Positions 1 through 64,000 of a stretch of 64,000 bases of DNA are shown here, in pieces. Position 1 is the stretch's first letter. Each line of letters begins with the position of its first letter. The stretch spans positions 187,184 through 251,183 of the forward strand of contig NZ_RKQK01000002.1 in assembly GCF_003814915.1 (NCBI RefSeq). The letters are read 5' to 3'. Position numbers and translations under genes: made by a program. The notes under the pieces are model-generated. The model was not told the origin of the DNA, did not search any database, and worked only from the letters and a program-made list of their open reading frames with translations. This DNA is from Pacificibacter maritimus (GTDB lineage Bacteria > Pseudomonadota > Alphaproteobacteria > Rhodobacterales > Rhodobacteraceae).

Positions 1-387
1 TTGGTGAGCCTCCAACTGCTACGCGGACGCGATACGCTTTGGCTTCCCGATTGGATTCTACGACGCAAAATTTCGTCTGATCGCTTAGAAAAAGCGGTGA
101 ATGGATTAAATGGTGTCGCACGATGGCTCGACAAAATCAGCCGCCCTCGCCTGCAAGTTTTGGTCAGAGCGCCGGGGTCAATTTTGCCCGAATTCTTGTG
201 TTTTCTATCAGGTTCAGCGATGCCATTTCTAGAATTGGTTCCCTTTAGTTCCTCAGTCTTGGGCGGCGCGACCAGTCTTTTTGCGGTGGGTCTGGTGATG
301 CGTGATGGCCTGTTCATCATGGCGGGATTTGCCTTGGTCGCGATGGCCAGCGGCCTTGCTGTCGCGGTCACAGGGCTTTTGATCTAA
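1..387 (+). CDS. exoD: ExoD-family exopolysaccharide synthesis protein, C-terminal part
   Basis: The window opens inside this gene and only the last 128 or so residues are visible. They contain the family pattern of a Leu/Trp-rich stretch (LWLPDWILRRKIS), a basic helix ending in RPRL, then hydrophobic segments (about residues 60-80, 86-105 and 108-128). ExoD proteins are inner-membrane proteins linked to exopolysaccharide production and, in Rhizobium, to alkali tolerance. The TTG at base 1 is probably an internal codon, because full family members are roughly 190-210 residues long. The gene converges on the histidine kinase gene; the 144-bp spacer contains a perfect palindrome at 481-496 but no T-run. 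Family assignment is from recognisable motifs; the function here is inferred. Confidence 0.75.
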   Translation: MVSLQLLRGRDTLWLPDWILRRKISSDRLEKAVNGLNGVARWLDKISRPRLQVLVRAPGSILPEFLCFLSGSAMPFLELVPFSSSVLGGATSLFAVGLVMRDGLFIMAGFALVAMASGLAVAVTGLLI

Positions 388-531
388 GCGCACACCAATC
401 CATTAAGGCCCACCTGCCCCCAGATTTCGCCATAACAGCACCCAAGTGTCCATACCCAGCAAGTCCCAAATAAATGGGCCGCAGATCAAGATCTGCAGCC
501 CTATCTGACACCTTATGTGGATCAAGACACC

Positions 532-2280
532 TTAGCTCAGCTCGGTAAAATCGCTTTCAGAGTGCTCCTCATCAAAGGTAGCAAGCGGAAATTCTACTTT
601 GATTTGGTAAAGGTGTTCAGTGTCTAAGACTTCGAGCGTTCCACCAATTTGACGTGCAAAAGCACCTATCAACCCCTGCCCCAAACCTGTGCCGCTTGCT
701 TGGTCTGGCGAGGTCAGTGGGATCCCCTTACTGTTTTCAATGATCAGGATGCCACGGTCCTTCGTGAGTTTTTCAAGTGTCACGACGATGCGGGGGCGCT
801 CGCCCTTGGTGTAGCCAAGATATTTCAGGGCATTCGTAATGCTTTCCGCCGCCAAAAGCGACAAAGGCACCGCCTGATCGGGATAAAGCGTTATCGGATC
901 ATAGCTGACTTTGGAATCCAGTCGTACTTCATTGGGCAAACCAGCAGACAACAAAGTTCCGATGATGCTATTCAACAGTTCATCAGCGCGCACGCGCCCT
1001 TCGGTACTGGTTTCATAGAGATTACGATGGACCATCGCGATGCTCATCACGCGCCCTTGCACTTCTTTCAGCGCAACGCGGGCCTCAGGGCTGCGCGCTT
1101 TGCGCATTTTCATATTCACGATAGAGGCGATCAATTGCAAATTGTTCTTTACGCGATGATGTACCTCTTTCAGCAAGACCGTTTTATCGTGAATGGTGCC
1201 TTCAAGCTCAGCCTCATCTCGAATAATCTGCTCAGCCAAATTGCGCCATGCCAGATCAATTTCACGCACTTCAATCGGCGCGCTGTTGTCGACGGGTATG
1301 TCATTGTGCCGCCGCGTTCGCGTGAACCGCAACATATCGCGCCCCAATCGGCGGATGTGTTTGATAACCAATCGGTCCACCGCGAAATAGGCAACCCCAA
1401 GACAGGTCAACCACATCACAATCGGAAAAATCATCGGTGTCGCCATTGCCAATCCAGGGGCGACCGATAGGTTCGTGCGAGACCAACTGCCGATTGCATA
1501 GATTTGGTTGGGCAAGATGGGAACAACGGCAAAGACCCGTCTTTCGCCCTCTCTTGTTTCACCTGAAAACGCGATCCGTTGTTTTTGAGCCAAATCCGCC
1601 AGTGATCGCCCTACAGGCAAGTGCTTACCCACGTCCCGTAATCCGCTTTCGGCGCTCAAAACATCGCCGTCTTTGTTAAAAGTCACAAGCGTCACAGGAC
1701 GACCATCAGGAATTTGTTCAAAGTCGATATTCATTTCACGGCTGGGCAAGGACACGGCCACATAGCCTTGGAAAATATTGTCGATGAAAACAGGTGTCGA
1801 AAGCACGATCACCGTGGTTTTGCTAATTGGCCCAAAGCGCACAAGATCACTGCGCACAGCGGGATTTTCACGCATTCCTTGGTAGACAGGATTTTCAGAA
1901 AAATCGAACCCATCCATGTCAGAACCGCATTGCAAAATGCCATCCACGTCAACAAAACCCGAAAATGAAAAATCTGGATTGTCTTCGATGAAATCCGCAA
2001 AAATGTCGCTGCAGGCATCAGTGCTTTTTAAAACGGCCCCCATGACAGCCGCCAAAGCATTCGAACTGCCAAAACCAGCGCGAATCAAGGCCTCTTCACG
2101 TTGTGCTGCTTGAGATGTAAGGGCCAACAAAGCCGCTTCTGCACGTTGATCGGCGGCCTGCGCAAATTGGTGTGCAAGGGAAACAGAAATCAATCCTATC
2201 GGAAATAAAGCAAGCGATAACAGGACTGCGATACGAAACCATAGCCTATGAATAAGGCGCAAGCTTAGTTTCATCTTCAC
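532..2280 (-). CDS. Membrane sensor histidine kinase, HisKA_2 type, of the general stress response
   Basis: A 582-residue sensor kinase. Residues 12-36 form a first membrane helix, 40-275 an extracytoplasmic sensor region, and 282-304 a second helix, followed by a short linker. The HisKA_2 phosphoacceptor box HHRVKNN lies at 374-380, with His374 the likely phosphorylation site. The ATPase domain follows, with an N-box (ESITNALKY) and a G-box (GTGLGQGLIG). Kinases of this family next to nepR-ecfG (PhyK-like) control phosphorylation of PhyR in alphaproteobacteria. The gene is last in nepR-ecfG-kinase and overlaps ecfG by 4 bp (ATGA), implying translational coupling. The signal it senses cannot be read from sequence. 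Confidence 0.9.
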   Translation of the reverse strand: MKMKLSLRLIHRLWFRIAVLLSLALFPIGLISVSLAHQFAQAADQRAEAALLALTSQAAQREEALIRAGFGSSNALAAVMGAVLKSTDACSDIFADFIEDNPDFSFSGFVDVDGILQCGSDMDGFDFSENPVYQGMRENPAVRSDLVRFGPISKTTVIVLSTPVFIDNIFQGYVAVSLPSREMNIDFEQIPDGRPVTLVTFNKDGDVLSAESGLRDVGKHLPVGRSLADLAQKQRIAFSGETREGERRVFAVVPILPNQIYAIGSWSRTNLSVAPGLAMATPMIFPIVMWLTCLGVAYFAVDRLVIKHIRRLGRDMLRFTRTRRHNDIPVDNSAPIEVREIDLAWRNLAEQIIRDEAELEGTIHDKTVLLKEVHHRVKNNLQLIASIVNMKMRKARSPEARVALKEVQGRVMSIAMVHRNLYETSTEGRVRADELLNSIIGTLLSAGLPNEVRLDSKVSYDPITLYPDQAVPLSLLAAESITNALKYLGYTKGERPRIVVTLEKLTKDRGILIIENSKGIPLTSPDQASGTGLGQGLIGAFARQIGGTLEVLDTEHLYQIKVEFPLATFDEEHSESDFTELS

Positions 2281-2867
2281 TGACGTTCTCCGGATACTGG
2301 CATTTGCGCGCCCAAAACGGCCTTTGTTTGTTGATCTGTTAGATCCAAGGGTTCGCCTTCGTTGAGATCCAACATTTCACCCAGCTTCAAACGGGCACGG
2401 TTCACGCGGCTTTTGACGGTGCCAAGTGCAACACCACACGTTTCTGCCGCCTCTTCATACGAAAATCCCATCGCGCCAACCAGCATCAAAGCTTCGCGCT
2501 GTTCGGTTTTTAGCTGAACAAACGCCTGCTCGAACTCTGCCATAGCAAGGCGCCCGTCGTGGTCTGGTTTTTCTGAAAGGCCTGCGGCGAAAACGCCATC
2601 AGTGTCTTGAACTTCACGCTTACGTTTGCGTTGATCTGAGTAAAATGTATTGCGTAGGATTGTAAAAAGCCAAGCACGCATATTTGTGCCTGCCTGAAAG
2701 CTGTTGAGGTTTTCCCATGCTTTCATGATGGCATCTTGAACCAAGTCGTCGGCCTGACTGGAATTGCGTGTCAAGCTTAGGGCGAAAGCGCGCATCGCGG
2801 GCAAATGCATGACGATTTCTTGAGATGGATCGGCCACGGCTTGACCCTCATCAACGAGATTATCCAT
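2277..2867 (-). CDS. ecfG: EcfG-type sigma factor of the general stress response
   Basis: An ECF15-group sigma factor. Region 2 is visible as FALSLTRNSSQADDLVQDAI and the -10-binding part as AWLFTILRNTFYSDQRKRKR; region 4 is EQREALMLVGAMGFSYEEAA followed by the TVKSRVNRARLKL helix. It directs RNA polymerase to GGAAC-N17-CGTT promoters and is held by NepR until PhyR is phosphorylated. I chose the ATG at 2867, which overlaps the nepR stop by 8 bp (ATGGATAA). An in-frame start at 2897 would add ten poorly conserved residues. The gene also overlaps the downstream kinase gene. Promoters matching its consensus occur at four places in the first 4.5 kb. Confidence 0.93.
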   Translation of the reverse strand: MDNLVDEGQAVADPSQEIVMHLPAMRAFALSLTRNSSQADDLVQDAIMKAWENLNSFQAGTNMRAWLFTILRNTFYSDQRKRKREVQDTDGVFAAGLSEKPDHDGRLAMAEFEQAFVQLKTEQREALMLVGAMGFSYEEAAETCGVALGTVKSRVNRARLKLGEMLDLNEGEPLDLTDQQTKAVLGAQMPVSGERQ

Positions 2868-3009
2868 GATTTGCATCTTGTTGACGCAACTGTTCAAGCA
2901 GGTCTAAGAACCGATCAGGCACCTGCTCATCCAGCGTTTTTTGATACACTTTGCGCAGGTTCTCTTCGATTTGCTCTTCGAGAGGAGTTTTTGGTTCATC
3001 TTGATCCAT
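2860..3009 (-). CDS. nepR: NepR anti-sigma factor
   Basis: A 49-residue ORF upstream of ecfG, short enough to be missed by length cut-offs. Its centre (LRKVYQKTLDEQVPDRFLDL) is the conserved NepR signature, two amphipathic helices that clamp EcfG. In the known partner switch, phosphorylated PhyR captures NepR through its sigma-like domain and frees EcfG. The start is the ATG at 3009; a weak GGCGG lies 5 nt upstream. The stop overlaps the ecfG start, so the two are probably made in a fixed ratio. The leftward EcfG promoter at 3064-3089 lies about 55 bp upstream, giving positive feedback on inhibitor and sigma factor together. Confidence 0.92.
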   Translation of the reverse strand: MDQDEPKTPLEEQIEENLRKVYQKTLDEQVPDRFLDLLEQLRQQDANHG

Positions 3010-3056
3010 TATTCCGCCTAATTCCTACCTTGATTTAACATTTTTTTACATCTTAC

Positions 3057-3082
3057 GGAACTTAACGCATACCATAGGCGTT
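3057..3082 (+). promoter_or_regulatory. EcfG promoter for phyR
   Basis: GGAAC at 3057-3061, 17-bp spacer, CGTT at 3079-3082: an exact EcfG consensus about 35 bp upstream of the phyR start. Its -35 and -10 elements interleave with those of the opposite promoter, since GGAACTTAACG (3057-3067) is the reverse complement of 3079-3089. Confidence 0.9.
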
Positions 3083-3089
3083 AAGTTCC
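3064..3089 (-). promoter_or_regulatory. EcfG promoter for nepR-ecfG-kinase
   Basis: On the minus strand the sequence reads GGAAC (3089-3085), a 17-bp spacer, then CGTT (3067-3064), an exact match to the EcfG consensus. Transcription would start near 3057, giving a leader of about 48 nt for nepR. The element shares an inverted repeat with the phyR promoter. Confidence 0.9.
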
Positions 3090-3116
3090 CGAGAAAACAA
3101 AAAATAGGACAAAAAA

Positions 3117-3929
3117 ATGTCGACAGCTACTACGCAAACGTCTTTGGCCACGGTCGTTGCAAACCTTTTGCCATATTTGCGTCGCTACGCACGCGCTTTG
3201 ACGGGGGATCAAGACACTGGAGATAAATACGCGGCAATTACGCTTGAGGCACTTTTGAACGACCGCAGCGTCTTTGAACAAATCGAAAGCCCGAAGGTCG
3301 CGCTCTTTCATGCTTTTCATTTGATTTGGTCCAGTGCGGGCGCGCCGACTGGCGAAGATGAAACAGGTATCGCCAAACGCGCCCAAGCGCACCTTCGCCG
3401 CCTAACAGTGAACACACGCGAGGCACTTTTGTTGCGCACGATCGAAGGGTTTTCCTTAGATGAAATTGCAGCCATTATGGCGACTGATGAGGACGACGTG
3501 GAACACCTGTTATCTGTTGCACAAGATGAGATGTCTGACAGCATTTGCGGTCGTGTGATGGTGATCGAAGACGAAGCGATCATCGCCCTTGATTTGCAGG
3601 GCATTGTGTCTGACATGGGACATAAGATTACTGGCGTCGCAACGACCCGCACCGAAGCGCAGGCTTTGTTTTCCCAAGACAAGCCAGATTTGATTTTGTC
3701 AGATATCCAACTGGCAGACGGTTCAAACGGCATCGACGCTGTAAATGACATTTTGAAACAGCACCCTGATATTCCTGTCATCTTTATCACGGCCTTCCCC
3801 GAGCGTCTTTTGACAGGGGATCGTCCTGAGCCTGCCTTCGTCATCACCAAACCTTACAGCGAAGAGCAAGTGACCTCAGCTGTGAGCCAAGCGATGTTTT
3901 TCTCAAGCACTGAAACGCTAAACGCGTAG
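3117..3929 (+). CDS. phyR: PhyR, anti-anti-sigma response regulator
   Basis: A 270-residue protein. Residues 10-140 form a sigma-factor-like domain resembling EcfG (LLPYLRRYARALTG, then a region-4-like helix around EGFSLDEIAAIM). Residues 147-265 form a receiver domain with acidic pocket E151/D152, phosphoacceptor D196 in LSDIQ, and the conserved lysine in ITKPYS. On phosphorylation the sigma-like domain binds NepR and releases EcfG. It has its own promoter 35 bp upstream, an AGGA ribosome site, and ends before a strong terminator at 3987-4027. It diverges from nepR-ecfG, the standard alphaproteobacterial arrangement. Confidence 0.95.
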   Translation: MSTATTQTSLATVVANLLPYLRRYARALTGDQDTGDKYAAITLEALLNDRSVFEQIESPKVALFHAFHLIWSSAGAPTGEDETGIAKRAQAHLRRLTVNTREALLLRTIEGFSLDEIAAIMATDEDDVEHLLSVAQDEMSDSICGRVMVIEDEAIIALDLQGIVSDMGHKITGVATTRTEAQALFSQDKPDLILSDIQLADGSNGIDAVNDILKQHPDIPVIFITAFPERLLTGDRPEPAFVITKPYSEEQVTSAVSQAMFFSSTETLNA

Positions 3930-3986
3930 CGTTTCACCACCCTTGTTGCCTGACACCCACCTTGGGCGCGAGATTGCTTAGATATA

Positions 3987-4027
3987 AAAACGCCCCTGAA
4001 CAGCTAATGTTCGGGGGCGTTTTTTTT
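3987..4027. terminator. Bidirectional terminator shared by phyR and the DUF1328 transcript
   Basis: A 15-bp stem with one G-T pair (3987-4001 with 4010-4024) followed by a T-run on the plus strand and by GTTTTTAT on the minus strand. It lies between convergent phyR and DUF1328 and can serve both. Confidence 0.88.
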
Positions 4028-4044
4028 CGTTTGAGATCAATGAG

Positions 4045-4112
4045 ATTTTCTCAGCGCGGACACCCTACACGAGGGAGGAGCGGGAGGAAACGAGTGCCCA
4101 CGCTGAGAAAAT
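4045..4112 (-). ncRNA. Candidate 3'-UTR-derived small RNA hairpin with anti-Shine-Dalgarno loop
   Basis: Fifteen bases after the DUF1328 stop, the minus strand can form a 19-bp stem (4112-4094 with 4063-4045) around a 30-nt loop. The outer 12 bp are perfect; two of the inner seven pairs and the junction pair are G-U only if the minus strand is transcribed, and become A-C mismatches on the other strand, so orientation is well supported. The loop carries CCTCCC and CTCCTCCC, close to the CCUCCUCCC loops of the Rhodobacter CcsR/cuckoo small RNAs. The shared terminator follows about 20 nt later. The transcript would start at the EcfG promoter 4352-4377. Processing into a stable RNA is inferred. 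Confidence 0.6.
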
Positions 4113-4126
4113 ATGACCGTCTGGGA

Positions 4127-4300
4127 CTAGACGGGTGGCTTGCCGCGCACTGCACGGGCAACCATTGCGATCACAAACAAGATGGCAAAGATCACAAACA
4201 ACAATTGCGCGATCCCTGCGGATGCACTGGCGATCCCGCCAAATCCAAACACGCCTGCAATCAATGCGACGATAAAAAAGGTAAGTGCCCAACCTAACAT
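4127..4300 (-). CDS. DUF1328 (YtjA-family) small membrane protein
   Basis: A 57-residue ORF, too short for common length filters. The start [20 protein letters not shown] and the glycine/alanine-rich centre ([18 protein letters not shown]) are diagnostic of DUF1328. Two membrane helices are evident (about residues 4-24 and 31-49) with a basic C-terminus. Members are stress-associated inner-membrane peptides of unknown activity. An exact EcfG promoter lies 52 bp upstream (4352-4377), so it is probably part of the general stress regulon. A ribosome site (AAAGGAG) precedes the ATG. Its 3' UTR holds the C-rich hairpin at 4045-4112. Confidence 0.9.
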
Positions 4301-4351
4301 AGCTGTACTCCTTTAAGTTTTACGCGCCGATCTGGCGCTTTCTGGGGAGTC

Positions 4352-4377
4352 AACGCGCACTCCGCTTGAAAGGTTCC
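4352..4377 (-). promoter_or_regulatory. EcfG promoter for the DUF1328 gene
   Basis: Minus strand GGAAC (4377-4373), 17-bp spacer, CGTT (4355-4352). Exact consensus, 52 bp from the DUF1328 ATG. It lies back to back with the promoter at 4400-4425. Confidence 0.88.
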
Positions 4378-4399
4378 AAAGTTTATAAATAATTTTCTC

Positions 4400-4425
4400 G
4401 GAACATTTTCGCGGTTCTCTGCGTT
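4400..4425 (+). promoter_or_regulatory. EcfG promoter for the DUF883-holin operon
   Basis: GGAAC at 4400-4404, 17-bp spacer, CGTT at 4422-4425, 35 bp before the DUF883 ATG. Same spacing as the other three EcfG promoters in this window. Confidence 0.9.
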
Positions 4426-4459
4426 GAGTCTGTGAAACCAAATACAAAGGAGCCACATC

Positions 4460-4786
4460 ATGGCACGTACAGACACAGCAAAAGCTGCCGAAAAAACAAC
4501 CGCTGATTTGGAAAAACAGATTGAAACGCTCACGAAAGATGTTGCCGCGTTGGCAACTGCGATGAAAGCCGACGCCAAAGCGAAATCCAACCAATTGGGC
4601 GAAGCTGCGTCAGAAACTTTAGATATAGCACGTCAAAAGGGCGTCGAGACCGCTGAGCTTGCACGTCAACAAACACGTGACGCAGTGGCAGTGGCCGAAC
4701 AGACTGTGCGCGCAAATCCTGGCGCGGCAGTTGGCGTAGCAGCACTGGCAGGTTTTGTTACGGGTATTGTGGCATCGCGCCGCTAA
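4460..4786 (+). CDS. DUF883 (ElaB/YqjD-like) membrane-anchored protein
   Basis: A 108-residue protein. Residues 10-80 form an Ala/Lys/Glu-rich coiled coil; the last 25 residues form one membrane anchor (GAAVGVAALAGFVTGIVASR) ending in Arg-Arg. This matches DUF883 proteins such as E. coli YqjD and ElaB, C-tail-anchored stress proteins reported to bind ribosomes. A strong AAAGGAG site precedes the ATG. The gene is first in an operon with the holin-like gene, paralleling the yqjD-yqjE pair, and has its own EcfG promoter, so stress induction is expected. Confidence 0.85.
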   Translation: MARTDTAKAAEKTTADLEKQIETLTKDVAALATAMKADAKAKSNQLGEAASETLDIARQKGVETAELARQQTRDAVAVAEQTVRANPGAAVGVAALAGFVTGIVASRR

Positions 4787-4797
4787 GGGATATGGCA

Positions 4798-5151
4798 ATG
4801 AGCACCCTAAAGGAAAAGACAGTCCAAGGCGCGAAACGCGCGGCTTGGATTTCGCTGGGCACAGCGATGCTTTGTGTCGGAGTGGCTTTCTTGACAGCCG
4901 CCGCTTGGATGGTCTTGAGTGCCGTGAAAGACGCGCAGTTCGCGGCCCTCATCATTGGACTATCCTATGCAGGTATCGGCTGTATCGCCGTGGTGATTGG
5001 CACTTCGTCAAGCCATCATTCAGGCCGCCATGTCGGCCCTGAGCACCACCCAGAGCCCTTGACCCCACATGCCCGCAGCGATGACACATTCGAGCGTATG
5101 GCAGCAGCATTCATGACAGGAATGCAATCCGCCAAAACCTTTCGCAAGTAA
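4798..5151 (+). CDS. YqjE-like / putative holin superfamily III membrane protein
   Basis: About 117 residues with two membrane helices (roughly 17-40 and 50-70) and a hydrophilic, histidine-rich C-terminal half (HHSGRHVGPEHH). It resembles the putative Actinobacterial holin-X superfamily III, which includes E. coli YqjE; the holin name reflects fold, not shown lysis. I prefer the ATG at 4798, since AAGGG lies 8 nt before it; an ATG at 4792 sits only 2 nt from that site. It follows DUF883 after 11 bp and shares its EcfG promoter. The 3' UTR holds a C-loop hairpin and a terminator. Confidence 0.75.
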   Translation: MSTLKEKTVQGAKRAAWISLGTAMLCVGVAFLTAAAWMVLSAVKDAQFAALIIGLSYAGIGCIAVVIGTSSSHHSGRHVGPEHHPEPLTPHARSDDTFERMAAAFMTGMQSAKTFRK

Positions 5152-5157
5152 ACCAAC

Positions 5158-5182
5158 ATCAGCTGCCCCCCTCGCAGCTGAT
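5158..5182 (+). ncRNA. 3'-UTR hairpin with C-rich loop, possible small RNA
   Basis: A perfect 9-bp stem (5158-5166 with 5174-5182) closes a CCCCCTC loop just after the holin-like stop codon. A second weaker pairing (ATCAG at 5191 with CTGAT at 5222) follows before the terminator at 5235. A small RNA released from this EcfG-driven transcript is possible, but there is no direct evidence. Confidence 0.35.
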
Positions 5183-5234
5183 CTTGGTTGATCAGCGAAT
5201 GAAAGGTGACGCGAAACGACACTGATAAGGCATG

Positions 5235-5271
5235 AAAAAAGGCCCTTTGGCGCGAACCAAAGGACCTTTTT
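5235..5271. terminator. Bidirectional terminator between the holin-like gene and atpC
   Basis: A 15-bp stem with one mismatch (5236-5250 with 5257-5271) flanked by a T-run on both strands. It ends the rightward stress operon and the leftward F1-ATPase operon. Confidence 0.9.
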
Positions 5272-5298
5272 AATGTGTCTCAGCACTGTAACCAGTGA

Positions 5299-5703
5299 TT
5301 AAACGCTCACACCAAGAGTTTCAGCGATCTGCATCAGATCTGCGAGGACCTTTTGCGTTTGCTGCTGAACTTCAGGTGATGATGCATCATGTGTTTTAGA
5401 CGCAGCGGCCACAAGATCGGCAATGATTTCAGGTGTTACTTCACCTGTTGGCAAAGCTGTCTCAGCCAGTACAGAAATAGTATTTGCGGAAAGTTCAGCA
5501 AAACCACCTGTTACAACAAACTGCTCTTCGCCCGCTGGACCATTTACGGTCAAGAATCCTGGGCGCAAAGACAAGATGGTCGGCTCGTGGCCAGCCATCG
5601 CAGTCAAATCACCGTCTGCACCAGGGATCTGCACCTCGGTTGCCACAACAGAGGCAAGTTTGCGCTCTGGAGAGACGAGATCGAATTGGACAGTATCAGC
5701 CAT
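5299..5703 (-). CDS. atpC: F1-ATP synthase epsilon subunit
   Basis: A 134-residue epsilon subunit, last gene of the F1 operon. The N-terminal beta-sandwich is complete (MADTVQFDLVSPERKL, then PGADGDLTAMAGHEP) and the C-terminal helical part is present. The start is the ATG at 5703, preceded by AAGGAGG; upstream in-frame codons have no support. It sits in the central stalk and couples rotation to, and restrains, ATP hydrolysis. A 127-bp gap separates it from atpD, larger than the other gaps in this operon, but no promoter is obvious there. Confidence 0.95.
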   Translation of the reverse strand: MADTVQFDLVSPERKLASVVATEVQIPGADGDLTAMAGHEPTILSLRPGFLTVNGPAGEEQFVVTGGFAELSANTISVLAETALPTGEVTPEIIADLVAAASKTHDASSPEVQQQTQKVLADLMQIAETLGVSV

Positions 5704-5830
5704 GAAGGCCTCCTTAAAAGCGATTGGCCCCGTGCCCCCCGCGCATATGGGCTTGCCATGTTTTGCGGGGGGCGAACGGTCCAAAATCAGACGCTAAGCG
5801 TGCAACTGTGGACCGCTTGAGGTGTCAGAC

Positions 5831-7261
<1,431 letters not shown>

Positions 7262-7273
7262 TTACTCCGGTTC

Positions 7274-8146
7274 TTAGAGCGCTTCAGCGCCCGAGATGAT
7301 TTCGATAAGCTCGTTGGTGATGACGGCCTGACGTGAGCGGTTGTATTCGATTGTCAGTTTGTCGATCATGTCGCCTGCGTTGCGTGTGGCGTTGTCCATA
7401 GCGGACATCCGCGCACCTTGCTCGGAGGCAGCATTTTCCAAAAGAGCTGCAAAGATCTGCGTGGCGACGCCGCGCGGCAGAAGATCTGCGAGGATGGCTT
7501 CTTCGGAAGGCTCGTAATCGTAGAGCGCCCCGCCGTCATCTTCGCTTGCTTCATATGCTGCTGGGATAACCTGCAAAGCTGTCGGTATTTGGGACACAAC
7601 GTTGACGAACTTTGAATAAAAGATCGTAGCAACATCGAATTCTTCTGCATCAAAACGCGCAAGGATATCCTTGGCGATGCTTTGCGCATCAGTATAGCCC
7701 AAGCGCTTGACGCCACTTAGATCGACATGGCCGATCAAAAGGTCACCAAACTCACGGTTCAGCTGTTCACGACCCTTTTTGCCAACAGTAAGAACTTTTA
7801 CTGTTTTGCCAGCCGCTTTCAATTCTTCGACGCGGGCTTTTGCAAGCTTCACGATAGAAGAGTTGAAGCCGCCACACAGGCCGCGTTCTGCAGTCATCAC
7901 GACAAGCAATTGCACATCGTCTTTGCCCGTCCCGGCAAGAAGCCGGGGCGCGCTATCAGAGCCACCAACTGATGCAGACAGCGCACCAAGAACAGCATTG
8001 AACCGTTCTGTGTAGGGGCGTGACGCTTCAGCTGCTTCTTGGGCGCGGCGCAATTTTGCAGCCGCGACCATTTGCATGGCTTTCGTGATCTTGCGTGTGG
8101 ATTTCACACTCGCGATCCGATTTTTTAGGTCCTTGAGATTAGGCAT
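7274..8146 (-). CDS. atpG: F1-ATP synthase gamma subunit
   Basis: A 290-residue gamma subunit, the rotating central shaft. Both end helices are typical: [20 protein letters not shown] at the N-terminus with [16 protein letters not shown] next, and [20 protein letters not shown] at the C-terminus. The internal ERGLCGGFN motif is present. AAGGA precedes the ATG. It lies between atpA and atpD with short gaps, in the usual order. Confidence 0.97.
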
Positions 8147-8167
8147 TAGACTGTCCTTTTCCCGGGA

Positions 8168-9703
8168 TTAAGCGAAGGTTGCTGCGAATTCGTCCAGAAC
8201 AGCCTTCACCTTATCGGCGGCATCGCCTTTGATTTTTGGATCTTCATCGGAAATCCAAGTCAAAAGATCTTTGTGCTTGCCGCGCAAGAACTCAAGAAGA
8301 CCTTTTTCAAAGCGCGCTACATCGGACACTTCGATTTTATCGAGGTAGCCGTTTGTACCAGCAAAGATAACGCAGACGATTTCGGCGTTAGACAAAGGCG
8401 CGTACTGAGCTTGCTTCATCAATTCAGTCAAGCGAGCACCACGGGACAGCAATTGCTGAGTGGAGGCATCAAGGTCAGAACCGAACTGAGCAAAGGCGGC
8501 CATCTCACGGTATTGAGCCAGTGACAATTTCACCGGACCGGCAACAGAAGACATCGCTTTTGTTTGCGCAGATGAACCAACACGAGAAACAGACAAACCA
8601 GTGTTCACCGCAGGGCGGATACCTTGGTAGAAGAGTTCTGTTTCAAGGAAGATCTGACCATCAGTGATCGAAATCACGTTTGTTGGAATAAACGCAGAAA
8701 CGTCACCACCTTGAGTTTCAATGATAGGCAAAGCTGTCAAAGACCCTGAACCGTAGTCTTCATTGAGTTTCGCTGAACGCTCAAGAAGTCTGGAGTGAAG
8801 GTAGAAAACGTCACCTGGGTAAGCTTCACGACCTGGTGGGCGGCGAAGAAGAAGTGACATCTGACGGTATGACACAGCTTGCTTTGACAAATCATCGTAG
8901 ATGATCAAAGCGTGACGGCCGTTATCACGGAAGTGTTCAGCCATTGCAGTCGCAGCATATGGAGCCAAGAACTGCATAGGTGCAGGATCAGAAGCCGTCG
9001 CAGCAACAACGATTGTGTACTCGGACGCGCCAGACTCTTCGAGCTTTTTAACAAGCTGAGCCACTGTGGAGCGTTTTTGACCAATCGCCACGTAGATACA
9101 GTACAATTTGTCGTTTTCAGACTTTGCTGCATCGTTGTAGGATTTTTGGTTCAAGATCGTGTCGAGCGCCACAGCTGTTTTACCAGTTTGGCGGTCACCA
9201 ATGATAAGCTCACGCTGGCCACGGCCAACTGGGATCATCGCGTCAACAGATTTAAGACCTGTTGCCATTGGTTCGTGAACAGATTTACGTGGGATAATGC
9301 CTGGCGCTTTTACGTCCGCAACGAGGCGTTTGGTGGTTTTGATTTCACCTTTGCCATCGATTGGGTTGCCAAGACCGTCAACAACGCGGCCAAGAAGTTC
9401 GTCACCCGCAGGAACGTCCACGATGGAGTTCGTACGCTTAACTGTGTCGCCTTCTTTAATGTCTTTGTCAGACCCGAAGATAACGATACCTACGTTATCG
9501 GCTTCGAGGTTAAGTGCCATCCCGCGGATACCGCCGGGGAACTCAACCATTTCACCAGCCTGAACATTGTCGAGACCGTAGACGCGGGCGATACCATCAC
9601 CAACGCTCAGTACACGACCAACTTCAGCAACTTCGGCGTCTTTGCCAAAGTCTTTGATCTGATCCTTGAGGATCGCAGAAATTTCGGCTGCTTGGATTCC
9701 CAT
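8168..9703 (-). CDS. atpA: F1-ATP synthase alpha subunit
   Basis: A 511-residue alpha subunit with the non-catalytic Walker A loop [13 protein letters not shown], the family signature around the arginine finger ([17 protein letters not shown]) and a normal C-terminal domain. It builds the F1 head with beta. The start codon overlaps the atpH stop by one base (TAATG), and the GAGG ribosome site lies inside atpH, so translation is probably coupled. Confidence 0.98.
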
Positions 9704-10263
9704 TATCCGACCTCTTTCATTGCATTCTGGAGGGAAGCGAGCTTGGAGGCGATTGACGTATCAATCATCTTCGAACCCACTTTAACGATAAGACCGCCGA
9801 TGAGGGACTCATCAACGGTCGCATGAATTGTAACGTCTTTGCCAAATTGGGCTGACAATGTCTTAGCCAATTTGTCACTCTGTGTTTTGGTCAAAGCCTT
9901 TGCAGAGGTGACGTCAGCAGTCACTTCGCCGCGCTCGTCTGCGAGCATAGCGTTCAATGCGTCCACGAATTGTGGCAACACAAAGAGGCGACGGTTTTGC
10001 GCAAGCAAGGCCAAAGTATTGGCCATGATTGGCGAAAATTTCGCTTTTTTCGAAATAGCTGAAACAACAGCACCATGTTCTTCACGAGAAACAACAGGTG
10101 ATGCAATTACTGCATTCAAGTCAGCACTATCGGCCAAGGCCGAGCTGAGAGACGCAACATCGTCCTCAAGCGCTTTTAGCTTTTTGCTTTCCTTGGCCAG
10201 ATCAAACAAGGCCGTGGCGTAGCGTGCGGCAATACCGCGGGAAATCGAAGCTGGTTCGGACAC
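9703..10263 (-). CDS. atpH: F1-ATP synthase delta subunit
   Basis: A delta subunit of about 186 residues, linking the F1 head to the peripheral stalk. The N-terminus ([20 protein letters not shown]) and the C-terminal [18 protein letters not shown] signature are typical. Two GTG codons compete for the start (10269 and 10263); I chose 10263 because GGAAGG lies 6 nt upstream, against about 1 nt for the other. It is first in atpHAGDC. The F0 genes are absent here, as in other Rhodobacterales, which carry F0 in a separate operon. Confidence 0.94.
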
Positions 10264-10668
10264 GTCCACCCTTCCGATGTCGTTGGGCCTTTCCCTTTCA
10301 ATTCACTTATACATGAACTTCAAAGGTCGGGCATATTGAGAAACCCGTGCGAATGCACAGGCAGCAAAAATCGCGATGGGTATAGCGGAGCATTTGCGAG
10401 CTCGCAACCGTGTTACTGCGCTTTCCTGCGAAGATGTCGCAGGCGCATTTACCTATTATCAATGACTTACGTGATTTAGAGTAAAACAAGGCCTAAAAAA
10501 AGTTATAACATCTAGTAAAACTTTTGCTTGTTTCGACGAATCCTTGCCAAAACAGCCTGCTCTCGCGCTGTAATCTTATGGTGCCCCCTGTGAAGACACA
10601 CCTGAGGCGTCGAGCAATCTATGCAAATACAATTTGTTCAGCTTGAAGCACCCGCTTCACATCGGGCC
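10264..10668. other. Intergenic region upstream of atpHAGDC with several palindromes
   Basis: No gene is supported in these 405 bp. On the minus strand a possible promoter reads TTGCGA (10407-10402), 17 bp, TATACC (10384-10379). Overlapping or near it are a perfect 14-bp palindrome (10394-10407), a 7-bp inverted repeat with 5-nt spacer (10425-10443) and a smaller one near 10347. All three contain TGCGA or TCGCA. The left-hand half (10444-10668) shows nothing I can name. Confidence 0.45.
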
Positions 10669-11403
10669 TTATCCCACGGTGGATTGTGTATTTGCCTCAC
10701 TGACCATTGCTTCCCACCACGGGGTCTTAGGAGGGGTGGCCCCGTTGTATTGCGCATCAACTGTCGGGTCATACTGATTTGAAAAGGTGTCAATCTGACC
10801 CGAGCCTGTTTGGACAAAGCCACCCAAGCTTTCGATATATGGCACATCGCCTGTCTCAGCCTGTGTTGCGCTATATGTTTCCACCACACTCAACACGGTC
10901 ACATCTGTCGCAAAGTCAAATTCATACCCTTCGGCATCGCCTGAGATTGAAGACAGGTATGGCGAAAGTGGGGAATCGGTAACCACCAAAATATCCAAGC
11001 TCACGCCGTAGGTGAAACCATCGAGATCATCCACGGTTTCGGCATCTGTGTAGCCCGTGTGCACCAAATGCACATATCCATCGACATCGTCATCGATATT
11101 GATGGCAAGGTTCGCGCCTTCGGTCAGAACATATTCGGAAACGATATCATCATCATCTTCAGCATCAATCATGGCTTGTGTAACAGTGACTGTGCTGTCG
11201 GTCGTCACGATAGTCGCATCATCACGCGCGACATCAACGGGGGCGTCATCGAACACAGAGTCGATAGGAATATCTTCGACAATGGGATCGAAATTTTCAT
11301 CAGCCGCCTCATCGGAGTCGTCCTGATCGTCCTCATCCAGCAGCCCTTGCAGGATATCACCAAGTCCAATCCCCATCATCGTGAGGCATAAAATTTCCAA
11401 CAT
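10669..11403 (-). CDS. Acidic protein of unknown function
   Basis: A 244-residue protein I do not recognise. The N-terminus (MLEILCLTMMGIGLGDILQG) is hydrophobic, followed at residues 24-60 by a run very rich in Asp and Glu. The rest alternates short hydrophobic strands with Asp-rich turns (NIDDDVDGYVH, DAEGYEF), suggesting a beta-rich fold and possibly calcium binding, but no RTX nonapeptide repeat is present. It may be membrane-tethered or secreted; there is no classical signal peptidase site. GGGGA precedes the ATG. It stands alone between the atp upstream region and the methyltransferase gene. Confidence 0.6.
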   Translation of the reverse strand: MLEILCLTMMGIGLGDILQGLLDEDDQDDSDEAADENFDPIVEDIPIDSVFDDAPVDVARDDATIVTTDSTVTVTQAMIDAEDDDDIVSEYVLTEGANLAINIDDDVDGYVHLVHTGYTDAETVDDLDGFTYGVSLDILVVTDSPLSPYLSSISGDAEGYEFDFATDVTVLSVVETYSATQAETGDVPYIESLGGFVQTGSGQIDTFSNQYDPTVDAQYNGATPPKTPWWEAMVSEANTQSTVG

Positions 11404-11519
11404 ATAGTCCCCATCGCCTAAAACGAAATTTGAGTATCGGCAGGTTTAAAGGGATCTTATTTGAATTTGGTTAAGCGCTGCTAAAATCACAGCCAGCCAT
11501 CGCGTACAGAAATCGAAGT

Positions 11520-12269
11520 CTAAGCAGGCTTTGCCTCGGGCACGGGGCGTAATCCGCCCAAAACGCCTTTGGCGCGTTTGATTGCTTGAGGACTGCCTGT
11601 ACCCGTTTGTGCATAGACTTGCTTTGACACTTCAATCATCAAAACACCCCCAGCGAGATGATCCGTGACTTGGCGTCCGATGCGTTCCAACATAGGGCCC
11701 GAGCGCAGCCAGAATTTCTTATTAGACGGCGGTTGGAACAGCACGGCCTTATGGCGTTCTGGAACGAAGTTCGCGCGTTTCAATTGCGTTTCCAATTGCC
11801 CTAAAGAATATGGGCGCCCAAAGCCAAAGGGCGTGCTGTCTGTGCGCGACCAAACACCGCCACGATTGGGCACAATAAACAAAGCTTTGCCGCCAGGCCC
11901 CAGCACACGCCAACATTCGTCAAGCAACGCGGATTGGTGATCTGACGTTTCCAAGCCATGCATCACCACAAGCTTGTCCACGAGGCCTGTTTGCAACGGC
12001 CAAGCGGTTTCGTGACACAGCGTAGATGTGTTTTCCATCCCCGCAGGCCAAGGCATAACGCCCTGCTGATCTGGCATGAGGGCCACAACGCGGCGCGCGT
12101 CGGCCAAATAGGGGCGCAACAAGGGCACGGAAAATCCGAATCCTGCAACAGTTTGACGAGAGGCATCAGGCCAATAGGACACGACTTGGTCGCGAATAAC
12201 GCGCTGCGCTGCGCGCCCAAGGCCCGTGCGGTAGTAGAAGTTTTTCAAATCAACAACGTCAAGATGCAT
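11520..12269 (-). CDS. SAM-dependent class I methyltransferase
   Basis: About 249 residues. The core resembles Methyltransf_11 proteins: a diverged glycine loop ([15 protein letters not shown]), an acidic motif region, then [20 protein letters not shown] and [16 protein letters not shown], the conserved post-II/III segment. The ATG at 12269 begins [13 protein letters not shown] with AGG 7 nt upstream; only a TTG lies further out. It diverges from gloB with 63 bp between. The substrate cannot be told. A methyltransferase beside hydroxyacylglutathione hydrolase recurs in alphaproteobacteria. Confidence 0.8.
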
Positions 12270-12332
12270 TGTAAAACCTGTACCCTTGGTCAAGTGTTAT
12301 AAAGATGATGCCCTAAACTTTGGACAAACACC

Positions 12333-13118
12333 ATGCTAGAACTCGCGACCTTTTGCGCCCTCAAAGATAACTACGCATATCTTTTGCATGATCCAGCATC
12401 AAAAGCGACAGCTTGTATTGATGTGGCAGACCATGCGCCTATTTTGGCAGAGCTGGACAAACATGGCTGGGCTTTGACCGATATTTGGCTCACCCACCAC
12501 CATTGGGACCACATTGATGGCCTTGCGCCTCTGCTTGACGCTTGCGCTGCGCGCGGCTGGACTCCTGCCGTTATGGCCGCTGCCGCTGACATGCACCGCT
12601 TACCTGCGCATCTTGTAACCAAAGCCTTGTCCCCGCGTGAACAGTTTCAATTCGCAAATCAAACGGTCGAGGTCATGGATGTCCCTGGTCACACCATTGG
12701 CCATATCGCATACTTCGTAGTGCAGGACAAAATTCTATTCAGTGCCGATAGTTTGATGGCTTTGGGATGTGGTCGGTTGTTCGAAGGCTCGCCACAGCAA
12801 ATGTGGGATAGCCTGTTAACCCTACGCGCCCTGCCCGATGACACTCTTGTGTGTTCTGGCCATGAATACTCTGCCAGTAATGCTGCCTTTGCCATCACGG
12901 TCGATCCTGAGAACTCCGCACTTTTAAAACGGGTCAAAGACATCACGGAAAAGCGTGCCCGCGATCTGCCCACTGTGCCCACCCGCTTGAAACTTGAGAA
13001 AGACACAAATCCGTTTCTACGCGCAGATACGAGCGGGGTGAAAAGTGCCGTGAATATGATCAATGCAACGGATTTAGATGTCTTTACAGAAATTCGCGCC
13101 AGAAAAGACAGGTTCTGA
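12333..13118 (+). CDS. gloB: Hydroxyacylglutathione hydrolase (glyoxalase II)
   Basis: A 261-residue metallo-beta-lactamase-fold enzyme that hydrolyses S-lactoylglutathione to D-lactate and glutathione, the second step of methylglyoxal detoxification. The metal-binding THHHWDH motif lies at 54-60. Further ligand regions are VPGHTIGH, DSLMALGCGRLFEG (bridging Asp) and CSGHEYS. The glutathione-binding C-terminal domain follows, including the family ending around TNPFLR. The length is typical. Confidence 0.95.
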   Translation: MLELATFCALKDNYAYLLHDPASKATACIDVADHAPILAELDKHGWALTDIWLTHHHWDHIDGLAPLLDACAARGWTPAVMAAAADMHRLPAHLVTKALSPREQFQFANQTVEVMDVPGHTIGHIAYFVVQDKILFSADSLMALGCGRLFEGSPQQMWDSLLTLRALPDDTLVCSGHEYSASNAAFAITVDPENSALLKRVKDITEKRARDLPTVPTRLKLEKDTNPFLRADTSGVKSAVNMINATDLDVFTEIRARKDRF

Positions 13119-13353
13119 TCACGCATTTGGGACTTGCAAAGGCAGGCGTGCAACATACATCATATAAACAAAGGGATGCGTAACGCGCGTTTCACAGCAT
13201 AAAAAATGGAAGCTCGTAGAAAAAATACGAGTGTTAACCAAAAATTCTCTTGAAGTGCGCAGGTTTCAATCGAACCTTAAGAGTATGAGACCACGGTGAA
13301 CCTAAGGCCACCGCAGGCCGAATATAGACCCGAATGAAAGGAGCACCCCCACA

Positions 13354-15687
13354 GTGCCATCATTTTCCAATAGCCTAGAACAAGCCATCCACGCAGCATT
13401 GGCCCTTGCAAATGCACGCAAACATGAACTTGCAACGCTTGAACACTTGTTGCTTGCTTTGGTTGATGAACCCGATGCGGGCCGCGTTATGCAGGCCTGT
13501 AATGTTGATCTCGAAGAATTGCGCAAGACGCTTGTCGATTACATTGAAGACGATTTGACGACCCTGATTACGGATGTCGATGGGTCAGAAGCTGTGCCCA
13601 CCGCATCGTTCCAACGCGTCATTCAACGCGCTGCGATCCATGTACAATCCTCTGGTCGCACCGAAGTGACAGGCGCAAATGTACTGGTTGCGATTTTTGC
13701 TGAACGCGAATCCAATGCGGCGTTCTTTTTGCAAGAACAAGACATGACTCGCTATGATGCGGTTAACTTTATTGCGCATGGCGTTGCCAAAGATCCAAAC
13801 TATGAAGAAACGCGCCCTGTAACAGGCGCGGACGATGAACATGACCAAGACCAGTTGGGCGGTGCAACTTCAGGCGGTGACGAAAAAGAATCCGCCTTGG
13901 CTAAATACTGTGTCGATCTCAATAAGAAAGCCGCCAAAGGGGATGTGGACCCCTTGATCGGCCGCGCCCATGAAGTTGAACGTTGCATTCAGGTTCTTTG
14001 CCGTCGGCGTAAAAACAATCCCTTGCTTGTGGGCGATCCTGGTGTGGGTAAAACGGCCATCGCGGAAGGTCTGGCTCGCAAGATTGTCGATGGCGAAACG
14101 CCTGAAGTGTTGTCCCAAGCAATCATCTATTCGCTCGATCTCGGCGCATTGCTCGCGGGCACGCGCTACCGTGGTGATTTCGAAGAGCGCCTAAAAGCGG
14201 TCATGAAAGAACTCGAAGACCACCCAGATGCGATTTTGTTTATTGATGAAATCCACACTGTTATCGGTGCGGGTGCCACATCTGGTGGCGCTATGGATGC
14301 GTCGAACTTGCTGAAACCTGCTTTGGCGGGCGGCAAACTGCGCTGCATGGGCTCGACAACATATAAAGAATTCCGTCAACATTTCGAAAAAGATCGCGCT
14401 TTGGTGCGCCGCTTCCAAAAAATCGATGTGAATGAGCCGTCAGTCGATGATGCTGTGAAAATTTTGATGGGGCTGAAACCCTATTTCGAAGATCACCACG
14501 ACATTCGCTACACCAACGATGCGATCAAATCCGCTGTGGAATTGTCGTCACGCTACATCCATGACCGCAAGTTGCCAGATAAAGCGATTGATGTCATCGA
14601 TGAAGCTGGTGCAGCCCAGCATCTTTTGTCGGAAAGTCGTCGTCGCAAAACCATCAGCCCGAAAGAAATCGAAGCAGTTGTTTCGAAAATCGCGCGCATC
14701 CCGCCGAAAAGCGTGTCCAAGAACGATACAGAGATTCTCAAGGATCTCGAAGGATCGCTCAAGCGCGTGGTCTTTGGTCAAGACAAAGCCATTGTGGCCT
14801 TGTCATCAGCGATCAAACTTGCACGTGCTGGCCTACGTGAGCCAGAGAAACCTATCGGCAACTACCTGTTCGCAGGACCGACAGGTGTCGGCAAAACCGA
14901 AGTGGCCAAACAGCTGGCAGACACTTTGGGTGTCGAACTTTTGCGTTTCGATATGTCTGAATACATGGAAAAACACGCCGTTTCACGCCTCATTGGTGCG
15001 CCTCCCGGCTATGTGGGCTTTGACCAAGGCGGCATGCTGACGGACGGGATCGATCAACACCCGCATTGTGTGCTTTTGCTCGATGAAATGGAAAAAGCGC
15101 ACCCTGATGTTTACAACATTTTGTTGCAAGTCATGGATAACGGCAAACTAACCGATCACAACGGTCGCACCGTGGATTTCCGCAATGTTATTTTGATCAT
15201 GACATCAAACGCTGGCGCATCAGAACAAGCAAAAGAGGCAATCGGCTTTGGCCGTGATCGCCGCGAAGGAGAAGACACAGCAGCGATTGAGCGGACCTTT
15301 ACCCCTGAATTCCGCAACCGCTTGGATGCTGTGATTTCCTTTGCTCCGCTGCCAAAAGATGTGATTTTCCAAGTTGTTGAAAAGTTTGTTCTGCAACTCG
15401 AAGCACAGCTTATGGATCGCAACGTACATATCGAACTTACGCGTGCTGCAGCTGAATGGCTGGGTGACAAAGGCTATGACAGCAAAATGGGCGCGCGTCC
15501 TTTGGGGCGCGTAATCCAAGAACACATCAAAAAACCGCTCGCCGAAGAATTGCTGTTTGGCAAGCTGGCCAAAGGTGGTGTGGTGCAAGTGGGCGTTAAA
15601 GATGGCCAAATCGATTTGCGTATCCAAGAGATTGGCGACAAGCGTATCGGTTCACGCAAAAAGCCGCCTTTGCTGACGGCGGACTAA
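13354..15687 (+). CDS. clpA: ATP-dependent Clp protease ATP-binding subunit ClpA
   Basis: A 777-residue Clp/Hsp100 unfoldase with two AAA+ modules. The N-domain (1-145) is followed by an acidic linker (155-180), D1 with Walker [10 protein letters not shown] at 227-235, and D2 with Walker [10 protein letters not shown] near 508. There is no ClpB-type middle coiled coil, which makes ClpA the right call. It feeds proteins to ClpP. The start is a GTG with AAAGGAG upstream. clpS, often beside clpA, is not in the 235 bp upstream. The M23 peptidase gene starts 10 bp downstream. Confidence 0.96.
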
Positions 15688-15697
15688 GGCCGTAAGT

Positions 15698-16678
15698 ATG
15701 CGATCTGTTCTGACATCACTCTTGTCAATTTTGTCCCTCGCAAGCCCTGCGCTTGCGGGGGACATTCGTTTAAGCCAACCCATCGACTGCACCCTAGGCA
15801 GCGATTGCTATATCCAAAACTATGTCGACACAGACCCCAGTTCAGCAGCCCAAGATTTTACCTGTGGCGCGCTGACCTACAACGGCCATAAGGGGGTTGA
15901 TTTTGCACTGCCCACACAGGCCGACATGCTCAAGCCCGTTAATGTTCTAGCCTCTGCCGCTGGTCGCGTTGTTGCCACACGTGATGGCATGGCCGACATC
16001 TCGCAAAAATCTCCAAATGCGCCAAATGTAAGCGGTGTCGAATGCGGCAATGGGCTGGTACTTGATCACGGCGGTGGATGGACAACGCAGTACTGTCACA
16101 TGAAACGCGGATCTTTGATTGTGAAACAAGGCGATCAGATCGAACGCGGTGCTCCTTTGGGGCAAGTCGGACTGTCTGGGCGCACCGAGTTTCCACATGT
16201 GCATATCGTTGCGCGTAAAGATGGTAAAGTGATCGACCCGTTTAATCCATTCGCGTCCAAAACATCCAATGCATGCACGACCACGCCAACTGACAGCCTG
16301 TGGGATCAACCGATTGCGTATCAAAGCACCAGTCTTTTGCAGGTTGGTATCGCAAGCTCGGAGCCCGAGTACGCTGCGATAAAAGCAGGCACGGTCTTGG
16401 TCGACAGCTTGCCCGTTTCTAGCCCTGCACTTGTGGTCTATGGCTTTGCCTTTGGTGGTCAAACGAACGACATCATGCGCCTGACATTACGCGGACCAAA
16501 AGGGATCGTCGCGCAGCGCGATGTGACATCAACGAAAAACCAAGCACAGTTTTTCAACGCCACAGGACGCAAATCATCGCAGAGCTGGCCCGAAGGCACG
16601 TATGAAGCACAGGTTGAAATCGAACGAAATGGCATTGTCATCAGCTCAATGTCACATCAGATTGACTTGATCCCGTAA
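15698..16678 (+). CDS. Secreted M23-family metallopeptidase (LytM domain)
   Basis: A 326-residue protein with a clear signal peptide (MRSVLTSLLSILSLASPALA, cleavage after ALA). The M23 domain spans about 55-190: first zinc ligands in GHKGVDF (H...D), then the HVHIV motif supplying the catalytic and ligand histidines. The C-terminal 130 residues look like a beta-sandwich. M23 enzymes cut peptidoglycan peptide bridges or activate amidases. AAGG lies 8 nt before the ATG. Only 10 bp separate it from clpA, so co-transcription is likely. It converges on the MotB-like gene with 2 bp between. Confidence 0.88.
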   Translation: MRSVLTSLLSILSLASPALAGDIRLSQPIDCTLGSDCYIQNYVDTDPSSAAQDFTCGALTYNGHKGVDFALPTQADMLKPVNVLASAAGRVVATRDGMADISQKSPNAPNVSGVECGNGLVLDHGGGWTTQYCHMKRGSLIVKQGDQIERGAPLGQVGLSGRTEFPHVHIVARKDGKVIDPFNPFASKTSNACTTTPTDSLWDQPIAYQSTSLLQVGIASSEPEYAAIKAGTVLVDSLPVSSPALVVYGFAFGGQTNDIMRLTLRGPKGIVAQRDVTSTKNQAQFFNATGRKSSQSWPEGTYEAQVEIERNGIVISSMSHQIDLIP

Positions 16679-16680
16679 AA

Positions 16681-18324
16681 CTATTTTTCTGTCAGTTTCA
16701 ACTCGATGCGGCGGTTTTGTGCATATGCTGCGGGGCTATTGCCTTGCGCGATCGGATGATATTCACCAAAACCAGCAGCAGCCAAACGACCCGCGGGAAA
16801 TCCCAATGCATCCGTCATATAGCGCACCACAGAAAGTGCACGCGCCTGACTGAGTTCCCAGTTGTCTTTAAACTCGCCTGTTCCCGATAGTGGCGCGCGA
16901 TCAGTATGCCCATCAACGCGGATCACCCAATCAATTTCGGCAGGAATGTCTTTGGACACATCCGACAAAATCTGTGCCACACGCGCAATCTGCGCCTGCC
17001 CTGAATTGGCCAAAGTGGCGGAGCCTTGATCAAACAAAACTTCAGAACTGAACACAAAACGGTCACCGACAATCCGCACGCCTTCGCGGTCGCCTAGGAT
17101 TTCGCGCAACCGTCCAAAGAATTCGGAGCGGTAGTTTTCCAGCTGCTTAGCTTCAGCTTCCAAACGCTTACGCTCTGCTTCTTCCAATTCTGCACGGCGG
17201 CGCTCTTCGGCTGCGACCTGTGCCAAGGCAGAATTGAGCCGTGATGTTAGTGCATCGATTTGAACATTTGCTTCTGCATCTCGTGACGCACGATCATCCA
17301 AGATCGCTTGAAGTGAGGAAAGCTGGCTGCGCAATTCGGCCACTTGTTGATTGAGCAACGCCAATTTGCGCGATGCAGCTGCGGATTTTTCGGTCTCTGT
17401 CGCCAAGGCAGCTTTGGCGGTGGCCAAGAGCGCTGCTTGCTTTTGCGCCTCGCTTAATTGTTCTTGTGCCGATTGGTCCAACGATTTTCGCGCGGCTTCT
17501 GCTGCGGCCAAGAGCGTAAGCGTTTCTTCAGCCTCTTTGCGTTCTTGTTCAAGTGCAAGGGTCATGGCCGTTAATTCATCTTGTGATGTGGCCAAACGGT
17601 CGCGCAAGGATTGCAAAGCCGCTTGATCCAACAACCGATCCTGTTCGGCTTGACTGAGGGCTGTGGTCGCTTGCTCAGTGTCAACAAGGGCTGCGGCCAA
17701 TGCGGCGTCTTTTTCTGCGGTTTCTGATTGCAATTGCGCGACCAAAGCATCCAAAGCTTCGCGGCGCGCAGCTGCCAAACGGGCTTGTTCAGCGGCCGCA
17801 TCTATTTCATCGCGCGCCTGCGCCAACGCCAATTGCAGCGCTTCTTGATCACTTAGAATTCTATCTTTGGCCGCTTCCAGTTCTGCCACGGTTGCAGTCA
17901 ATTCCTCTGCGCGCCCCACTGCACTATCGCGTTGCGCAAGAAGGCTGGCAACCTGCGCTTCAAAGGATGAAATATGCGCAAGCTGTGCTGCATTGTCTGC
18001 TTGCAAGGATGTGATCAGTGCGGTTTGCGCATCAGCGATATTGCGTGCCTCGCTGAGTGTTGCGCGCATATTTCCAAGCTGCTCTTCCAGACCAAATGTT
18101 TTTTGCTGCTCAAGACCAAGGGCGCGCGCCAGTGCTTCAACTTCGCTGGACAGGGCGTTTAATTCGCTTTCTTGCCCCGTGATTGTGTCGCGCAGCATGG
18201 CTTGGACCACCATGAAAATGGTCAACACGAACATAAGAACCAAAAGCAAAGCGGTCATAGCATCGACAAACCCGGGCCAAATTGACCCAGACATCCGCTG
18301 CGAAGACCGACGCAAAACAGCCAT
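16681..18324 (-). CDS. MotB/OmpA-like peptidoglycan-binding protein with long coiled coil
   Basis: A 547-residue protein: a short basic N-terminus, one membrane helix at about 17-41, a coiled coil of some 350 residues (45-395, Ala/Gln/Glu/Leu heptads), and a C-terminal OmpA-like peptidoglycan-binding domain (from about 415, with VDGHTDRAP and SQARALSVVRYM). The helix carries an aspartate, D21 in PGFVDAMTALLL, placed like the ion-carrying Asp of MotB. With the adjacent MotA/ExbB-like protein it probably forms an ion-driven motor stator. No flagellar genes are nearby. The coil is far longer than in flagellar MotB. Confidence 0.82.
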   Translation of the reverse strand: MAVLRRSSQRMSGSIWPGFVDAMTALLLVLMFVLTIFMVVQAMLRDTITGQESELNALSSEVEALARALGLEQQKTFGLEEQLGNMRATLSEARNIADAQTALITSLQADNAAQLAHISSFEAQVASLLAQRDSAVGRAEELTATVAELEAAKDRILSDQEALQLALAQARDEIDAAAEQARLAAARREALDALVAQLQSETAEKDAALAAALVDTEQATTALSQAEQDRLLDQAALQSLRDRLATSQDELTAMTLALEQERKEAEETLTLLAAAEAARKSLDQSAQEQLSEAQKQAALLATAKAALATETEKSAAASRKLALLNQQVAELRSQLSSLQAILDDRASRDAEANVQIDALTSRLNSALAQVAAEERRRAELEEAERKRLEAEAKQLENYRSEFFGRLREILGDREGVRIVGDRFVFSSEVLFDQGSATLANSGQAQIARVAQILSDVSKDIPAEIDWVIRVDGHTDRAPLSGTGEFKDNWELSQARALSVVRYMTDALGFPAGRLAAAGFGEYHPIAQGNSPAAYAQNRRIELKLTEK

Positions 18325-18326
18325 GT

Positions 18327-19505
18327 TTACGTGTCCTGCCCCGACAGATCACGCAAGGCGCGCGTGAGTGCCGACAGTTCTGACTGGAGCGCATTGGTGC
18401 TTTCTTGCCGCCCTGCTGACAGCTCTTCTAAAATGCGCAAAAGCTGAACATCAATCGAACGCAAGCGCATGCGGCCTTCTGCGTCTTCGCCAAAAGGCGC
18501 TCCACCATCCGATTTTTTTTCTAGTACGGTAACAAGGCGCATCTGCGTTTCAGCAAGGCTGTCGAGCGCGCGCGTTGAACCGTCATTATCGTCCATTTTC
18601 GCGACCAAACGATCAATGGACTGTGCCAGTTGATCCATTCGGTCATCAGCCGCAGATCGCGCAACAGCTGATTGGGTAAACAGGGTCTGCAAAGCATCCA
18701 TCTGTTGGCTCATGTGATCCAAAACACCCACGGCCCCAGACATTTCGCCGTCGCCGTCATTGCCTGAAAATCCGATGCGCGTGATGGATGACATCCACTC
18801 TTCGAGTTCGCGGAAGAACCGGTTTTGGCCATGAGACGCAAAGAGTTCAAGCAGGCCAACAACCAAAGACCCAGCCAAGCCCAAGAGCGACGACGCAAAT
18901 GCCGTGCCCATACCGCCCAGCTGTTGTTCCAATCCCGTCATCAAACGTGAAAACACATCTGCGGCCCCTTCGCCTTCTGTCGGGGACAGCGCGCGAATGG
19001 TATCGACGAGCGCGGGTACAGTTGTAGCAAGTCCGTAGAACGTGCCCAGCAACCCCAAGAAAATCAAAAGGTTCGAAATATAGCGGGTGATGTCGCGGGC
19101 TTCATCAATGCGGGTAGCGACCGAATCCAAAATAGAGCGCGATGACGAAGCAGAAATTTGTGACTGCGCGCCCCGTTCGCGCATCAAACCCGCCAAAGGG
19201 GCCAGCAAACGTGGTGCCCGTTTGCCCTGCTGTTGCGGGCGCACACCGATGAAACGTTCAATCCAATTGACCGAACCGACCAGTTGAATGACCTGCCAAA
19301 AACAGGCAACGACACCGATGACAAACACCAAGGCGATGAAGCCGTTTAAGAACGGATTCGCCAAAAATACAGGCAAAACCCGCGGCAAGGCCACGTAACC
19401 ACCAAAGGACACCAGCCCTAAGACGATCAGCATTAGGGTGATCTGCCTCACGGGTTGTGAAAAAGATTGTACTGCTTCGCGATCGGGTTGGTCCATTGAC
19501 CTCAT
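18327..19505 (-). CDS. MotA/TolQ/ExbB-like membrane protein
   Basis: A 392-residue protein with four predicted membrane helices (about 22-46, 53-77, 140-163 and 199-222). Helices three and four carry the MotA/ExbB signature: LLIFLGLLGTFYGLATTVPA, then GMGTAFASSLLGLAGSLVVG. The last 160 residues are cytoplasmic and partly coiled coil. It ends 2 bp before the MotB-like gene, so the two are co-transcribed and presumably form a proton- or sodium-driven stator complex. The pair resembles ZorAB of Zorya in plan, but no nuclease or helicase partner is present. Function unknown. Confidence 0.8.
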   Translation of the reverse strand: MRSMDQPDREAVQSFSQPVRQITLMLIVLGLVSFGGYVALPRVLPVFLANPFLNGFIALVFVIGVVACFWQVIQLVGSVNWIERFIGVRPQQQGKRAPRLLAPLAGLMRERGAQSQISASSSRSILDSVATRIDEARDITRYISNLLIFLGLLGTFYGLATTVPALVDTIRALSPTEGEGAADVFSRLMTGLEQQLGGMGTAFASSLLGLAGSLVVGLLELFASHGQNRFFRELEEWMSSITRIGFSGNDGDGEMSGAVGVLDHMSQQMDALQTLFTQSAVARSAADDRMDQLAQSIDRLVAKMDDNDGSTRALDSLAETQMRLVTVLEKKSDGGAPFGEDAEGRMRLRSIDVQLLRILEELSAGRQESTNALQSELSALTRALRDLSGQDT

Positions 19506-19573
19506 CCTGACCTGTTGTTTCTATTGCTGTCACGATAGGCGAGGAAGCTGCTCATGCCAACACAGGATTTACT

Positions 19574-20122
19574 TTACGCACAAAGACGCTGGCGCACTTT
19601 TTCTGACAATTCCGTAAGATCGTGATCTTCCATCCCCAGTTCGATCAAATGGGATGCTGTGTTGAACAAATAGTCACAATTCGGCCCACGCCCGCCGGTT
19701 GCTTTAGCGATGATATCAGCTTGTTCGTCCAAGGTCAGCGCCCCTGTGTATTGCGGGTGCGCTGGATCAATCACATAGGCCAGTGCTTGTAGTTCACGCC
19801 CATCAGGCCTGCGCAGAGGCACAAGATGTTCGACATATGCAGAGGACACCAATTCGCGTTCGCGTAAATCTGCAAGTGATTTTTCTGCAAAATCAGGGCC
19901 GATGCGAAAGGCCACCCCCTGACAACTGGCGTCTGGCTGTGCATCAAGAGCAAGCACCAAGCCTGGCACCTCGACGCTGCCGCGGTGATGAATTGACCAC
20001 ATGCAAAAAGAGCGCGCATATCCATCAAGTACAGCAGGTGTGCGTTCGATATAATCGAATTCGGGGTTCCACAACAATGATCCGTAACCGAAAACCCAAA
20101 ACCCATTTTCTGCGTCGATCAT
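19574..20122 (-). CDS. ChaC-family gamma-glutamylcyclotransferase
   Basis: About 182 residues with the ChaC signature VFGYGSLLWNPEF at the N-terminus and the conserved MWSIHHRG and GVAFRI segments. ChaC enzymes cleave glutathione to 5-oxoproline and Cys-Gly in the cytoplasm. The start is uncertain: the ATG at 20122 leaves seven residues before the conserved loop, while an ATG at 20170 would add 16; neither has a strong ribosome site. The gene lies upstream of the MotA-like gene with a 68-bp gap and diverges from DUF2125. Confidence 0.85.
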   Translation of the reverse strand: MIDAENGFWVFGYGSLLWNPEFDYIERTPAVLDGYARSFCMWSIHHRGSVEVPGLVLALDAQPDASCQGVAFRIGPDFAEKSLADLRERELVSSAYVEHLVPLRRPDGRELQALAYVIDPAHPQYTGALTLDEQADIIAKATGGRGPNCDYLFNTASHLIELGMEDHDLTELSEKVRQRLCA

Positions 20123-20274
20123 TTGCCTTGTCCCGTCTGTGCGCTGATCCAAAGACCCACGCAGTGCCATGTTCCGTATTTCGCTCAGTGTTTTTTGGCA
20201 CTCTGGCCAAGTTCAGTAACTGCGTTTAAACACATCTTACGCCCTTGCTCAAAGAGTTCGTGAAAGGACCTGCT

Positions 20275-21276
20275 ATGCGCAAACTTATCTTTCTGTTTCT
20301 AATCGCTGTCGTCTTGTATTCTGGGTATTGGCTGATCGGCGCGCGCACAACAGAACGCAGCATCGCCGCATGGCTTTCAGCGCGTCAAGCCGAAGGGTGG
20401 CAGGCAGACTATGCAGCGCTGGACACAGGCGGGTATCCTTTAAGCTTTCACACAGTGTTGCAGGATTTGGCGATTGCTGACCCCAAAACAGGCGTGGCAT
20501 ATCAAACATCGCAGTTTGAACTAAAAAGCCGCAGCTTCACACCCACACGGGTCGAGGCCACTCTTGCACAAGACCTGCGTGTTTCAACGCCGCTGCAAAC
20601 AATCAATGCCACCAATGAAACGATAAACAGCACATTGGTTTTGGGCGTTGGGCCATCTCTCACTGTGCATCAAGCCGCGTTTAATTTTAGCGAGATCACA
20701 GCACAATCATCTGCGGGATGGGAATTGTTTTTAAACGAGGCTCAGGCGCAAGCTGTCCGTAACCCAGATACCCCGTTTACTTATGAAACACAGTTTTCAC
20801 TAACAGGCCTCAAACCCTCATCGGGACTGCTGTCAAAGCTGAACCCCGAAGGCGTGCTGTCAGATACATTTGACAGCTTGCAAATCGATACGACCATAAA
20901 GTTTGACAAAGACTGGGATATCACAGCGCTCGAAGGTCCGCGCCCGCAACCCAAACATGTGGTCTTGCACAAAGCATCAGCCATTTGGGGGGCCGTTAAT
21001 TTGAACATCGCAGGTGAATTTGATGTCGACAAGCAAGGCTATCCAAACGGCACAATTCAAATTCAAGCCACGAATTGGCGCGAATTGATTGCGCTTGGCA
21101 CTGCATCTGGGGTTATTCCGCAATCTATGGAATCCATTGCCCTGCGTGCGGGCGAAATCTTGGCCAAGATGAAAGGCAATGCGAATACCATCGATGCCGA
21201 ACTTAGCCTTTCGGGTGGGTCGATCGCCTTTGGATTTATTCCACTTGGCCCTGCCCCGCGCTTGATCATTCGCTAA
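20275..21276 (+). CDS. DUF2125 domain protein
   Basis: A 333-residue protein with an N-terminal membrane anchor or signal (MRKLIFLFLIAVVLYSGYWL). The segment WLSARQAEGWQADYAAL followed by GYPLSFHTVLQDLA is typical of DUF2125, a family common in alphaproteobacteria and built of long beta-strands, probably facing the periplasm. Its activity is unknown. I used the ATG at 20275, with AAAGGA 7 nt upstream, rather than one ten codons earlier. It converges on the extensin-like gene with only 2 bp between the stops. Confidence 0.85.
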   Translation: MRKLIFLFLIAVVLYSGYWLIGARTTERSIAAWLSARQAEGWQADYAALDTGGYPLSFHTVLQDLAIADPKTGVAYQTSQFELKSRSFTPTRVEATLAQDLRVSTPLQTINATNETINSTLVLGVGPSLTVHQAAFNFSEITAQSSAGWELFLNEAQAQAVRNPDTPFTYETQFSLTGLKPSSGLLSKLNPEGVLSDTFDSLQIDTTIKFDKDWDITALEGPRPQPKHVVLHKASAIWGAVNLNIAGEFDVDKQGYPNGTIQIQATNWRELIALGTASGVIPQSMESIALRAGEILAKMKGNANTIDAELSLSGGSIAFGFIPLGPAPRLIIR

Positions 21277-21278
21277 AT

Positions 21279-22052
21279 CTAGCGGCAATAACTGCCAGAT
21301 CTGTAGCGTGCCGTGTCAAAGTGAAAATGGTCTTTGTGATATTTGTTGGCATTGGGCCCCAACACCGTACCAAAGGGACCGCAAGCAGACTTGTGCATTT
21401 TCTTAAACATCTTGCCGTAAGCCCTGCTATTCCAACCCTTTAAAACAGTCGCAACATCGCCATTTTTGAATGTGACGCCTGCGATATCAATAGCACGCCC
21501 ACGTCCATGTTCAGACACTTTAGCGCCTGGAATATTATTGCGCGGTCGGCAGGCATAACTGGCCACAACCGTGAGTGAACTCAGCCCGCCCCCGATACGT
21601 TTGGCAGCAGGTTTTGCACCTTTTTCGACCCACTTGTGCAAGGCCTTTGCCGTAGTGCAATCGATTGTCGCAGGGCGTGACAATGTAACACCTGAAATTT
21701 CGGTCACATGAACAGGCCCATCTAAACCGCAGCCTTGTAACTTGGCGGGGATCGCTGTGGACAGCGTGCCACGGATCTCTTTGACGCCACAAACAGATCC
21801 TTTTGACCGATACTTCACAGCTTGCACAGTTGGCGCTGTCAGCCCTTTTGGACGGGCTGTTGGCAAGATAGATATGGCCATTTCAGACACTGTGTTACCT
21901 TGCTGCGCGGTCGACACATTTAGAGGCGCAGCAACTGGTCTGGCTTGCGGTACAATCGACTTGGCAAGCTCAGTCGCGAAAACCGCTTTTTGCGGCACAG
22001 TCAGCGAAACGATTAGAAAACAGATCGCATATGTGGCACGCTCAGCTATCAT
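21279..22052 (-). CDS. Extensin-like family protein
   Basis: A 257-residue secreted protein with an N-terminal signal peptide (about residues 1-26). The C-terminal domain (from about 90) carries the extensin-like signature: CGLDGPVHVTEI, SYACRPRNN, SEHGRGRAIDIAG and HKDHFHFDTARY. The SEHGRGRAID and HFHFD histidines and aspartate resemble the zinc site of D-Ala-D-Ala carboxypeptidase/LAS-type enzymes, so a cell-wall hydrolase role is plausible. The ATG overlaps the tyrA stop by 4 bp, so it is last in hisC-tyrA-extensin. Confidence 0.85.
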   Translation of the reverse strand: MIAERATYAICFLIVSLTVPQKAVFATELAKSIVPQARPVAAPLNVSTAQQGNTVSEMAISILPTARPKGLTAPTVQAVKYRSKGSVCGVKEIRGTLSTAIPAKLQGCGLDGPVHVTEISGVTLSRPATIDCTTAKALHKWVEKGAKPAAKRIGGGLSSLTVVASYACRPRNNIPGAKVSEHGRGRAIDIAGVTFKNGDVATVLKGWNSRAYGKMFKKMHKSACGPFGTVLGPNANKYHKDHFHFDTARYRSGSYCR

Positions 22053-22969
22053 GTCGCGTCAGAATGGCGCCCAAAGTTCGGCGCATCAGTATCTTGGCCC
22101 GCCTCAATAATTCCACGACGAATGGCTCGTGTGCGGGTAAAATAATCATGCAAGTGGTCGCCATCGCCAATTCGGATGGCGCGCTGAAGGGCGAACAATT
22201 CTTCGGTAAATCGTCCAAGTATTTCCAAAGTCGCGTCTTTGTTTGACAAAAACACGTCACGCCACATGGTCGGATCTGATGCAGCTATACGGGTAAAGTC
22301 GCGAAACCCTGCCGCAGAAAACTCAATCACCTCTTGGTCCGTCACGCGGCTTAAATCATCAGCGACACCCACCATCGTATAGGCGATTAAATGCGGTGTA
22401 TGTGATACCACAGCGCACACCAGATCGTGGTGTTCTGCTTCCATCCGCTTGGTATCAGACCCAAGTGCGCGCCAGAATTTTTCTAATCTCTGGATTTCAG
22501 TTTCCGATGCGCCCTCAGGCGGAACGATCAAACACCAACGCTTATCAAACAGTTCTGCAAAACCCGAATTCGGCCCTGAGTGTTCGGTCCCAGCCATTGG
22601 GTGCGTGCCAATAAATTCAGCCTGTTCAGGAAGATGCGGTAAAACAGAGGCAAAAATATCGCCTTTTACCGACCCCACATCTGTCACAACAGCGCCCTGT
22701 TTTAGGGCTGGTGCAATTTCGGCCATAACGGTGCCCATAGCGCCAACTGGCACAGCGAGCACGACCAAATCAGCATCCTTAACCGCGTCAAGCGCTGTGT
22801 CGCACACATGATCAACTAGGCCGATTTCGCGCGCAGTATTGCGAGTCTCGCTGGAACGAGCATAGCCCGTAATTTCACCCGCAACCCCAGCACGGCGCAT
22901 CGCCAAAGACATCGATCCCGCGATCAACCCAAGGCCGATGAGCGCCACGCGGTTGTAGAGAATGGTCAT
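22049..22969 (-). CDS. tyrA: Prephenate/arogenate dehydrogenase
   Basis: About 306 residues. The Rossmann start ([18 protein letters not shown]) binds NAD(P); the signature [12 protein letters not shown] lies in the middle and the helical C-terminal domain is complete. The enzyme makes the tyrosine precursor from prephenate or arogenate. The start is the ATG at 22969, which overlaps the hisC stop by 4 bp (ATGA), matching the family N-terminus. It is co-transcribed with hisC, whose product can also act as an aromatic aminotransferase in some bacteria. Confidence 0.93.
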
Positions 22970-24054
22970 CGGTTTTGCTCCAGAAACTGTCCGATGGTAT
23001 GCGCGACACGGCGGCATGAGGATTCATCCCCCACTGTGATCCGCAGGCAATTGGGCAGGCCGTACCCGCCAACGCGGCGCACCAAAAGCCCGTTCGCTTT
23101 TAGAAAATCATCACAGCCTTCTGCTTCGGCTTCGTTGATAAAGCGTGCTAAAATGAAGTTTGCGCAGGAGGTGTCAGAGGGCACGCCATGTTCCATCAGT
23201 GCCTCTGCCAACCACGCACGCAAACGCGCATTATCTTCGCGGCATTTTTCAACCCATTCACGGTCTTTGACAGCTGCCTCAGCCGCCGCGAGTTGGGGCT
23301 CGGACATGTTGAATGGACCGCGCACACGATTCAAAGTATCGATGATTTCCTGCGGGCCATAGCCCCATCCGATACGCGCGCCACCAAGGCCATACATCTT
23401 GGAAAACGTTCGGGTCATGACCACATTGTCGCGTGTCTCAATGAGGGCCGCGCCGCCGTCAAAGCCTTCGACATATTCGGCATAGGCTCCGTCCAGCACG
23501 AGAATAGCTTGCGCAGGTAATCCATCCGCCAAACGCGATACTTCGCGCTGACCAACCATCGTACCTGTTGGGTTCGCGGGATTTGCGATAAACACCAATT
23601 TTGTTTTCTCGGTACAGGCTGCAAGGATCGCATCCACATCAATGACACGTTCACGTTCGGGAACGCAAACAGGGGTCGCTCCTGCGGCCAAAGTCGAAAT
23701 ACGGTACATCGAAAACCCGTGTTCCGTGTGAATAACTTCATCACCGACACCTGCATAGGCTTGGCATAAGAATGTGATGATCTCATCAGAACCAACGCCC
23801 ACGATGATCTTTTGCGCATCAAGCCCGTGAACATCCCCAATCGCTTGACGCAGACTCGCGTGATCTGTGTTGGGATAGCGGTGCAATTGATAAGCCGCCT
23901 TTGCAAAAGCAGTTTTCGCAGAATCAGGCGTGCCAAACGGATTTTCGTTTGACGACAGTTTGATTGCGTTATCTTGTCCTTCGATTTTACTTGCGCCGCT
24001 TTGGTACAAAGTAATGTCGAGAATTTTCGGTTGCGGTTCAATCACACGGGTCAT
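22966..24054 (-). CDS. hisC: Histidinol-phosphate aminotransferase
   Basis: A 362-residue PLP-dependent class II aminotransferase. The family motif [10 protein letters not shown] is at 32-41. The PLP-interacting region [10 protein letters not shown] includes D188, and the Schiff-base lysine is K219 in [10 protein letters not shown], with the phosphate-binding RIGWGYG after it. It converts imidazole-acetol phosphate to histidinol phosphate and, in an operon with tyrA, may also transaminate prephenate. It is the first gene of the hisC-tyrA-extensin operon. Confidence 0.93.
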
Positions 24055-24175
24055 TTGGGCAGCTCTCGGTAAGGTAGATCACTCATACAAGCGCCTGCCC
24101 CGCAAGGAAAGTCTGATTGCCCACACAGGTCAAAATCTTGTGTATCGCGGCTGTTTTGTCGCGTTTCCCACAACA

Positions 24176-24206
24176 GAAAAAAGGCCGCCCAAATGGACGG
24201 CCCTTT
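24176..24206 (-). terminator. Terminator of rpsD
   Basis: On the minus strand an 8-bp GC-rich stem (GGCCGTCC with GGGCGGCC, 4-nt loop) is followed by six T. It lies 25 bp after the rpsD stop and before hisC. Confidence 0.88.
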
Positions 24207-24230
24207 AAATTTTGATCGAGACGGCTCAGA

Positions 24231-24851
24231 TTAGTTCTGAGCGTAGAATTCGATAACGAGGTTTGGTTCCATTTGAACAGCGAATGGAACATCCGCAAGA
24301 CCAGGCTTGCGTACGAATGTCGCTTTCAATTTGGAGTGATCAGCTTCGATGTAGTCAGGAACATCGCGTTCAGCCAATTGAGTTGCTTCAAGAACAACTG
24401 CGATTTGCTTGGAACGATCACGTACTTCTACAACGTCACCTTCTTTAACACGGTAAGAAGGGATGTTTACGCGTTTGCCGTTCACTGTCACGTGGCCGTG
24501 GTTTACGAACTGACGGGCAGCAAAGACAGTTGCCACGAATTTTGCGCGGTACACAACAGCGTCCAAGCGGGATTCGAGCAAACCAATAAGGTTTTCACCT
24601 GTATCGCCTTTAATGCGCACAGCGTCAGCGTAAATGCGGCGGAATTGTTTTTCTGTCAGATCGCCGTAGTGACCTTTCAGTTTTTGTTTAGCGCGCAACT
24701 GAAGACCGAAGTCAGACAATTTGCCTTTGCGGCGCTGACCGTGCTGGCCTGGGCCATATTCGCGACGGTTTACTGGGGATTTAGCGCGGCCCCAAATGTT
24801 TTCGCCCATGCGGCGGTCAATTTTGTACTTGGCAGATGTGCGTTTGGTCAC
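24231..24851 (-). CDS. rpsD: 30S ribosomal protein S4
   Basis: A 206-residue S4, the normal bacterial length. The N-terminus ([20 protein letters not shown]) and the S4 RNA-binding domain ([34 protein letters not shown]) are typical. The start is the GTG at 24851 with AAGGATCC upstream; longer readings have no family support. S4 begins 30S assembly and in enterics represses its own operon through mRNA binding. Here it is a single-gene unit with its own strong promoter, a long leader and a terminator. Confidence 0.97.
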
Positions 24852-25055
24852 GATCTGGATCCTTTCAATGTGATGCTCCACCCGAAATGCAAGACAGAAC
24901 GTCATGCGCCCAAGTGGCAGCCTGTGAAAGGTGCTGTCCTTTGCTTTCCACGAACTATGTGCATTGCGCACAGTTATCGCTTACGGCCGACAGGCATCCC
25001 CTTGCGGGGGCCACCAACACCAATGTTAGCCCGCGCGCTTTTCAGCCCACGGGAT
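24852..25055 (-). promoter_or_regulatory. Long structured 5' leader of rpsD
   Basis: From the predicted transcription start near 25055 to the GTG is about 200 nt. The RNA can form hairpins with stems GCCCA/TGGGC, CCCC/GGGG around GCAA, and TGTGC/GCACA. The leader has one short in-frame run of basic codons without a good start. An S4-binding autoregulatory site is a reasonable guess, but I cannot match it to a described S4 leader. Confidence 0.4.
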
Positions 25056-25061
25056 GGGCGG

Positions 25062-25089
25062 CTTATATAGTGGTGAGAGAGGGAGTCAA
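25062..25089 (-). promoter_or_regulatory. Sigma-70-type promoter of rpsD
   Basis: Minus strand TTGACT (25089-25084), 16-bp spacer, TATAAG (25067-25062), followed by the GC-rich CCGCCC discriminator often seen at growth-rate-controlled promoters. Confidence 0.75.
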
Positions 25090-25119
25090 CACGCGCATCC
25101 TTTGAAACGCGTGTTTTTT
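25088..25119 (+). terminator. Hairpin with plus-strand T-run upstream of rpsD
   Basis: An 8-bp stem (25088-25095 with 25108-25115) followed by six T on the plus strand. No plus-strand gene precedes it; on the minus strand it follows the Hint-protein stop without a T-run and abuts the rpsD -35 box. Confidence 0.55.
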
Positions 25120-25124
25120 AGAAC

Positions 25125-26186
25125 TTAGGCCACATCATGCATTAAGATTGCAGCTTCAGCCCCTGTTAAAGTGCGCCTTGCTGCTGGGCCGTATGCATCT
25201 GTACGCGCGCCAAGATCTGGAAAACGCTGTAAAAGACTTTTCTTTTGCTCCCCAGCAAGATCATCAAGATCGGCCGCGTCTGGATGAAAGCTTTCGGTTT
25301 CCAATCCATTTGCGGTGATCACCTGATGCGCATCAAACAAGAGATGGATATAGCGCAGTTCTTTTGTTGCGCGATCCACAACGATTGAGGAATCGTTCAC
25401 CAAATCCTTAGCAGCGACCAGAACCTCATCGGCATTAAACAAATCACGCGCAGCGCTGCCCGAAACAAGCATTCTGTGATGCGGGGACACCAATAAATCT
25501 TTGTCAGGATTGCCCATGCCAAGCGCGTCAGCACGCAACCTGATCGGCCGCAACTTAGGCATAGCGTAAAGGCGCGCCCCTGAAATGCGGCGCCCACCAA
25601 TCCAACGCAGGGCTTGCGGCCCGTTGTCTTTGGTTTGCACCAGATCGCCTTCTGCCAGATGTTCGACCAAACGCGGGCCATCAGGGGTTAAGATTTGCGT
25701 CCCCGGAGTAAAGCAAATCACAGCCCCCTGCGTATCTTCACGCGCATCCCGTGCTGTCGCGACATAGCTTGAGACCACCCAAAGATCGGTATCTTTCGGA
25801 GGCATTTCGCCAATGAACATCAGTAAAGGAGCACCCAAGTCAGGTGTATCGATCAGAGTGATCTCATATTGTTTAACCCCGTCGGTGACATCAAAGCCGC
25901 CGTCAAAAAGGCGATCTCGCGCCTCAGGGTCGTGATATATAGGAGCGCCCGCCATAGCAGAGCCGATCAACCGCCGCACAGATTGTGCCGCCCGTTGATG
26001 AAGTTCTGCTTGACCGATCGCGCCGTCGAGCACGAGTACATCACGCGGCCCGTCCACGCAGACCGCCTCACCCGTCCAACGCCATGAAGCGCCGATCGAA
26101 AGAGCGGTTAACGGTGCACGAGTGAGGCCTTCGACCTCTACCTGTGTCCACGCAATGACAAACGTGCCGGAAAAGCCCGTTCTCAT
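25125..26186 (-). CDS. Hint-domain (hedgehog/intein-like) protein
   Basis: About 353 residues. The N-terminal half is a family-specific region without enzyme motifs. The Hint_2 domain begins with CFTPGTQILTPDG, whose cysteine would be the autoprocessing nucleophile, continues through GDLVQTKDNGPQALRWIGGR, and includes SPHHRMLVSG and HLLFDAHQVITANG. Such proteins occur in several copies in Rhodobacterales and are usually extracellular or surface-associated; self-cleavage has not been generally shown. The ATG at 26186 (MRTGFSGTFVIAW) matches family starts better than a TTG at 26204. It stands alone between rpsD and the molybdoenzyme. Confidence 0.82.
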   Translation of the reverse strand: MRTGFSGTFVIAWTQVEVEGLTRAPLTALSIGASWRWTGEAVCVDGPRDVLVLDGAIGQAELHQRAAQSVRRLIGSAMAGAPIYHDPEARDRLFDGGFDVTDGVKQYEITLIDTPDLGAPLLMFIGEMPPKDTDLWVVSSYVATARDAREDTQGAVICFTPGTQILTPDGPRLVEHLAEGDLVQTKDNGPQALRWIGGRRISGARLYAMPKLRPIRLRADALGMGNPDKDLLVSPHHRMLVSGSAARDLFNADEVLVAAKDLVNDSSIVVDRATKELRYIHLLFDAHQVITANGLETESFHPDAADLDDLAGEQKKSLLQRFPDLGARTDAYGPAARRTLTGAEAAILMHDVA

Positions 26187-26346
26187 AGCCTGTATGCCTG
26201 CCAATTTTTAGTTTTGTCGTTTTTTATTGGCTTAAAGGTAACATATGCGAATCAGCCTGTTAACAATTTTTTTGCATCCCGCGAATCTTTCGGTGCAGAA
26301 AACTTTAACCCGTGGCTTACCTGCACGGATTTTCAGCACAGGCTGA

Positions 26347-28650
26347 CTAGTCTTTTGCGCCCGTAGAGGTCAAATTCGGTGCATCAAAAATCGAGATTTC
26401 TGGCAAGGGTTTGGACCATTTCGATACGCGCACCACAGCGGTATGGGCGATGTTTCCTTGGCTCAACTGCGTCGATCCCTTGTCGCGTGTCAACATGTTC
26501 GGATTGCCGTGTACGCAAATTGGCTTGCCATCGATCTGGCGCAAATCAAGCCACGCACCTGTGGGCAAAGCGATGCAATCGCGGCGCAGACTGTCGCTGA
26601 GCGCGAGTCCCGCGAGACAACCGCCACGGGCGTTTTCAATCAAAACGATGTCGCCAGCGCTGAGCCCACGTTGTTTTGCAGCATCTGGATGCAACACGCA
26701 GACTTCGCGACCTTGTAATTTGCTCGCGCGCGATTCAGAGCCGTTGTCATTTTGCGAATGCAGTCGCGTATCGGGCTGACCTGAGATCAAATGCAATAGG
26801 TCATCATCTGCCCCAATCAGACTTTCAACAGGCGGCATCCAACGCGGTATATCAGGACAGTCGGCAAGCCCCATATCGGCGATAGACTGACTGTGCAGCT
26901 CGATTTTACCACTATGAGTTTTCAGTGCATTCTTTACAGGATCGGCAATAAAGTCAGAAAACTGAATACGCAGATCTTCTGCATTTGGAACTTCAAAAAC
27001 ACCTGAGGATTTAAAAAGGTCAAACTCTGGCAATTCAAACCCATGCCTATTGGCCACCTTTTGACAGGAGATCCAAATCTGCTGCTGCCACTCCTGCGCA
27101 GTGCGCCCCTCTGTGAAAGAGTCAAACACATCAAACCGTTTGGATAGATCTGCCAGAATATCAAAATCATCCCGCGCCGCGCCCATCACGGGCATGGCTG
27201 CAGACATATAAACCATGGTCTCGTCACGACGATTTATCATCAAATCATCCCGTTCCAAGGCCGAAGTTGTCGGCAAAACAATATCCGCACGGCGCGCTGT
27301 GGCTGTCCAACTGTGATCCATCACGACAACTGTATCGGGGCGTTGCCACAAGCGATCAAGGCGCGCCAAATCTTGGTGGTGATGAAACGGGTTTCCACCA
27401 GACCACCAGATCATTTTGGCTTCGGGATAGGTATAGCTGCGCCCGTTGTAGGAAAAACTTTGATTAGGGTTTTCCAACATATCAGCGATACGCGCTACGG
27501 GGATAAAGCTTGCGATTGGGTTCATGCCCTGCGGCATTGATGGCCAGTTTATCAACTTGCGCGGACGCCCAACAGTTTCGGTCGAGCCATAGCCAAAAGC
27601 AAATCCAGTCCCAGCTTGGCCAATTTGACCAAGGATAGCTGCCAGTGCCAACCCCGCCCAAACGGTGACTTCGCCATGATCGGCGCGCTGCAAGGACCAT
27701 GCCATATTGATCATGGTTTTTGTGGTGCCCATCCGTTGCGCCAAATCTTTAATGATCTGAGCAGGGATATCGCATATGTCAGCCGCCCAATCCGCGGTCT
27801 TTGGTTGGCCATCTGAGACGCCCGTGACATAGGCTTCGAACTGGTCGCTACCATTGGTGTAGCGCTCGAGAAATGCGCGGTCGGCATACCCTTTGTCAAA
27901 TAGCTCATAAGCCAAAGCCAAGATAAGCGCCGTATCCGTACCTGGACGCGGGGCAATCCAATCTGCTAACAAATGCGGTGCAACATCGGATTTCAGCGGG
28001 GAGATATTGATAATCCGACAGCCGTTGTTTTGCGCCTTGTCCAACCACATTTGGGTTTCGTGCTTTGATGTCCCCGATGAGGCCACCTGCGCAGGGCGCT
28101 TGGAAAGCCCGCCGAATGACACCAATGTTTCGCAGTGCTCGGCCACCAAAGGCCAGCTGGTCATTTGATCTTGGAACACCCGATTTGTCATACCTGTAAG
28201 ATGGGGTAAAATCACTTCTGCCCCCGCATGAGAATAGGTGTCACGCGCTCCAGTGTAGCCGCCAATCAGATTTAGAAAACGCCGCAATTGCGATTGCGCA
28301 TGATGGAACCGCCCAGCAGAGGCCCAGCCGTAAGAGCCTGCAAAAATCGCTTTATTACCGTGATCTGTACGGACACGCGTGACCTCTTGGGCCAGTAAGT
28401 TCAGTGCTTCATCCCATGGCACTTGCACAAATTCGGCATTTCCGCTGCGCGCGTGATCGCGGTTTTCCAGCCAACCTTTGCGAATAGACGGGCGGGCAAT
28501 CCGCGTTTCAGTGTCTTGCATGGCATCTAACCACCCACGACCGATCCGCGCGGGATCGGGATCAGTGGCAAATGGTGCAAGCGTTAAATCCTTATCGGCC
28601 CCTTGAATTTCATATGCACCCCAATGAGACGCTGTATATTTTTTGACCAT
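26347..28650 (-). CDS. Molybdopterin S/N-oxide reductase, BisC/TorA type
   Basis: A 767-residue molybdopterin oxidoreductase of the DMSO reductase superfamily. The N-terminus (YTASHWGAYEIQ, then DPDPARIGRGWLDAM) is that of the biotin-sulfoxide/TMAO/DMSO branch. The molybdenum ligand should be the serine in GSYGWASAGRFHHAQ. The C-terminal MoCo dinucleotide-binding domain is present. There is no twin-arginine signal and no iron-sulfur cysteine cluster at the N-terminus, which favours a cytoplasmic BisC-like enzyme reducing biotin or methionine sulfoxide. No electron-donor or chaperone gene is adjacent. The substrate is uncertain. Confidence 0.85.
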   Translation of the reverse strand: MVKKYTASHWGAYEIQGADKDLTLAPFATDPDPARIGRGWLDAMQDTETRIARPSIRKGWLENRDHARSGNAEFVQVPWDEALNLLAQEVTRVRTDHGNKAIFAGSYGWASAGRFHHAQSQLRRFLNLIGGYTGARDTYSHAGAEVILPHLTGMTNRVFQDQMTSWPLVAEHCETLVSFGGLSKRPAQVASSGTSKHETQMWLDKAQNNGCRIINISPLKSDVAPHLLADWIAPRPGTDTALILALAYELFDKGYADRAFLERYTNGSDQFEAYVTGVSDGQPKTADWAADICDIPAQIIKDLAQRMGTTKTMINMAWSLQRADHGEVTVWAGLALAAILGQIGQAGTGFAFGYGSTETVGRPRKLINWPSMPQGMNPIASFIPVARIADMLENPNQSFSYNGRSYTYPEAKMIWWSGGNPFHHHQDLARLDRLWQRPDTVVVMDHSWTATARRADIVLPTTSALERDDLMINRRDETMVYMSAAMPVMGAARDDFDILADLSKRFDVFDSFTEGRTAQEWQQQIWISCQKVANRHGFELPEFDLFKSSGVFEVPNAEDLRIQFSDFIADPVKNALKTHSGKIELHSQSIADMGLADCPDIPRWMPPVESLIGADDDLLHLISGQPDTRLHSQNDNGSESRASKLQGREVCVLHPDAAKQRGLSAGDIVLIENARGGCLAGLALSDSLRRDCIALPTGAWLDLRQIDGKPICVHGNPNMLTRDKGSTQLSQGNIAHTAVVRVSKWSKPLPEISIFDAPNLTSTGAKD

Positions 28651-28827
28651 GAGCCGATGCCTTTGATGACGGATTTTCTTGTCAGTATGCAAGGTTTTCC
28701 AAATGATCAATAGCCACTATAGCACGGTTCACAGCCAAGGGATCACACCCCCAAACGCGGCATCTTTTTGCCGCGGCAGCACCGTTTACGGCATCAGTCA
28801 GCAGCTATGCTGGGTCACGCGATTTTG

Positions 28828-29676
28828 TTAAAAATCAAGCCCCAGATCGACGGTTTGAGCAGAATGTGTCAAAGCGCCTGAGGAAATGTAATCCACGCCC
28901 GTCGCCGCGATTGAGGCGATGCGATCAAGCTTCACATTGCCGCTGGCCTCGGTTTTCATCCGCCCATCGACGATCGAAACAGCCTCGCGCAGCATGTCGT
29001 TGTCCATGTTATCAAACAAGACAACGCTGGCGCCACCGACCTCAAGCACTTCTGACAGTTGATCCAAACGATCCACTTCGATTTCCACCGCCATCATATG
29101 GCTGGCTTGTGCTTTCGCGGCCTCCAGCACCTGACGAATGCCGCCAGCGGCTGCGATGTGATTGTCTTTGATCATAATCGCATCGGACAAAGAATATCGG
29201 TGATTAAACCCACCGCCATGCAGCACCGCCAGTTTTTCAACCAAACGCATGTTCGGTGTCGTTTTACGTGTGCAGGTCACGCGCGCTTTGGTGCCTTTTG
29301 CTTCAGCCACAAAACCAGCGGTTTTGGTGGCAATACCTGTTAAGCGCCCTGCATAATTCAGCGCAACGCGTTCGCCTGACAAAATTGAAGCCGCAGAGCC
29401 TTTGATTGTCATCAAGGCATCGCCTTTTTTGCAAGGCTGGCCATCTTGGATCAGGATCTGCACCTCAAGGCTGGGGTCGACCAACCGAAACGCTAGTGCC
29501 GCCACCTGCATCCCTGACACAATCGCATCAGCACGCGCGTTGATATTGGCATCATAAGTTGCGCTGGCTGGGATTACTGCGCGGGTGGTCACATCACCAT
29601 AGCTGCCCAAATCTTCCAACAGCGCGCCCCGCACCATAGGTTCTAAAATCAAGTCGGGAACGGTAGAAAAGCTCAT
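28828..29676 (-). CDS. nadC: Nicotinate-nucleotide pyrophosphorylase (quinolinate phosphoribosyltransferase)
   Basis: A 282-residue enzyme converting quinolinate and PRPP to nicotinate mononucleotide, CO2 and pyrophosphate. Motifs: LLEDLGSYGDVTTRAV at the N-terminus, GERVALNYAGRLTGIAT, CTRKTTPNMRLVEKLAV, and HRYSLSDAIMIKDNH. It is last in nadABC and overlaps nadB by 4 bp. A GC-rich hairpin at 28756-28775 downstream may help termination but lacks a long T-run. Confidence 0.96.
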   Translation of the reverse strand: MSFSTVPDLILEPMVRGALLEDLGSYGDVTTRAVIPASATYDANINARADAIVSGMQVAALAFRLVDPSLEVQILIQDGQPCKKGDALMTIKGSAASILSGERVALNYAGRLTGIATKTAGFVAEAKGTKARVTCTRKTTPNMRLVEKLAVLHGGGFNHRYSLSDAIMIKDNHIAAAGGIRQVLEAAKAQASHMMAVEIEVDRLDQLSEVLEVGGASVVLFDNMDNDMLREAVSIVDGRMKTEASGNVKLDRIASIAATGVDYISSGALTHSAQTVDLGLDF

Positions 29677-31247
29677 GCTGCATCCTTTGCAATCTGTGCA
29701 CGCAACGCCAGCGCATCAGTTAATAAAATTTCAGAACGCCGCCCTTCACCTGCCAGAGTTTCTGGATAATCGGAACGTTCATGTGCGCCTCGGCTTTCTT
29801 GACGCAGCAAAGCGCAGGCGGCGATCAATGTTGCTGTCGCGCACATATTCATGAAAGATGGACTGTCGGCATTGGTATTTTCAAGCGCGTCAATTTTGCG
29901 CAAGGCCTGTTTCAGCCCCGCCTCTTCACGCACAACGCCAACCAAAGTGGTCATCGTTTCGCGCAAGGCCATCACTGCCGCGGGATTGGGAGCATTACCG
30001 CCCGCATCAAATGTGACGTCAAGCGGTTGCGGCGCGGCTGTGGATGTATCTGCCACCTCCAAGATAATGCCCTCTGCACAGATACGTGCATAGACCAGCG
30101 CTTCCAGCAAACCGTTTGACGCCAAACGATTGGCCCCATGCAGCCCTGTCGATGAAGCCTCGCCGCAGACCCATAGCCCTGTCAGGCTGGCGCGCCCATG
30201 GGTATCGGTCGCGATGCCGCCCATGTGATAATGCGCCGCAGCTGCCACTGGAATTGGATCAACAGCGGGGTCAATCCCATTGCGGGCGCAGGCTTCGGCC
30301 ACAGCAGGAAACTGCGTTTTAACATCTTCGCCCAGCGCTGCACGCGTGTCCAACATAGGGCGTAGACCTGCTTGGGTTTGTGAAAAAATAGCGCGCGCCA
30401 CGACATCACGCGGGGCAAGTTCCGCATCGGGATGCACAGCCTGCATGAAGCGTTCGCCATTCTTGTTGATCAAAATCGCGCCTTCACCCCGCAAAGCTTC
30501 GGTTGCGAGCGGCGCAGGATCTTCCCCCACATCCATCGCGGTTGGGTGAAACTGTACAAATTCTGCATCGGTGATCATCGCGCCTGCGCGTGCAGCCATG
30601 CCGATCACTTGGCCACGAATGCGAGGGGGATTGGTGGTGAGCGCATATAGACCGCCAGACCCGCCGCCCGCCAAAAGATAGGCCGCACCGCGCAGCATGA
30701 TCGGTTGCGACCTGTTGGTGTCAGAATCTTGGATCGCGATCCCCGTGACCGTTCCGTCTGTGACATCCAGATCAACTGCCATTGTACCTTCGAGCACTTG
30801 AATCGAAGGCGTTTCACGCACCTGTTCGATCAACGCCTTCATGATTTCAGCACCAGCCTGATCGCCTTTGACGCGCACAACGCGTGCAAAACTATGCGCT
30901 GCTTCACGCGACAAAACATATCCGCCATCATCCGTGCGATCAAAAGGCGCGCCCATCCGCGTGAGATCCAAGATGTAGTCGCGTGCATGTCGCGTCACCA
31001 AATCGGCCACCTCAGGATCGACAGTACCAGCGCCCGCTTTCACGGTGTCTGCTGCATGATTTTTGGGGTCGTCTTTTGCGTCCATTGCAGCGGCCACCCC
31101 ACCTTGCGCCCACGCAGAGCTAGCCCCTTCGCCCAAGACTTCAGGCGAGATCATCAAAACGGGACGCGGCGCCAATTTCAGCGCAGCATAGAGCGCGCCA
31201 AGGCCAGCGCCGACAATGACGACACGATCTGTTTGGATCTCTTTCAT
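29673..31247 (-). CDS. nadB: L-aspartate oxidase
   Basis: A flavoprotein of about 524 residues that oxidises L-aspartate to iminoaspartate, the substrate of NadA. The FAD-binding start VVIVGAGLGALYAALKL and the GEGASSAWAQGGVAAAM loop are clear, as are HFHPTAMD-type (FVQFHPTAMD) and the AAHYHMGGIATD active-site segment. The start is taken as the ATG at 31247; a GTG at 31259 overlapping the nadA stop is possible. The C-terminal helical domain has normal length. Confidence 0.95.
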   Translation of the reverse strand: MKEIQTDRVVIVGAGLGALYAALKLAPRPVLMISPEVLGEGASSAWAQGGVAAAMDAKDDPKNHAADTVKAGAGTVDPEVADLVTRHARDYILDLTRMGAPFDRTDDGGYVLSREAAHSFARVVRVKGDQAGAEIMKALIEQVRETPSIQVLEGTMAVDLDVTDGTVTGIAIQDSDTNRSQPIMLRGAAYLLAGGGSGGLYALTTNPPRIRGQVIGMAARAGAMITDAEFVQFHPTAMDVGEDPAPLATEALRGEGAILINKNGERFMQAVHPDAELAPRDVVARAIFSQTQAGLRPMLDTRAALGEDVKTQFPAVAEACARNGIDPAVDPIPVAAAAHYHMGGIATDTHGRASLTGLWVCGEASSTGLHGANRLASNGLLEALVYARICAEGIILEVADTSTAAPQPLDVTFDAGGNAPNPAAVMALRETMTTLVGVVREEAGLKQALRKIDALENTNADSPSFMNMCATATLIAACALLRQESRGAHERSDYPETLAGEGRRSEILLTDALALRAQIAKDAA

Positions 31248-31255
31248 GAGGCTTC

Positions 31256-32305
31256 TCACAGACCCAATTCGCGGGACAGATCAATCATCTTCGTCACAGA
31301 TAATTTGGCTTTTTCGGCCATATCAGGATCAATCTCGACCTGACCTTCCATGGTGTGCAAAGCGTATAGGATTTTTTCAAGTGTGATCTTTTTCATGTAA
31401 GGACACGCATTGCAGGGCTTTGCAAATTCAACTTCTGGCAATTCATCGGCAATATTCGCCGCCATGGAACATTCGGTGATCAACATCGCTTTGGCGGGTT
31501 TGTTGTCATGCACCCATTTAATGATGCCACTGGTTGAACCTGTGAAATCAGATTCCGCCACCACTTCGGGCGTGCATTCAGGGTGGGCGATGATTTTGAC
31601 TTCTGGATCGCTTTCACGGTAGGCGCGCAGATCATCCGCTTTATACAGCTCATGCACGATGCAGGAGCCTTCCCAGAAGACGACTTTCTTTTTGGATTTA
31701 TTTGCCACGTTTTGCGCCAAGAACTGATCTGGCGTCATGATCACAGTGTCGCTTTCCATCGCGTCGACAATCTGAACAGCATTTGATGATGTGCAACAGA
31801 TGTCAGAGGCAGCTTTCACTTCAGCAGTTGTGTTCACGTATGACACAACTGGCGCGCCGGGATATTTTGCGCGCATTTCTTCGACGCCTTCAGCCGTAAT
31901 GCTTTCGGCCAAAGAACAGCCTGCATCCATATCGGGCATCAAAACAATTTTATCAGGACTGAGGATTTTTGAAGTCTCAGCCATAAAGTGAACACCAGCC
32001 TGCACGATCACATCAGCTTCGACCTCGGTGGCTTTGATCGCCAATTGCAAACTATCGCCAACGAAGTCAGAGACACCATGGAAAATTTCTGGCGTCATAT
32101 AATTATGCCCCAAGATCACCGCATTGCGTTTGGCTTTCAATTCATTGATCGCCTTGACATAGGGGGCGTAGATGGCCCAATCCACAGGCGAGACAACGCG
32201 GGACATTTTAGCGTAGATGTCTTGCATGCTTTCCGCCAACTCTGGGGAGGGTGCAAGATCGTAATGATCGGCAAGAACAGTTTTAACTTTTGGCATATCT
32301 AGCAC
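31256..32305 (-). CDS. nadA: Quinolinate synthase A
   Basis: About 349 residues. NadA condenses iminoaspartate with dihydroxyacetone phosphate to quinolinate using a [4Fe-4S] cluster. The three expected cluster cysteines appear in MDAGCSLAES, WEGSCIVHE and KPCNACPYMK; VILGHNYMTPEI is also typical. I placed the start at the GTG at 32305 because GGAG lies 8 nt before it; the ATG at 32296 is an alternative. It is the first gene of nadABC. A perfect inverted repeat about 95 bp upstream (32400-32416) may be an operator. Confidence 0.94.
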   Translation of the reverse strand: MLDMPKVKTVLADHYDLAPSPELAESMQDIYAKMSRVVSPVDWAIYAPYVKAINELKAKRNAVILGHNYMTPEIFHGVSDFVGDSLQLAIKATEVEADVIVQAGVHFMAETSKILSPDKIVLMPDMDAGCSLAESITAEGVEEMRAKYPGAPVVSYVNTTAEVKAASDICCTSSNAVQIVDAMESDTVIMTPDQFLAQNVANKSKKKVVFWEGSCIVHELYKADDLRAYRESDPEVKIIAHPECTPEVVAESDFTGSTSGIIKWVHDNKPAKAMLITECSMAANIADELPEVEFAKPCNACPYMKKITLEKILYALHTMEGQVEIDPDMAEKAKLSVTKMIDLSRELGL

Positions 32306-32399
32306 TGGAATGTCTCCGTTATGGGCAAATCCGAACAGACATGACAGATGGCCCCGTCGTGAGCCGTCTTGTCTGGGCGGAAAAGAATAAGCGCGCCAG

Positions 32400-32416
32400 A
32401 TGTGCCACATGCACAT
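32400..32416. promoter_or_regulatory. Inverted repeat upstream of nadABC, candidate operator
   Basis: ATGTGC (32400-32405), 5-nt spacer, GCACAT (32411-32416): perfect arms in the spacer between divergent nadA and the AbrB-family transporter gene. Repressors of NAD synthesis are known in alphaproteobacteria (NadQ), but I cannot confirm that this is its motif. Confidence 0.35.
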
Positions 32417-32591
32417 AGGTTAAGGCAAGAGAGTGACGTTTCTTTCTAAAAACGGCTGGGCTTGCAAATTTAGCCTATGACCTAGGCTGAATTGATCATG
32501 GCCTTGAATTTACTTGGCATATATCGTTGCGCAAAGGGTCTAGCCTTTGCTGGATCGATATTAAAACCGCCGCTAAAAGTTTGGATCCCGA

Positions 32592-33656
32592 ATGAAACGC
32601 GCTCTATCCCTGCCCCCTGAAACACCAAATATGGCCCTTGCCCTTGCGATTGGATCAGCTGGTGGGTTGGCGCTGTCTTTGCTGGACATGCCCTTACCTT
32701 GGATGTTGGGATCGATGTTGGCATGTTTCTTGGCATCAATGGGCAAGATGCCAATGAAAGATCCGGGCGTACTGCGGCCCTATATTATACCAGTCATTGG
32801 TGTGATGCTGGGCGCGAGTTTCGACACGCAGACGTTTTCACACCTGCTGGAATGGGGTCTCTCGTTACTGGGTCTCGTGGTCTATGTTGCCTTGGCTGCT
32901 GCGCTGGTTGTGCCCTTTTATATCAAAATCGGCAGGCTAGATCCTGTGACCGCCTTTTTCTCGGCAATGCCAGGAGGCCTGAGCGAAATGACCATCATCG
33001 GCGGCGATCTTGGCGGTGACGAAAAACGGATCATCTTGTCACATGCCGCTCGCATTGTGATCACTGTGTCTTTGATCGCCGCCTATTTCAGGGTTGTTTT
33101 GGGCTATGAGGTGTCGGGTGTCTTGGCCCCCGAAGGCGCAGAAGCCACGCTGGATCTTAAGAATGCTGGCATTTTATTGGCCTGCGCGATTTTAGGAACA
33201 GGACTGGGCAAAATGTTGCGCTTTCCTGCGCGCGGCCTGTTGGGGCCGCTGATCCTATCGGCTTTGGCCCATATGACGGGTCTTACCCAGTCTGCCCCCC
33301 CTGCTGTCTTGGTGATCACGGCGCAAGTCATTTTGGGCACCATGCTGGGCTGTCGTTTTATGGGCGCGACGCCGCGTTTGATTATTGAAACGATTGCGCT
33401 CAGCGCTGGGGCAACGATGGTGATGCTGGCCTTATCATTGGGATTCGCCATCGGATTGCACGAGATGTTTCATCAAACCACAGAGCAAATCTTACTGGCA
33501 TATGCACCAGGCGGCCTGACAGAAATGTCTTTGGTCGCAATCGCGATGGATGCTGATGTGGCTTATATCGCCCTGCACCATCTGGCGCGGATCGTGCTGT
33601 TGCTGGCCATTGCGCCCACGTTTCTCACATGGATTGCGCGTAAACTTAGCCAGTGA
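32592..33656 (+). CDS. AbrB-family membrane protein (putative transporter, PF05145)
   Basis: A 354-residue integral membrane protein with about ten hydrophobic segments in two similar halves. Each half has the family motif: FSAMPGGLSEMTIIGGDLGGD (about 117-137) and AYAPGGLTEMSLVAIAMDADV (about 300-320). The AbrB name comes from an E. coli gene affecting aidB and does not mean a DNA-binding regulator. The substrate is unknown. It diverges from nadA and converges on aroQ. Confidence 0.83.
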   Translation: MKRALSLPPETPNMALALAIGSAGGLALSLLDMPLPWMLGSMLACFLASMGKMPMKDPGVLRPYIIPVIGVMLGASFDTQTFSHLLEWGLSLLGLVVYVALAAALVVPFYIKIGRLDPVTAFFSAMPGGLSEMTIIGGDLGGDEKRIILSHAARIVITVSLIAAYFRVVLGYEVSGVLAPEGAEATLDLKNAGILLACAILGTGLGKMLRFPARGLLGPLILSALAHMTGLTQSAPPAVLVITAQVILGTMLGCRFMGATPRLIIETIALSAGATMVMLALSLGFAIGLHEMFHQTTEQILLAYAPGGLTEMSLVAIAMDADVAYIALHHLARIVLLLAIAPTFLTWIARKLSQ

Positions 33657-33664
33657 AATTTGGC

Positions 33665-34102
33665 CTAAGTCAGTACACTCGCCATGCGCCGCAGAGCGAG
33701 TGTGTAGCCCTCGACACCAAATCCAGCGATAACGCCATCGGCACGCAAAGACACGTAAGACTGGTGGCGAAAGCTTTCTCGCTTGTGCACATTCGAAATG
33801 TGAACTTCTAGTACAATACCGTCAAAGGCATTCAACGCGTCAAGAATGGCCACCGACGTGTGTGTGAAAGCAGCAGGGTTGATGATAATGCCTGCTGCGG
33901 TGTCACGCGCTGAGTGAATCTGGTCGATGATGTCACCTTCGTGATTGGATTGCGCGGCTGTCACTGTCAGGCCCAACTCTTCCGCCAAAACAGAGCAGTT
34001 CGCCACGACGTCCTCTAGGGTGTCATGGCCGTAGATCTCGGGTTGACGCTTGCCCAGAAGGTTTAGGTTAGGTCCGTTCAGGATTAGAATTTGTTTTGTC
34101 AT
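33665..34102 (-). CDS. aroQ: Type II 3-dehydroquinate dehydratase
   Basis: A 145-residue enzyme of the shikimate pathway. The N-terminal [19 protein letters not shown] supplies the flexible catalytic loop with its arginine and tyrosine, and the catalytic histidine region [16 protein letters not shown] and [15 protein letters not shown] are present. The length is usual for the dodecameric type II enzyme. The ATG at 34102 fits family N-termini. Gene order with a GntR regulator upstream is not a known functional link. Confidence 0.95.
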
Positions 34103-34140
34103 CACGCGCGCCTTTTGGTGTGCGGCCAAAAGGCCAAAAA

Positions 34141-34848
34141 TTATCGCAACTGACTAAGCTGTTCAGTAACTGTCACTATTTCTTTGTCGAAATGCGTCAA
34201 AAATGCAAGCGCCGCGCTATCTGCTTCGCCATTAACCGCATGGGTTGCGATCGCGGCATGGATGCGCCAGACCTCGACACATCGTGCAAGCTGCGGCGCC
34301 AGTTGACGCTGATAGCGGTCTTGCAAGTCATGTAGGTTGAGACAGAAATCAATCAGCAAAGGCATTTTGCATCCTGAGATAAGTTCGGAATGAAACGCCG
34401 TATGTGCAACAGACCAGTTTTCTTCAAACTCAGGCCCTGCTTTCGCGGTGGCGGCTGAATGCAAAACGACAGCCGCCCCGCGCAGCCGCGCCTTCCAATT
34501 GTCTCCTCCCCTTTTTATCGCTTCGCGCAGTGCGTAAACATCGACTTCGCGGCGCAATTGAACGATTTCATTGAGCTCAACAAGCGTAAGCGGTGCGATG
34601 GTTGAACCGCGCTGATCCAAGGATTTGACCAAGCCATCTACAGAAAGGCGTGAAATTGCTTCGCGCAATGGCGACAACGACACATTGTACTGGGCCCGCA
34701 ACTGATCAAGGTTTACCTTTTGGCCTGGTTTCAAATCCCCACGAATTATGGCGGCACGAAGCCGTGCGGTCAGAATGCTAGCCCGTGTCGCGTTCTTCAC
34801 CGGTTGCTGAGCTGTGCGTCGAATATAGGCTGTGTAGTCGTCTTGCAC
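34141..34848 (-). CDS. GntR-family transcriptional regulator, FCD type
   Basis: About 235 residues. The N-terminal winged helix has the GntR pattern ([20 protein letters not shown] then [20 protein letters not shown]) and the C-terminal FCD effector domain contains the conserved [14 protein letters not shown] histidine motif. FCD proteins sense small acids or sugars, often through a metal. I prefer the GTG at 34848, 6 nt after GAGG; the ATG at 34854 touches that site. It lies 38 bp upstream of aroQ on the same strand. Its targets are unknown. Confidence 0.85.
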
Positions 34849-34882
34849 CGGCATCCTCGATTTGCACAAAAGCGCTGAAAGG

Positions 34883-35791
34883 TTATGCGCCCATTTTTTT
34901 CAATGCTTGTTTCATGGCTTTACGAAATTTGGGGGCTCCCCGTCGCGCCAACACAGCTTCGCAATAGCGTGCAATCAACCAAGGTCGACCTTTACGTTCC
35001 AGCCGCTCAAGCATTTCACGTTGATAGCGCAGATCTTCTTTGCGCCCGCGTAGCATTTTGTAAAATGCGGGTTCCGTCAATGTCCCTGCGATGGACTGCT
35101 CAACGATCGGCTTTAATATGCTCAAACGGATCCACATGGAGGCAATGCGGTGCCCGAAATACCGACACCGCAGTTTGACCACATTGTCACCCCGAAACAG
35201 GGCAGCGTGCATCGCATCAAGGGGCGCGAAGGGATCATAAAAGATATAAACTTTTTCCGCTGATTTGATCATATCGGGGGCAAACCCGTATTGTGTTGAA
35301 AAATCGCGCTTCCATGCCTTGCGGTATCGCGTTTCCCAGCTGGCATCTTGGCGCGCCAAAGTGGCTTGCGGAGAAATGGCCACAACGGTTGCCCCTGGGC
35401 AGGCCGCACTGAATGCTGCGGCCGCATAGCCGCCCATTGAGGCGCCATAAAATACCACGCGTTTGAAATCGTCAAAAAAGCCCTCTGATTTCAAACGATC
35501 GAAGAAATCATAGACATCTTGGTCGCGGTACCATGTCCAATCATGAGCCATCAGACCCAACATAGACCAGCCGCGTTTGGTGACGAAATCAAACCCCCAA
35601 GGCATCTTACCTTCGCCATCTTCAAAGACGTGATCAAGGTTTTCAAAAGTCACGATCAACGTATCGCCGCGCTTGATATGTAAGGCTGTGTGTTTGGCAC
35701 CAAGTTCTTGGTAAAAGCCTTCGGCATCGCCAAGCTTGCGCAAATCATCACGCCAATCAGACTTTGAAACAGTATGGGGCTCACCGTCCAT
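34883..35791 (-). CDS. Alpha/beta-hydrolase-like protein, unknown substrate
   Basis: A 302-residue protein. The centre holds the nucleophile elbow VVFYGASMGGYAAAAF followed by ATVVAISPQATL, the layout of an alpha/beta hydrolase. A late acid could be in VYIFYDPFAPLDAMH and a histidine in RYFGHRIAS. The last 60 residues are very basic. The start codon directly follows the stop of the upstream sulfotransferase (TAAATG), so the two are coupled. Linked to glycosyltransferase genes, it may add or remove a surface-glycan substituent; that is inference. Confidence 0.68.
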   Translation of the reverse strand: MDGEPHTVSKSDWRDDLRKLGDAEGFYQELGAKHTALHIKRGDTLIVTFENLDHVFEDGEGKMPWGFDFVTKRGWSMLGLMAHDWTWYRDQDVYDFFDRLKSEGFFDDFKRVVFYGASMGGYAAAAFSAACPGATVVAISPQATLARQDASWETRYRKAWKRDFSTQYGFAPDMIKSAEKVYIFYDPFAPLDAMHAALFRGDNVVKLRCRYFGHRIASMWIRLSILKPIVEQSIAGTLTEPAFYKMLRGRKEDLRYQREMLERLERKGRPWLIARYCEAVLARRGAPKFRKAMKQALKKMGA

Positions 35792-36562
35792 TTAAGTCAC
35801 CTTCGCCAAATTGGCTTTGACTGTTTCGTACATTTCAAAATCGGGGCCAAAAGCTTTTTCAAGGTTTTTGAAATCGCGGTCTGTCAGCGTTTCGATCAAT
35901 TCTTTTGAGGATGTTTTATGCCCCATAGACCTGCGCGTATCGACAGTTTGCCCCACAGCATCGGCGCCAAAGATTGTGCCGACGATGTGATCCATCGCAG
36001 GTTTGATATTTTCGACTGTGCCGATGTAATCAAAGGGGATCAGCCCGTAGGAAATTTCTTGATGCTGGGGACGCCAGTGACGATCAACATCGCGCGCACC
36101 TTCATCGCTGGCCAAAAGCGCAATGAATTGTTTAAGGGTAATATTGCTATCTGCGGGTTTGCCCAGATAGCGCATCAACTTGCCCTTTTGCTTGTCGTTT
36201 GCGGCAATCTTATCAGCATAGGCAGACACAGTGCGGGTGATCGGATCGCGGATGATCGAGAATTTAAAAACATCAGGGTCTTTGATCGCCGCCATGACTT
36301 TTTGATCCCCAAGGCCACGCGGCCCCGTCAGCAAAACGGTTTTTGGCGGGGCATGTACCGTATCCATCGAAATTTCTTCGGTGATGCCTTGTTCTTTGGC
36401 CAAGAGGCTCATCAAGGTGGCGATCACAGTTGTGCAGGCACATTTGTGATTTTTCATGTACAAAAACGACCGACCGCTAGGGGCCACAGTCGGTAGGTTC
36501 ACCGTTTGCAAGAAGTGTTTTCTGTGCAGGTAGTTTCCAACGAGGTCATCAAAACTGGTCAT
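35792..36562 (-). CDS. Sulfotransferase family 2 protein
   Basis: About 256 residues. The 5'-phosphosulfate-binding motif appears as FLYMKNHKCACTTVIATL, the variant typical of Sulfotransfer_2 proteins. The 3'-phosphate-binding segment is FKFSIIRDPITRTVSAYAD. The enzyme should transfer sulfate from PAPS to a carbohydrate. The ATG at 36562 has GGTGGGG upstream; it lies 13 bp after the upstream glycosyltransferase. The GT-sulfotransferase-hydrolase set looks like one operon for a sulfated surface glycan. Confidence 0.82.
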   Translation of the reverse strand: MTSFDDLVGNYLHRKHFLQTVNLPTVAPSGRSFLYMKNHKCACTTVIATLMSLLAKEQGITEEISMDTVHAPPKTVLLTGPRGLGDQKVMAAIKDPDVFKFSIIRDPITRTVSAYADKIAANDKQKGKLMRYLGKPADSNITLKQFIALLASDEGARDVDRHWRPQHQEISYGLIPFDYIGTVENIKPAMDHIVGTIFGADAVGQTVDTRRSMGHKTSSKELIETLTDRDFKNLEKAFGPDFEMYETVKANLAKVT

Positions 36563-36575
36563 AGTCTGCCCCACC

Positions 36576-37577
36576 TTAAAACAATTTAACTGCGTTGGCT
36601 TTGATCGTGTCGCGGCATTTTTTAATGAACTGCTTGTCGACCAAGAAATCCCGACACAGCTTATCCATGGATGCATCGCCTTTCAGAGCGGCAAGACCGA
36701 TTTCGGCTTGGAATTTCGGATCATCGACAGGTGCCTTCGCATTCGCATTCGGCTTTTTCGCAGGGATCGGCGCTGCGGCAGGATCAATCTCATGTTTGGC
36801 AATCAACCCATGCATGAAAGACCCACGACGCGGCGTGTTGTTTTCTTTTTCTTCCAAACGCGGCTTCATGCGGCGCGCCCAAAAGTGCACACCGCGCGTG
36901 TCCTCTGTAAAGCGTTCTTCCACATTAAAGCGGCTTTGGATCATGTGATTGCGGTCAGGAAAGCTCACAGGATAAAAGGCGGGTTCGGGCCAAGCATGTT
37001 CGATTTCGCCTGTCTCAATCAGAAAATGCGTCACAGAAGCTGGTCCGGTAAAGCCCCAGTTTTGCGCGGTCATATGCACAGGACGCCCCGCGTCGCGTTC
37101 GGCTTCAAGTTCTTTGATCTGCCAGTCTTTAAACCAAGGCGCGATGGCATATTCATCTTTGAAAAATTCAAGCAAGGCATCCAAAGTTTTACTGTCACGC
37201 GGCAAGCCCAAAACGGCATTACATACCAAGCCTTCTTTTTCCCAACCGAATACAAAGGGCGACGTGTAATCAAAAGGGCGGTAGCAATACATGTCAGCAT
37301 CGACCCAAATTTTATCGGTTTGCTTTAACAGATTTAGCCGCCACATATCCGCATGGATCGCGGGGCTGCCTGTGCGCGCATGGCGCAGCATGGGTTCTGC
37401 AGGGTAAATGTCAGCCGCATCTGCAGTATGCACGCCTTCGGGAACATTGGGGATGGGTTCATAGGAATATAGGGTCGTGTGATGCCCCGCATCGGCAAAG
37501 CTTTTCAAACACAACTGTTCAAGCCAACTTAAACGCCCGCCAATCCACAGTGACGCAATTTCTGGTAATTCTGACAT
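36576..37577 (-). CDS. DXD-containing glycosyltransferase
   Basis: A 333-residue cytoplasmic protein. The DXD nucleotide-sugar motif is in KIWVDADMYCYRPF, preceded by HADMWRLNLLKQ, the pattern of the Gly_transf_sug and alpha-1,4-glycosyltransferase families. It begins with SLWIGGRLSWLEQLCLKSF, typical of small capsule or LPS transferases. It is the first gene of the operon with the sulfotransferase and the hydrolase-like gene. Donor and acceptor cannot be read from the sequence. Confidence 0.8.
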   Translation of the reverse strand: MSELPEIASLWIGGRLSWLEQLCLKSFADAGHHTTLYSYEPIPNVPEGVHTADAADIYPAEPMLRHARTGSPAIHADMWRLNLLKQTDKIWVDADMYCYRPFDYTSPFVFGWEKEGLVCNAVLGLPRDSKTLDALLEFFKDEYAIAPWFKDWQIKELEAERDAGRPVHMTAQNWGFTGPASVTHFLIETGEIEHAWPEPAFYPVSFPDRNHMIQSRFNVEERFTEDTRGVHFWARRMKPRLEEKENNTPRRGSFMHGLIAKHEIDPAAAPIPAKKPNANAKAPVDDPKFQAEIGLAALKGDASMDKLCRDFLVDKQFIKKCRDTIKANAVKLF

Positions 37578-37825
37578 AACCTATACCCTTAAGCGCAAAC
37601 CGCTTTTTTATTCATAGTGGCTTAAACCAAGACGGTTCGCCCCTGACTGCTCTAATTATGAATGTTAAACATACAGTGACGATCCGTCCAGCACCGAAAC
37701 AGGGGGAAAAATCCAGCAAACCTTGACTTGAACAAGGGGGTATGAGAGCAACTTTGTAATAATATCAAACGAAAAGTTTGATGGTGGACCCCAATGGGCC
37801 ACATGAGCATCTGAGGTAGATTGGT

Positions 37826-38833
37826 GTGACAGCAGTAGCGATTACATGCATCCGTAACGAGGGCCCTTGGCTTCTCGATTGGATCGCGCACCATCTTGGT
37901 GCGGGGTTTGATCACTTTGTGATTGCGTCGCATGAATGTACCGATGGCACGGACAGCTTGCTTCAAGCACTGAATGACGCGGGTATCATCACGCATGTTC
38001 CCTTTCAGCCTACGGGCGATCTATCCGTTCAATGGCAAGCGATGAAGGTTTTGAGCCGTGAGAAACGCTATAAGTCTGCCGATCTTGCGCTGTTTTTCGA
38101 TGTTGATGAATATCTGGTGTTAAATGGAATTTCGCTGGACGACTTAATGGCGAAGGCCGATGCAGTGCCTTTGCGCTGGCATCTGTTTGGCCACAGTGGT
38201 CACAGTGCATGGGTTGATGCGCCCGTCACACAACGCTTTACCCATAAGGCGCCTGATGGCATCAACCTGCCGCTCGCGCATTTTTTCAAAACCTTACACC
38301 GTCCCAAAGCCTTTCGCGAACTTGGCATTCATCGCCCCAAAGGCAAGACTGCAACTTGGATCAGCGCATCTGGCGCGGCCTTGCCGGACAGTTTTGCGAC
38401 ACAGCAGTCGCGCATAAATCTGTTTGGCCTGCGACAAGACAACGAACGCGCTTGGCTTAATCATTATTCCGTGCGTTCCATCGAAGAATTCGTGCTAAAG
38501 TCAGCGCGTGGCCTGCCCAATCATATGAGCAAACCCATCTCGACAGGCTATTGGGCCGAACGCAATTTCAACACCGTCATTGATACGCGTATCGCGCAAA
38601 TGTCATCCCAAACGGAACCCCACCGCAATTTATTGGCGGCCTTTGATGATTTACACCACGCGTCATTGGCGCATCACAAAGCCGATTTTGTGCGCCTCAA
38701 GCAACAGCGTGCAACCCTTGAATTCATGTGGCAACTTGAATTGATGGCGGGGTCAACACCGCCCAGCGCAGTCCAGCTTGCTGATCATATTGCACGTTTA
38801 AAATCTTTACCCTCTGAGGATAAAAATGGCTGA
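37826..38833 (+). CDS. Glycosyltransferase family 2 protein (GT2_4 type)
   Basis: A 335-residue protein. It begins with AITCIRNEGPWLLDWIAHHL and contains SHECTDGTDSLLQAL and the metal-binding FFDVDEYLVL. The C-terminal part holds GIHRPKGKTATW and LNHYSVRSIEEFVLKSARG, shared with the next gene. PF13704-type transferases act on surface glycans. The start is a GTG with GAGG 7 nt upstream. Its end overlaps the next gene by 8 bp. The 248-bp gap before it, which diverges from the DXD transferase, probably carries both promoters. Confidence 0.85.
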   Translation: MTAVAITCIRNEGPWLLDWIAHHLGAGFDHFVIASHECTDGTDSLLQALNDAGIITHVPFQPTGDLSVQWQAMKVLSREKRYKSADLALFFDVDEYLVLNGISLDDLMAKADAVPLRWHLFGHSGHSAWVDAPVTQRFTHKAPDGINLPLAHFFKTLHRPKAFRELGIHRPKGKTATWISASGAALPDSFATQQSRINLFGLRQDNERAWLNHYSVRSIEEFVLKSARGLPNHMSKPISTGYWAERNFNTVIDTRIAQMSSQTEPHRNLLAAFDDLHHASLAHHKADFVRLKQQRATLEFMWQLELMAGSTPPSAVQLADHIARLKSLPSEDKNG

Positions 38834-41054
38834 CCTAATCACCCGCCGTATTGACGCACAGGTTTTTGGAAACATCACCCTTTTGGATGCGATAAAATCT
38901 CCCAATGGCAAGGCTGAATTGTTTTTTGATCACACCAGTTTTCTAAACAAATCAATCGCCACGGATATATTCGAAGACGGTGAATTTAGCTCTGTCGGCA
39001 ATGCGCCGTGGATTGTCGGCACGCCGACATCTGATACCGTCACGGCCACGCTTGCAGGTGTGGCACGCGATATCGCATTGTCTTCACCCGAAAACGATTT
39101 GATGGCGGGGCGCAATGTAGCGCTGGCCACGCGCAATGGTGAAACCGCTGCGGCAGTTTTGGAATGGTTGTCTTTTCATGTCACACATCAAGACCTAACG
39201 GGTGCTGTGATTTTGAACCGCGCAGAGCCTGAGACTGATCATGATTTTTACACCGAGTTGGAGTTGGGCTTGGCCGCGATGCGGGTCGATTTAACTGTGC
39301 TTGTTGTGGATGCAACTGTGCCGTTGGGCAATCGAAAGTCGCCCGCCGAAAGTCACCCCTTCGCCACGCCTGGTGCGCCGGGAAAAGACCGTATGGGCGT
39401 GCCCAATCCTGCGCCTTGGGCATCACCGCTTGGAGATGTTTTGGTTTATGAGATCTTGCGCAGGCGCTATTTGGAAACGGCGCGTGCTGTGGCCAATATT
39501 GAGGTTTACGACCTTGTCCCCCGCAAGCAAGACACGACAATTTTTGATCTGGCGCAGACAGCAGAGAACGGCGTTGTGCAACTTGTCGGCAGCCAATGTT
39601 ACCCTTGGCGTGCGCGTGATCATGATGCGGTGCGCTTTGCGGATCATATCTGTGTGCAGTTCGATGAGAAAAAGAAACGCGGGCGCTGGTGTGTGGCCCC
39701 TGCAAAGCTGCCCGCGAATTCGGTATTTCGCCTGATCCGCATTGGCGGCGCTGAGGCAAAACTGGGCTATCCATTTTTCCGTTTCATGGGGCTGCGTCAC
39801 GTGGCTAAAACGGTTTCAAAAATTGTACCCAAAGCGTCTTTGATCGAAAGCGAAGAACTGATCAATCTGTCTCAGACGGAATGGGACTATAAGCCTATTT
39901 TCATGCCGAAAGAAGACGTGGCAGCCCCACCGCGCGGCGATAATTCTGTGGCGATTGTCACCTGTATGAAAAACGAAGGCCCGTTTATTTTGGAATGGGT
40001 TGCCTATCACCGTGCAATCGGGGTTGAGGGCTTTTTGGTCTATACCAATGACTGCACCGATGGCACCGATACGTTTTTGGAACTTTTGCAAGAAAAAGGC
40101 TATTTGCAGCATCGCGATAATGCCTTTCACGGCACAGGGCTAAAGCCGCAACACCACGCTTTGCAGCAGGCAGAAAAAGAAGACGTCTATAAGAATTCTG
40201 ACTGGGCCATTTCGATGGATGTTGATGAATTCATCGATATTAAAGTCGGTGATGGCACAATGGCTGCTTTGTTTGATGCCCTGCCCGATGCCAATCTTAT
40301 TTCCTGCACTTGGCGCCTCTTCGGCAACAACGATGTGCACGAATATGAAGACGCATTTTTGTTGGATCAATTCACCAACTGCGCGCCCGAATTTGCCAAT
40401 AAACCGCACCAAGCTTGGGGGTTTAAGACCCTTTTCAAAAATGTCGGACTGTTCAAAAAACTTGGGGTCCATCGCCCCAAGGGCCTAAAGCCGCAAATCT
40501 GGGATAAAATTCGCTGGTATAACGGTTCTGGCAAACCCATGCCGCGCGAAGAATATCGCAATGCGTGGCGGTCAAACGCCGATACATATGGCTATGATAT
40601 GGTGCAGCTCAATCACTACGCTGTGCGCTCTGCTGAAAGCTTTTTGGTCAAACGCGACCGTGGCCGCGTGAACCACGTCGACCGCGATCAGGGCTTGGCC
40701 TATTGGTTTCGCATGAACAATAACTATGTCGAGGAACGCTCCATCCAGCGGATGATCCCGAAACTGCAAGAAGAATTCGATAAAATGCTGGCCGACCCTG
40801 ACATCCGCGCCCATCACGAGGCCTGCGTGAAAGCCCATAGAGAAAAAATCGACGCCCTGCGTGCAACGGAAAACTACGCGAAATTTTACGAAGAATTGAC
40901 AGGGCCGCGCATGGAAAAACTGGCGCGTATGCATCATCATTTTGGCGCCAACGTGTTTTTGATGGGGCCGCAAACTGTTCCAGATGACGTGGTCAATGCC
41001 GATCATGACGAAAAGTTTTTCTTCACGGTTGAGCGCGGGGAAACAGCGCATTAA
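38826..41054 (+). CDS. Large GT2_4 glycosyltransferase with a degenerate N-terminal copy
   Basis: A 742-residue protein. The C-terminal half (about 375-640) is a complete GT2_4 domain: VAIVTCMKNEGPFILEWVAY, NDCTDGTDTFLELL, SMDVDEFIDI, GVHRPKGLKPQIW and LNHYAVRSAESFLVKRDRG. The N-terminal 370 residues seem to hold a decayed copy: VALATRNGETAAAVLEWLSF around residue 95 aligns with the first motif, and VLVVDATVPL replaces the DVDE metal site. Only the second copy should be catalytic. It overlaps the previous gene by 8 bp; the following gene starts 40 bp later. Confidence 0.8.
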   Translation: MADLITRRIDAQVFGNITLLDAIKSPNGKAELFFDHTSFLNKSIATDIFEDGEFSSVGNAPWIVGTPTSDTVTATLAGVARDIALSSPENDLMAGRNVALATRNGETAAAVLEWLSFHVTHQDLTGAVILNRAEPETDHDFYTELELGLAAMRVDLTVLVVDATVPLGNRKSPAESHPFATPGAPGKDRMGVPNPAPWASPLGDVLVYEILRRRYLETARAVANIEVYDLVPRKQDTTIFDLAQTAENGVVQLVGSQCYPWRARDHDAVRFADHICVQFDEKKKRGRWCVAPAKLPANSVFRLIRIGGAEAKLGYPFFRFMGLRHVAKTVSKIVPKASLIESEELINLSQTEWDYKPIFMPKEDVAAPPRGDNSVAIVTCMKNEGPFILEWVAYHRAIGVEGFLVYTNDCTDGTDTFLELLQEKGYLQHRDNAFHGTGLKPQHHALQQAEKEDVYKNSDWAISMDVDEFIDIKVGDGTMAALFDALPDANLISCTWRLFGNNDVHEYEDAFLLDQFTNCAPEFANKPHQAWGFKTLFKNVGLFKKLGVHRPKGLKPQIWDKIRWYNGSGKPMPREEYRNAWRSNADTYGYDMVQLNHYAVRSAESFLVKRDRGRVNHVDRDQGLAYWFRMNNNYVEERSIQRMIPKLQEEFDKMLADPDIRAHHEACVKAHREKIDALRATENYAKFYEELTGPRMEKLARMHHHFGANVFLMGPQTVPDDVVNADHDEKFFFTVERGETAH

Positions 41055-41094
41055 AACGCAGCCAAGCCACAAGACGACAATAGATAGGACCGAC

Positions 41095-41997
41095 ATGCGT
41101 ATCACGCTTCACATCGGCGCACATCATACACGAACCCCGCGGCTTGTATCTGCGATCAACGCTGGGAAGAAAGCCTTCGCGCGCGAAAATATCTTTGCTC
41201 CAGGCCCAGCATCATACCGCCCTATTATCAGCAAAGCGCTTTCCCAGTTGGATGGTCTTCCCCCCATTGACGAAGAGGAAGACGCCGTTTTGGCTGAGAT
41301 TTTGGGGGACAAGACGGATGCGGAGCATCTGATCATGATCAACGAAGATTGGGCGGGCGAACGCGCGCTGATGTTTAAAGGCGCGCAGCTTTATACCAAT
41401 ATCGGTGAAACGGTGCAGCGCGTGGCCGAATTGTTTTCGAAACACGAGCTGCGTATTTCGATGGCGATCCGAAACCCTGCATTCCTGATCAATGCTGCGC
41501 AAACGGTTAAAGTACCACCCATTTCGCTAAAGTGGTTTTTGAAGTCAAACGACCCAATGGATCTGTCATGGCAAGCCCCCGTGGATCAGGTGCAAAAAGT
41601 GCTGCCCAACGCCAAGATCACCATGTGGTGCGAAGAAGACACCCCTTTGATTTGGCCGCGCATCCTACGGAAAATCGCGGGGCTGCCAGAGGATGCCCCA
41701 GTCAGAGGCGCACTGCTTGCAATCGAAGACGCCCTGAAGCCAGAAGGCGTGGCGCGCCTTCGAACCTTTTTGCGCAACCATACACTCAGCACGCCGCAGC
41801 AATATGAGCGCAGCATCTTGGCGTTTTTAGATAAATATGCGGATGAAACAGTAATGTCTGCTGCGTGCAGTGTACCTGGCTGGACCGGGCAAACCGTGTA
41901 CGATCTGTCGCAAAATTATGAAGGCGATATTACGGCTTTGAGCAAGCGTGAAGGGATCGATTTTATCTTGCCCTATACCCAAGACGATCTTGCATAA
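41095..41997 (+). CDS. Protein with degenerate sulfotransferase-like N-terminus
   Basis: A 300-residue protein not clearly assigned. It opens with RITLHIGAHHTRTPRLVSAI, which resembles the 5'-phosphosulfate loop of PAPS sulfotransferases (LHIGxHKTGTT), but with the lysine and last threonine replaced. A later IRNPAFLINAA resembles the 3'-phosphate-binding RNP segment. It may be an inactive or altered sulfotransferase. The start at 41095 has AGGA upstream; the longer reading runs into the previous gene. It is last in the rightward glycan operon. Confidence 0.6.
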   Translation: MRITLHIGAHHTRTPRLVSAINAGKKAFARENIFAPGPASYRPIISKALSQLDGLPPIDEEEDAVLAEILGDKTDAEHLIMINEDWAGERALMFKGAQLYTNIGETVQRVAELFSKHELRISMAIRNPAFLINAAQTVKVPPISLKWFLKSNDPMDLSWQAPVDQVQKVLPNAKITMWCEEDTPLIWPRILRKIAGLPEDAPVRGALLAIEDALKPEGVARLRTFLRNHTLSTPQQYERSILAFLDKYADETVMSAACSVPGWTGQTVYDLSQNYEGDITALSKREGIDFILPYTQDDLA

Positions 41998-41999
41998 AA

Positions 42000-42030
42000 A
42001 GGAGCCACGTAGATTTTGTGGCTCCTGTTT
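42000..42030. terminator. Bidirectional terminator between the glycan operon and rpe
   Basis: A perfect 9-bp stem (42000-42008 with 42018-42026). The minus strand ends in five T after the stem, so it mainly serves rpe; the plus strand has GTTT. Confidence 0.82.
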
Positions 42031-42057
42031 AAATTTGACCCCGTGACGTGATGCAGC

Positions 42058-42759
42058 CTACTGAGCGGCTTGAGCTGCCTTGCGAATGGCTGCAATGTTG
42101 TCGCCATAGGGTGCGGGGTTTTGCACAGACCCGCCCTTGAACACCGCAGAGCCCGCCACCAAGACATCTGCACCCGCAGCAGCCACAAGTGGTGCAGTTG
42201 TCGGATCGACACCGCCATCAATTTCGATATGGATCGGGCGATCGCCAATCAGATCCCGCAGCTTGCGTGTTTTTTCCACCTGCGAGTGTATGAATTTCTG
42301 TCCACCAAAACCAGGATTCACCGTCATGATGCAGACAAGATCGACCATATCCAAAAGATAGGCGACATCTTCAACAGGTGTGGCTGGATTGAGTGCCAAA
42401 CCCGCTTTGGCCCCTGCCCCACGAATGGCCTGCAATGTACGGTGAATATGGGGACCGCTTTCCAAATGCGCCGTGATGAAATTTGCGCCAGCTTCGGCAA
42501 AGGCTTCGATATAAGGATCAACAGGTGCGATCATCAAATGCACATCCATAACCGATTTGATATGCGGGCGAATGGCGCTGCAGGTTTGCGGGCCAAAGGT
42601 GATATTTGGCACAAAATGCCCATCCATCACATCAACATGAATCCAATCCGCGCCTTGCGCTTCAACGGCTTCGATTTCTTGGCCGAAATTAGCAAAATCA
42701 GCCGCTAAGATTGAGGGTGCGATTTTGATAGACCGATCAAATGAATTGGGATTGGACAT
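42058..42759 (-). CDS. rpe: Ribulose-phosphate 3-epimerase
   Basis: A 233-residue TIM-barrel enzyme interconverting ribulose-5-phosphate and xylulose-5-phosphate. Motifs: APSILAADFANFG, DWIHVDVMDGHFVPNITFG with metal-binding His and Asp, MTVNPGFGGQKF and IEIDGGVDP. The start is the ATG at 42759 with AAAGGTGG upstream. It is divergent from deoC; both touch pentose-phosphate metabolism. Confidence 0.95.
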   Translation of the reverse strand: MSNPNSFDRSIKIAPSILAADFANFGQEIEAVEAQGADWIHVDVMDGHFVPNITFGPQTCSAIRPHIKSVMDVHLMIAPVDPYIEAFAEAGANFITAHLESGPHIHRTLQAIRGAGAKAGLALNPATPVEDVAYLLDMVDLVCIMTVNPGFGGQKFIHSQVEKTRKLRDLIGDRPIHIEIDGGVDPTTAPLVAAAGADVLVAGSAVFKGGSVQNPAPYGDNIAAIRKAAQAAQ

Positions 42760-42961
42760 GGTGCCACCTTTGGTTTTAAGCTCTCTGAGGCTGGCTTTAC
42801 TCGGTTTTTCCAGCCCTGTCACCCAAAGGCTGAATTGATCCCCCCGCCAGTTTTACAAGTCACGTAAGGTTGCTGCGCAAAGCATTTGACCAAAAAGTCA
42901 AACATTGCCAAAACGATCACAAAGTGAGACCTTATATGTGCAGTCAGACGGAGCCCAATCA

Positions 42962-43960
42962 ATGACGACCACGGATATCACCACAGCCTCAGTCAATGCG
43001 CATTTGCCTCAGGTGCATGAACCGCGCAATACAGGCGTGCCGTTGGATTTGGATTGGGCGCTTGGCGCACAGGCCAATACTTCGGCAATTGAACGGCGTT
43101 GCGCCAACTTACCCGCTCGCCGCTCCGTCAAAAAAGATCACCAAGCGGCTTGGTTGCTCAAAGCGATCACGATGATCGATCTGACCACATTATCTGGCGA
43201 CGACACAGCTGAACGTGTAAAGCGTCTTTGCGCAAAAGCCGCCAATCCAGTGCGCCGCGATATTTTAGATGCGCTGGACATGGGGCCGATCACCACAGGC
43301 GCGGTCTGTGTGTATCACGATATGGTCGAAACAGCCGTAACAGCACTTGAAGGCACGGGCATTCCCGTAGCTGCAGTTTCAACTGGGTTTCCCGCAGGCC
43401 TATCCCCGTTGCATTTACGCATCCAAGAAATCCAAGAAAGCGTTAAAGCAGGGGCGACCGAAATTGATATCGTTATTTCACGCCGCCATGTTTTGTCGGG
43501 CAATTGGCAAGCCCTTTACGATGAAATGCGCGCATTCCGTGAGGCCTGCGGCGAAGCGCATGTCAAAGCCATTTTGGCCACAGGTGAATTAGGGTCTTTG
43601 CGCAACGTGGCGCGCGCTTCATATATTTGCATGATGGCGGGGGCAGATTTCATCAAAACATCGACAGGCAAGGAAAGTGTCAACGCAACCCTGCCCGTGT
43701 CTTTGACCATGATCCGTGCCATCCGCGATTATCATGCGCGCACGGGATTCCGCGTGGGGTACAAACCCGCAGGCGGCATTTCAAAAGCTAAGGATTCACT
43801 GGTTTATCTCAGCCTGATTAAGGAAGAATTGGGCGCGCATTGGTTGCAACCCCACATGTTCCGCTTTGGCGCATCAAGCCTGTTGGGCGATATCGAACGC
43901 CAGCTTGAGCACCATGTCACGGGGCACTACTCCGCCGCGTATCGCCACCCCATTGGTTAA
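42962..43960 (+). CDS. deoC: Deoxyribose-phosphate aldolase
   Basis: About 332 residues, a long DeoC of the type found in alphaproteobacteria. The Schiff-base lysine lies in ADFIKTSTGKESVNATLP and the second active lysine in GFRVGYKPAGGISKAKDSL. It splits deoxyribose-5-phosphate into acetaldehyde and glyceraldehyde-3-phosphate. The ATG at 42962 has GGAG upstream. The aldehyde dehydrogenase gene starts 50 bp downstream and would remove the acetaldehyde. Confidence 0.93.
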   Translation: MTTTDITTASVNAHLPQVHEPRNTGVPLDLDWALGAQANTSAIERRCANLPARRSVKKDHQAAWLLKAITMIDLTTLSGDDTAERVKRLCAKAANPVRRDILDALDMGPITTGAVCVYHDMVETAVTALEGTGIPVAAVSTGFPAGLSPLHLRIQEIQESVKAGATEIDIVISRRHVLSGNWQALYDEMRAFREACGEAHVKAILATGELGSLRNVARASYICMMAGADFIKTSTGKESVNATLPVSLTMIRAIRDYHARTGFRVGYKPAGGISKAKDSLVYLSLIKEELGAHWLQPHMFRFGASSLLGDIERQLEHHVTGHYSAAYRHPIG

Positions 43961-44010
43961 GATCACGATCTTAACATCCAAAATAGCATGACAGCCACCG
44001 AGGCCCAAAA

Positions 44011-46344
44011 ATGACAGTTAAAGAGATATTCGAAACAATGGAATATGGTGACGCCCCTGAAAGTGCCGCTGAGGCTTTGCGCTGGTTGGTCGATAACGGC
44101 AGCCGCTTTGGCCATTTTATCGGTGGCCAAACGACCGAGGTCGGCACAACATTTGAAAGCCGCAATCCAGCAACTGGTGAGGTTTTGGCGCATATCAGCC
44201 AAGCTTCGCAAGCGGATGTAGATTTAGCGGTCGCAGCTGCGAAAGCCGCACAAAAAAAATGGGAAAAAATCGGCGGCAAGGCGCGCGCCAAATACCTATA
44301 TGCGCTTGCGCGTCTGGTGCAAAAACATGCCCGCCTATTTTCCGTATTGGAAAGTTTGGACAACGGAAAACCGATCCGCGAAGCGCGCGATGCAGATATT
44401 CCACTGGTCGCACGCCATTTTTATTACCACGCAGGTATGGCGCAGCTCATGGATGAGGAACTGCCAGATCGTGCGCCCTTGGGTGTTTGTGGTCAGATCA
44501 TTCCTTGGAATTTCCCGCTATTGATGTTGGCATGGAAAATCGCGCCAGCCATCGCCATGGGTAATACCGTTGTGCTTAAGCCCGCCGAATATACGCCCCT
44601 AACCGCGCTGCTATTTGCGCAAATCTGTACCGAAGCGGGCCTGCCCAAAGGTGTGGTCAACATTGTGACAGGTGACGGCGCGGTCGGCGAAATGATCGTT
44701 GCACATAATGACATTGATAAAATCGCTTTCACAGGGTCCACAGCTGTTGGGCGACGCATTCGCCAAGCCACGGCAGGGTCTGGAAAATCACTGACCTTAG
44801 AGTTGGGTGGAAAAAGCCCATATGTGGTGTTTGAGGATGCAGACATCGACAGCGCCATCGAAGGCTTGGTCGATGCGATCTTTTTCAATCAAGGCCAAGT
44901 GTGCTGTGCGGGATCGCGGCTTTTGGTGCAAGAAAGCATTGCCGAGGATTTCCATAACCGCCTGATCGCCCGCATGGCGAAGCTGCGCATTGGCAATCCG
45001 CTGGACAAATCCATTGATGTGGGTGCAATCGTTGACCCTGCGCAGCTCAGCCGCATCACACAGATGATTGAAACAAGCGCTCAATCGGGCAAAGTACACC
45101 AGCCTGTTGCTGCCCCTGAGGGGTGTTTCTATCCCCCCACTTTGATCACGGGGCTGCATGGTTCTGACAGTTTGATGCAAGAAGAAATCTTTGGGCCTGT
45201 TTTGGTTTCAACAACCTTCCGCACCCAAGCAGAAGCGGTTCAGGTCGCCAATAACACCCGCTTTGGACTGGCTGCGAGTGTCTGGACTGAGAACATCAAT
45301 CTGGCGCTTGATATCGCCCCCAAACTTGCCGCAGGCGTCGTGTGGGTGAATGGGGCAAATATGTTTGATGCGGCCGCGGGTTTTGGTGGTCTGCGCGAAA
45401 GTGGTTTCGGGCGCGAGGGCGGCTGGGAAGGCTTGCAGGCCTACACTAAACCGATTGTCAAAGGCAAAGCTGTCAAAGCCCCTAAGGCTTTTGATAAGCC
45501 GCAAGTCCTTGAAGTCGAAGGTTTGGACCGTACCGCGAAAATGTACATCGGCGGCAAACAAGCCCGCCCTGACAGCGGCTATAGCAAGGGAGTTTATTCC
45601 TCAAAAGGTAAGCTACTTGGCCATGTTGGGATCGGATCGCGCAAAGATATCCGCAACGCTGTAGAAGCTGCGCGTGGGGCTGCCGGCTGGGCGAAAGCAT
45701 CCGCACATCTGCGCGCCCAAATACTTTACTATATTGGCGAAAACCTATCTGCGCGCAGCGATGAATTTGCCGCCCGCATTCAGGCCATGACAGGCACCAC
45801 AGCAGGTAAAGCTGTGCAAGAGGTCACCGATGCAATCGAGACATTGTTCACCTTTGCGGCTTGGTGCGACAAGCTGGATGGCGCGGCAAAACCTGTACCG
45901 ATGCGCGGTGTTGCCTTGGCCATGAACGAATCTTTGGGCGTGATCGGCGCATTTTGTGATGATCGCCCCTTGGCGGGTCTGGTTGAAGTGATCGCGCCTG
46001 CGATTGCCATGGGCAACCGTGTCGTTGCCGTTGCCAGCGATGCCTACCAATTGGCTGCGACCGATTTCTATCAAGTGTTGGACACATCGGATTTGCCTGC
46101 AGGCGTGGTGAATATCATAACGGGGCCGCATGACGCCTTGGCCGAAACCATGGCTGGCCATATGGATATTGATGCGGTTTGGAGCTTTTCCAGCAGTGAT
46201 ATTTCCAAACACATCGAATTTGAAAGTGCCAGCAACCTCAAACGCACTTGGGTCAACAATGGTATGGATCGCGGTTACTCTGCCCGCGACTGGTTGGCCC
46301 AGTCGGTAGAGGTAAAAACGGTCTGGGTGCCCTACGGCGAGTAA
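44011..46344 (+). CDS. Double-length aldehyde dehydrogenase
   Basis: A 777-residue protein made of two ALDH-type halves. The first (about 20-490) is complete: IPWNFPLLMLAWKIAPA, GSTAVGRRI, catalytic Glu in LELGGKSPYVVFED and catalytic Cys in FNQGQVCCAGSRL. The second (about 510-777) resembles the cofactor domain (MNESLGVIGAF, IAPAIAMGN, GVVNIITG) but lacks the Glu and Cys motifs, so it is probably structural. Such proteins accompany deoC in Rhodobacterales and likely oxidise the acetaldehyde it makes. A terminator lies 5 bp after the stop. Confidence 0.88.
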   Translation: MTVKEIFETMEYGDAPESAAEALRWLVDNGSRFGHFIGGQTTEVGTTFESRNPATGEVLAHISQASQADVDLAVAAAKAAQKKWEKIGGKARAKYLYALARLVQKHARLFSVLESLDNGKPIREARDADIPLVARHFYYHAGMAQLMDEELPDRAPLGVCGQIIPWNFPLLMLAWKIAPAIAMGNTVVLKPAEYTPLTALLFAQICTEAGLPKGVVNIVTGDGAVGEMIVAHNDIDKIAFTGSTAVGRRIRQATAGSGKSLTLELGGKSPYVVFEDADIDSAIEGLVDAIFFNQGQVCCAGSRLLVQESIAEDFHNRLIARMAKLRIGNPLDKSIDVGAIVDPAQLSRITQMIETSAQSGKVHQPVAAPEGCFYPPTLITGLHGSDSLMQEEIFGPVLVSTTFRTQAEAVQVANNTRFGLAASVWTENINLALDIAPKLAAGVVWVNGANMFDAAAGFGGLRESGFGREGGWEGLQAYTKPIVKGKAVKAPKAFDKPQVLEVEGLDRTAKMYIGGKQARPDSGYSKGVYSSKGKLLGHVGIGSRKDIRNAVEAARGAAGWAKASAHLRAQILYYIGENLSARSDEFAARIQAMTGTTAGKAVQEVTDAIETLFTFAAWCDKLDGAAKPVPMRGVALAMNESLGVIGAFCDDRPLAGLVEVIAPAIAMGNRVVAVASDAYQLAATDFYQVLDTSDLPAGVVNIITGPHDALAETMAGHMDIDAVWSFSSSDISKHIEFESASNLKRTWVNNGMDRGYSARDWLAQSVEVKTVWVPYGE

Positions 46345-46349
46345 AGAAA

Positions 46350-46377
46350 ATGGCCTGCCCCAGTAGGAGCAGGCCAT
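46350..46377. terminator. Bidirectional terminator after the aldehyde dehydrogenase
   Basis: A perfect 9-bp stem (46350-46358 with 46369-46377) with a short T-run on each side. It separates the convergent DUF1523 gene. Confidence 0.8.
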
Positions 46378-46403
46378 GTTTCAATGCAATGAGTTCACGT
46401 GCT

Positions 46404-47048
46404 TCATTTGCGCAGCGAGCCAAACCAATTTTTGATGCCCTGCGCCTTATTGCGTGCGCCATCTTTTAACGCATCAGCGCGATCATCGACGGCATCCCAT
46501 GCATCGCCTGCATCTTCGACCAATGGATCAATGGTGCGTTCGCGAAACTGCACCCACATGCGCCAGATCAGCAAAAGCAGAACACCCAAGAACGCCAAAA
46601 TAATCGTATTCACCCAAGGAAAAGATGTGTCTTCTGGCCCTGCTACAGGCTTGATTCCAATGGCATTGGGAAAGATCGACAACAATTCACTGCGCCAGCC
46701 GTAGTGAGAGATTGAATACCATTCGGGGTTGGCTTTGTTTGAAACGGCATCCGTGGCCTCTGTGTAAAGACTTGATGTATCGAACTTGAAATAGGGCGGC
46801 CATCCCCAACCCGTATCCTCATTACGATATTCCATAGTCTTGCCATTGGCTTGCACAGTTTGGATATATTGCACATCGCGGGTTGGATCCCCCGCAGACC
46901 AAAAAATCGCACGATTGCTTGGAATCGTGGTGCGTTCGGTATTGGTGCCGACAACCCGCACGATGTCTCGTTGGGGCAGCGAATAATGTATGAAACCGCC
47001 CACCACCAAAACGATTAAAGCAATCAAAGTCCATTTAACGTAGCGCAT
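46404..47048 (-). CDS. DUF1523 membrane protein
   Basis: About 214 residues. N-terminal helix (WTLIALIVLVVGGFIHYSL), then a periplasmic region with PQRDIVRVVGTNTERT and GWGWPPYFKFDTSSLYTEA typical of DUF1523, a second helix (TIILAFLGVLLLLIWRMWV) and a charged, partly coiled C-terminal tail. Function unknown; the family is largely alphaproteobacterial. The ATG at 47048 begins at the membrane helix. It follows a small two-helix membrane protein gene by 11 bp. Confidence 0.82.
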   Translation of the reverse strand: MRYVKWTLIALIVLVVGGFIHYSLPQRDIVRVVGTNTERTTIPSNRAIFWSAGDPTRDVQYIQTVQANGKTMEYRNEDTGWGWPPYFKFDTSSLYTEATDAVSNKANPEWYSISHYGWRSELLSIFPNAIGIKPVAGPEDTSFPWVNTIILAFLGVLLLLIWRMWVQFRERTIDPLVEDAGDAWDAVDDRADALKDGARNKAQGIKNWFGSLRK

Positions 47049-47059
47049 TTTCGGCGGCC

Positions 47060-47326
47060 TCACATATAGTTTGTCATATAGAAGACCACGCAAAAAATGA
47101 TCATCGGAAAGATATAGACCCCAAGCAACAGCTTTGGGCGCATAGATTTTTTGTAGTCTTGCAATCCCTGCTCAACATAGTCATCGCGCGCGCCAATGGA
47201 ACCCATCTCGGCCCATTCATTTTCCAATCGTTCTTTGGTGAGTGAGCGCACATAAATGGTCAATAAACCATACAAGAGAGACAACCCCAGAAAGCCAAGG
47301 ATAAAAAACTTAAGAAAGCCAAGCAT
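47060..47326 (-). CDS. Small two-helix membrane protein, unknown
   Basis: An 88-residue protein with helices at about 5-25 and 67-86 and a charged loop between (TKERLENEWAEMGSIGARDDYVE, partly). I do not recognise a family. It lies 11 bp upstream of DUF1523 and is probably its partner. The gene is supported by coding frame, membrane pattern and tight spacing. Confidence 0.65.
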   Translation of the reverse strand: MLGFLKFFILGFLGLSLLYGLLTIYVRSLTKERLENEWAEMGSIGARDDYVEQGLQDYKKSMRPKLLLGVYIFPMIIFCVVFYMTNYM

Positions 47327-47561
47327 TGAACACCCCTTGCGCCAGCCATACCTAGATCAGCCTTTTGTCGCAGCTTAGCGCGATGTGTGAGCCAACACGA
47401 GGGGCATGGGCGAATATTTCTCGCCTGTGTCCACAAACTGCGTCAATTTGGTGGCCGATCTATTGGTCTCAGAACCGCGCTCGCACGCGGCTCTAGCTGC
47501 GTTTTGATATCAAGCCTTTGACCTTTGACGCCAAGTTCAACGTCATCAATGGCACAGGCCG

Positions 47562-48776
47562 TTAAGACGATAGCGCTGTTTGAATCACATTGGCCAAGCG
47601 GGCAATCCCAGTTTGAATGGCTTGATCATCGGTCATCGTAAAATTCAACCGCATGGTGTTGCGCGTATCGCCATCGGCGTAAAAGGCAGCCCCCGGAACA
47701 AAAGCAACCTTTTGTGCCAAAGCCTGTTCAAGCAGCAGCTTTCCATCAAGATGTTTGGGCAAAGTCACCCAAACAAACATACCGCCTTGGGGTTCAGTCC
47801 AAGTGACCCCCTCGGGCATGTAGTCTTTTAAGGCGCGCAGCATCGCTTGCAGCCGCGCCCCATACACAGCACGCAGCGTGGTCACATGTTCATCAAACAC
47901 AGAGCGCGCAACATGATTAACCGCAATTTGATTTATCGTCGCGGTCTGCAAATCACCCGCTTGTTTCAGCAAGACCATTTGGGAAATCACAGGTTTTGCT
48001 GCAACGACCCAGCCCACACGCAGGCCGGGCGCAAGTGTTTTAGAAAATGAACCGCAAAAGATCGTACGGCAGGCATCAATATCGCCTTTTTGTTCCATCT
48101 CAAGCGCCAGTATAGATGGCACATCATCGCCTGCATACCGCAGCGATTGATAGGCTGCATCTTCGATCACCGCGATGTCCAACGCCTCGGCTTGCGCCAG
48201 CACAGACAAGCGTTCAGCCTGTGACATGGTCTTTCCCGTCGGGTTGGCAAAATCGGGGGATAGATACGAAAACTTCACGCGCCCACCCGCTAAAGCGGCG
48301 GTCTGGGCGATTTCGTTTGGCATACGGTTTTCACCCGCATTCAACCGATCGAATATAGGCTCATACGCTTTAAACGCCCCAAGAGCGCCCAAATAGGTCG
48401 GCCATTCAATCAAGGCAGTATCATTTTTATCAAGGTAAAGTTTACCAATATAATCAAGAGCCTGCTGTGATCCTGCGGTGATAAGGATATTATCGAGATC
48501 GCAGTCTACGCCGCGTTCTTTCATATAGCCTGCAATCCATGCTCGCAGCGGCGCATAGCCTTCGGATGCTGCATATTGCAAACTTGTCGCAGCCATATCT
48601 TGACCCAGCGCAATCTGCATTGCCTGCGTAAAAGCTTCGCGCGGAAAATAATCAGGGTCAGGGATACCACCCGCAAAGGATATAATGTCAGGCTGATCCA
48701 GCAATTTTAAAAGCTCGCGAATTTCCGAGGCTTTCATCGCATCTGTGCGCTTGGCAAATAGGTCAGTAGTCTGCAT
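47562..48776 (-). CDS. PLP-dependent class I/II aminotransferase
   Basis: A 404-residue fold-type I aminotransferase of the 2-aminoadipate/aromatic (LysN-like) group. It begins with DIISFAGGIPDPDYFP and contains TAGSQQALDYIG and SYLSPDFANPTG. The Schiff-base lysine is in CGSFSKTLAPGLRVGWV. No GntR DNA-binding part is attached, so it is not a MocR regulator. Substrates could be several amino acids. GGAG precedes the ATG. A perfect inverted repeat overlaps its likely promoter (48820-48840). Confidence 0.87.
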   Translation of the reverse strand: MQTTDLFAKRTDAMKASEIRELLKLLDQPDIISFAGGIPDPDYFPREAFTQAMQIALGQDMAATSLQYAASEGYAPLRAWIAGYMKERGVDCDLDNILITAGSQQALDYIGKLYLDKNDTALIEWPTYLGALGAFKAYEPIFDRLNAGENRMPNEIAQTAALAGGRVKFSYLSPDFANPTGKTMSQAERLSVLAQAEALDIAVIEDAAYQSLRYAGDDVPSILALEMEQKGDIDACRTIFCGSFSKTLAPGLRVGWVVAAKPVISQMVLLKQAGDLQTATINQIAVNHVARSVFDEHVTTLRAVYGARLQAMLRALKDYMPEGVTWTEPQGGMFVWVTLPKHLDGKLLLEQALAQKVAFVPGAAFYADGDTRNTMRLNFTMTDDQAIQTGIARLANVIQTALSS

Positions 48777-48819
48777 GGCATTCTCCGTTCACCGTGCAGC
48801 AATGCATGAGGTCACCCAT

Positions 48820-48840
48820 TATGTCAACACCATTGACATA
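48820..48840. promoter_or_regulatory. Inverted repeat over the aminotransferase promoter, candidate operator
   Basis: TATGTCAA (48820-48827), 5-nt spacer, TTGACATA (48833-48840), perfect arms. On the minus strand it overlaps a plausible promoter, TTGCAT, 18 bp, CATAAT. The regulator is not encoded next to it. Confidence 0.45.
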
Positions 48841-48911
48841 AATGCAATGCTGATAACATTCTCGACCATCGACACGGTCAAATCCACAGACACGGGATCA
48901 ACTGCGGAGGC

Positions 48912-48940
48912 AAAAAGGGCACGACTGCACGTGCCCTTTC
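48912..48940 (-). terminator. Terminator of hsp20
   Basis: A perfect 10-bp stem (48914-48923 with 48930-48939) followed by five T on the minus strand, 60 bp after the hsp20 stop. Confidence 0.85.
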
Positions 48941-49002
48941 GTCGTTTAATACCGCAACTTCACACCAGTGAAACAACATGCGGCACGTCTATCTCATCGG
49001 AA

Positions 49003-49476
49003 TTATGACAGCGTCTTTTTCTCAACTGCCTTTTCCGCTTCAAGCACTGGCGTCGAGGCGATTTCGATCCGACGTGGCTTGAGCGCTTCTGGCACCTCGC
49101 GCAGCAAATCCACATGCAGCATACCGTTTTCATGACTGGCCTCTACCACCTTCACGTGGTCAGCCAAATGGAACCGGCGCTCAAAGGAACGTGTGGCGAT
49201 TCCGCGATGTAAGTAGGTCTTTTCAGACGTATCCTCATCCGCTTTGCGTGCTGCAATAATCACAGCATTTTCGCGCTGTTCGATCACAATATCATCGGTC
49301 GCAAAGCCCGCAACGGCCAGTGAAATGCGCCATGCATCATCGCCCGTTTTTTCGATGTTGTAGGGTGGGTAGCTCGGCTGACTGACATCTTGGCGTAAAA
49401 CGCGATCCATCAAATCCGTGATTTGATCAAAGCCTACAGTCGCGCGGTGCATTGGTGTAAGGTCAAAATTTCGCAT
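49003..49476 (-). CDS. Small heat-shock protein, Hsp20/IbpA family
   Basis: A 157-residue alpha-crystallin-type chaperone that holds unfolding proteins. The N-terminus MRNFDLTPMHRATVGFDQI, followed by the PPYNIEKTGDDAWRISLAVA start of the crystallin domain and the ENGMLHVDLLREVPE beta-strand, matches proteobacterial IbpA. GGAGG sits 6 nt before the ATG at 49476. A near-consensus sigma-32 promoter lies at 49566-49594, so heat induction through RpoH is expected. The 5' leader is about 80 nt and begins with a strong hairpin. Confidence 0.93.
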   Translation of the reverse strand: MRNFDLTPMHRATVGFDQITDLMDRVLRQDVSQPSYPPYNIEKTGDDAWRISLAVAGFATDDIVIEQRENAVIIAARKADEDTSEKTYLHRGIATRSFERRFHLADHVKVVEASHENGMLHVDLLREVPEALKPRRIEIASTPVLEAEKAVEKKTLS

Positions 49477-49565
49477 GGGTATCCTCCATTGAGCGATCCA
49501 AATAAAACGCCTTCCCAGTGGGACAGGCTCGTGTCGGACCCACTTTGTAGCGCCCGACACTGTTT

Positions 49566-49594
49566 ATTTGGGGATAGAGAATTTAGCTTTCAAG
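49566..49594 (-). promoter_or_regulatory. Sigma-32 (RpoH) type promoter of hsp20
   Basis: Minus strand CTTGAAA (49594-49588), 14-bp spacer, CCCCAAAT (49573-49566), close to the heat-shock consensus. It begins within a few bases of the upstream protease gene's stop. Confidence 0.82.
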
Positions 49595-49597
49595 ACC

Positions 49598-50401
49598 TTA
49601 GTCTTCGATTGCACCCACAACGATTTGCAAATCGGTCAGCTCATCGACAACAGGGCTGTAAGACGCCTTTTTGAAATGCTTCCGACCTGATTTCGCCATC
49701 GACAATAGCTGATCCAACGCGCCATCTAGTGAGGTGCCAACCGATACTTTTTGCCCCCGAAAGTTTGCTTTGGCAGAGACAACTGAAACGATTTTAGGTC
49801 GACCCGAAACCATGGAAAATATCGGTGCGCCAGATGATCCGTAATCAACATCACAAGATGTCACCAAAACGCCGCCTTGGCGCGCCAATACATGGCAGGT
49901 CTCTTGTAAAGATGGGCTGTTCGCACGGTCGTGAGCATATGACACAACACCGACGGCTTGGCCCTTATTCGGTCGGCCAGATGTAGGGAATGGAGAGACC
50001 GTGCCATCGTTGACGGGGCGATCCAATTCGACCAAAGCGATATCATTCGTCAGGCGGTCGTTGCGATTGCCATTGTCCAATGCAAAATTCGGATGCACGA
50101 AATAGCGCGCGACGCTTCGGTAAGCTTGGGCATGGCCATTCCGCCAGCCAGCGCGGAACTGAATTTCGTTGGTTTTGTGAAGCTTTTTCGTATCGATGTC
50201 ATACAGACAATGTGCGGCAGTCAAAACGAGAGAAGGTGAGATTAGTGATCCCGTACAGAAACTTCTGCCACCAAAATCAAGACGCCCGACCGCTTCCCAC
50301 CCGCGACTGTCGTCCCCTGTCTTAAACGTCTTCAACTGGCTATCCGCTTGAGCTTGCCCTGCAATGCACGCAAGGAAGAGGATGGTCAGTAAGTATTTCA
50401 T
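49598..50401 (-). CDS. Secreted trypsin-like serine protease (S1 family)
   Basis: About 267 residues with a signal peptide (MKYLLTILFLACIAGQAQA). The catalytic triad is visible: His in VLTAAHCLYD, Asp in NDIALVELDRPV, and Ser in DYGSSGAPIFS. The oxyanion motif is GSSGAP rather than GDSGGP, as in V8/glutamyl-endopeptidase-like bacterial proteins. The substrate is unknown. GGGGA lies before the ATG at 50401. It ends next to the hsp20 promoter. Confidence 0.86.
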   Translation of the reverse strand: MKYLLTILFLACIAGQAQADSQLKTFKTGDDSRGWEAVGRLDFGGRSFCTGSLISPSLVLTAAHCLYDIDTKKLHKTNEIQFRAGWRNGHAQAYRSVARYFVHPNFALDNGNRNDRLTNDIALVELDRPVNDGTVSPFPTSGRPNKGQAVGVVSYAHDRANSPSLQETCHVLARQGGVLVTSCDVDYGSSGAPIFSMVSGRPKIVSVVSAKANFRGQKVSVGTSLDGALDQLLSMAKSGRKHFKKASYSPVVDELTDLQIVVGAIED

Positions 50402-50893
50402 ATTCGTCCCCAAGTCCTAATCTGGACTAATAGTTACCGGCGGTTCTAGGCATGATTATGGCCGATTCGTGGACAATTGGGGCGCTTTTCTCCCACTAGA
50501 CGAATCTAAATTATGTGCTGGAAAATTTCTTCAAAAAATCTGCGCCAGAATCAACCGTATGAAGCATGTCGATGTAAATGTTTCTACCATATGTTGAGTA
50601 GGTACATTGGGTTTCACTATGTGATTTTTTTGTCAATTTTGGCAAAATTTATAAAAATAGCGACACTTTGTGACGAGACTCCTTTGGTTAACGTAAGGTC
50701 ATTTTTGGCTTTTTGACACATAACAGAGCCGCCCCCCAAAAGGCGCAGCAAGGTCTCGACAGAACCGCGCCAGATAAGAATCATGATCATATCCAATGCT
50801 TTCATAGCGGCTATGCACTGAAATTGGATGACAAAAGCTTGCTACGAGGGCACAGCCTGTGGGACAGACTAAGAAACACGAACAGGGCGCGCT
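50402..50893. other. AT-rich divergent intergenic region
   Basis: Nearly 500 bp between the divergent protease and DUF599 genes without a supported ORF. The part at about 50500-50720 is clearly richer in A and T than the surroundings and includes a short perfect repeat, AATTTTG-g-CAAAATT (50635-50649), and a TTGACA near 50714. It probably contains promoters, but I cannot place one with confidence. No tRNA is visible. Confidence 0.4.
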
Positions 50894-51589
50894 ATGGAAC
50901 TTTTAGATCAACTGAGCTTTTTCACCTTACTCGATGCAATTGCCGTCGCCTTTTTACTATTGTCGTGGATTATCCTTGGGCATTTCATTGAATTTCCTCC
51001 CAAATCACGTATTTCGACATCAGTGATTATGGCTGAATATCGCCGCAAATGGATGGTGCAGATGATCACCCGTCAACCGCGCATTTTTGACGCGACAATC
51101 TTGGACACGTTACGCCAAGGGACAGCATTTTTCGCATCGGCTTGCATGATCGCTATCGGCGGTGGCTTAGCAGCAATATCGAATGCAGAACGGTTGCGCG
51201 GCGTCGCCCAAGATTTAGCCATAGATACGCCAGAGATCATTCTGGAAGTCAAAATTCTTGTAGCACTTGCCGTGATCACCAGCGCCTTTTTGAAATTCAT
51301 TTGGGCCAACCGTTTGTTTGGTTACTGCGGCGTTGTCATGGCATCTGTGCCCAATGATGTGTCTTCACCCGAAGCCCTGCCCCGTGCGAGAAAAGCAGGC
51401 GAATTGAACATTTCAGCCGCACGCGCATTTAACCGTGGGTTGCGCAGCATCTATTTCGCGCTTGGAACTTTGGGGTGGTTTTTGGGGCCAGAGGCTTTGA
51501 TCTGCACTACGCTGTTCACCATTTTCATTTTGGTCCGCCGTGAGTTTGCCTCGTCATCGCGCGCTGTGCTGCTGGGTGACGAAATCTAA
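50894..51589 (+). CDS. DUF599 membrane protein
   Basis: A 231-residue integral membrane protein with four or five hydrophobic segments (about 12-32, 77-97, 115-135, 185-215). The segment RRKWMVQMITRQPRIFDATI followed by GTAFFASACMIAIGGG matches DUF599. Function unknown. It begins MELLDQLSFFTLLDAIAVAF. It converges on the BatA-like operon with a 6-bp gap. Confidence 0.82.
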   Translation: MELLDQLSFFTLLDAIAVAFLLLSWIILGHFIEFPPKSRISTSVIMAEYRRKWMVQMITRQPRIFDATILDTLRQGTAFFASACMIAIGGGLAAISNAERLRGVAQDLAIDTPEIILEVKILVALAVITSAFLKFIWANRLFGYCGVVMASVPNDVSSPEALPRARKAGELNISAARAFNRGLRSIYFALGTLGWFLGPEALICTTLFTIFILVRREFASSSRAVLLGDEI

Positions 51590-51595
51590 AGCGCC

Positions 51596-53662
51596 TTAAC
51601 GACGCCCTTCGCGTATCCAAACGAAACTGATCCACCCCATTAAAATCGCAAGCCAGCCCCACATCGGGATCACGGGCGCAGTTGAGGATGATAGGGTGGT
51701 ATAGGCGTTTCTGGGCGTGATGCCGATCCACCCGCGCCCGCCTGCTAAGCGACCTTGGGACACAAGCCGAATATCAGGGGTCTCATCTGAAAGGCGCTTA
51801 ACCATGCCGCGTGTTGGTCGCACGGCCCCTGCCAAAAGTGTATCGGTGGCGATTGTGTTTTCAAACTCGCGCGGCGCGGCTGGCCCGAGTACGACAACCG
51901 CCTCATGATCGCCAGCTTGCAATCTATAAAGCCCCATATCTTCGCCTGTAATGGTAGCTTCGAAACGGCCGGGACTGGCCTTGGCAAAAGTTTCCGTACG
52001 CGTTGTGCCATCTGGGGCGGTCACGGTCAGATTTTGTGGGTCATCGGTCAAACTTCGACGCAGAACGGTGATTGTCGATCCTTGAACTGTGGCCGAAAGT
52101 GTTTCTTCTTCCAGCTCAGGTTCTTTCATCATCCAATGCGCCAAACGGCGGAGCAATTCTAACTGCGGCCCGCCCCCTTCGACCCCGCGCGACCAAAGCC
52201 ACGCATGGTCAGACCCCAGTACAGCCACACGGCCTTCGCCGACCCGATCCAGCACCAAAAGCGGTTTGTCATCAACGCCTGTCATGATGACTTGCCCCGA
52301 CAGTGCAGACAGTTCGATTTGGCGGAACCAGCGCCCCCAATTGGGTGGCGCATCGACGGATGACGCTACGCCCCCTAAGCCCTGAGTAACGGGGTGGCGT
52401 GACCCAAGATTGGAGATCTGCGGCACATAGCCTTGTTCGATCACGCGCCCTGTGGGTTGAACAGGAATAATACGAGAGAGGCTTGAGCGATACAAACTGT
52501 CCGCCGAGGCAAAATCAGGCCCCGCAGAAAACAATACAGCGCCGCCATCTTCGACGTATCGGGCGATATTTTCTAGGTAGCTGGGTTGCAGAATACCGCG
52601 CAGTTTATACCGATCAAAAATGATCAGATCAAAGTCATCAATCTTGTCTAGAAACAGCTCGCGGGTTGGGAATGGTATCAATGATAATTCACTGGTCGGC
52701 ACGCCGTCTTGTTTTTCTGGCGGGCGCAAAATGGTGAAATGCACCAGATCAACCGAAGGATCGGATTTTAGCAAATTGCGCCAGGTACGTTCGCCATTAT
52801 GCGGCTCTCCTGAGACCAGCAAAACGCGCAAACGATCCCGCACACCGTTGATCTGAATGACGGCGGAATTATTGCGATCCGTCAATTCGCCTTCGACCAT
52901 CGGCACGGAGAATTGCAACACATTCATACCACCATGCGGCAGGGTCAGCGGAACTTGCACAGAGCGCCCGACAGGCATTTGCAAAACGATATCCTCGCCC
53001 CCATCAATCGACACGATCAAGGGCGAGACTTGCGGCAACCCTTGCGGCACTGCGCCTTGGTCTTCGATGGCCAAGGTCAATGTAATTTCTTCATCCAAGA
53101 TCGCAAAGGCAGGTGCGTTTTCAACCCGCAGCTTGCGATCCCAATCTGATGGCGAACCAGTCAGTAACAGGTGCAAAGGCGCGGGCAGATCAGGCACCAA
53201 TCCTGCGTCATGAATTTGCCCATCAGACAACAAAATAACCCCGGCCAAACGTCCCTGTGGAATATCCGCCATTGCGTCAGCCACGCGTGTGAGCAACAAA
53301 GACCCGCGATCATCCGATGCATCTTGCAAGGTCACCCTATGCAATTCGGTATTGGAAAGCTGTGCGACCTGCGCCTCGATTTTAGCCTCGGCTTGCTCTG
53401 TTTGCAGCCGCCTGTCAGACAAGGTTTGCGAGGCTGTTTCATCCACGACCAAGATGACGATATCAGTCAAAGCATCCCGTTCTTGACGCAAAACAACGGG
53501 GTTTGCCAAAGCCAAAAGCAATCCCAAAAACGCGACAAAGCGCAAAACACTTCCCGTCATTTTACGCCAAGCGGCAAATGCAATCACCGCAATAGATGCG
53601 CAAGCCAGCCCGATAAAAACAGGCCATGGGATCAGCGGCGAAAAGGCGATCTGTTCGATCAT
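51596..53662 (-). CDS. Membrane protein with VWA-like and glutamine-amidotransferase-like domains
   Basis: A 688-residue protein, last of the moxR operon. Two N-terminal helices (about 10-28 and 36-56), then IVILVVDETAS, a MIDAS-like site with Thr in place of the first Ser, in a von Willebrand A-like domain. The middle (about 280-480) looks like a class I glutamine-amidotransferase fold (LRVLLVSGEPHNGE, DDFDLIIFDRYKL, DGGAVLFSAGPDF) without the catalytic Cys. A final helix lies near the C-terminus. It overlaps the upstream gene by 4 bp. It probably sits in the membrane with a large periplasmic part. Confidence 0.72.
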   Translation of the reverse strand: MIEQIAFSPLIPWPVFIGLACASIAVIAFAAWRKMTGSVLRFVAFLGLLLALANPVVLRQERDALTDIVILVVDETASQTLSDRRLQTEQAEAKIEAQVAQLSNTELHRVTLQDASDDRGSLLLTRVADAMADIPQGRLAGVILLSDGQIHDAGLVPDLPAPLHLLLTGSPSDWDRKLRVENAPAFAILDEEITLTLAIEDQGAVPQGLPQVSPLIVSIDGGEDIVLQMPVGRSVQVPLTLPHGGMNVLQFSVPMVEGELTDRNNSAVIQINGVRDRLRVLLVSGEPHNGERTWRNLLKSDPSVDLVHFTILRPPEKQDGVPTSELSLIPFPTRELFLDKIDDFDLIIFDRYKLRGILQPSYLENIARYVEDGGAVLFSAGPDFASADSLYRSSLSRIIPVQPTGRVIEQGYVPQISNLGSRHPVTQGLGGVASSVDAPPNWGRWFRQIELSALSGQVIMTGVDDKPLLVLDRVGEGRVAVLGSDHAWLWSRGVEGGGPQLELLRRLAHWMMKEPELEEETLSATVQGSTITVLRRSLTDDPQNLTVTAPDGTTRTETFAKASPGRFEATITGEDMGLYRLQAGDHEAVVVLGPAAPREFENTIATDTLLAGAVRPTRGMVKRLSDETPDIRLVSQGRLAGGRGWIGITPRNAYTTLSSSTAPVIPMWGWLAILMGWISFVWIREGRR

Positions 53663-56430
53663 TCTCCCAGCCTTTCCAGCAATGCAGGCACATGCACTTG
53701 ATCGGATTTATAGCTGCCCGTGAGTACATAAAGGATGAGGTTTACACCAAAGCGTTTGGCCATTTCGCGCTGACGTTCGCCGCCATAGCCACTGCCAATA
53801 GGGCGCAACGGACGCCCATCGTCAGTTATTGCCCAAGCAGCGGCCCAATCATTGCCGCCGATCATCACTGGGCTGACATTATCGTTCAGATTGCGAAAGG
53901 GCACGCCTTGTGGCGCGTCATCGGCATCGACTGTTTTTTGTGCCCAAAGTTGGCCATTGGCGTAGCGACCTGGAAAATTGTCGAGCAAGTAAAAGGACCG
54001 AGTGATCACGTGATCTTGGGGCACCACGTCCAAAGGCGGTACATCTAGATATCTGGCAATAGAACGCAGTTTCGTGCCCTGCGCCGTGACTTGCGCCCCT
54101 GTGGCGATATCGCCATCACGGGTGTCGAAAAAGATCATCCCGCCGCCGCGCATATAGGTGTTAAGTTTTGCGTAGCTTTCGGCAGAAATCGGAGTTTGGG
54201 CATCAGAAATTGGCCAGTACAAAATTGGGAAGACCCCCAACGGATCGCTTTCAAGATCTACACCAACGGGGTCTGCTGGCTCAACAGATGTGCGATCGCG
54301 CAGCACTTTAGACAGACCTATAAGCCCTTGGCGCGATGTAAAATCTGTATCGGCGTCACCCGTGAGAACATAAGCCAAAGTGACATCGGAACTGGCTGTC
54401 AGGTACAGAGCATCCACACCATCTTGCGCGGCAGCCCCCTGTGGGGCGGTCACATTCGAGCAAAGGCTTGCGACCAAAATAAGACCGAGAAACCGCGGCA
54501 AACGCCCAGCCAACCCCAAGGTCGCGATGACATCAATCAATAAAGCACCAAAAGCCGTGACCAAAAAGAAGGCTATCAAGGGGCGCTCTGACGTTTCTTG
54601 TTGGCGGATCAACTCCACGTCACTTGGCCAGTTCGCAGGTTCAAGACGGCTTTGATCAGTAAACACATTCAGGGCATAGCTTTGATCGCGCAACAGGTAG
54701 AGCCCCGCAGGCGTAACCTTAGAGGCTTGCTGGCGTGCAAAATCCACCCCCGCCACAGGGGGCAAGACTGACACAGGCGATAACGTGCCAAAGGCATCAA
54801 GCGTGCTGACAACCGATAAAGACTGCCCCGTAAGATCATTGATAAATTCTTCCGCGGTCCGGGATGGGCCTTTGCCCGCAGCAGATAGGCGTTCCAGCAT
54901 TGATAAAAACAAGCCAGACAAAGGCAATGTCGACCAGTCCGCATTTGCGGTGACATGGAACAAAACAACCTGCCCCTGCCCCACAGCTTTGCGTGTCACC
55001 AAAGGCGTGCCGTCGGCCAAAGTCGCAATAACACGCTGTGCAAGATCAGGATCTGGTTCGGCCAAGACCTGCGACGAGACAGTGACATCATCAGGAATAT
55101 CGAGACCATAAAAGGGGGATGTCTCATCAAAGGGCCGCAATTGCTTTGGGTTGCCCCAACTCATTGCGCCCCCCAAAGATCGCCCGCCAATGCGCAAGCG
55201 TACAGGCATCAATGGATCAACCTGATCACGCCCCACATCAGAGGCCGCCAATCTTGGCCCCGCAAAGCGCAACAACAGCCCACCCTGCGTCACCCAATCC
55301 AGCACTTTTGCCGCTTCGCTTTGCGCCAAACGTGCAACATCTGCCATAACGATCACATCAGGGTTGGCCAAAAGACTGTCCGAAAAAGCGCCTTCGATCA
55401 CGTCGGCCTCGTCTTGGAAAGCCGTGCGTAAATAATGTAGGTTTGACAGCAGTCCTGATGAGTTTTCTTTGCTTTCGCTGGACACCAAAGCCACTTTGGG
55501 CCGCTTCAGGCTGTCGCCAGCCAATTGCACTGCCGCTGCAGATCGTACGGCTTCAATATCAAAGTAGGTGACGCGGTTGCGCAGTTCGGCCAAAAGATCA
55601 ATCTCCACGGGCGTCACACCAGTTTGCACGGTCACTTTGGTCGACCCTAAAATGCGTTCGATCCCATTTGGATCAGGCCCGAAGGCGCGCATTGTGACCT
55701 CGCGCGGTATATCGGTGTTGAGGGCGTGGATTATTGTCTCAGCCCCTGCTTCGCTCGGCTGAACAGGGCCAAGCGCAACAATTGATTGTGGGTTTTGAAC
55801 AACACGCACAGGACCGTTATCTTGCAGTATGGCCAAGATGTCTTGGCGTCCTGCATAGGCCAGCCCATCCGATAACCATAGCGTTTGCGTTGGGCGATCC
55901 AGTGACTGCAAAACCGCAATGACCGCATCTGCATTAGGTGTGTTTGCTGCGGGGGTTTGCGCGGCAATTATGCTTTGCCAAGCCCGCGCAGGTAAAAACT
56001 GCAAATCCCCAGCGGGCAGGTCAGTCAACGTGATAAGACTGACCAAACGCCCAGAGCGGTCCGCATCATCCAAAGCTGTGGACACCTGATCAACACGCGC
56101 TGACCACTGGGGGGCATCCGCCCAAGTGCCGTCCACGACGATCAGTAAAGGTTCTGTTTCCAAAGACGCGGCTTTGGGATTCCACACAGGCCCTGAAAAG
56201 GCAAAAATAAGCGCAGCCAACGCGGCAAGGCGCAGCATCAAAAGCCACCAAGGGGTGCGCGCTGCTTGAACAGAACTGTCGTCCAACCCCAACAACAAAG
56301 CGACACCTGCAAAGCGTCTGCGTTGCGGCGCTGGCGGCACGGCGCGCAACACGATCCACATCACAGGTAAAAGCGCCAAGGCCCAGAGCACCCAAGCTGT
56401 CGTGAACCCTATGGGACCAATAATCAGCAT
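53659..56430 (-). CDS. BatA-type N-terminal plus DUF4159 membrane protein
   Basis: A 923-residue protein. The N-terminus (GFTTAWVLWALALLPVMWIV, then TPWWLLMLRLAALAALIFAF) is the aerotolerance-regulator/BatA membrane segment, followed by a VWA-like start (LLIVVDGTWADAPQW). A middle amidotransferase-like fold precedes further helices near 640-680. The C-terminal 210 residues are DUF4159 (VTLAYVLTGD, GGGMIFFDTRDGD). It overlaps both neighbours slightly. The family belongs to MoxR-VWA systems thought to act in envelope maturation or stress. Confidence 0.8.
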   Translation of the reverse strand: MLIIGPIGFTTAWVLWALALLPVMWIVLRAVPPAPQRRRFAGVALLLGLDDSSVQAARTPWWLLMLRLAALAALIFAFSGPVWNPKAASLETEPLLIVVDGTWADAPQWSARVDQVSTALDDADRSGRLVSLITLTDLPAGDLQFLPARAWQSIIAAQTPAANTPNADAVIAVLQSLDRPTQTLWLSDGLAYAGRQDILAILQDNGPVRVVQNPQSIVALGPVQPSEAGAETIIHALNTDIPREVTMRAFGPDPNGIERILGSTKVTVQTGVTPVEIDLLAELRNRVTYFDIEAVRSAAAVQLAGDSLKRPKVALVSSESKENSSGLLSNLHYLRTAFQDEADVIEGAFSDSLLANPDVIVMADVARLAQSEAAKVLDWVTQGGLLLRFAGPRLAASDVGRDQVDPLMPVRLRIGGRSLGGAMSWGNPKQLRPFDETSPFYGLDIPDDVTVSSQVLAEPDPDLAQRVIATLADGTPLVTRKAVGQGQVVLFHVTANADWSTLPLSGLFLSMLERLSAAGKGPSRTAEEFINDLTGQSLSVVSTLDAFGTLSPVSVLPPVAGVDFARQQASKVTPAGLYLLRDQSYALNVFTDQSRLEPANWPSDVELIRQQETSERPLIAFFLVTAFGALLIDVIATLGLAGRLPRFLGLILVASLCSNVTAPQGAAAQDGVDALYLTASSDVTLAYVLTGDADTDFTSRQGLIGLSKVLRDRTSVEPADPVGVDLESDPLGVFPILYWPISDAQTPISAESYAKLNTYMRGGGMIFFDTRDGDIATGAQVTAQGTKLRSIARYLDVPPLDVVPQDHVITRSFYLLDNFPGRYANGQLWAQKTVDADDAPQGVPFRNLNDNVSPVMIGGNDWAAAWAITDDGRPLRPIGSGYGGERQREMAKRFGVNLILYVLTGSYKSDQVHVPALLERLGE

Positions 56431-57332
56431 CAGTGCGCCCCCGCCACGGCTTCATGCACCCAGCGCAAAGCAACTGCTGCGGGCGCATCCGTGTGATGAC
56501 AAGAATATCGCCAGCCCGCGCGTCTGGCCAAGTCTTTCAATGCCGCCTTTCGCTCTGCCAAGCGCTGCATATATCGATCTTTTAGATCATTTGCCCGTAG
56601 CGTTTCATGAGATAAACTGCCCCCCATAGAGGTAAAGACAGTGCGGCCAGAATAGGGAAAACTTTCCTCGGCTGGATCTAAAATTTGACATAAAACACCG
56701 TGAAGACCTCTATCCACAGCCTCGCCTACTGCTGCCTCGATCTGATCAAACGGGGCAAAGAAATCAGAAAATATCAAAGCACGCGACTGCGCGGGGGCCG
56801 CGCTGACATCCGCTGCGCCATAGTCTTTCTCTCCCGCATGCGCCAGTGCAGCCGCGATTAAATTCAAATGCTGCGGTCCAGTTGATGCGGGGCGTTCCAG
56901 CCCTGCAAGTCCCACGCGTTCTCCTCCAGACATCAGCAAAATCGCACTGGCCAGTGCCAAAACTGCAGCACGGTCTGACTTGCGGGGCAATTTCGTACTG
57001 GACGCGAAGTGCATAGCCGCAGAGTTATCGCAGGAAATATGTACTGTTTGCGCCGTTTGCCATTCGTGTTCACGTACATAGATGTCATCCGATTGGGCCG
57101 ATCTGCGCCAATCAATACTTTGAGCGGGATCGCCGACTGTTGCAGGGCGATATTGCCAAAATTCCGTTCCTGCACCGCCGCGCTTGCGCCCATGAAAGCC
57201 CAGTGACACCGTGCGCGCCAATTGGTGGGCTTGTGCCATCAATGCGGGCAGGTTTGCCGCCAAACCTTGTGCATCGGCCTGCATCTTTTGCGGATCTTGG
57301 CCCTGTTGTGAAGCTGCGGTTGACTGGTTCAC
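56430..57332 (-). CDS. DUF58 domain protein
   Basis: A 300-residue protein with the DUF58 core YRPATVGDPAQSIDWRRSAQ followed by DDIYVREHE, and a VWA-like segment VHISCDNSAAMHF. It has no membrane helix. DUF58 proteins are regularly encoded with MoxR ATPases and are thought to be client or adaptor. It overlaps moxR by 4 bp and the next gene by one base, so the operon is tightly coupled. Confidence 0.87.
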   Translation of the reverse strand: MNQSTAASQQGQDPQKMQADAQGLAANLPALMAQAHQLARTVSLGFHGRKRGGAGTEFWQYRPATVGDPAQSIDWRRSAQSDDIYVREHEWQTAQTVHISCDNSAAMHFASSTKLPRKSDRAAVLALASAILLMSGGERVGLAGLERPASTGPQHLNLIAAALAHAGEKDYGAADVSAAPAQSRALIFSDFFAPFDQIEAAVGEAVDRGLHGVLCQILDPAEESFPYSGRTVFTSMGGSLSHETLRANDLKDRYMQRLAERKAALKDLARRAGWRYSCHHTDAPAAVALRWVHEAVAGAH

Positions 57333-58333
57333 GCAGCAGCTCTTTTTTGCAACCTGTCTTGCGCGACCTGTGCGATCAAAGCGTTTAAAGAGTGCCCTTC
57401 AGCGCGTGCCGCAAAGGTAAGCGCCATGCGGTGGATCAGCACAGGGCCTGCAAGGTCTACGACATCTTGCACCGATGGGGCTAAACGCCCGTCCAACAAG
57501 GCGCGTGCGCGCACCATCAACATCAAAGCCTGCGCAGCCCTTGGGCCAGGCCCCCATGCCACACGGGTCGACACCAAGTTTGATGCCTCATCCGTATCGG
57601 GTCGACAGGCGCGCACCAGATCAAGGATCAATTCCACCACAGAGTCGCCTACGGGCATCTTGCGAATAAGTGCCTGCGCGTCGATCAATTCGTCAGCCGT
57701 GAGAACCGCATGCACATCGCCGTCTTGCGTCCCTGTTGTGGCCAAAAGGATAGCGCGCTCTGTGTCGCGGTCAGGGTACTCCACATCGACCTGCACCAAA
57801 AAACGATCAAGCTGTGCTTCGGGTAAGGGATATGTGCCCTCTTGTTCCAATGGGTTTTGCGTTGCCAAAACATGAAACGGCGGCGTCAGCTTATGGGCTT
57901 GGCCCGCTATGGTCACTGACTTTTCTTGCATGGCTTGCAACAGCGCTGATTGCGTACGCGGCGATGCGCGGTTAATTTCATCGGCCAGCAACAACTGACA
58001 AAATACAGGGCCTTGGATAAAGCGAAAACTGCGCGTACCATCCACGGCGGTTTCCAAGACCTCTGACCCCAAAATATCGGCAGGCATCAGGTCAGGCGTG
58101 AATTGCACCCGCGCGCCCTGCAAACCCATCACTGTCGACATAGCGTCAACAAGCCGTGTTTTCCCCATGCCGGGCAGGCCCACCAAAAGCGCATGACCAC
58201 CACATAAAAGCGCTGAAAACACCAAATCAACGACCTGATTTTGGCCAATAAACCGCCGCGTGACCGATTCTTTCGCTTGCGTCAATTTCGCGCTTAACGC
58301 ATCGATTTCGCTCATCAGGTCATTTCGCGACAT
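57329..58333 (-). CDS. MoxR-family AAA+ ATPase
   Basis: A 334-residue ATPase. Walker A is VGLPGMGKTRLVD, Walker B is LLLADEINRASPR, and the sensor segment is HVLATQNPLEQEGTYPLPEA. MoxR ATPases work as chaperones with VWA-domain partners, activating enzymes or envelope complexes. The ATG at 58333 begins MSRNDLMSEIDAL. It is the first gene of the four-gene operon and diverges from DUF1285. Confidence 0.92.
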   Translation of the reverse strand: MSRNDLMSEIDALSAKLTQAKESVTRRFIGQNQVVDLVFSALLCGGHALLVGLPGMGKTRLVDAMSTVMGLQGARVQFTPDLMPADILGSEVLETAVDGTRSFRFIQGPVFCQLLLADEINRASPRTQSALLQAMQEKSVTIAGQAHKLTPPFHVLATQNPLEQEGTYPLPEAQLDRFLVQVDVEYPDRDTERAILLATTGTQDGDVHAVLTADELIDAQALIRKMPVGDSVVELILDLVRACRPDTDEASNLVSTRVAWGPGPRAAQALMLMVRARALLDGRLAPSVQDVVDLAGPVLIHRMALTFAARAEGHSLNALIAQVAQDRLQKRAAA

Positions 58334-58435
58334 AGGTTCACCATCTAAATAATTGCTCGCACTATTAGAAACAGGTCTGGGCGAAAGCACAAACAAACAA
58401 TAGGGTTATCTCATGGATAGGGGAGTGAATTTTTC

Positions 58436-59008
58436 GTGACCGTCACCGCAGATAGCATTGCAAACGCGATAAAGGCCGCAAAAGGACGCGGATTGCCCCC
58501 TGTCGAAGCGTGGGATCCGCCCTATTGTGGTGACTTGGATATTCGGATCGCCAAGGATGGCACTTGGTTTTATCTGGGCACCCCCATTGGGCGCGTGCGC
58601 TTGGCGCGTTTGTTTTCGACAATTCTTAAAAAAGAAGGCGATGACTATTTCTTGGTTACACCCGTAGAAAAGGTCGGAATCACAGTTGAAGACGCTCCAT
58701 TTTTGGCCATTGATTTCGATGAAGCAGGCCAAGGGCAGGAACAGGTTTTGACCTTTCACACATCAATGGGCGATCAGGTTGCGGCAGGCGCTGCGCATCC
58801 TTTGCGCTTTTGCACACGCCCCAACGGCGAACCTGCGCCCTATATTGAAATACGCCGCGGACTTGAGGCTCTGATCGACCGCAAAAGTTTTTACCGCTTG
58901 GTGGACCTCGCAACGCAAGATTGCGTTGGTGGGAAAACACAAATGGGCGTCTGGTCGTCAGGTGTGTTTTTCCCATTTGGCGCGATGCTAGAAAGCGATG
59001 ACGCATAA
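58436..59008 (+). CDS. DUF1285 protein
   Basis: A 190-residue protein with the DUF1285 pattern: PPVEAWDPPYCGDLDIRIAK near the start, GTWFYLGTPIGRVRLARLFS, and DYFLVTPVEKVGI. It is a small cytoplasmic beta-rich domain of unknown function. The start is a GTG with GGGGAG about 10 nt upstream. Its last bases overlap the start of the isomerase-like gene by one nucleotide, so the two are co-translated. It diverges from moxR. Confidence 0.83.
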   Translation: MTVTADSIANAIKAAKGRGLPPVEAWDPPYCGDLDIRIAKDGTWFYLGTPIGRVRLARLFSTILKKEGDDYFLVTPVEKVGITVEDAPFLAIDFDEAGQGQEQVLTFHTSMGDQVAAGAAHPLRFCTRPNGEPAPYIEIRRGLEALIDRKSFYRLVDLATQDCVGGKTQMGVWSSGVFFPFGAMLESDDA

Positions 59009-59766
59009 TGCCAAAGTTTGCCGCAAATCTGTCTTATCTTTTCAAGGAATACCCTTTTATTGAACGGTTTGCCGAGGCGAAAGCATCGGGGTTTGATGCG
59101 GTAGAAGTGTTGTTTCCCTACGACGAAGCCGCCTCTGAAATCGCGCGCAAACTGGCGGACCACCGATTGGATATGGTGCTGATCAACATGCCGCCCCCCA
59201 ATTGGGCAGGCGGAGAACGCGGGTTCGCAGCTATGCCCGCAACCGAGGACCGTTTTCGTAAGGATTTTATCCGCTCGATACGCTTTGCCAAACTCTTGCG
59301 CGCACAGCATATGCACCTGATGGCAGGGCGTGCAAAAGGCGTGGTGGCGCTGGAAACCTATAAGCGCAATTTAGCATGGGCCGCGAAAGAAGCCCCTGAG
59401 ATGAGCTTGGTCATCGAGCCTTTGAACGAAACCGATATGCCAGGCTACTTTTTAAATAACTTTGATATGGCGTTGGAAATTTTAGATGACATTTCCGCCC
59501 CAAACTTAGGCCTGCAATTCGATGCATATCATGCGCAGATGATTACAGGCGATCTGTTCGAAACATGGGACAAATGCAAAGACTATATACGCCATGTGCA
59601 GATAGCATCAGCCCCCGAGCGCGCAGAGCCGCGCAAGGGCGAAATAGACTACCCTGCGTTTTTCAAACACATTGATTACAGCGGATACACAGGCTGGGTT
59701 TCAGCGGAGTACACACCCAAAAAACGCACGACAGAAGGCTTAGACTGGATGCAAATGCCCACATAA
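59008..59766 (+). CDS. Hydroxypyruvate isomerase-like TIM-barrel enzyme
   Basis: A 252-residue xylose-isomerase-like TIM barrel of the Hyi/OtnI family. Typical: PKFAANLSYLFKEYPFIERF, FDAVEVLFPYD, LVIEPLNETDMPGYFLN with metal-binding Glu, and LGLQFDAYHAQMITGDL. Hyi interconverts hydroxypyruvate and tartronate semialdehyde; OtnI acts on 2-oxotetronate phosphate precursors. No glyoxylate-carboligase genes are nearby, so the substrate is open. The start overlaps the DUF1285 stop. Confidence 0.86.
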   Translation: MPKFAANLSYLFKEYPFIERFAEAKASGFDAVEVLFPYDEAASEIARKLADHRLDMVLINMPPPNWAGGERGFAAMPATEDRFRKDFIRSIRFAKLLRAQHMHLMAGRAKGVVALETYKRNLAWAAKEAPEMSLVIEPLNETDMPGYFLNNFDMALEILDDISAPNLGLQFDAYHAQMITGDLFETWDKCKDYIRHVQIASAPERAEPRKGEIDYPAFFKHIDYSGYTGWVSAEYTPKKRTTEGLDWMQMPT

Positions 59767-59796
59767 AAACGCGCCACCTTATGGGTGACGCGTTTG
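59765..59796. terminator. Bidirectional terminator after the isomerase-like gene
   Basis: A stem of about 12 bp with one mismatch around a TTAT loop, ending CGTTT on the plus strand and CGTTTTT on the minus strand. It serves this gene and the convergent sulfotransferase. Confidence 0.82.
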
Positions 59797-59819
59797 TGAA
59801 AAATCGGTGCTATGAGGCA

Positions 59820-60638
59820 TCAATCGCCGAGTTTGGCGTGGACCTCATCTAGATCGATTTCACCTGTCGCAAACTTATTGCCTGGGTTTTCGAAATCATA
59901 TTTGAACAGTTGGAAATCACGTTTGTAAATTTCCCACACAAGATGTTTCGACAGATCATCAAAGTAATCTTCAACAGGGTGAAGGCGTTTGGGACCATGC
60001 CCCTCTGATTCGTTGAAACGCGGGATGTTCGCCAAATCCACACTGTGCTTGGTTTCGATCGAATCGAGCACCTCTTGCATGCCTTCATTGAAATTTTCCG
60101 TGTAGAAAATCTTATCGTAGCGACCACCATTGGCGATAAAGGTCGACACATGGCCAGACATGGCTGACCAGTGGATATCGGGATCCATCGGACGACGCCA
60201 GCGAATGGTATCGCGCACGAACAAAAGAAAGCGGCGGAAGGATGCGATTTGATCGAATTCTTGTTTGCCATCAACGCCGCCAACTTCGATCCCGTATTTT
60301 TGGATCAACTGCGGAACAAGATTGCCACGGTAGCGCTTGCCATTGCGTTGAATGCCACAAACCTTGTCAAAAAAGGACGACAGCACGCGCGTGTACGGAT
60401 TGCGCACACAGGTAAAGGCATAGGATTTATGCGCTTGAATATTCGATTCTAGCAAAGGCTGGCTATGCTCTTGCGCCCATTTGTGCATCCGATCTTTACT
60501 GTCGTGAATATCCCCGTCGAAGAATTCACCATGATCGGAATAAAACATGATTTGACCAATGGTCGAACATGCACATTTCGGCACAACGCGGTAAACCACG
60601 CTTTCACTTTCGGTCATCCAAGTTCCTGGAAAGCCCAT
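59820..60638 (-). CDS. Sulfotransferase family 2 protein
   Basis: A 272-residue protein with the PAPS-binding loop VVYRVVPKCACSTIGQIMF and the 3'-phosphate segment AFTCVRNPYTRVLSSFFDKV, the hallmarks of Sulfotransfer_2 proteins acting on carbohydrates. It is the second such gene in the window. The ATG at 60638 has AAGGG 4 nt upstream; an internal ATG at 60620 has AGGA 6 nt upstream and is as likely. It diverges from the GT14/DUF5928 gene with a 130-bp spacer, suggesting a shared glycan product. Confidence 0.87.
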   Translation of the reverse strand: MGFPGTWMTESESVVYRVVPKCACSTIGQIMFYSDHGEFFDGDIHDSKDRMHKWAQEHSQPLLESNIQAHKSYAFTCVRNPYTRVLSSFFDKVCGIQRNGKRYRGNLVPQLIQKYGIEVGGVDGKQEFDQIASFRRFLLFVRDTIRWRRPMDPDIHWSAMSGHVSTFIANGGRYDKIFYTENFNEGMQEVLDSIETKHSVDLANIPRFNESEGHGPKRLHPVEDYFDDLSKHLVWEIYKRDFQLFKYDFENPGNKFATGEIDLDEVHAKLGD

Positions 60639-60770
60639 ATAGCCCTTATCTCCTCAACACTGCACACAAACCACGTTTTGCGCTTTAAAAGCAAATTAAG
60701 CTTGTTTATTCAATAACTCGTTACGATTATATGCAAACAATGCGGCAAAAATGAGGATACGGTTTCCAAA

Positions 60771-62348
60771 ATGGCACGAATTGCCTTCATTCTACTGTGC
60801 CACAAAGATCCAGAGGCCATCATTGACCAAGCTCGCAGACTGACTGCGGCTGGTGATTATATATCCATTCACTTTGATGCACGCAGCGGCAAAGACAAAT
60901 TTGACCTGATCCGCGCGGGTTTAAAAGACAATCCAAATGTCACCTATGCCACCAAACGCATCAAATGCGGGTGGGGTGAATGGTCTTTGGTACAAGCCTC
61001 ACTTTATGCCGTTGAAGCAGCCGAGGCAGCCTTTCCACGTGCGACACATTTTTACATGGTCTCAGGGGATTGTATGTCGGTGAAATCAGCAGAATACATG
61101 CATGATTTCTTGGATGACAACGATTTTGACTTCGTCGAAAGCTTTGATTTCTTCGAATCTGATTGGATTAAAACAGGCATCAAAGAAGAACGCCTGATAT
61201 ATCGCCATTGGTTCAATGAAAGATCGCAAAAATGGCTGTTTTATCAAAGCTTTTGGTTACAACGCAAACTTGGTCTACAACGCGAAATTCCCGCCGATAT
61301 TCAGGTGCAAATCGGGTCTCAGTGGTGGTGCCTGCGCAGGCGTACCGTTGAGTGGATTCTTGACTTCACGCGCACCCGCAAAGATGTGATGAAATTCTTC
61401 CGCACCACGTGGATTCCTGACGAGACGTTTTTCCAAACACTCGTGCGACACTTGGTGCCCGAACATGAGATTCAGTCGCGGACTTTAACCTTTTTGATGT
61501 TCACAGATTACGGCATGCCCGTGGTCATGTATAATGATCATTACGATTTACTTGTCTCGCAAGACTTTCTTTTCGCACGAAAAATATCGCCCGACGCGAC
61601 CGAATTGAAAAAACGTCTGGGTGATCTCTTTGCAGCAAAGGATGTGAAATTTCAGATTTCTGGCGAAGGCCGTTCTTTGTTCAAATTCCTCACGGGGCGC
61701 GGACGAAATGGACGTCGGTTTTCCCAAAGGTTTTGGCAGACAGAAAGTTCACTCGGTCGCGACCGCGAACTTCTGATGATCGTTTGTAAGAAGTGGCACG
61801 TTGCAAAAAGGCTTGTTGCTAAGATTAAAGAGCATACAGACCTGCCTTGCGTCGAATATTTGTTCAGCGAAGAAAGCACGCCCCTGCCCGATTTGGGCGG
61901 TATTGAAAAAAGCTTGGAAAAGCGCACACGTCACAGGCGGGCTTGGGTGCGGATGCTATTTGACTACTTCGAAACTGACCGCATGGTCGTGTGTTTGGAT
62001 TCCGACGGCATTGAATTGATACGTGATTTTTACAACGACCGCTCCAGCACGCGATTGCTGGAAATCGAATGTGAATTTTCCGATGACTATCTAGATGGTC
62101 ATGCCAAGCGGGTTGGGCTGGCGGGCGACCAAACACCCGCAGACGCAATGGAGCGGCTTTTGCCAACCATTCGATCTGATATCAATCATGAATATGATGT
62201 CATTCGTGATGAAGAATTTGAAAACTACGAACGTATCTCGCAATCAAATTCTCCTGAAGAAAACGCGGCACCAATTGCACGCTTTTTACAAATTTCCGAA
62301 GAAGACGCGCTGAAAATCGCCAAAACTGACTATCTGTTCTACGATTAA
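60771..62348 (+). CDS. GT14-like beta-1,6-GlcNAc-transferase with DUF5928
   Basis: A 525-residue protein. Residues 1-260 resemble core-2/I-branching glycosyltransferases (GT14): FILLCHKDPEAI, SIHFDARSG, FYMVSGDCMSV and GSQWWCLRRRTVEWILDF, with WIPDETFFQTL. The C-terminal half is DUF5928, including a basic segment (GRGRNGRRFSQRFW) and LLMIVCKKWHVAKRL. The combination is, to my knowledge, typical of Rhodobacterales. The acceptor is unknown. It starts at 60771 and is followed after 17 bp by the HIT gene. Confidence 0.82.
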   Translation: MARIAFILLCHKDPEAIIDQARRLTAAGDYISIHFDARSGKDKFDLIRAGLKDNPNVTYATKRIKCGWGEWSLVQASLYAVEAAEAAFPRATHFYMVSGDCMSVKSAEYMHDFLDDNDFDFVESFDFFESDWIKTGIKEERLIYRHWFNERSQKWLFYQSFWLQRKLGLQREIPADIQVQIGSQWWCLRRRTVEWILDFTRTRKDVMKFFRTTWIPDETFFQTLVRHLVPEHEIQSRTLTFLMFTDYGMPVVMYNDHYDLLVSQDFLFARKISPDATELKKRLGDLFAAKDVKFQISGEGRSLFKFLTGRGRNGRRFSQRFWQTESSLGRDRELLMIVCKKWHVAKRLVAKIKEHTDLPCVEYLFSEESTPLPDLGGIEKSLEKRTRHRRAWVRMLFDYFETDRMVVCLDSDGIELIRDFYNDRSSTRLLEIECEFSDDYLDGHAKRVGLAGDQTPADAMERLLPTIRSDINHEYDVIRDEEFENYERISQSNSPEENAAPIARFLQISEEDALKIAKTDYLFYD

Positions 62349-62365
62349 GCCAAAGGAAAATCCCC

Positions 62366-62743
62366 ATGGGCTATACATACGACGATCAAAACATTTTCGC
62401 CAAAATCTTACGCGGTGAAATTCCATCTACGCCTGTGTTTGAAAGCGATCACACCATGGCCTTTCCTGATATTTCACCGCAAAAAAAGGTACATATTTTG
62501 GTGATCCCAAAGGGGCCGTACCGTTGCTATGATCACTTTGTGATGGAAGCCAGCGCCGAAGAACAGCTTGATTTCTTTCGCTCAGTTGCTCTGATCGCCA
62601 AGGATATGGGCCTGTGTGAAGAACATGGAGGCAACGGGTACAGGCTGGCCAGCAATTCAGGCGCGAACGGGCACCAAGAGGTGCCACATCTGCATGTGCA
62701 TTTGCTGGGCGGCGAAGCTTGTGGGCCTTTAACGTCAGCCTAG
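62366..62743 (+). CDS. HIT-family nucleotide-binding protein (HinT-like)
   Basis: A 125-residue protein with the histidine triad PHLHVHLLGGEACGPL and the HinT start YDDQNIFAKILRGEIPS. HinT proteins hydrolyse purine nucleoside phosphoramidates. AAAGGAAA lies upstream of the ATG. It shares a transcription direction with the GT14 gene and is followed by a terminator. Confidence 0.93.
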   Translation: MGYTYDDQNIFAKILRGEIPSTPVFESDHTMAFPDISPQKKVHILVIPKGPYRCYDHFVMEASAEEQLDFFRSVALIAKDMGLCEEHGGNGYRLASNSGANGHQEVPHLHVHLLGGEACGPLTSA

Positions 62744-62750
62744 AAAAACG

Positions 62751-62777
62751 AAAAGCTCCGCAGTGCGGGGCTTTTTA
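62751..62777. terminator. Bidirectional terminator between hinT-like and ABC genes
   Basis: An 11-bp stem with one G-T pair (62751-62761 with 62764-62774) flanked by T-runs on both strands. Confidence 0.85.
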
Positions 62778-62807
62778 CAACACAGCGAGTGCTGTCTTGC
62801 TTGGCCG

Positions 62808-63743
62808 TTATTTGCCCGAGGTCAAATCGACAAACACGTCTTCCAAATCAGGATCCACGGTCCGCACATCACCGATAACAACGCCAGCGGCTTTCACTGC
62901 ATCCAAGATCACATTCGCCGAATGTTTACCGCGAGAATATGAAAACGCCAAACTGCCGTCTGACCTGCGATCCAAGACCACCCCCTCTGGCAAGTCAAAC
63001 TTATCAGGCGCGCCTCCATCAGGCTCAATCACCAAGGTTTTCGCATCCATTGCGCCAATCAGATTTTTAGTGGTGTCTCGCGCGACCACTTCGCCGTGAT
63101 TGATGATCGCGATTTCATCACACATTTCTTGCGCTTCTTCTAAGTAATGCGTGGTCAAAATGATCGTCGTGCCCTGTTCTTCGTTCAGGCGACGCACATT
63201 GGTCCACAGCATCTGACGCAACTCGATATCAACGCCCGCGGTCGGTTCATCAAGCACCAGAATTTGCGGATTGTGCACCAAAGCCTTACCCAAGAGCAAA
63301 CGCCTGCGCATCCCGCCAGACAGCGTGCGTGCATAAGCATTTGCTTTGTCGGTCAAACCGATCAGGGCCAAAATTTCATCAGATCGACGGTCTTTTTTAG
63401 GAACACCATACAAGCCCGCCTGAACTTCCAAGGCGCCACGTGGCGTAAAGAAAGGGTCAAGGTTCAATTCTTGTGGCATAACGCCAATCGCTGCGCGGGA
63501 TTGACGCGGGTTAACATCTTGGTCGAACCCCCAAATTTTAGCCTGTCCAGACGTTTTAACGACAAGACCCGCCAAAATATTGATCAAGGTTGATTTTCCT
63601 GCGCCATTTGGGCCAAGCAATCCAAAGATTGACCCCTTGGGAATGTCCAAATCGATGCCCTTCAACGCTTCCTTGTCGGGCGCAGATCCTTGGCTACGAT
63701 ATGTTTTGCGTAGGCCTTTGATCTCAATCGCGTTGCTTGTCAT
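62808..63743 (-). CDS. ABC transporter ATP-binding protein (ABC-2 / DrrA-like)
   Basis: A 311-residue ATPase: Walker A GPNGAGKST, signature LSGGMRRRLLLGKAL, Walker B ILVLDEPTAG and switch histidine in TTHYLEEAQ. The C-terminal extension is like that of DrrA/CcmA-type exporters. The start is placed at the ATG at 63743, 6 nt after GGGGA; the ATG at 63749 is too close. No permease follows; a terminator and the HIT gene do. The partner permease must be elsewhere. Confidence 0.9.
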   Translation of the reverse strand: MTSNAIEIKGLRKTYRSQGSAPDKEALKGIDLDIPKGSIFGLLGPNGAGKSTLINILAGLVVKTSGQAKIWGFDQDVNPRQSRAAIGVMPQELNLDPFFTPRGALEVQAGLYGVPKKDRRSDEILALIGLTDKANAYARTLSGGMRRRLLLGKALVHNPQILVLDEPTAGVDIELRQMLWTNVRRLNEEQGTTIILTTHYLEEAQEMCDEIAIINHGEVVARDTTKNLIGAMDAKTLVIEPDGGAPDKFDLPEGVVLDRRSDGSLAFSYSRGKHSANVILDAVKAAGVVIGDVRTVDPDLEDVFVDLTSGK

Positions 63744-63925
63744 CGTCATTCCCCTATCGCCGTTTCATGCGCATATAGCGTCGCAACCCCTTGCTCGTAC
63801 TGTGAGGATCGCTATCATAGGACTTTGACATAAGCCGAACAAACCGCTTCGGCAACAGTGACTGCCTGCGCACCACCTGTGCATCAAATCAACAGACGGC
63901 GTATAGCCAAAAGTGAGCGACGAAT

Positions 63926-64000
63926 ATGACCAACACCGCCCCAGAAACTGAAATCGTATCAACATGGAAAGTCTCTTGTGATGGCGCAGAAGGGGCGTTG
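63926..64000 (+). CDS. Zinc-finger domain protein (zf-CHCC type), N-terminal fragment
   Basis: The first 25 residues of a gene cut by the window end. The pattern of an acidic start, then VSTWKVSCDGAEGAL, matches the small zinc-finger proteins of Rhodobacterales in which CDGGEGALGHP precedes further cysteines; the remaining zinc ligands lie beyond the window. In mitochondria this family corresponds to the NDUFS6 subunit of complex I. Assignment depends on a short segment. Confidence 0.6.
   Translation, partial: MTNTAPETEIVSTWKVSCDGAEGAL

Follow-up and report, generated by a model that had tools for sequence, protein, structure and literature searches.

A 33-bp palindrome between nepR-ecfG and phyR in Rhodobacterales probably holds two fully overlapped EcfG-type promoters

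We analyzed a stretch of 64,000 nucleotides from Pacificibacter maritimus, referred to here as the window, which carries the genes of a general stress switch (Table 1). The genes for the anti-σ factor NepR, the σ factor EcfG and a sensor kinase lie on the minus strand, divergently from phyR, and a spacer of 107 bp separates nepR from phyR. As described in PMC5830050 and PMC4814048, NepR holds EcfG, and phosphorylated PhyR binds NepR and thereby frees the σ factor. According to the latter source, EcfG promoters usually drive both nepR-ecfG and phyR, which creates positive feedback and probably keeps the stoichiometry of the components. The EcfG consensus has been printed as GGAAC-N16-CGTT or as GAAC-N16,17-C/GGTT (the latter in PMC4814048).

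Table 1. Genes, predicted promoter boxes and EcfG-type sites in the window (positions are those of the window)
Feature	Position	Strand	Details
HisKA_2/HWE sensor kinase gene beside ecfG	532..2280	-	Pfam HisKA_2, E 1.3e-22
ecfG, general-stress ECF σ factor	2277..2876	-	Sigma70_r2 and Sigma70_r4_2; ATG at 2876
nepR, anti-σ factor, 49 aa	2860..3009	-	Pfam NepR PF18557, E 2.2e-14; end overlaps ecfG start
Interlocked palindrome with both predicted promoters	3057..3089	.	11-bp arms and 11-bp centre
Predicted phyR promoter, −35 box	3057..3061	+	GGAAC, consensus; 0 mismatches in 122/122 first-set interlocked loci
Predicted nepR-ecfG promoter, −10 box	3064..3067	-	CGTT; CGTT in 71/122 relatives, xGTT in most
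Predicted phyR promoter, −10 box	3079..3082	+	CGTT, 17 bp 3' of own −35; CGTT in 81/122 relatives
Predicted nepR-ecfG promoter, −35 box	3085..3089	-	GGAAC; 0 mismatches in 122/122 interlocked loci
phyR, response regulator and anti-anti-σ factor	3117..3929	+	PhyR_sigma2, E 2.8e-24; Response_reg, E 1.3e-13; PhyR_sigma-like
Ordinary non-overlapping EcfG-type site	4352..4377	-	GGAAC-N17-CGTT; faces DUF1328 gene (4127-4300)
Back-to-back partner site	4400..4425	+	GGAAC-N17-CGTT; faces DUF883-like gene (4460-4786)

The spacer contains a perfect palindrome, whose left arm, GGAACTTAACG (3057-3067; GGAAC, TT at 3062-3063, AACG), and right arm, CGTTAAGTTCC (3079-3089; CGTT, AA at 3083-3084, GTTCC), flank a centre of 11 bp (3068-3078). 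Direct reading confirmed the statement of the initial annotation that the arms are exact reverse complements and that both strands read GGAAC-N17-CGTT between nepR-ecfG and phyR. The boxes expected of σEcfG (ECF15), GGAAC and C/GGTT at a distance of 16 to 17 bp, are thus present exactly on both strands, and the element lies shortly upstream of nepR-ecfG and phyR, which are known to be controlled by EcfG. Each −10 box sits 2 bp inside the −35 box of the opposite promoter; the two −10 boxes are separate, with 11 bp between them. The distance from the −10 box to the start codon is 34 bp for phyR and 54 bp for nepR. A repeat finder additionally reported a longer, weaker 30-nt pair around the arms with 73% complementarity.

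To gauge how often this arrangement would arise by chance, we resampled the 107-bp spacer 200,000 times with a first-order Markov model. GGAAC-N15-18-CGTT occurred on the plus strand in 260 and on the minus strand in 193, both opposed consensus sites occurred together in 3, and the interlocked order occurred in none. At up to two mismatches, the interlocked pattern was found at this locus only in the whole 3.08-Mb genome. The single motif GGAAC-N17-CGTT was not enriched genome-wide, with 19 matches versus 68 for a reversed control pattern; these 19 comprise 17 other sites and the palindrome once per strand, and 11 of them fall inside open frames longer than 150 amino acids. This indicates that the meaning of the motif rests on its place and its conservation.

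We examined the conservation of the spacer in 292 genomes of the same order (Rhodobacterales, with one family label throughout), 198 of which contain a PhyR at an E value of at most 1e-40. Upstream regions were taken from 150 first-set places and 58 second-set places (52 genomes), giving 208 loci, of which 201 have a divergent nepR (145 first-set and 56 second-set) and the 7 without a detected one were dropped. A 135-bp fragment (L496, from G103) and weaker second PhyR places in eight genomes (G043, G044, G059, G075, G077, G137, G228 and G258) were left out. The 94 genomes without PhyR at this threshold suggest that the general stress switch has been lost repeatedly in the order. One of the genomes without PhyR at E 1e-40, G260, is of the same genus as the window and consists of a single contig of 3.1 Mb.

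Distances from each GGAAC to the next GTTCC in the 201 loci, taken with no regard to the −10 boxes, fall into two groups, one of 158 pairs at 21 to 24 bp and one of 13 pairs at 17 to 18 bp; only 3 of the pairs up to 40 bp apart fall outside these ranges. Counted by locus, 157 have the interlocked spacing, 12 to 13 have a shorter form of 27/28 bp, and 31 have neither. The initial annotation had considered full interleaving much less usual than plain divergence, which is wrong for this order: with 157 of 201 nepR/phyR spacers, the interlock is the normal arrangement here rather than a peculiarity of the genome under study. In 139 of the 157 loci, an xGTT stands at 16/17 bp in both promoters, while the other 18 have it on the phyR side only (9), on the nepR side only (8) or on neither (1). 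When all four boxes were fitted with at most 3 mismatches in 18 positions, 122 of the 145 first-set loci matched, 55 of them perfectly, compared with 3 of 435 Markov resamples. The proposal that two opposed EcfG-type promoters with interleaved boxes lie here is supported, and the consensus of both is conserved across the order. The initial annotation had named as evidence against it that close relatives might lack the second consensus; such a loss is not seen in the two same-genus genomes with phyR (L051 and L052, both exact interlocks) but does occur in other genera, where the nepR-side promoter alone survives.

An exact scan for the interlock pattern, with two centre lengths, in one genome per species (257 billion bases) gave at least 116 matches. 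Among the matches listed, 107 were at nepR or phyR (99 with both genes, 5 with phyR only and 3 with nepR only), and 9 were next to neither gene. By simple arithmetic, chance alone should yield ∼7 exact matches in this many bases, close to the 9 off-locus matches among those listed, which suggests that the arrangement is essentially specific to the nepR/phyR locus. Among 80 of the listed matches, all nepR/phyR matches that carry a genus name belong to genera that we take to be Rhodobacterales. The nepR-ecfG/phyR module was also seen on plasmids with an interlock at no more than one mismatch (L422, L423, L425, L429 and L430), the hosts being Dinoroseobacter shibae (pDSHI02), Ketogulonicigenium vulgare, Gemmobacter aquarius, SC52 and Roseicitreum antarcticum. 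Roseobacter litoralis and strain S2214 carry the module on plasmids without a clear interlock.

Conservation within the 122 interlocked first-set loci follows the promoter boxes. Both −35 boxes are without a mismatch in every locus, the −10 boxes are GTT-rich with 55 mismatches for the nepR-ecfG promoter and 42 for the phyR promoter, and the centre away from the boxes carries less than 0.3 bits per position, except for the base beside each −10 box. Both promoter spacers measure 16 to 17 bp in 121 of the 122 loci, and centres of 10 and of 11 bp are about equally common. Such variation in length is tolerated by σ factors but usually not by fixed dyads. In loci that have lost the interlock, the boxes that remain are the −35 and the −10 of a single promoter: of 23 such first-set loci, 22 retain the complete nepR-side promoter, as do 7 of 8 in the second set, while the whole left arm is kept in 0 and the right arm in 3 of the 23. 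Taken together, box conservation, 16/17-bp spacing and loss promoter by promoter argue for two promoters and against an operator or a hairpin. We thus consider it likely, from the sequence comparison, that the palindrome is a divergent pair of σEcfG promoters, for nepR-ecfG and phyR, fully overlapped on 33 bp.

It is improbable, in our estimate, that one promoter alone works and that the other is there as a side effect of the symmetry or as a relic. This would agree with the 31 of 201 loci without overlapped spacing, 29 of which keep the nepR-side promoter, with the 18 of 157 interlock-spaced loci in which one or both −10 boxes are not xGTT, and with the text of PMC5830050, whose passages on Rhodobacter sphaeroides give a start for the nepR side only. 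A relic should, however, have decayed at the divergence of these loci (median identity of 58% over the adjacent 340 bp), and the invariant −35 boxes and similar −10 mismatch counts on the two sides speak for two maintained promoters. Still far less probable is that a dimeric transcription factor uses the palindrome as its operator and that the likeness to promoters is secondary, since the perfect dyad symmetry and the agreement of variable arm positions beyond shuffles (identical 11-mers in 33 of 93 loci versus 17.9) are set against half-sites at no fixed distance (centre of 10 or 11 bp, arm gaps of 1 to 3), loss by promoter and not by arm, with elements vanishing in diagonal promoter pairs, and boxes that equal the EcfG consensus exactly and recur in a different order in other taxonomic orders. 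An intrinsic terminator was rejected, as the region 2800-3300 contains no terminator-like site, that is, no GC-rich hairpin followed by a T run.

The agreement between the arms persisted after thinning to 63 clusters (z of about 3.3), and it was absent when sought in 41 back-to-back promoter pairs. Among 41 disjoint pairs of nearest relatives, the two arms changed jointly in 10 versus 7.4 expected (p 0.16) and symmetrically in 6 versus 2.3 expected (p 0.017). The phylogeny-aware test being weak, arm covariation is only suggestive of an enforced symmetry; selection for balance, mutation templated by the inverted repeat or shared ancestry could account for it.

The shorter form, a 27/28-bp palindrome of the type GGAACC-N15-GGTTCC, was found between nepR and phyR at 12 loci from genera g8, g13 and g37 (L461, L472-L474, L476-L479, L481-L483 and L485). 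L487 has GTTCC at both distances, making it a thirteenth 27/28-bp locus as well as an interlock with one mismatch. In this form, the complement of one −35 box contains an xGTT at the right distance and may therefore serve as the opposite −10 box, so that the boxes would be physically shared between the strands. At loci that have lost the phyR-side promoter (mostly genus g7), a CTTGTGCGCAC / CTTGTGTGCAC element is conserved at the expected start of the nepR transcript (L118, L126, L141, L142, L145-L148, L153, L159, L161, L164, L171, L175, L186, L198 and L199). The only back-to-back pair in the order, with 39 bp between the −35 boxes, is L112. In its genus, g75, two further loci (L187 and L456) are interlocked; such mixed packings within a genus show that packing can change over short distances.

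For a view outside the order, we collected four further samples (one at class level and the orders of G295, G571 and G487), in which 72 of 88 loci have a divergent nepR; the 16 class-level loci L345-L360, most of them with too little phyR sequence to orient, were left out of the counts. Here, back-to-back packing is usual: 45 box pairs lie at 5 to 10 bp in the 72 loci, and in 41 loci both promoters are complete and their −35 boxes stand 5 to 10 bp apart. In the order of G487, L332 looks interlocked with one mismatch, and no pair comprising both promoters was found in L420 and L421. Another 7 pairs at 17 bp, mostly from the order of G295, reflect an extra GTTCC 3' of the phyR −10 box. This box may mark a second nepR promoter and an intermediate step from one packing to another. 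GTTCC follows the phyR −10 box directly in L334, L376, L384, L386 and L388, and at least L334 also has a back-to-back pair.

If the palindrome is a divergent promoter pair, a simple sequence of events can be proposed. Following the established partner-switch model, stress would lead to phosphorylation of PhyR and thus to freeing of EcfG, and EcfG-RNA polymerase could then bind the single site in either direction. Firing of both promoters, as predicted from their boxes, would raise inhibitor, σ factor and activator alike, amounting to positive autoregulation. Transcription is predicted to start at about 3089 on the plus strand and 3057 on the minus strand, and melting at one promoter should also open the −35 box of the other. 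Because each promoter lies inside the footprint of the other (the 26-bp cores overlap), two polymerases very probably could not occupy both promoters together, judging from the geometry. Hypothetically, such exclusion would leave the two initiation rates in a ratio that does not depend on free EcfG and would set an upper limit to their sum; a toy binding calculation also has exclusive binding fix the output ratio, which is arithmetic and not evidence.

What the overlap is for, if anything, is a separate question. With somewhat less than an even chance, the interlock is a historical accident of a short spacer and has no regulatory effect beyond ordinary co-induction, a reading about what the overlap does, which can hold alongside the divergent promoter pair. 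A single origin could explain the spread of the interlock, the same kind of spacer is also packed back to back (in L112 and in the 41 loci outside the order), and E. coli has bidirectional promoters without competition at basal activity (PMC12825309). In the same source, competition at five such promoters was slight at basal activity and became marked once one direction was strengthened. Against an accident stands the distinct second overlapped geometry of 27 bp in 12 to 13 of 201 loci, which suggests that overlap itself is tolerated or favoured in the order.

The stoichiometry of σ, anti-σ and anti-anti-σ factor decides the response of a partner switch. Co-regulation has been suggested to preserve this stoichiometry (PMC4814048). 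The initial annotation proposed that the inhibitor-σ operon and the activator gene would compete for the site and that this may set their ratio under stress, a role that is so far hypothetical. A more far-reaching possibility, which we regard as rather unlikely, is that in Rhodobacterales the core of the stress feedback loop is a single exclusive two-way promoter with a few discrete packings (33-bp interlock, 27-bp strand-shared boxes and, elsewhere, back to back), and that overlap was selected because exclusive binding would keep the initiation ratio of inhibitor-σ factor to activator constant at all EcfG levels, halve the ceiling and damp noise, with the arms tending to stay matched.

One of the surveyed genomes, G094, which we take to be very probably R. 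sphaeroides 2.4.1, has a perfect interlock in its spacer, GGAACCGAACG-N10-CGTTCGGTTCC. A Crp-type gene lies 3' of its phyR, as is stated for R. sphaeroides in PMC5830050. In that work, after 7 min, phyR mRNA was raised 2- to 3-fold with singlet oxygen, paraquat and diamide and not with membrane stress, while ecfG (RSP_1272) mRNA was raised with membrane stress only, in a PhyR-dependent manner. The differential RNA-seq reported there supports a promoter upstream of nepR, and the text of that section mentions no phyR start. Since different stresses raise phyR and ecfG mRNA, the two outputs are not simply coupled in R. sphaeroides, and this pattern does not fit a simple fixed-ratio device. A symmetric promoter served by one σ factor predicts joint induction, which points to other promoters, regulators, mRNA decay or directional competition in this organism.

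The locus shares its genes, consensus, dual control by EcfG and positive feedback with the alphaproteobacterial ECF15 promoters of nepR-ecfG and phyR described in PMC4814048; the descriptions of divergent EcfG promoters given there do not mention overlap. For the two GSR loci of Rubellimicrobium thermophilum, promoters were predicted by GGAAC-N16-17-C/GGTT (PMC12148442); this organism has an exact interlock in our data set (L258), and neither "palindrom" nor "divergent" occurs in the main text of that report. The bidirectional promoters of Warman and co-workers in E. coli (PMC12825309) are each one short pseudo-symmetrical site with two exclusive polymerase orientations, as is predicted here, but they have one shared −10 box, with divergent starts within it or to either side, and starts 10, 18 or 23 bp apart. 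In the window, the −10 boxes are separate, −35 and −10 boxes are interleaved, about 32 bp separate the predicted starts, and the σ factor is of the ECF type. The two −10 boxes being distinct, the element was not assigned to the Warman type. We found no description of interlocked EcfG promoters in an open-access full-text library. What appears to be new is thus the overlap of divergent, autoregulated EcfG promoters, which would act like a bidirectional promoter without the shared −10 box that defines one.

Across a whole order, one small DNA site would then serve both sides of the stress switch. The natural variants (interlocked, 27-bp shared, back to back and with one promoter lost) form a ready-made comparison set, and these spacers bear on whether promoter exclusion sets the ratio, the ceiling or the noise of the stress response.

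The window contains a second pair of EcfG-type sites downstream of phyR (Table 1), whose −35 boxes lie 22 bp apart and from which the DUF1328 and DUF883-like genes diverge. The DUF883-like assignment is based on a weak DUF883_C match below the Pfam cutoff. DUF1328 genes were also observed near phyR in several plasmid records and in S. meliloti.

Follow-up and report, generated by a model that had tools for sequence, protein, structure and literature searches.

Comparison with described RNA systems

The cuckoo RNAs/CcsR1-4 of Rhodobacter belong to the CIN1 locus with the DUF1127 gene ccaF1 and depend on RpoHI/RpoHII, and SmelA075 and SmelA099 are Sinorhizobium members grouped with them (PMC3927594, PMC7143759, PMC10253847); the definitions of cuckoo/CcsR used here were taken from the same three papers. 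Both cuckoo and NfeR1 RNAs combine a hypervariable stem with a conserved anti-Shine-Dalgarno (anti-SD) loop (PMC3927594, PMC7143759), and transport mRNAs have been reported as NfeR1 targets (PMC7143759). GsrN of Caulobacter, which activates katG, and its predicted Rhizobiaceae homologues are EcfG-driven sRNAs with a C-rich loop, located near the stress locus (PMC5869019).

We analysed a stretch of 64,000 nucleotides from Pacificibacter maritimus (hereafter the window), in which a DUF1328 gene has a long stem-loop in its 3' UTR. Like the cuckoo/CcsR RNAs, the arrangement consists of a hairpin 3' of a stress gene with an anti-SD loop, an apparently very variable stem and a final terminator. It differs from them, as the preliminary description of this DNA had rightly stated, in host gene and apparently in promoter, i.e. 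DUF1328 and an EcfG-type element instead of DUF1127 and RpoHI/RpoHII, and also in architecture, i.e. one hairpin of 21 bp with a 26-nt loop, where they have several hairpins of about 10 bp with CCUCCUCCC. There are no tandem anti-SD hairpins behind DUF1328, where a single one is followed by the terminator, and the hairpin has no DUF1127 host, the DUF1127 locus with its array being located elsewhere in the genome. The full CCUCCUCCC 9-mer is absent from the loop, which carries CUCCUCCC (8/9) and CCUCCC. Judged by its host gene, apparent promoter, single long hairpin and lack of the full 9-mer, the hairpin is not a member of the CIN1/cuckoo group.

With NfeR1 and the alpha-r14 sRNAs of rhizobia it has in common the apparently hypervariable stem, unpaired anti-SD loop motifs and transport mRNAs as targets (here candidates), but those sRNAs comprise three hairpins, are transcribed from their own sigma-70 promoter and have no protein-coding host gene. 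GsrN resembles it by description in its EcfG/sigT promoter, in its proximity to nepR-ecfG/phyR (typical of the GsrN homologues) and in an exposed C-rich loop (predicted here), whereas GsrN has an intergenic sRNA gene of its own and our hairpin is part of the DUF1328 3' UTR. Since GsrN has been published (PMC5869019), a stress response with its own C-rich-loop sRNA is not new, and the idea that this would be the first translation-damping RNA of the general stress response was overstated. What appears to be new is the 3'-UTR version of an EcfG-driven C-rich-loop sRNA in the Rhodobacterales.

The hairpin and its locus

The features of the locus are as follows.

532-2280, minus strand: HisKA_2/HWE sensor kinase of the stress locus (family search)
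2277-2897, minus strand: ecfG sigma factor (family search)
2860-3009, minus strand: nepR anti-sigma factor (family search)
3117-3929, plus strand: phyR, general stress response regulator, convergent with DUF1328 (family search)
3986-4024, minus strand: intrinsic terminator, 17 pairs and a U tail (predicted fold)
4045-4112, minus strand: long stem-loop, 21 contiguous bp and a 26-nt loop (predicted fold)
4066-4091, minus strand: loop GUUUCCUCCCGCUCCUCCCUCGUGUA with two anti-SD motifs, UUCCUCCC and CUCCUCCC
4127-4300, minus strand: DUF1328 small membrane protein of 57 aa, host gene of the 3' UTR (Pfam PF07043, E 3e-14)
4352-4377, minus strand: EcfG-type promoter of DUF1328, GGAAC-N17-CGTT, GGAACCTTTCAAGCGGAGTGCGCGTT (motif match)
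4400-4425, plus strand: EcfG-type promoter of the divergent DUF883-like gene at 4460-4786 (motif match)

The order is thus sensor kinase, ecfG, nepR, phyR, DUF1328 (on the minus strand) and the divergent DUF883-like gene. The host gene and its EcfG promoter (GGAAC-N17-CGTT, 4377 to 4352 on the minus strand) agree with the preliminary description. Such a promoter is a family trait of DUF1328 genes: an EcfG-type element lies within 150 nt of 86 of the 117 distinct DUF1328 genes, where 0.2 would be expected, and 47 of them have a phyR-like motif downstream on the opposite strand according to a loose motif test. The minus strand has the EcfG-type promoter and no sigma-70-like site, and neither promoter type was found between the DUF1328 start and the hairpin. 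The stem begins 14 nt after the DUF1328 stop codon and is followed after about 20 nt by the terminator, a near-symmetric hairpin flanked on both sides by A and T runs, which would end the DUF1328/hairpin transcript and, probably acting bidirectionally, the convergent phyR transcript as well.

The minus-strand RNA (4112-4045) has a predicted minimum free energy of -36.5 kcal/mol (z -5.6), and none of 200 dinucleotide shuffles was equally stable. The opposite strand is a far weaker folder (z -2.2) because the G-U pairs become A-C mismatches there, so that the proposed orientation holds. Our figures for stem and loop are close to the 19 bp and 30 nt given earlier, though not the same, and the anti-SD loop itself was borne out, with both UUCCUCCC and CUCCUCCC predicted to be 90-95% unpaired in the full transcript. 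A scan over 588 kb with 894 CCTCC sites argues against a chance origin: just two long near-perfect stems (at most two one-base interruptions) surround such a loop, one of 21 and one of 22 pairs, i.e. the window hairpin and its equivalent at the same position in the congener G010; the remaining matches are interrupted stems.

No Rfam family reaches its gathering score in the hairpin region, the weak sub-threshold matches being on the terminator. A similarity search of the species' own genome gave no second copy of the hairpin sequence, which rules out a copy of a repeat. A potential plus-strand start site antisense to DUF1328 (GGAGG, 6 nt, GTG) was rejected by eye, the start being absent in G010.

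Distribution across DUF1328 3' UTRs

The comparison covered 170 distinct 3' UTRs of DUF1328 genes, drawn from genome contigs, from the genus and from the family. A long C-rich-loop hairpin directly after the stop codon is present in three of them, i.e. in the window species and in the congeners G010 and G009; the three species form one clade in the PhyR tree (100/100 support). Two more marginal matches lie 54 and 130 nt downstream and have loops of 8 to 12 nt, the former within the next reading frame, and the reverse-complement control gave one match. The other 3' UTRs contain terminators or coding sequence, many having a terminator-like hairpin alone. Wide conservation after DUF1328 is therefore refuted, a result that comes near to overturning the preliminary description by its own standard, and conservation as envisaged there stands within this clade, i.e. 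in the two nearest species, with the stems rewritten.

All three species have the order stop codon, long hairpin and terminator, and G009 keeps this layout although its DUF1328 gene is about 6 kb from phyR. The G010 hairpin has 22 bp and the loop AAGUUCCUCCCCAA, which carries CCUCCCC, whereas that of G009 has 12 bp and the loop CCUCUCAUCCCCCGUAA, with CAUCCCCC in place of CCUCC. All three loops are C-rich, CCUCC occurs in two of them, and the C-rich motifs are predicted to be open in the full transcripts of all three species.

Aligned over 11 pairs, the G010 and G009 stems are set apart by two compensatory changes and by one A-U pair replaced by G-U, with no pair broken; this comparison involves two sequences, and column shuffling equals or exceeds its covariation in 130 of 500 cases. 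The window species has a stem that shows no sequence relationship to either, although the DUF1328 coding sequences align throughout. This unrelated stem would fit the published mode of the cuckoo/NfeR1 RNAs, i.e. hypervariable stem and conserved loop, in that the stem has been rewritten within the clade while the loop stayed C-rich, with CCUCC kept in two of three species.

The DUF1127 array and candidate targets

Pattern and family searches, on which the genome-wide statements rest, showed that the pattern CTCCTCCC occurs at 30 sites, i.e. nine in one array, one in the window hairpin and 20 elsewhere. None of these 20 has a convincing loop, so that the array and the window hairpin are the only convincing CTCCTCCC loops in the genome. 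The array (L097:1641-2110; G000:C1, about 1127.1-1127.6 kb) folds into ten hairpins in tandem, the majority with CCUCCUCCC loops, whereas Rhodobacter sphaeroides has four CcsR units. It follows a DUF1127 gene (G000:C1:1127.0 kb) between Mrp/ApbC-like and UvrD-like genes, and arrays of the same spacing are present in at least four congeners. By its layout, it is a canonical CIN1/CcsR (cuckoo) locus. Since the known system is already in the genome, the DUF1328 hairpin is an addition to it.

Genes with a GGGAGGAG SD sequence before the start codon (L134, L136, L148, L150 and L155, near position 1500) are candidate shared targets of the hairpin and the DUF1127 array. Most of them appear to encode transport proteins of the periplasm or membrane; Pfam assigns three, as DctP (L136), a Peripla_BP_4 binding protein (L150) and a DctQ subunit (L155). 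As duplex energies do not, on average, separate the window loop from a scrambled C-rich loop, these targets are suggestive. Autoregulation and control of phyR, ecfG or nepR were rejected, their SD sequences pairing with the loop no better than background.

Possible functions of the hairpin

We give roughly even chances to the hairpin being a regulatory RNA confined to the clade, which derives from a 3' UTR, serves the general stress response and works like the cuckoo/NfeR1 hairpins or GsrN. Given the established fold, loop, promoter, terminator, locus and clade conservation with stem rewriting, we infer that EcfG would transcribe DUF1328 together with a 3' UTR of about 140 nt, comprising one long stem-loop and the intrinsic terminator, and that the transcript would be cut just past the stop codon, probably by RNase E, as in the case of CcsR, to free a stable two-hairpin RNA. 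Its C-rich loop could then pair with SD sequences of the GGGAGGA type and lower the translation of strong-SD mRNAs under stress, the most likely targets being transport mRNAs, i.e. those for periplasmic binding proteins and TRAP subunits. Against a regulatory RNA stand its presence in three of 170 3' UTRs, the G009 loop without CCUCC and a covariation within the range of shuffling. The target class of ribosome-binding sites, which the hairpin would have in common with the DUF1127 array, also counts against it.

The hairpin might instead be the structural 3' end of the DUF1328 mRNA, its stem blocking 3'-5' exonucleases and read-through from phyR, in which case pairing alone would matter and the C-rich loop would be incidental. 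The start of the hairpin 14 nt past the stop codon, a stem that is free in sequence while its pairing is kept and the G009 loop all fit this explanation, which we still find somewhat doubtful: a strong terminator is already present downstream, a terminator-like hairpin alone suffices for many other DUF1328 genes, and each of the three species has a C-rich loop, one of these loops carrying two anti-SD motifs. Confinement to one clade would also be expected of a functionless neutral inverted repeat or remnant of a small mobile palindrome, but the single genome copy, the pairing kept in three species despite sequence turnover and the C-richness of every loop make such an origin unlikely. A hairpin unit that was duplicated out of the DUF1127/CcsR array and has since come under EcfG, sharing the targets of the array and perhaps the DUF1127 RNA-binding protein, is very improbable. 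The genome does have the ten-hairpin array, and UCCUCCCUCGUG, of 12 nt, is common to array unit 9 and the window loop, but this match is largely the motif itself, the hairpin resembles no other stretch of the genome at the DNA level, the CCUCCUCCC 9-mer is missing, and stem and loop are about twice as long as those of the array units.

Returning to the regulatory RNA, one could speculate, with considerable reserve, that a stress gene's 3' UTR recently gave rise to an anti-SD RNA controlled by EcfG. Such an RNA would exist alongside the cuckoo/CcsR-type array, whose Rhodobacter counterpart is under RpoH control, and two stress sigma factors would then act on one class of translational targets by way of unrelated hairpins. 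If made and active, the RNA would demonstrate that a 3' UTR can give rise to an anti-SD loop RNA within one clade, and that such an RNA can come under a different stress sigma factor without the genome losing its cuckoo array. With their rewritten stems, the three species would make a compact set in which to ask whether selection acts on the loop or on the stem.

DUF1328 and the stress regulator in the genus

Among 20 congeners, 14 have both a DUF1328 match and a full-length PhyR match, and six (G001, G002, G003, G008, G013 and G017) have neither; DUF1328 thus appears to have been lost jointly with the general stress regulator in the genus. In the window, the gap between phyR and nepR contains overlapping EcfG-type promoters on both strands (3057-3089), which form a near-palindromic common site.
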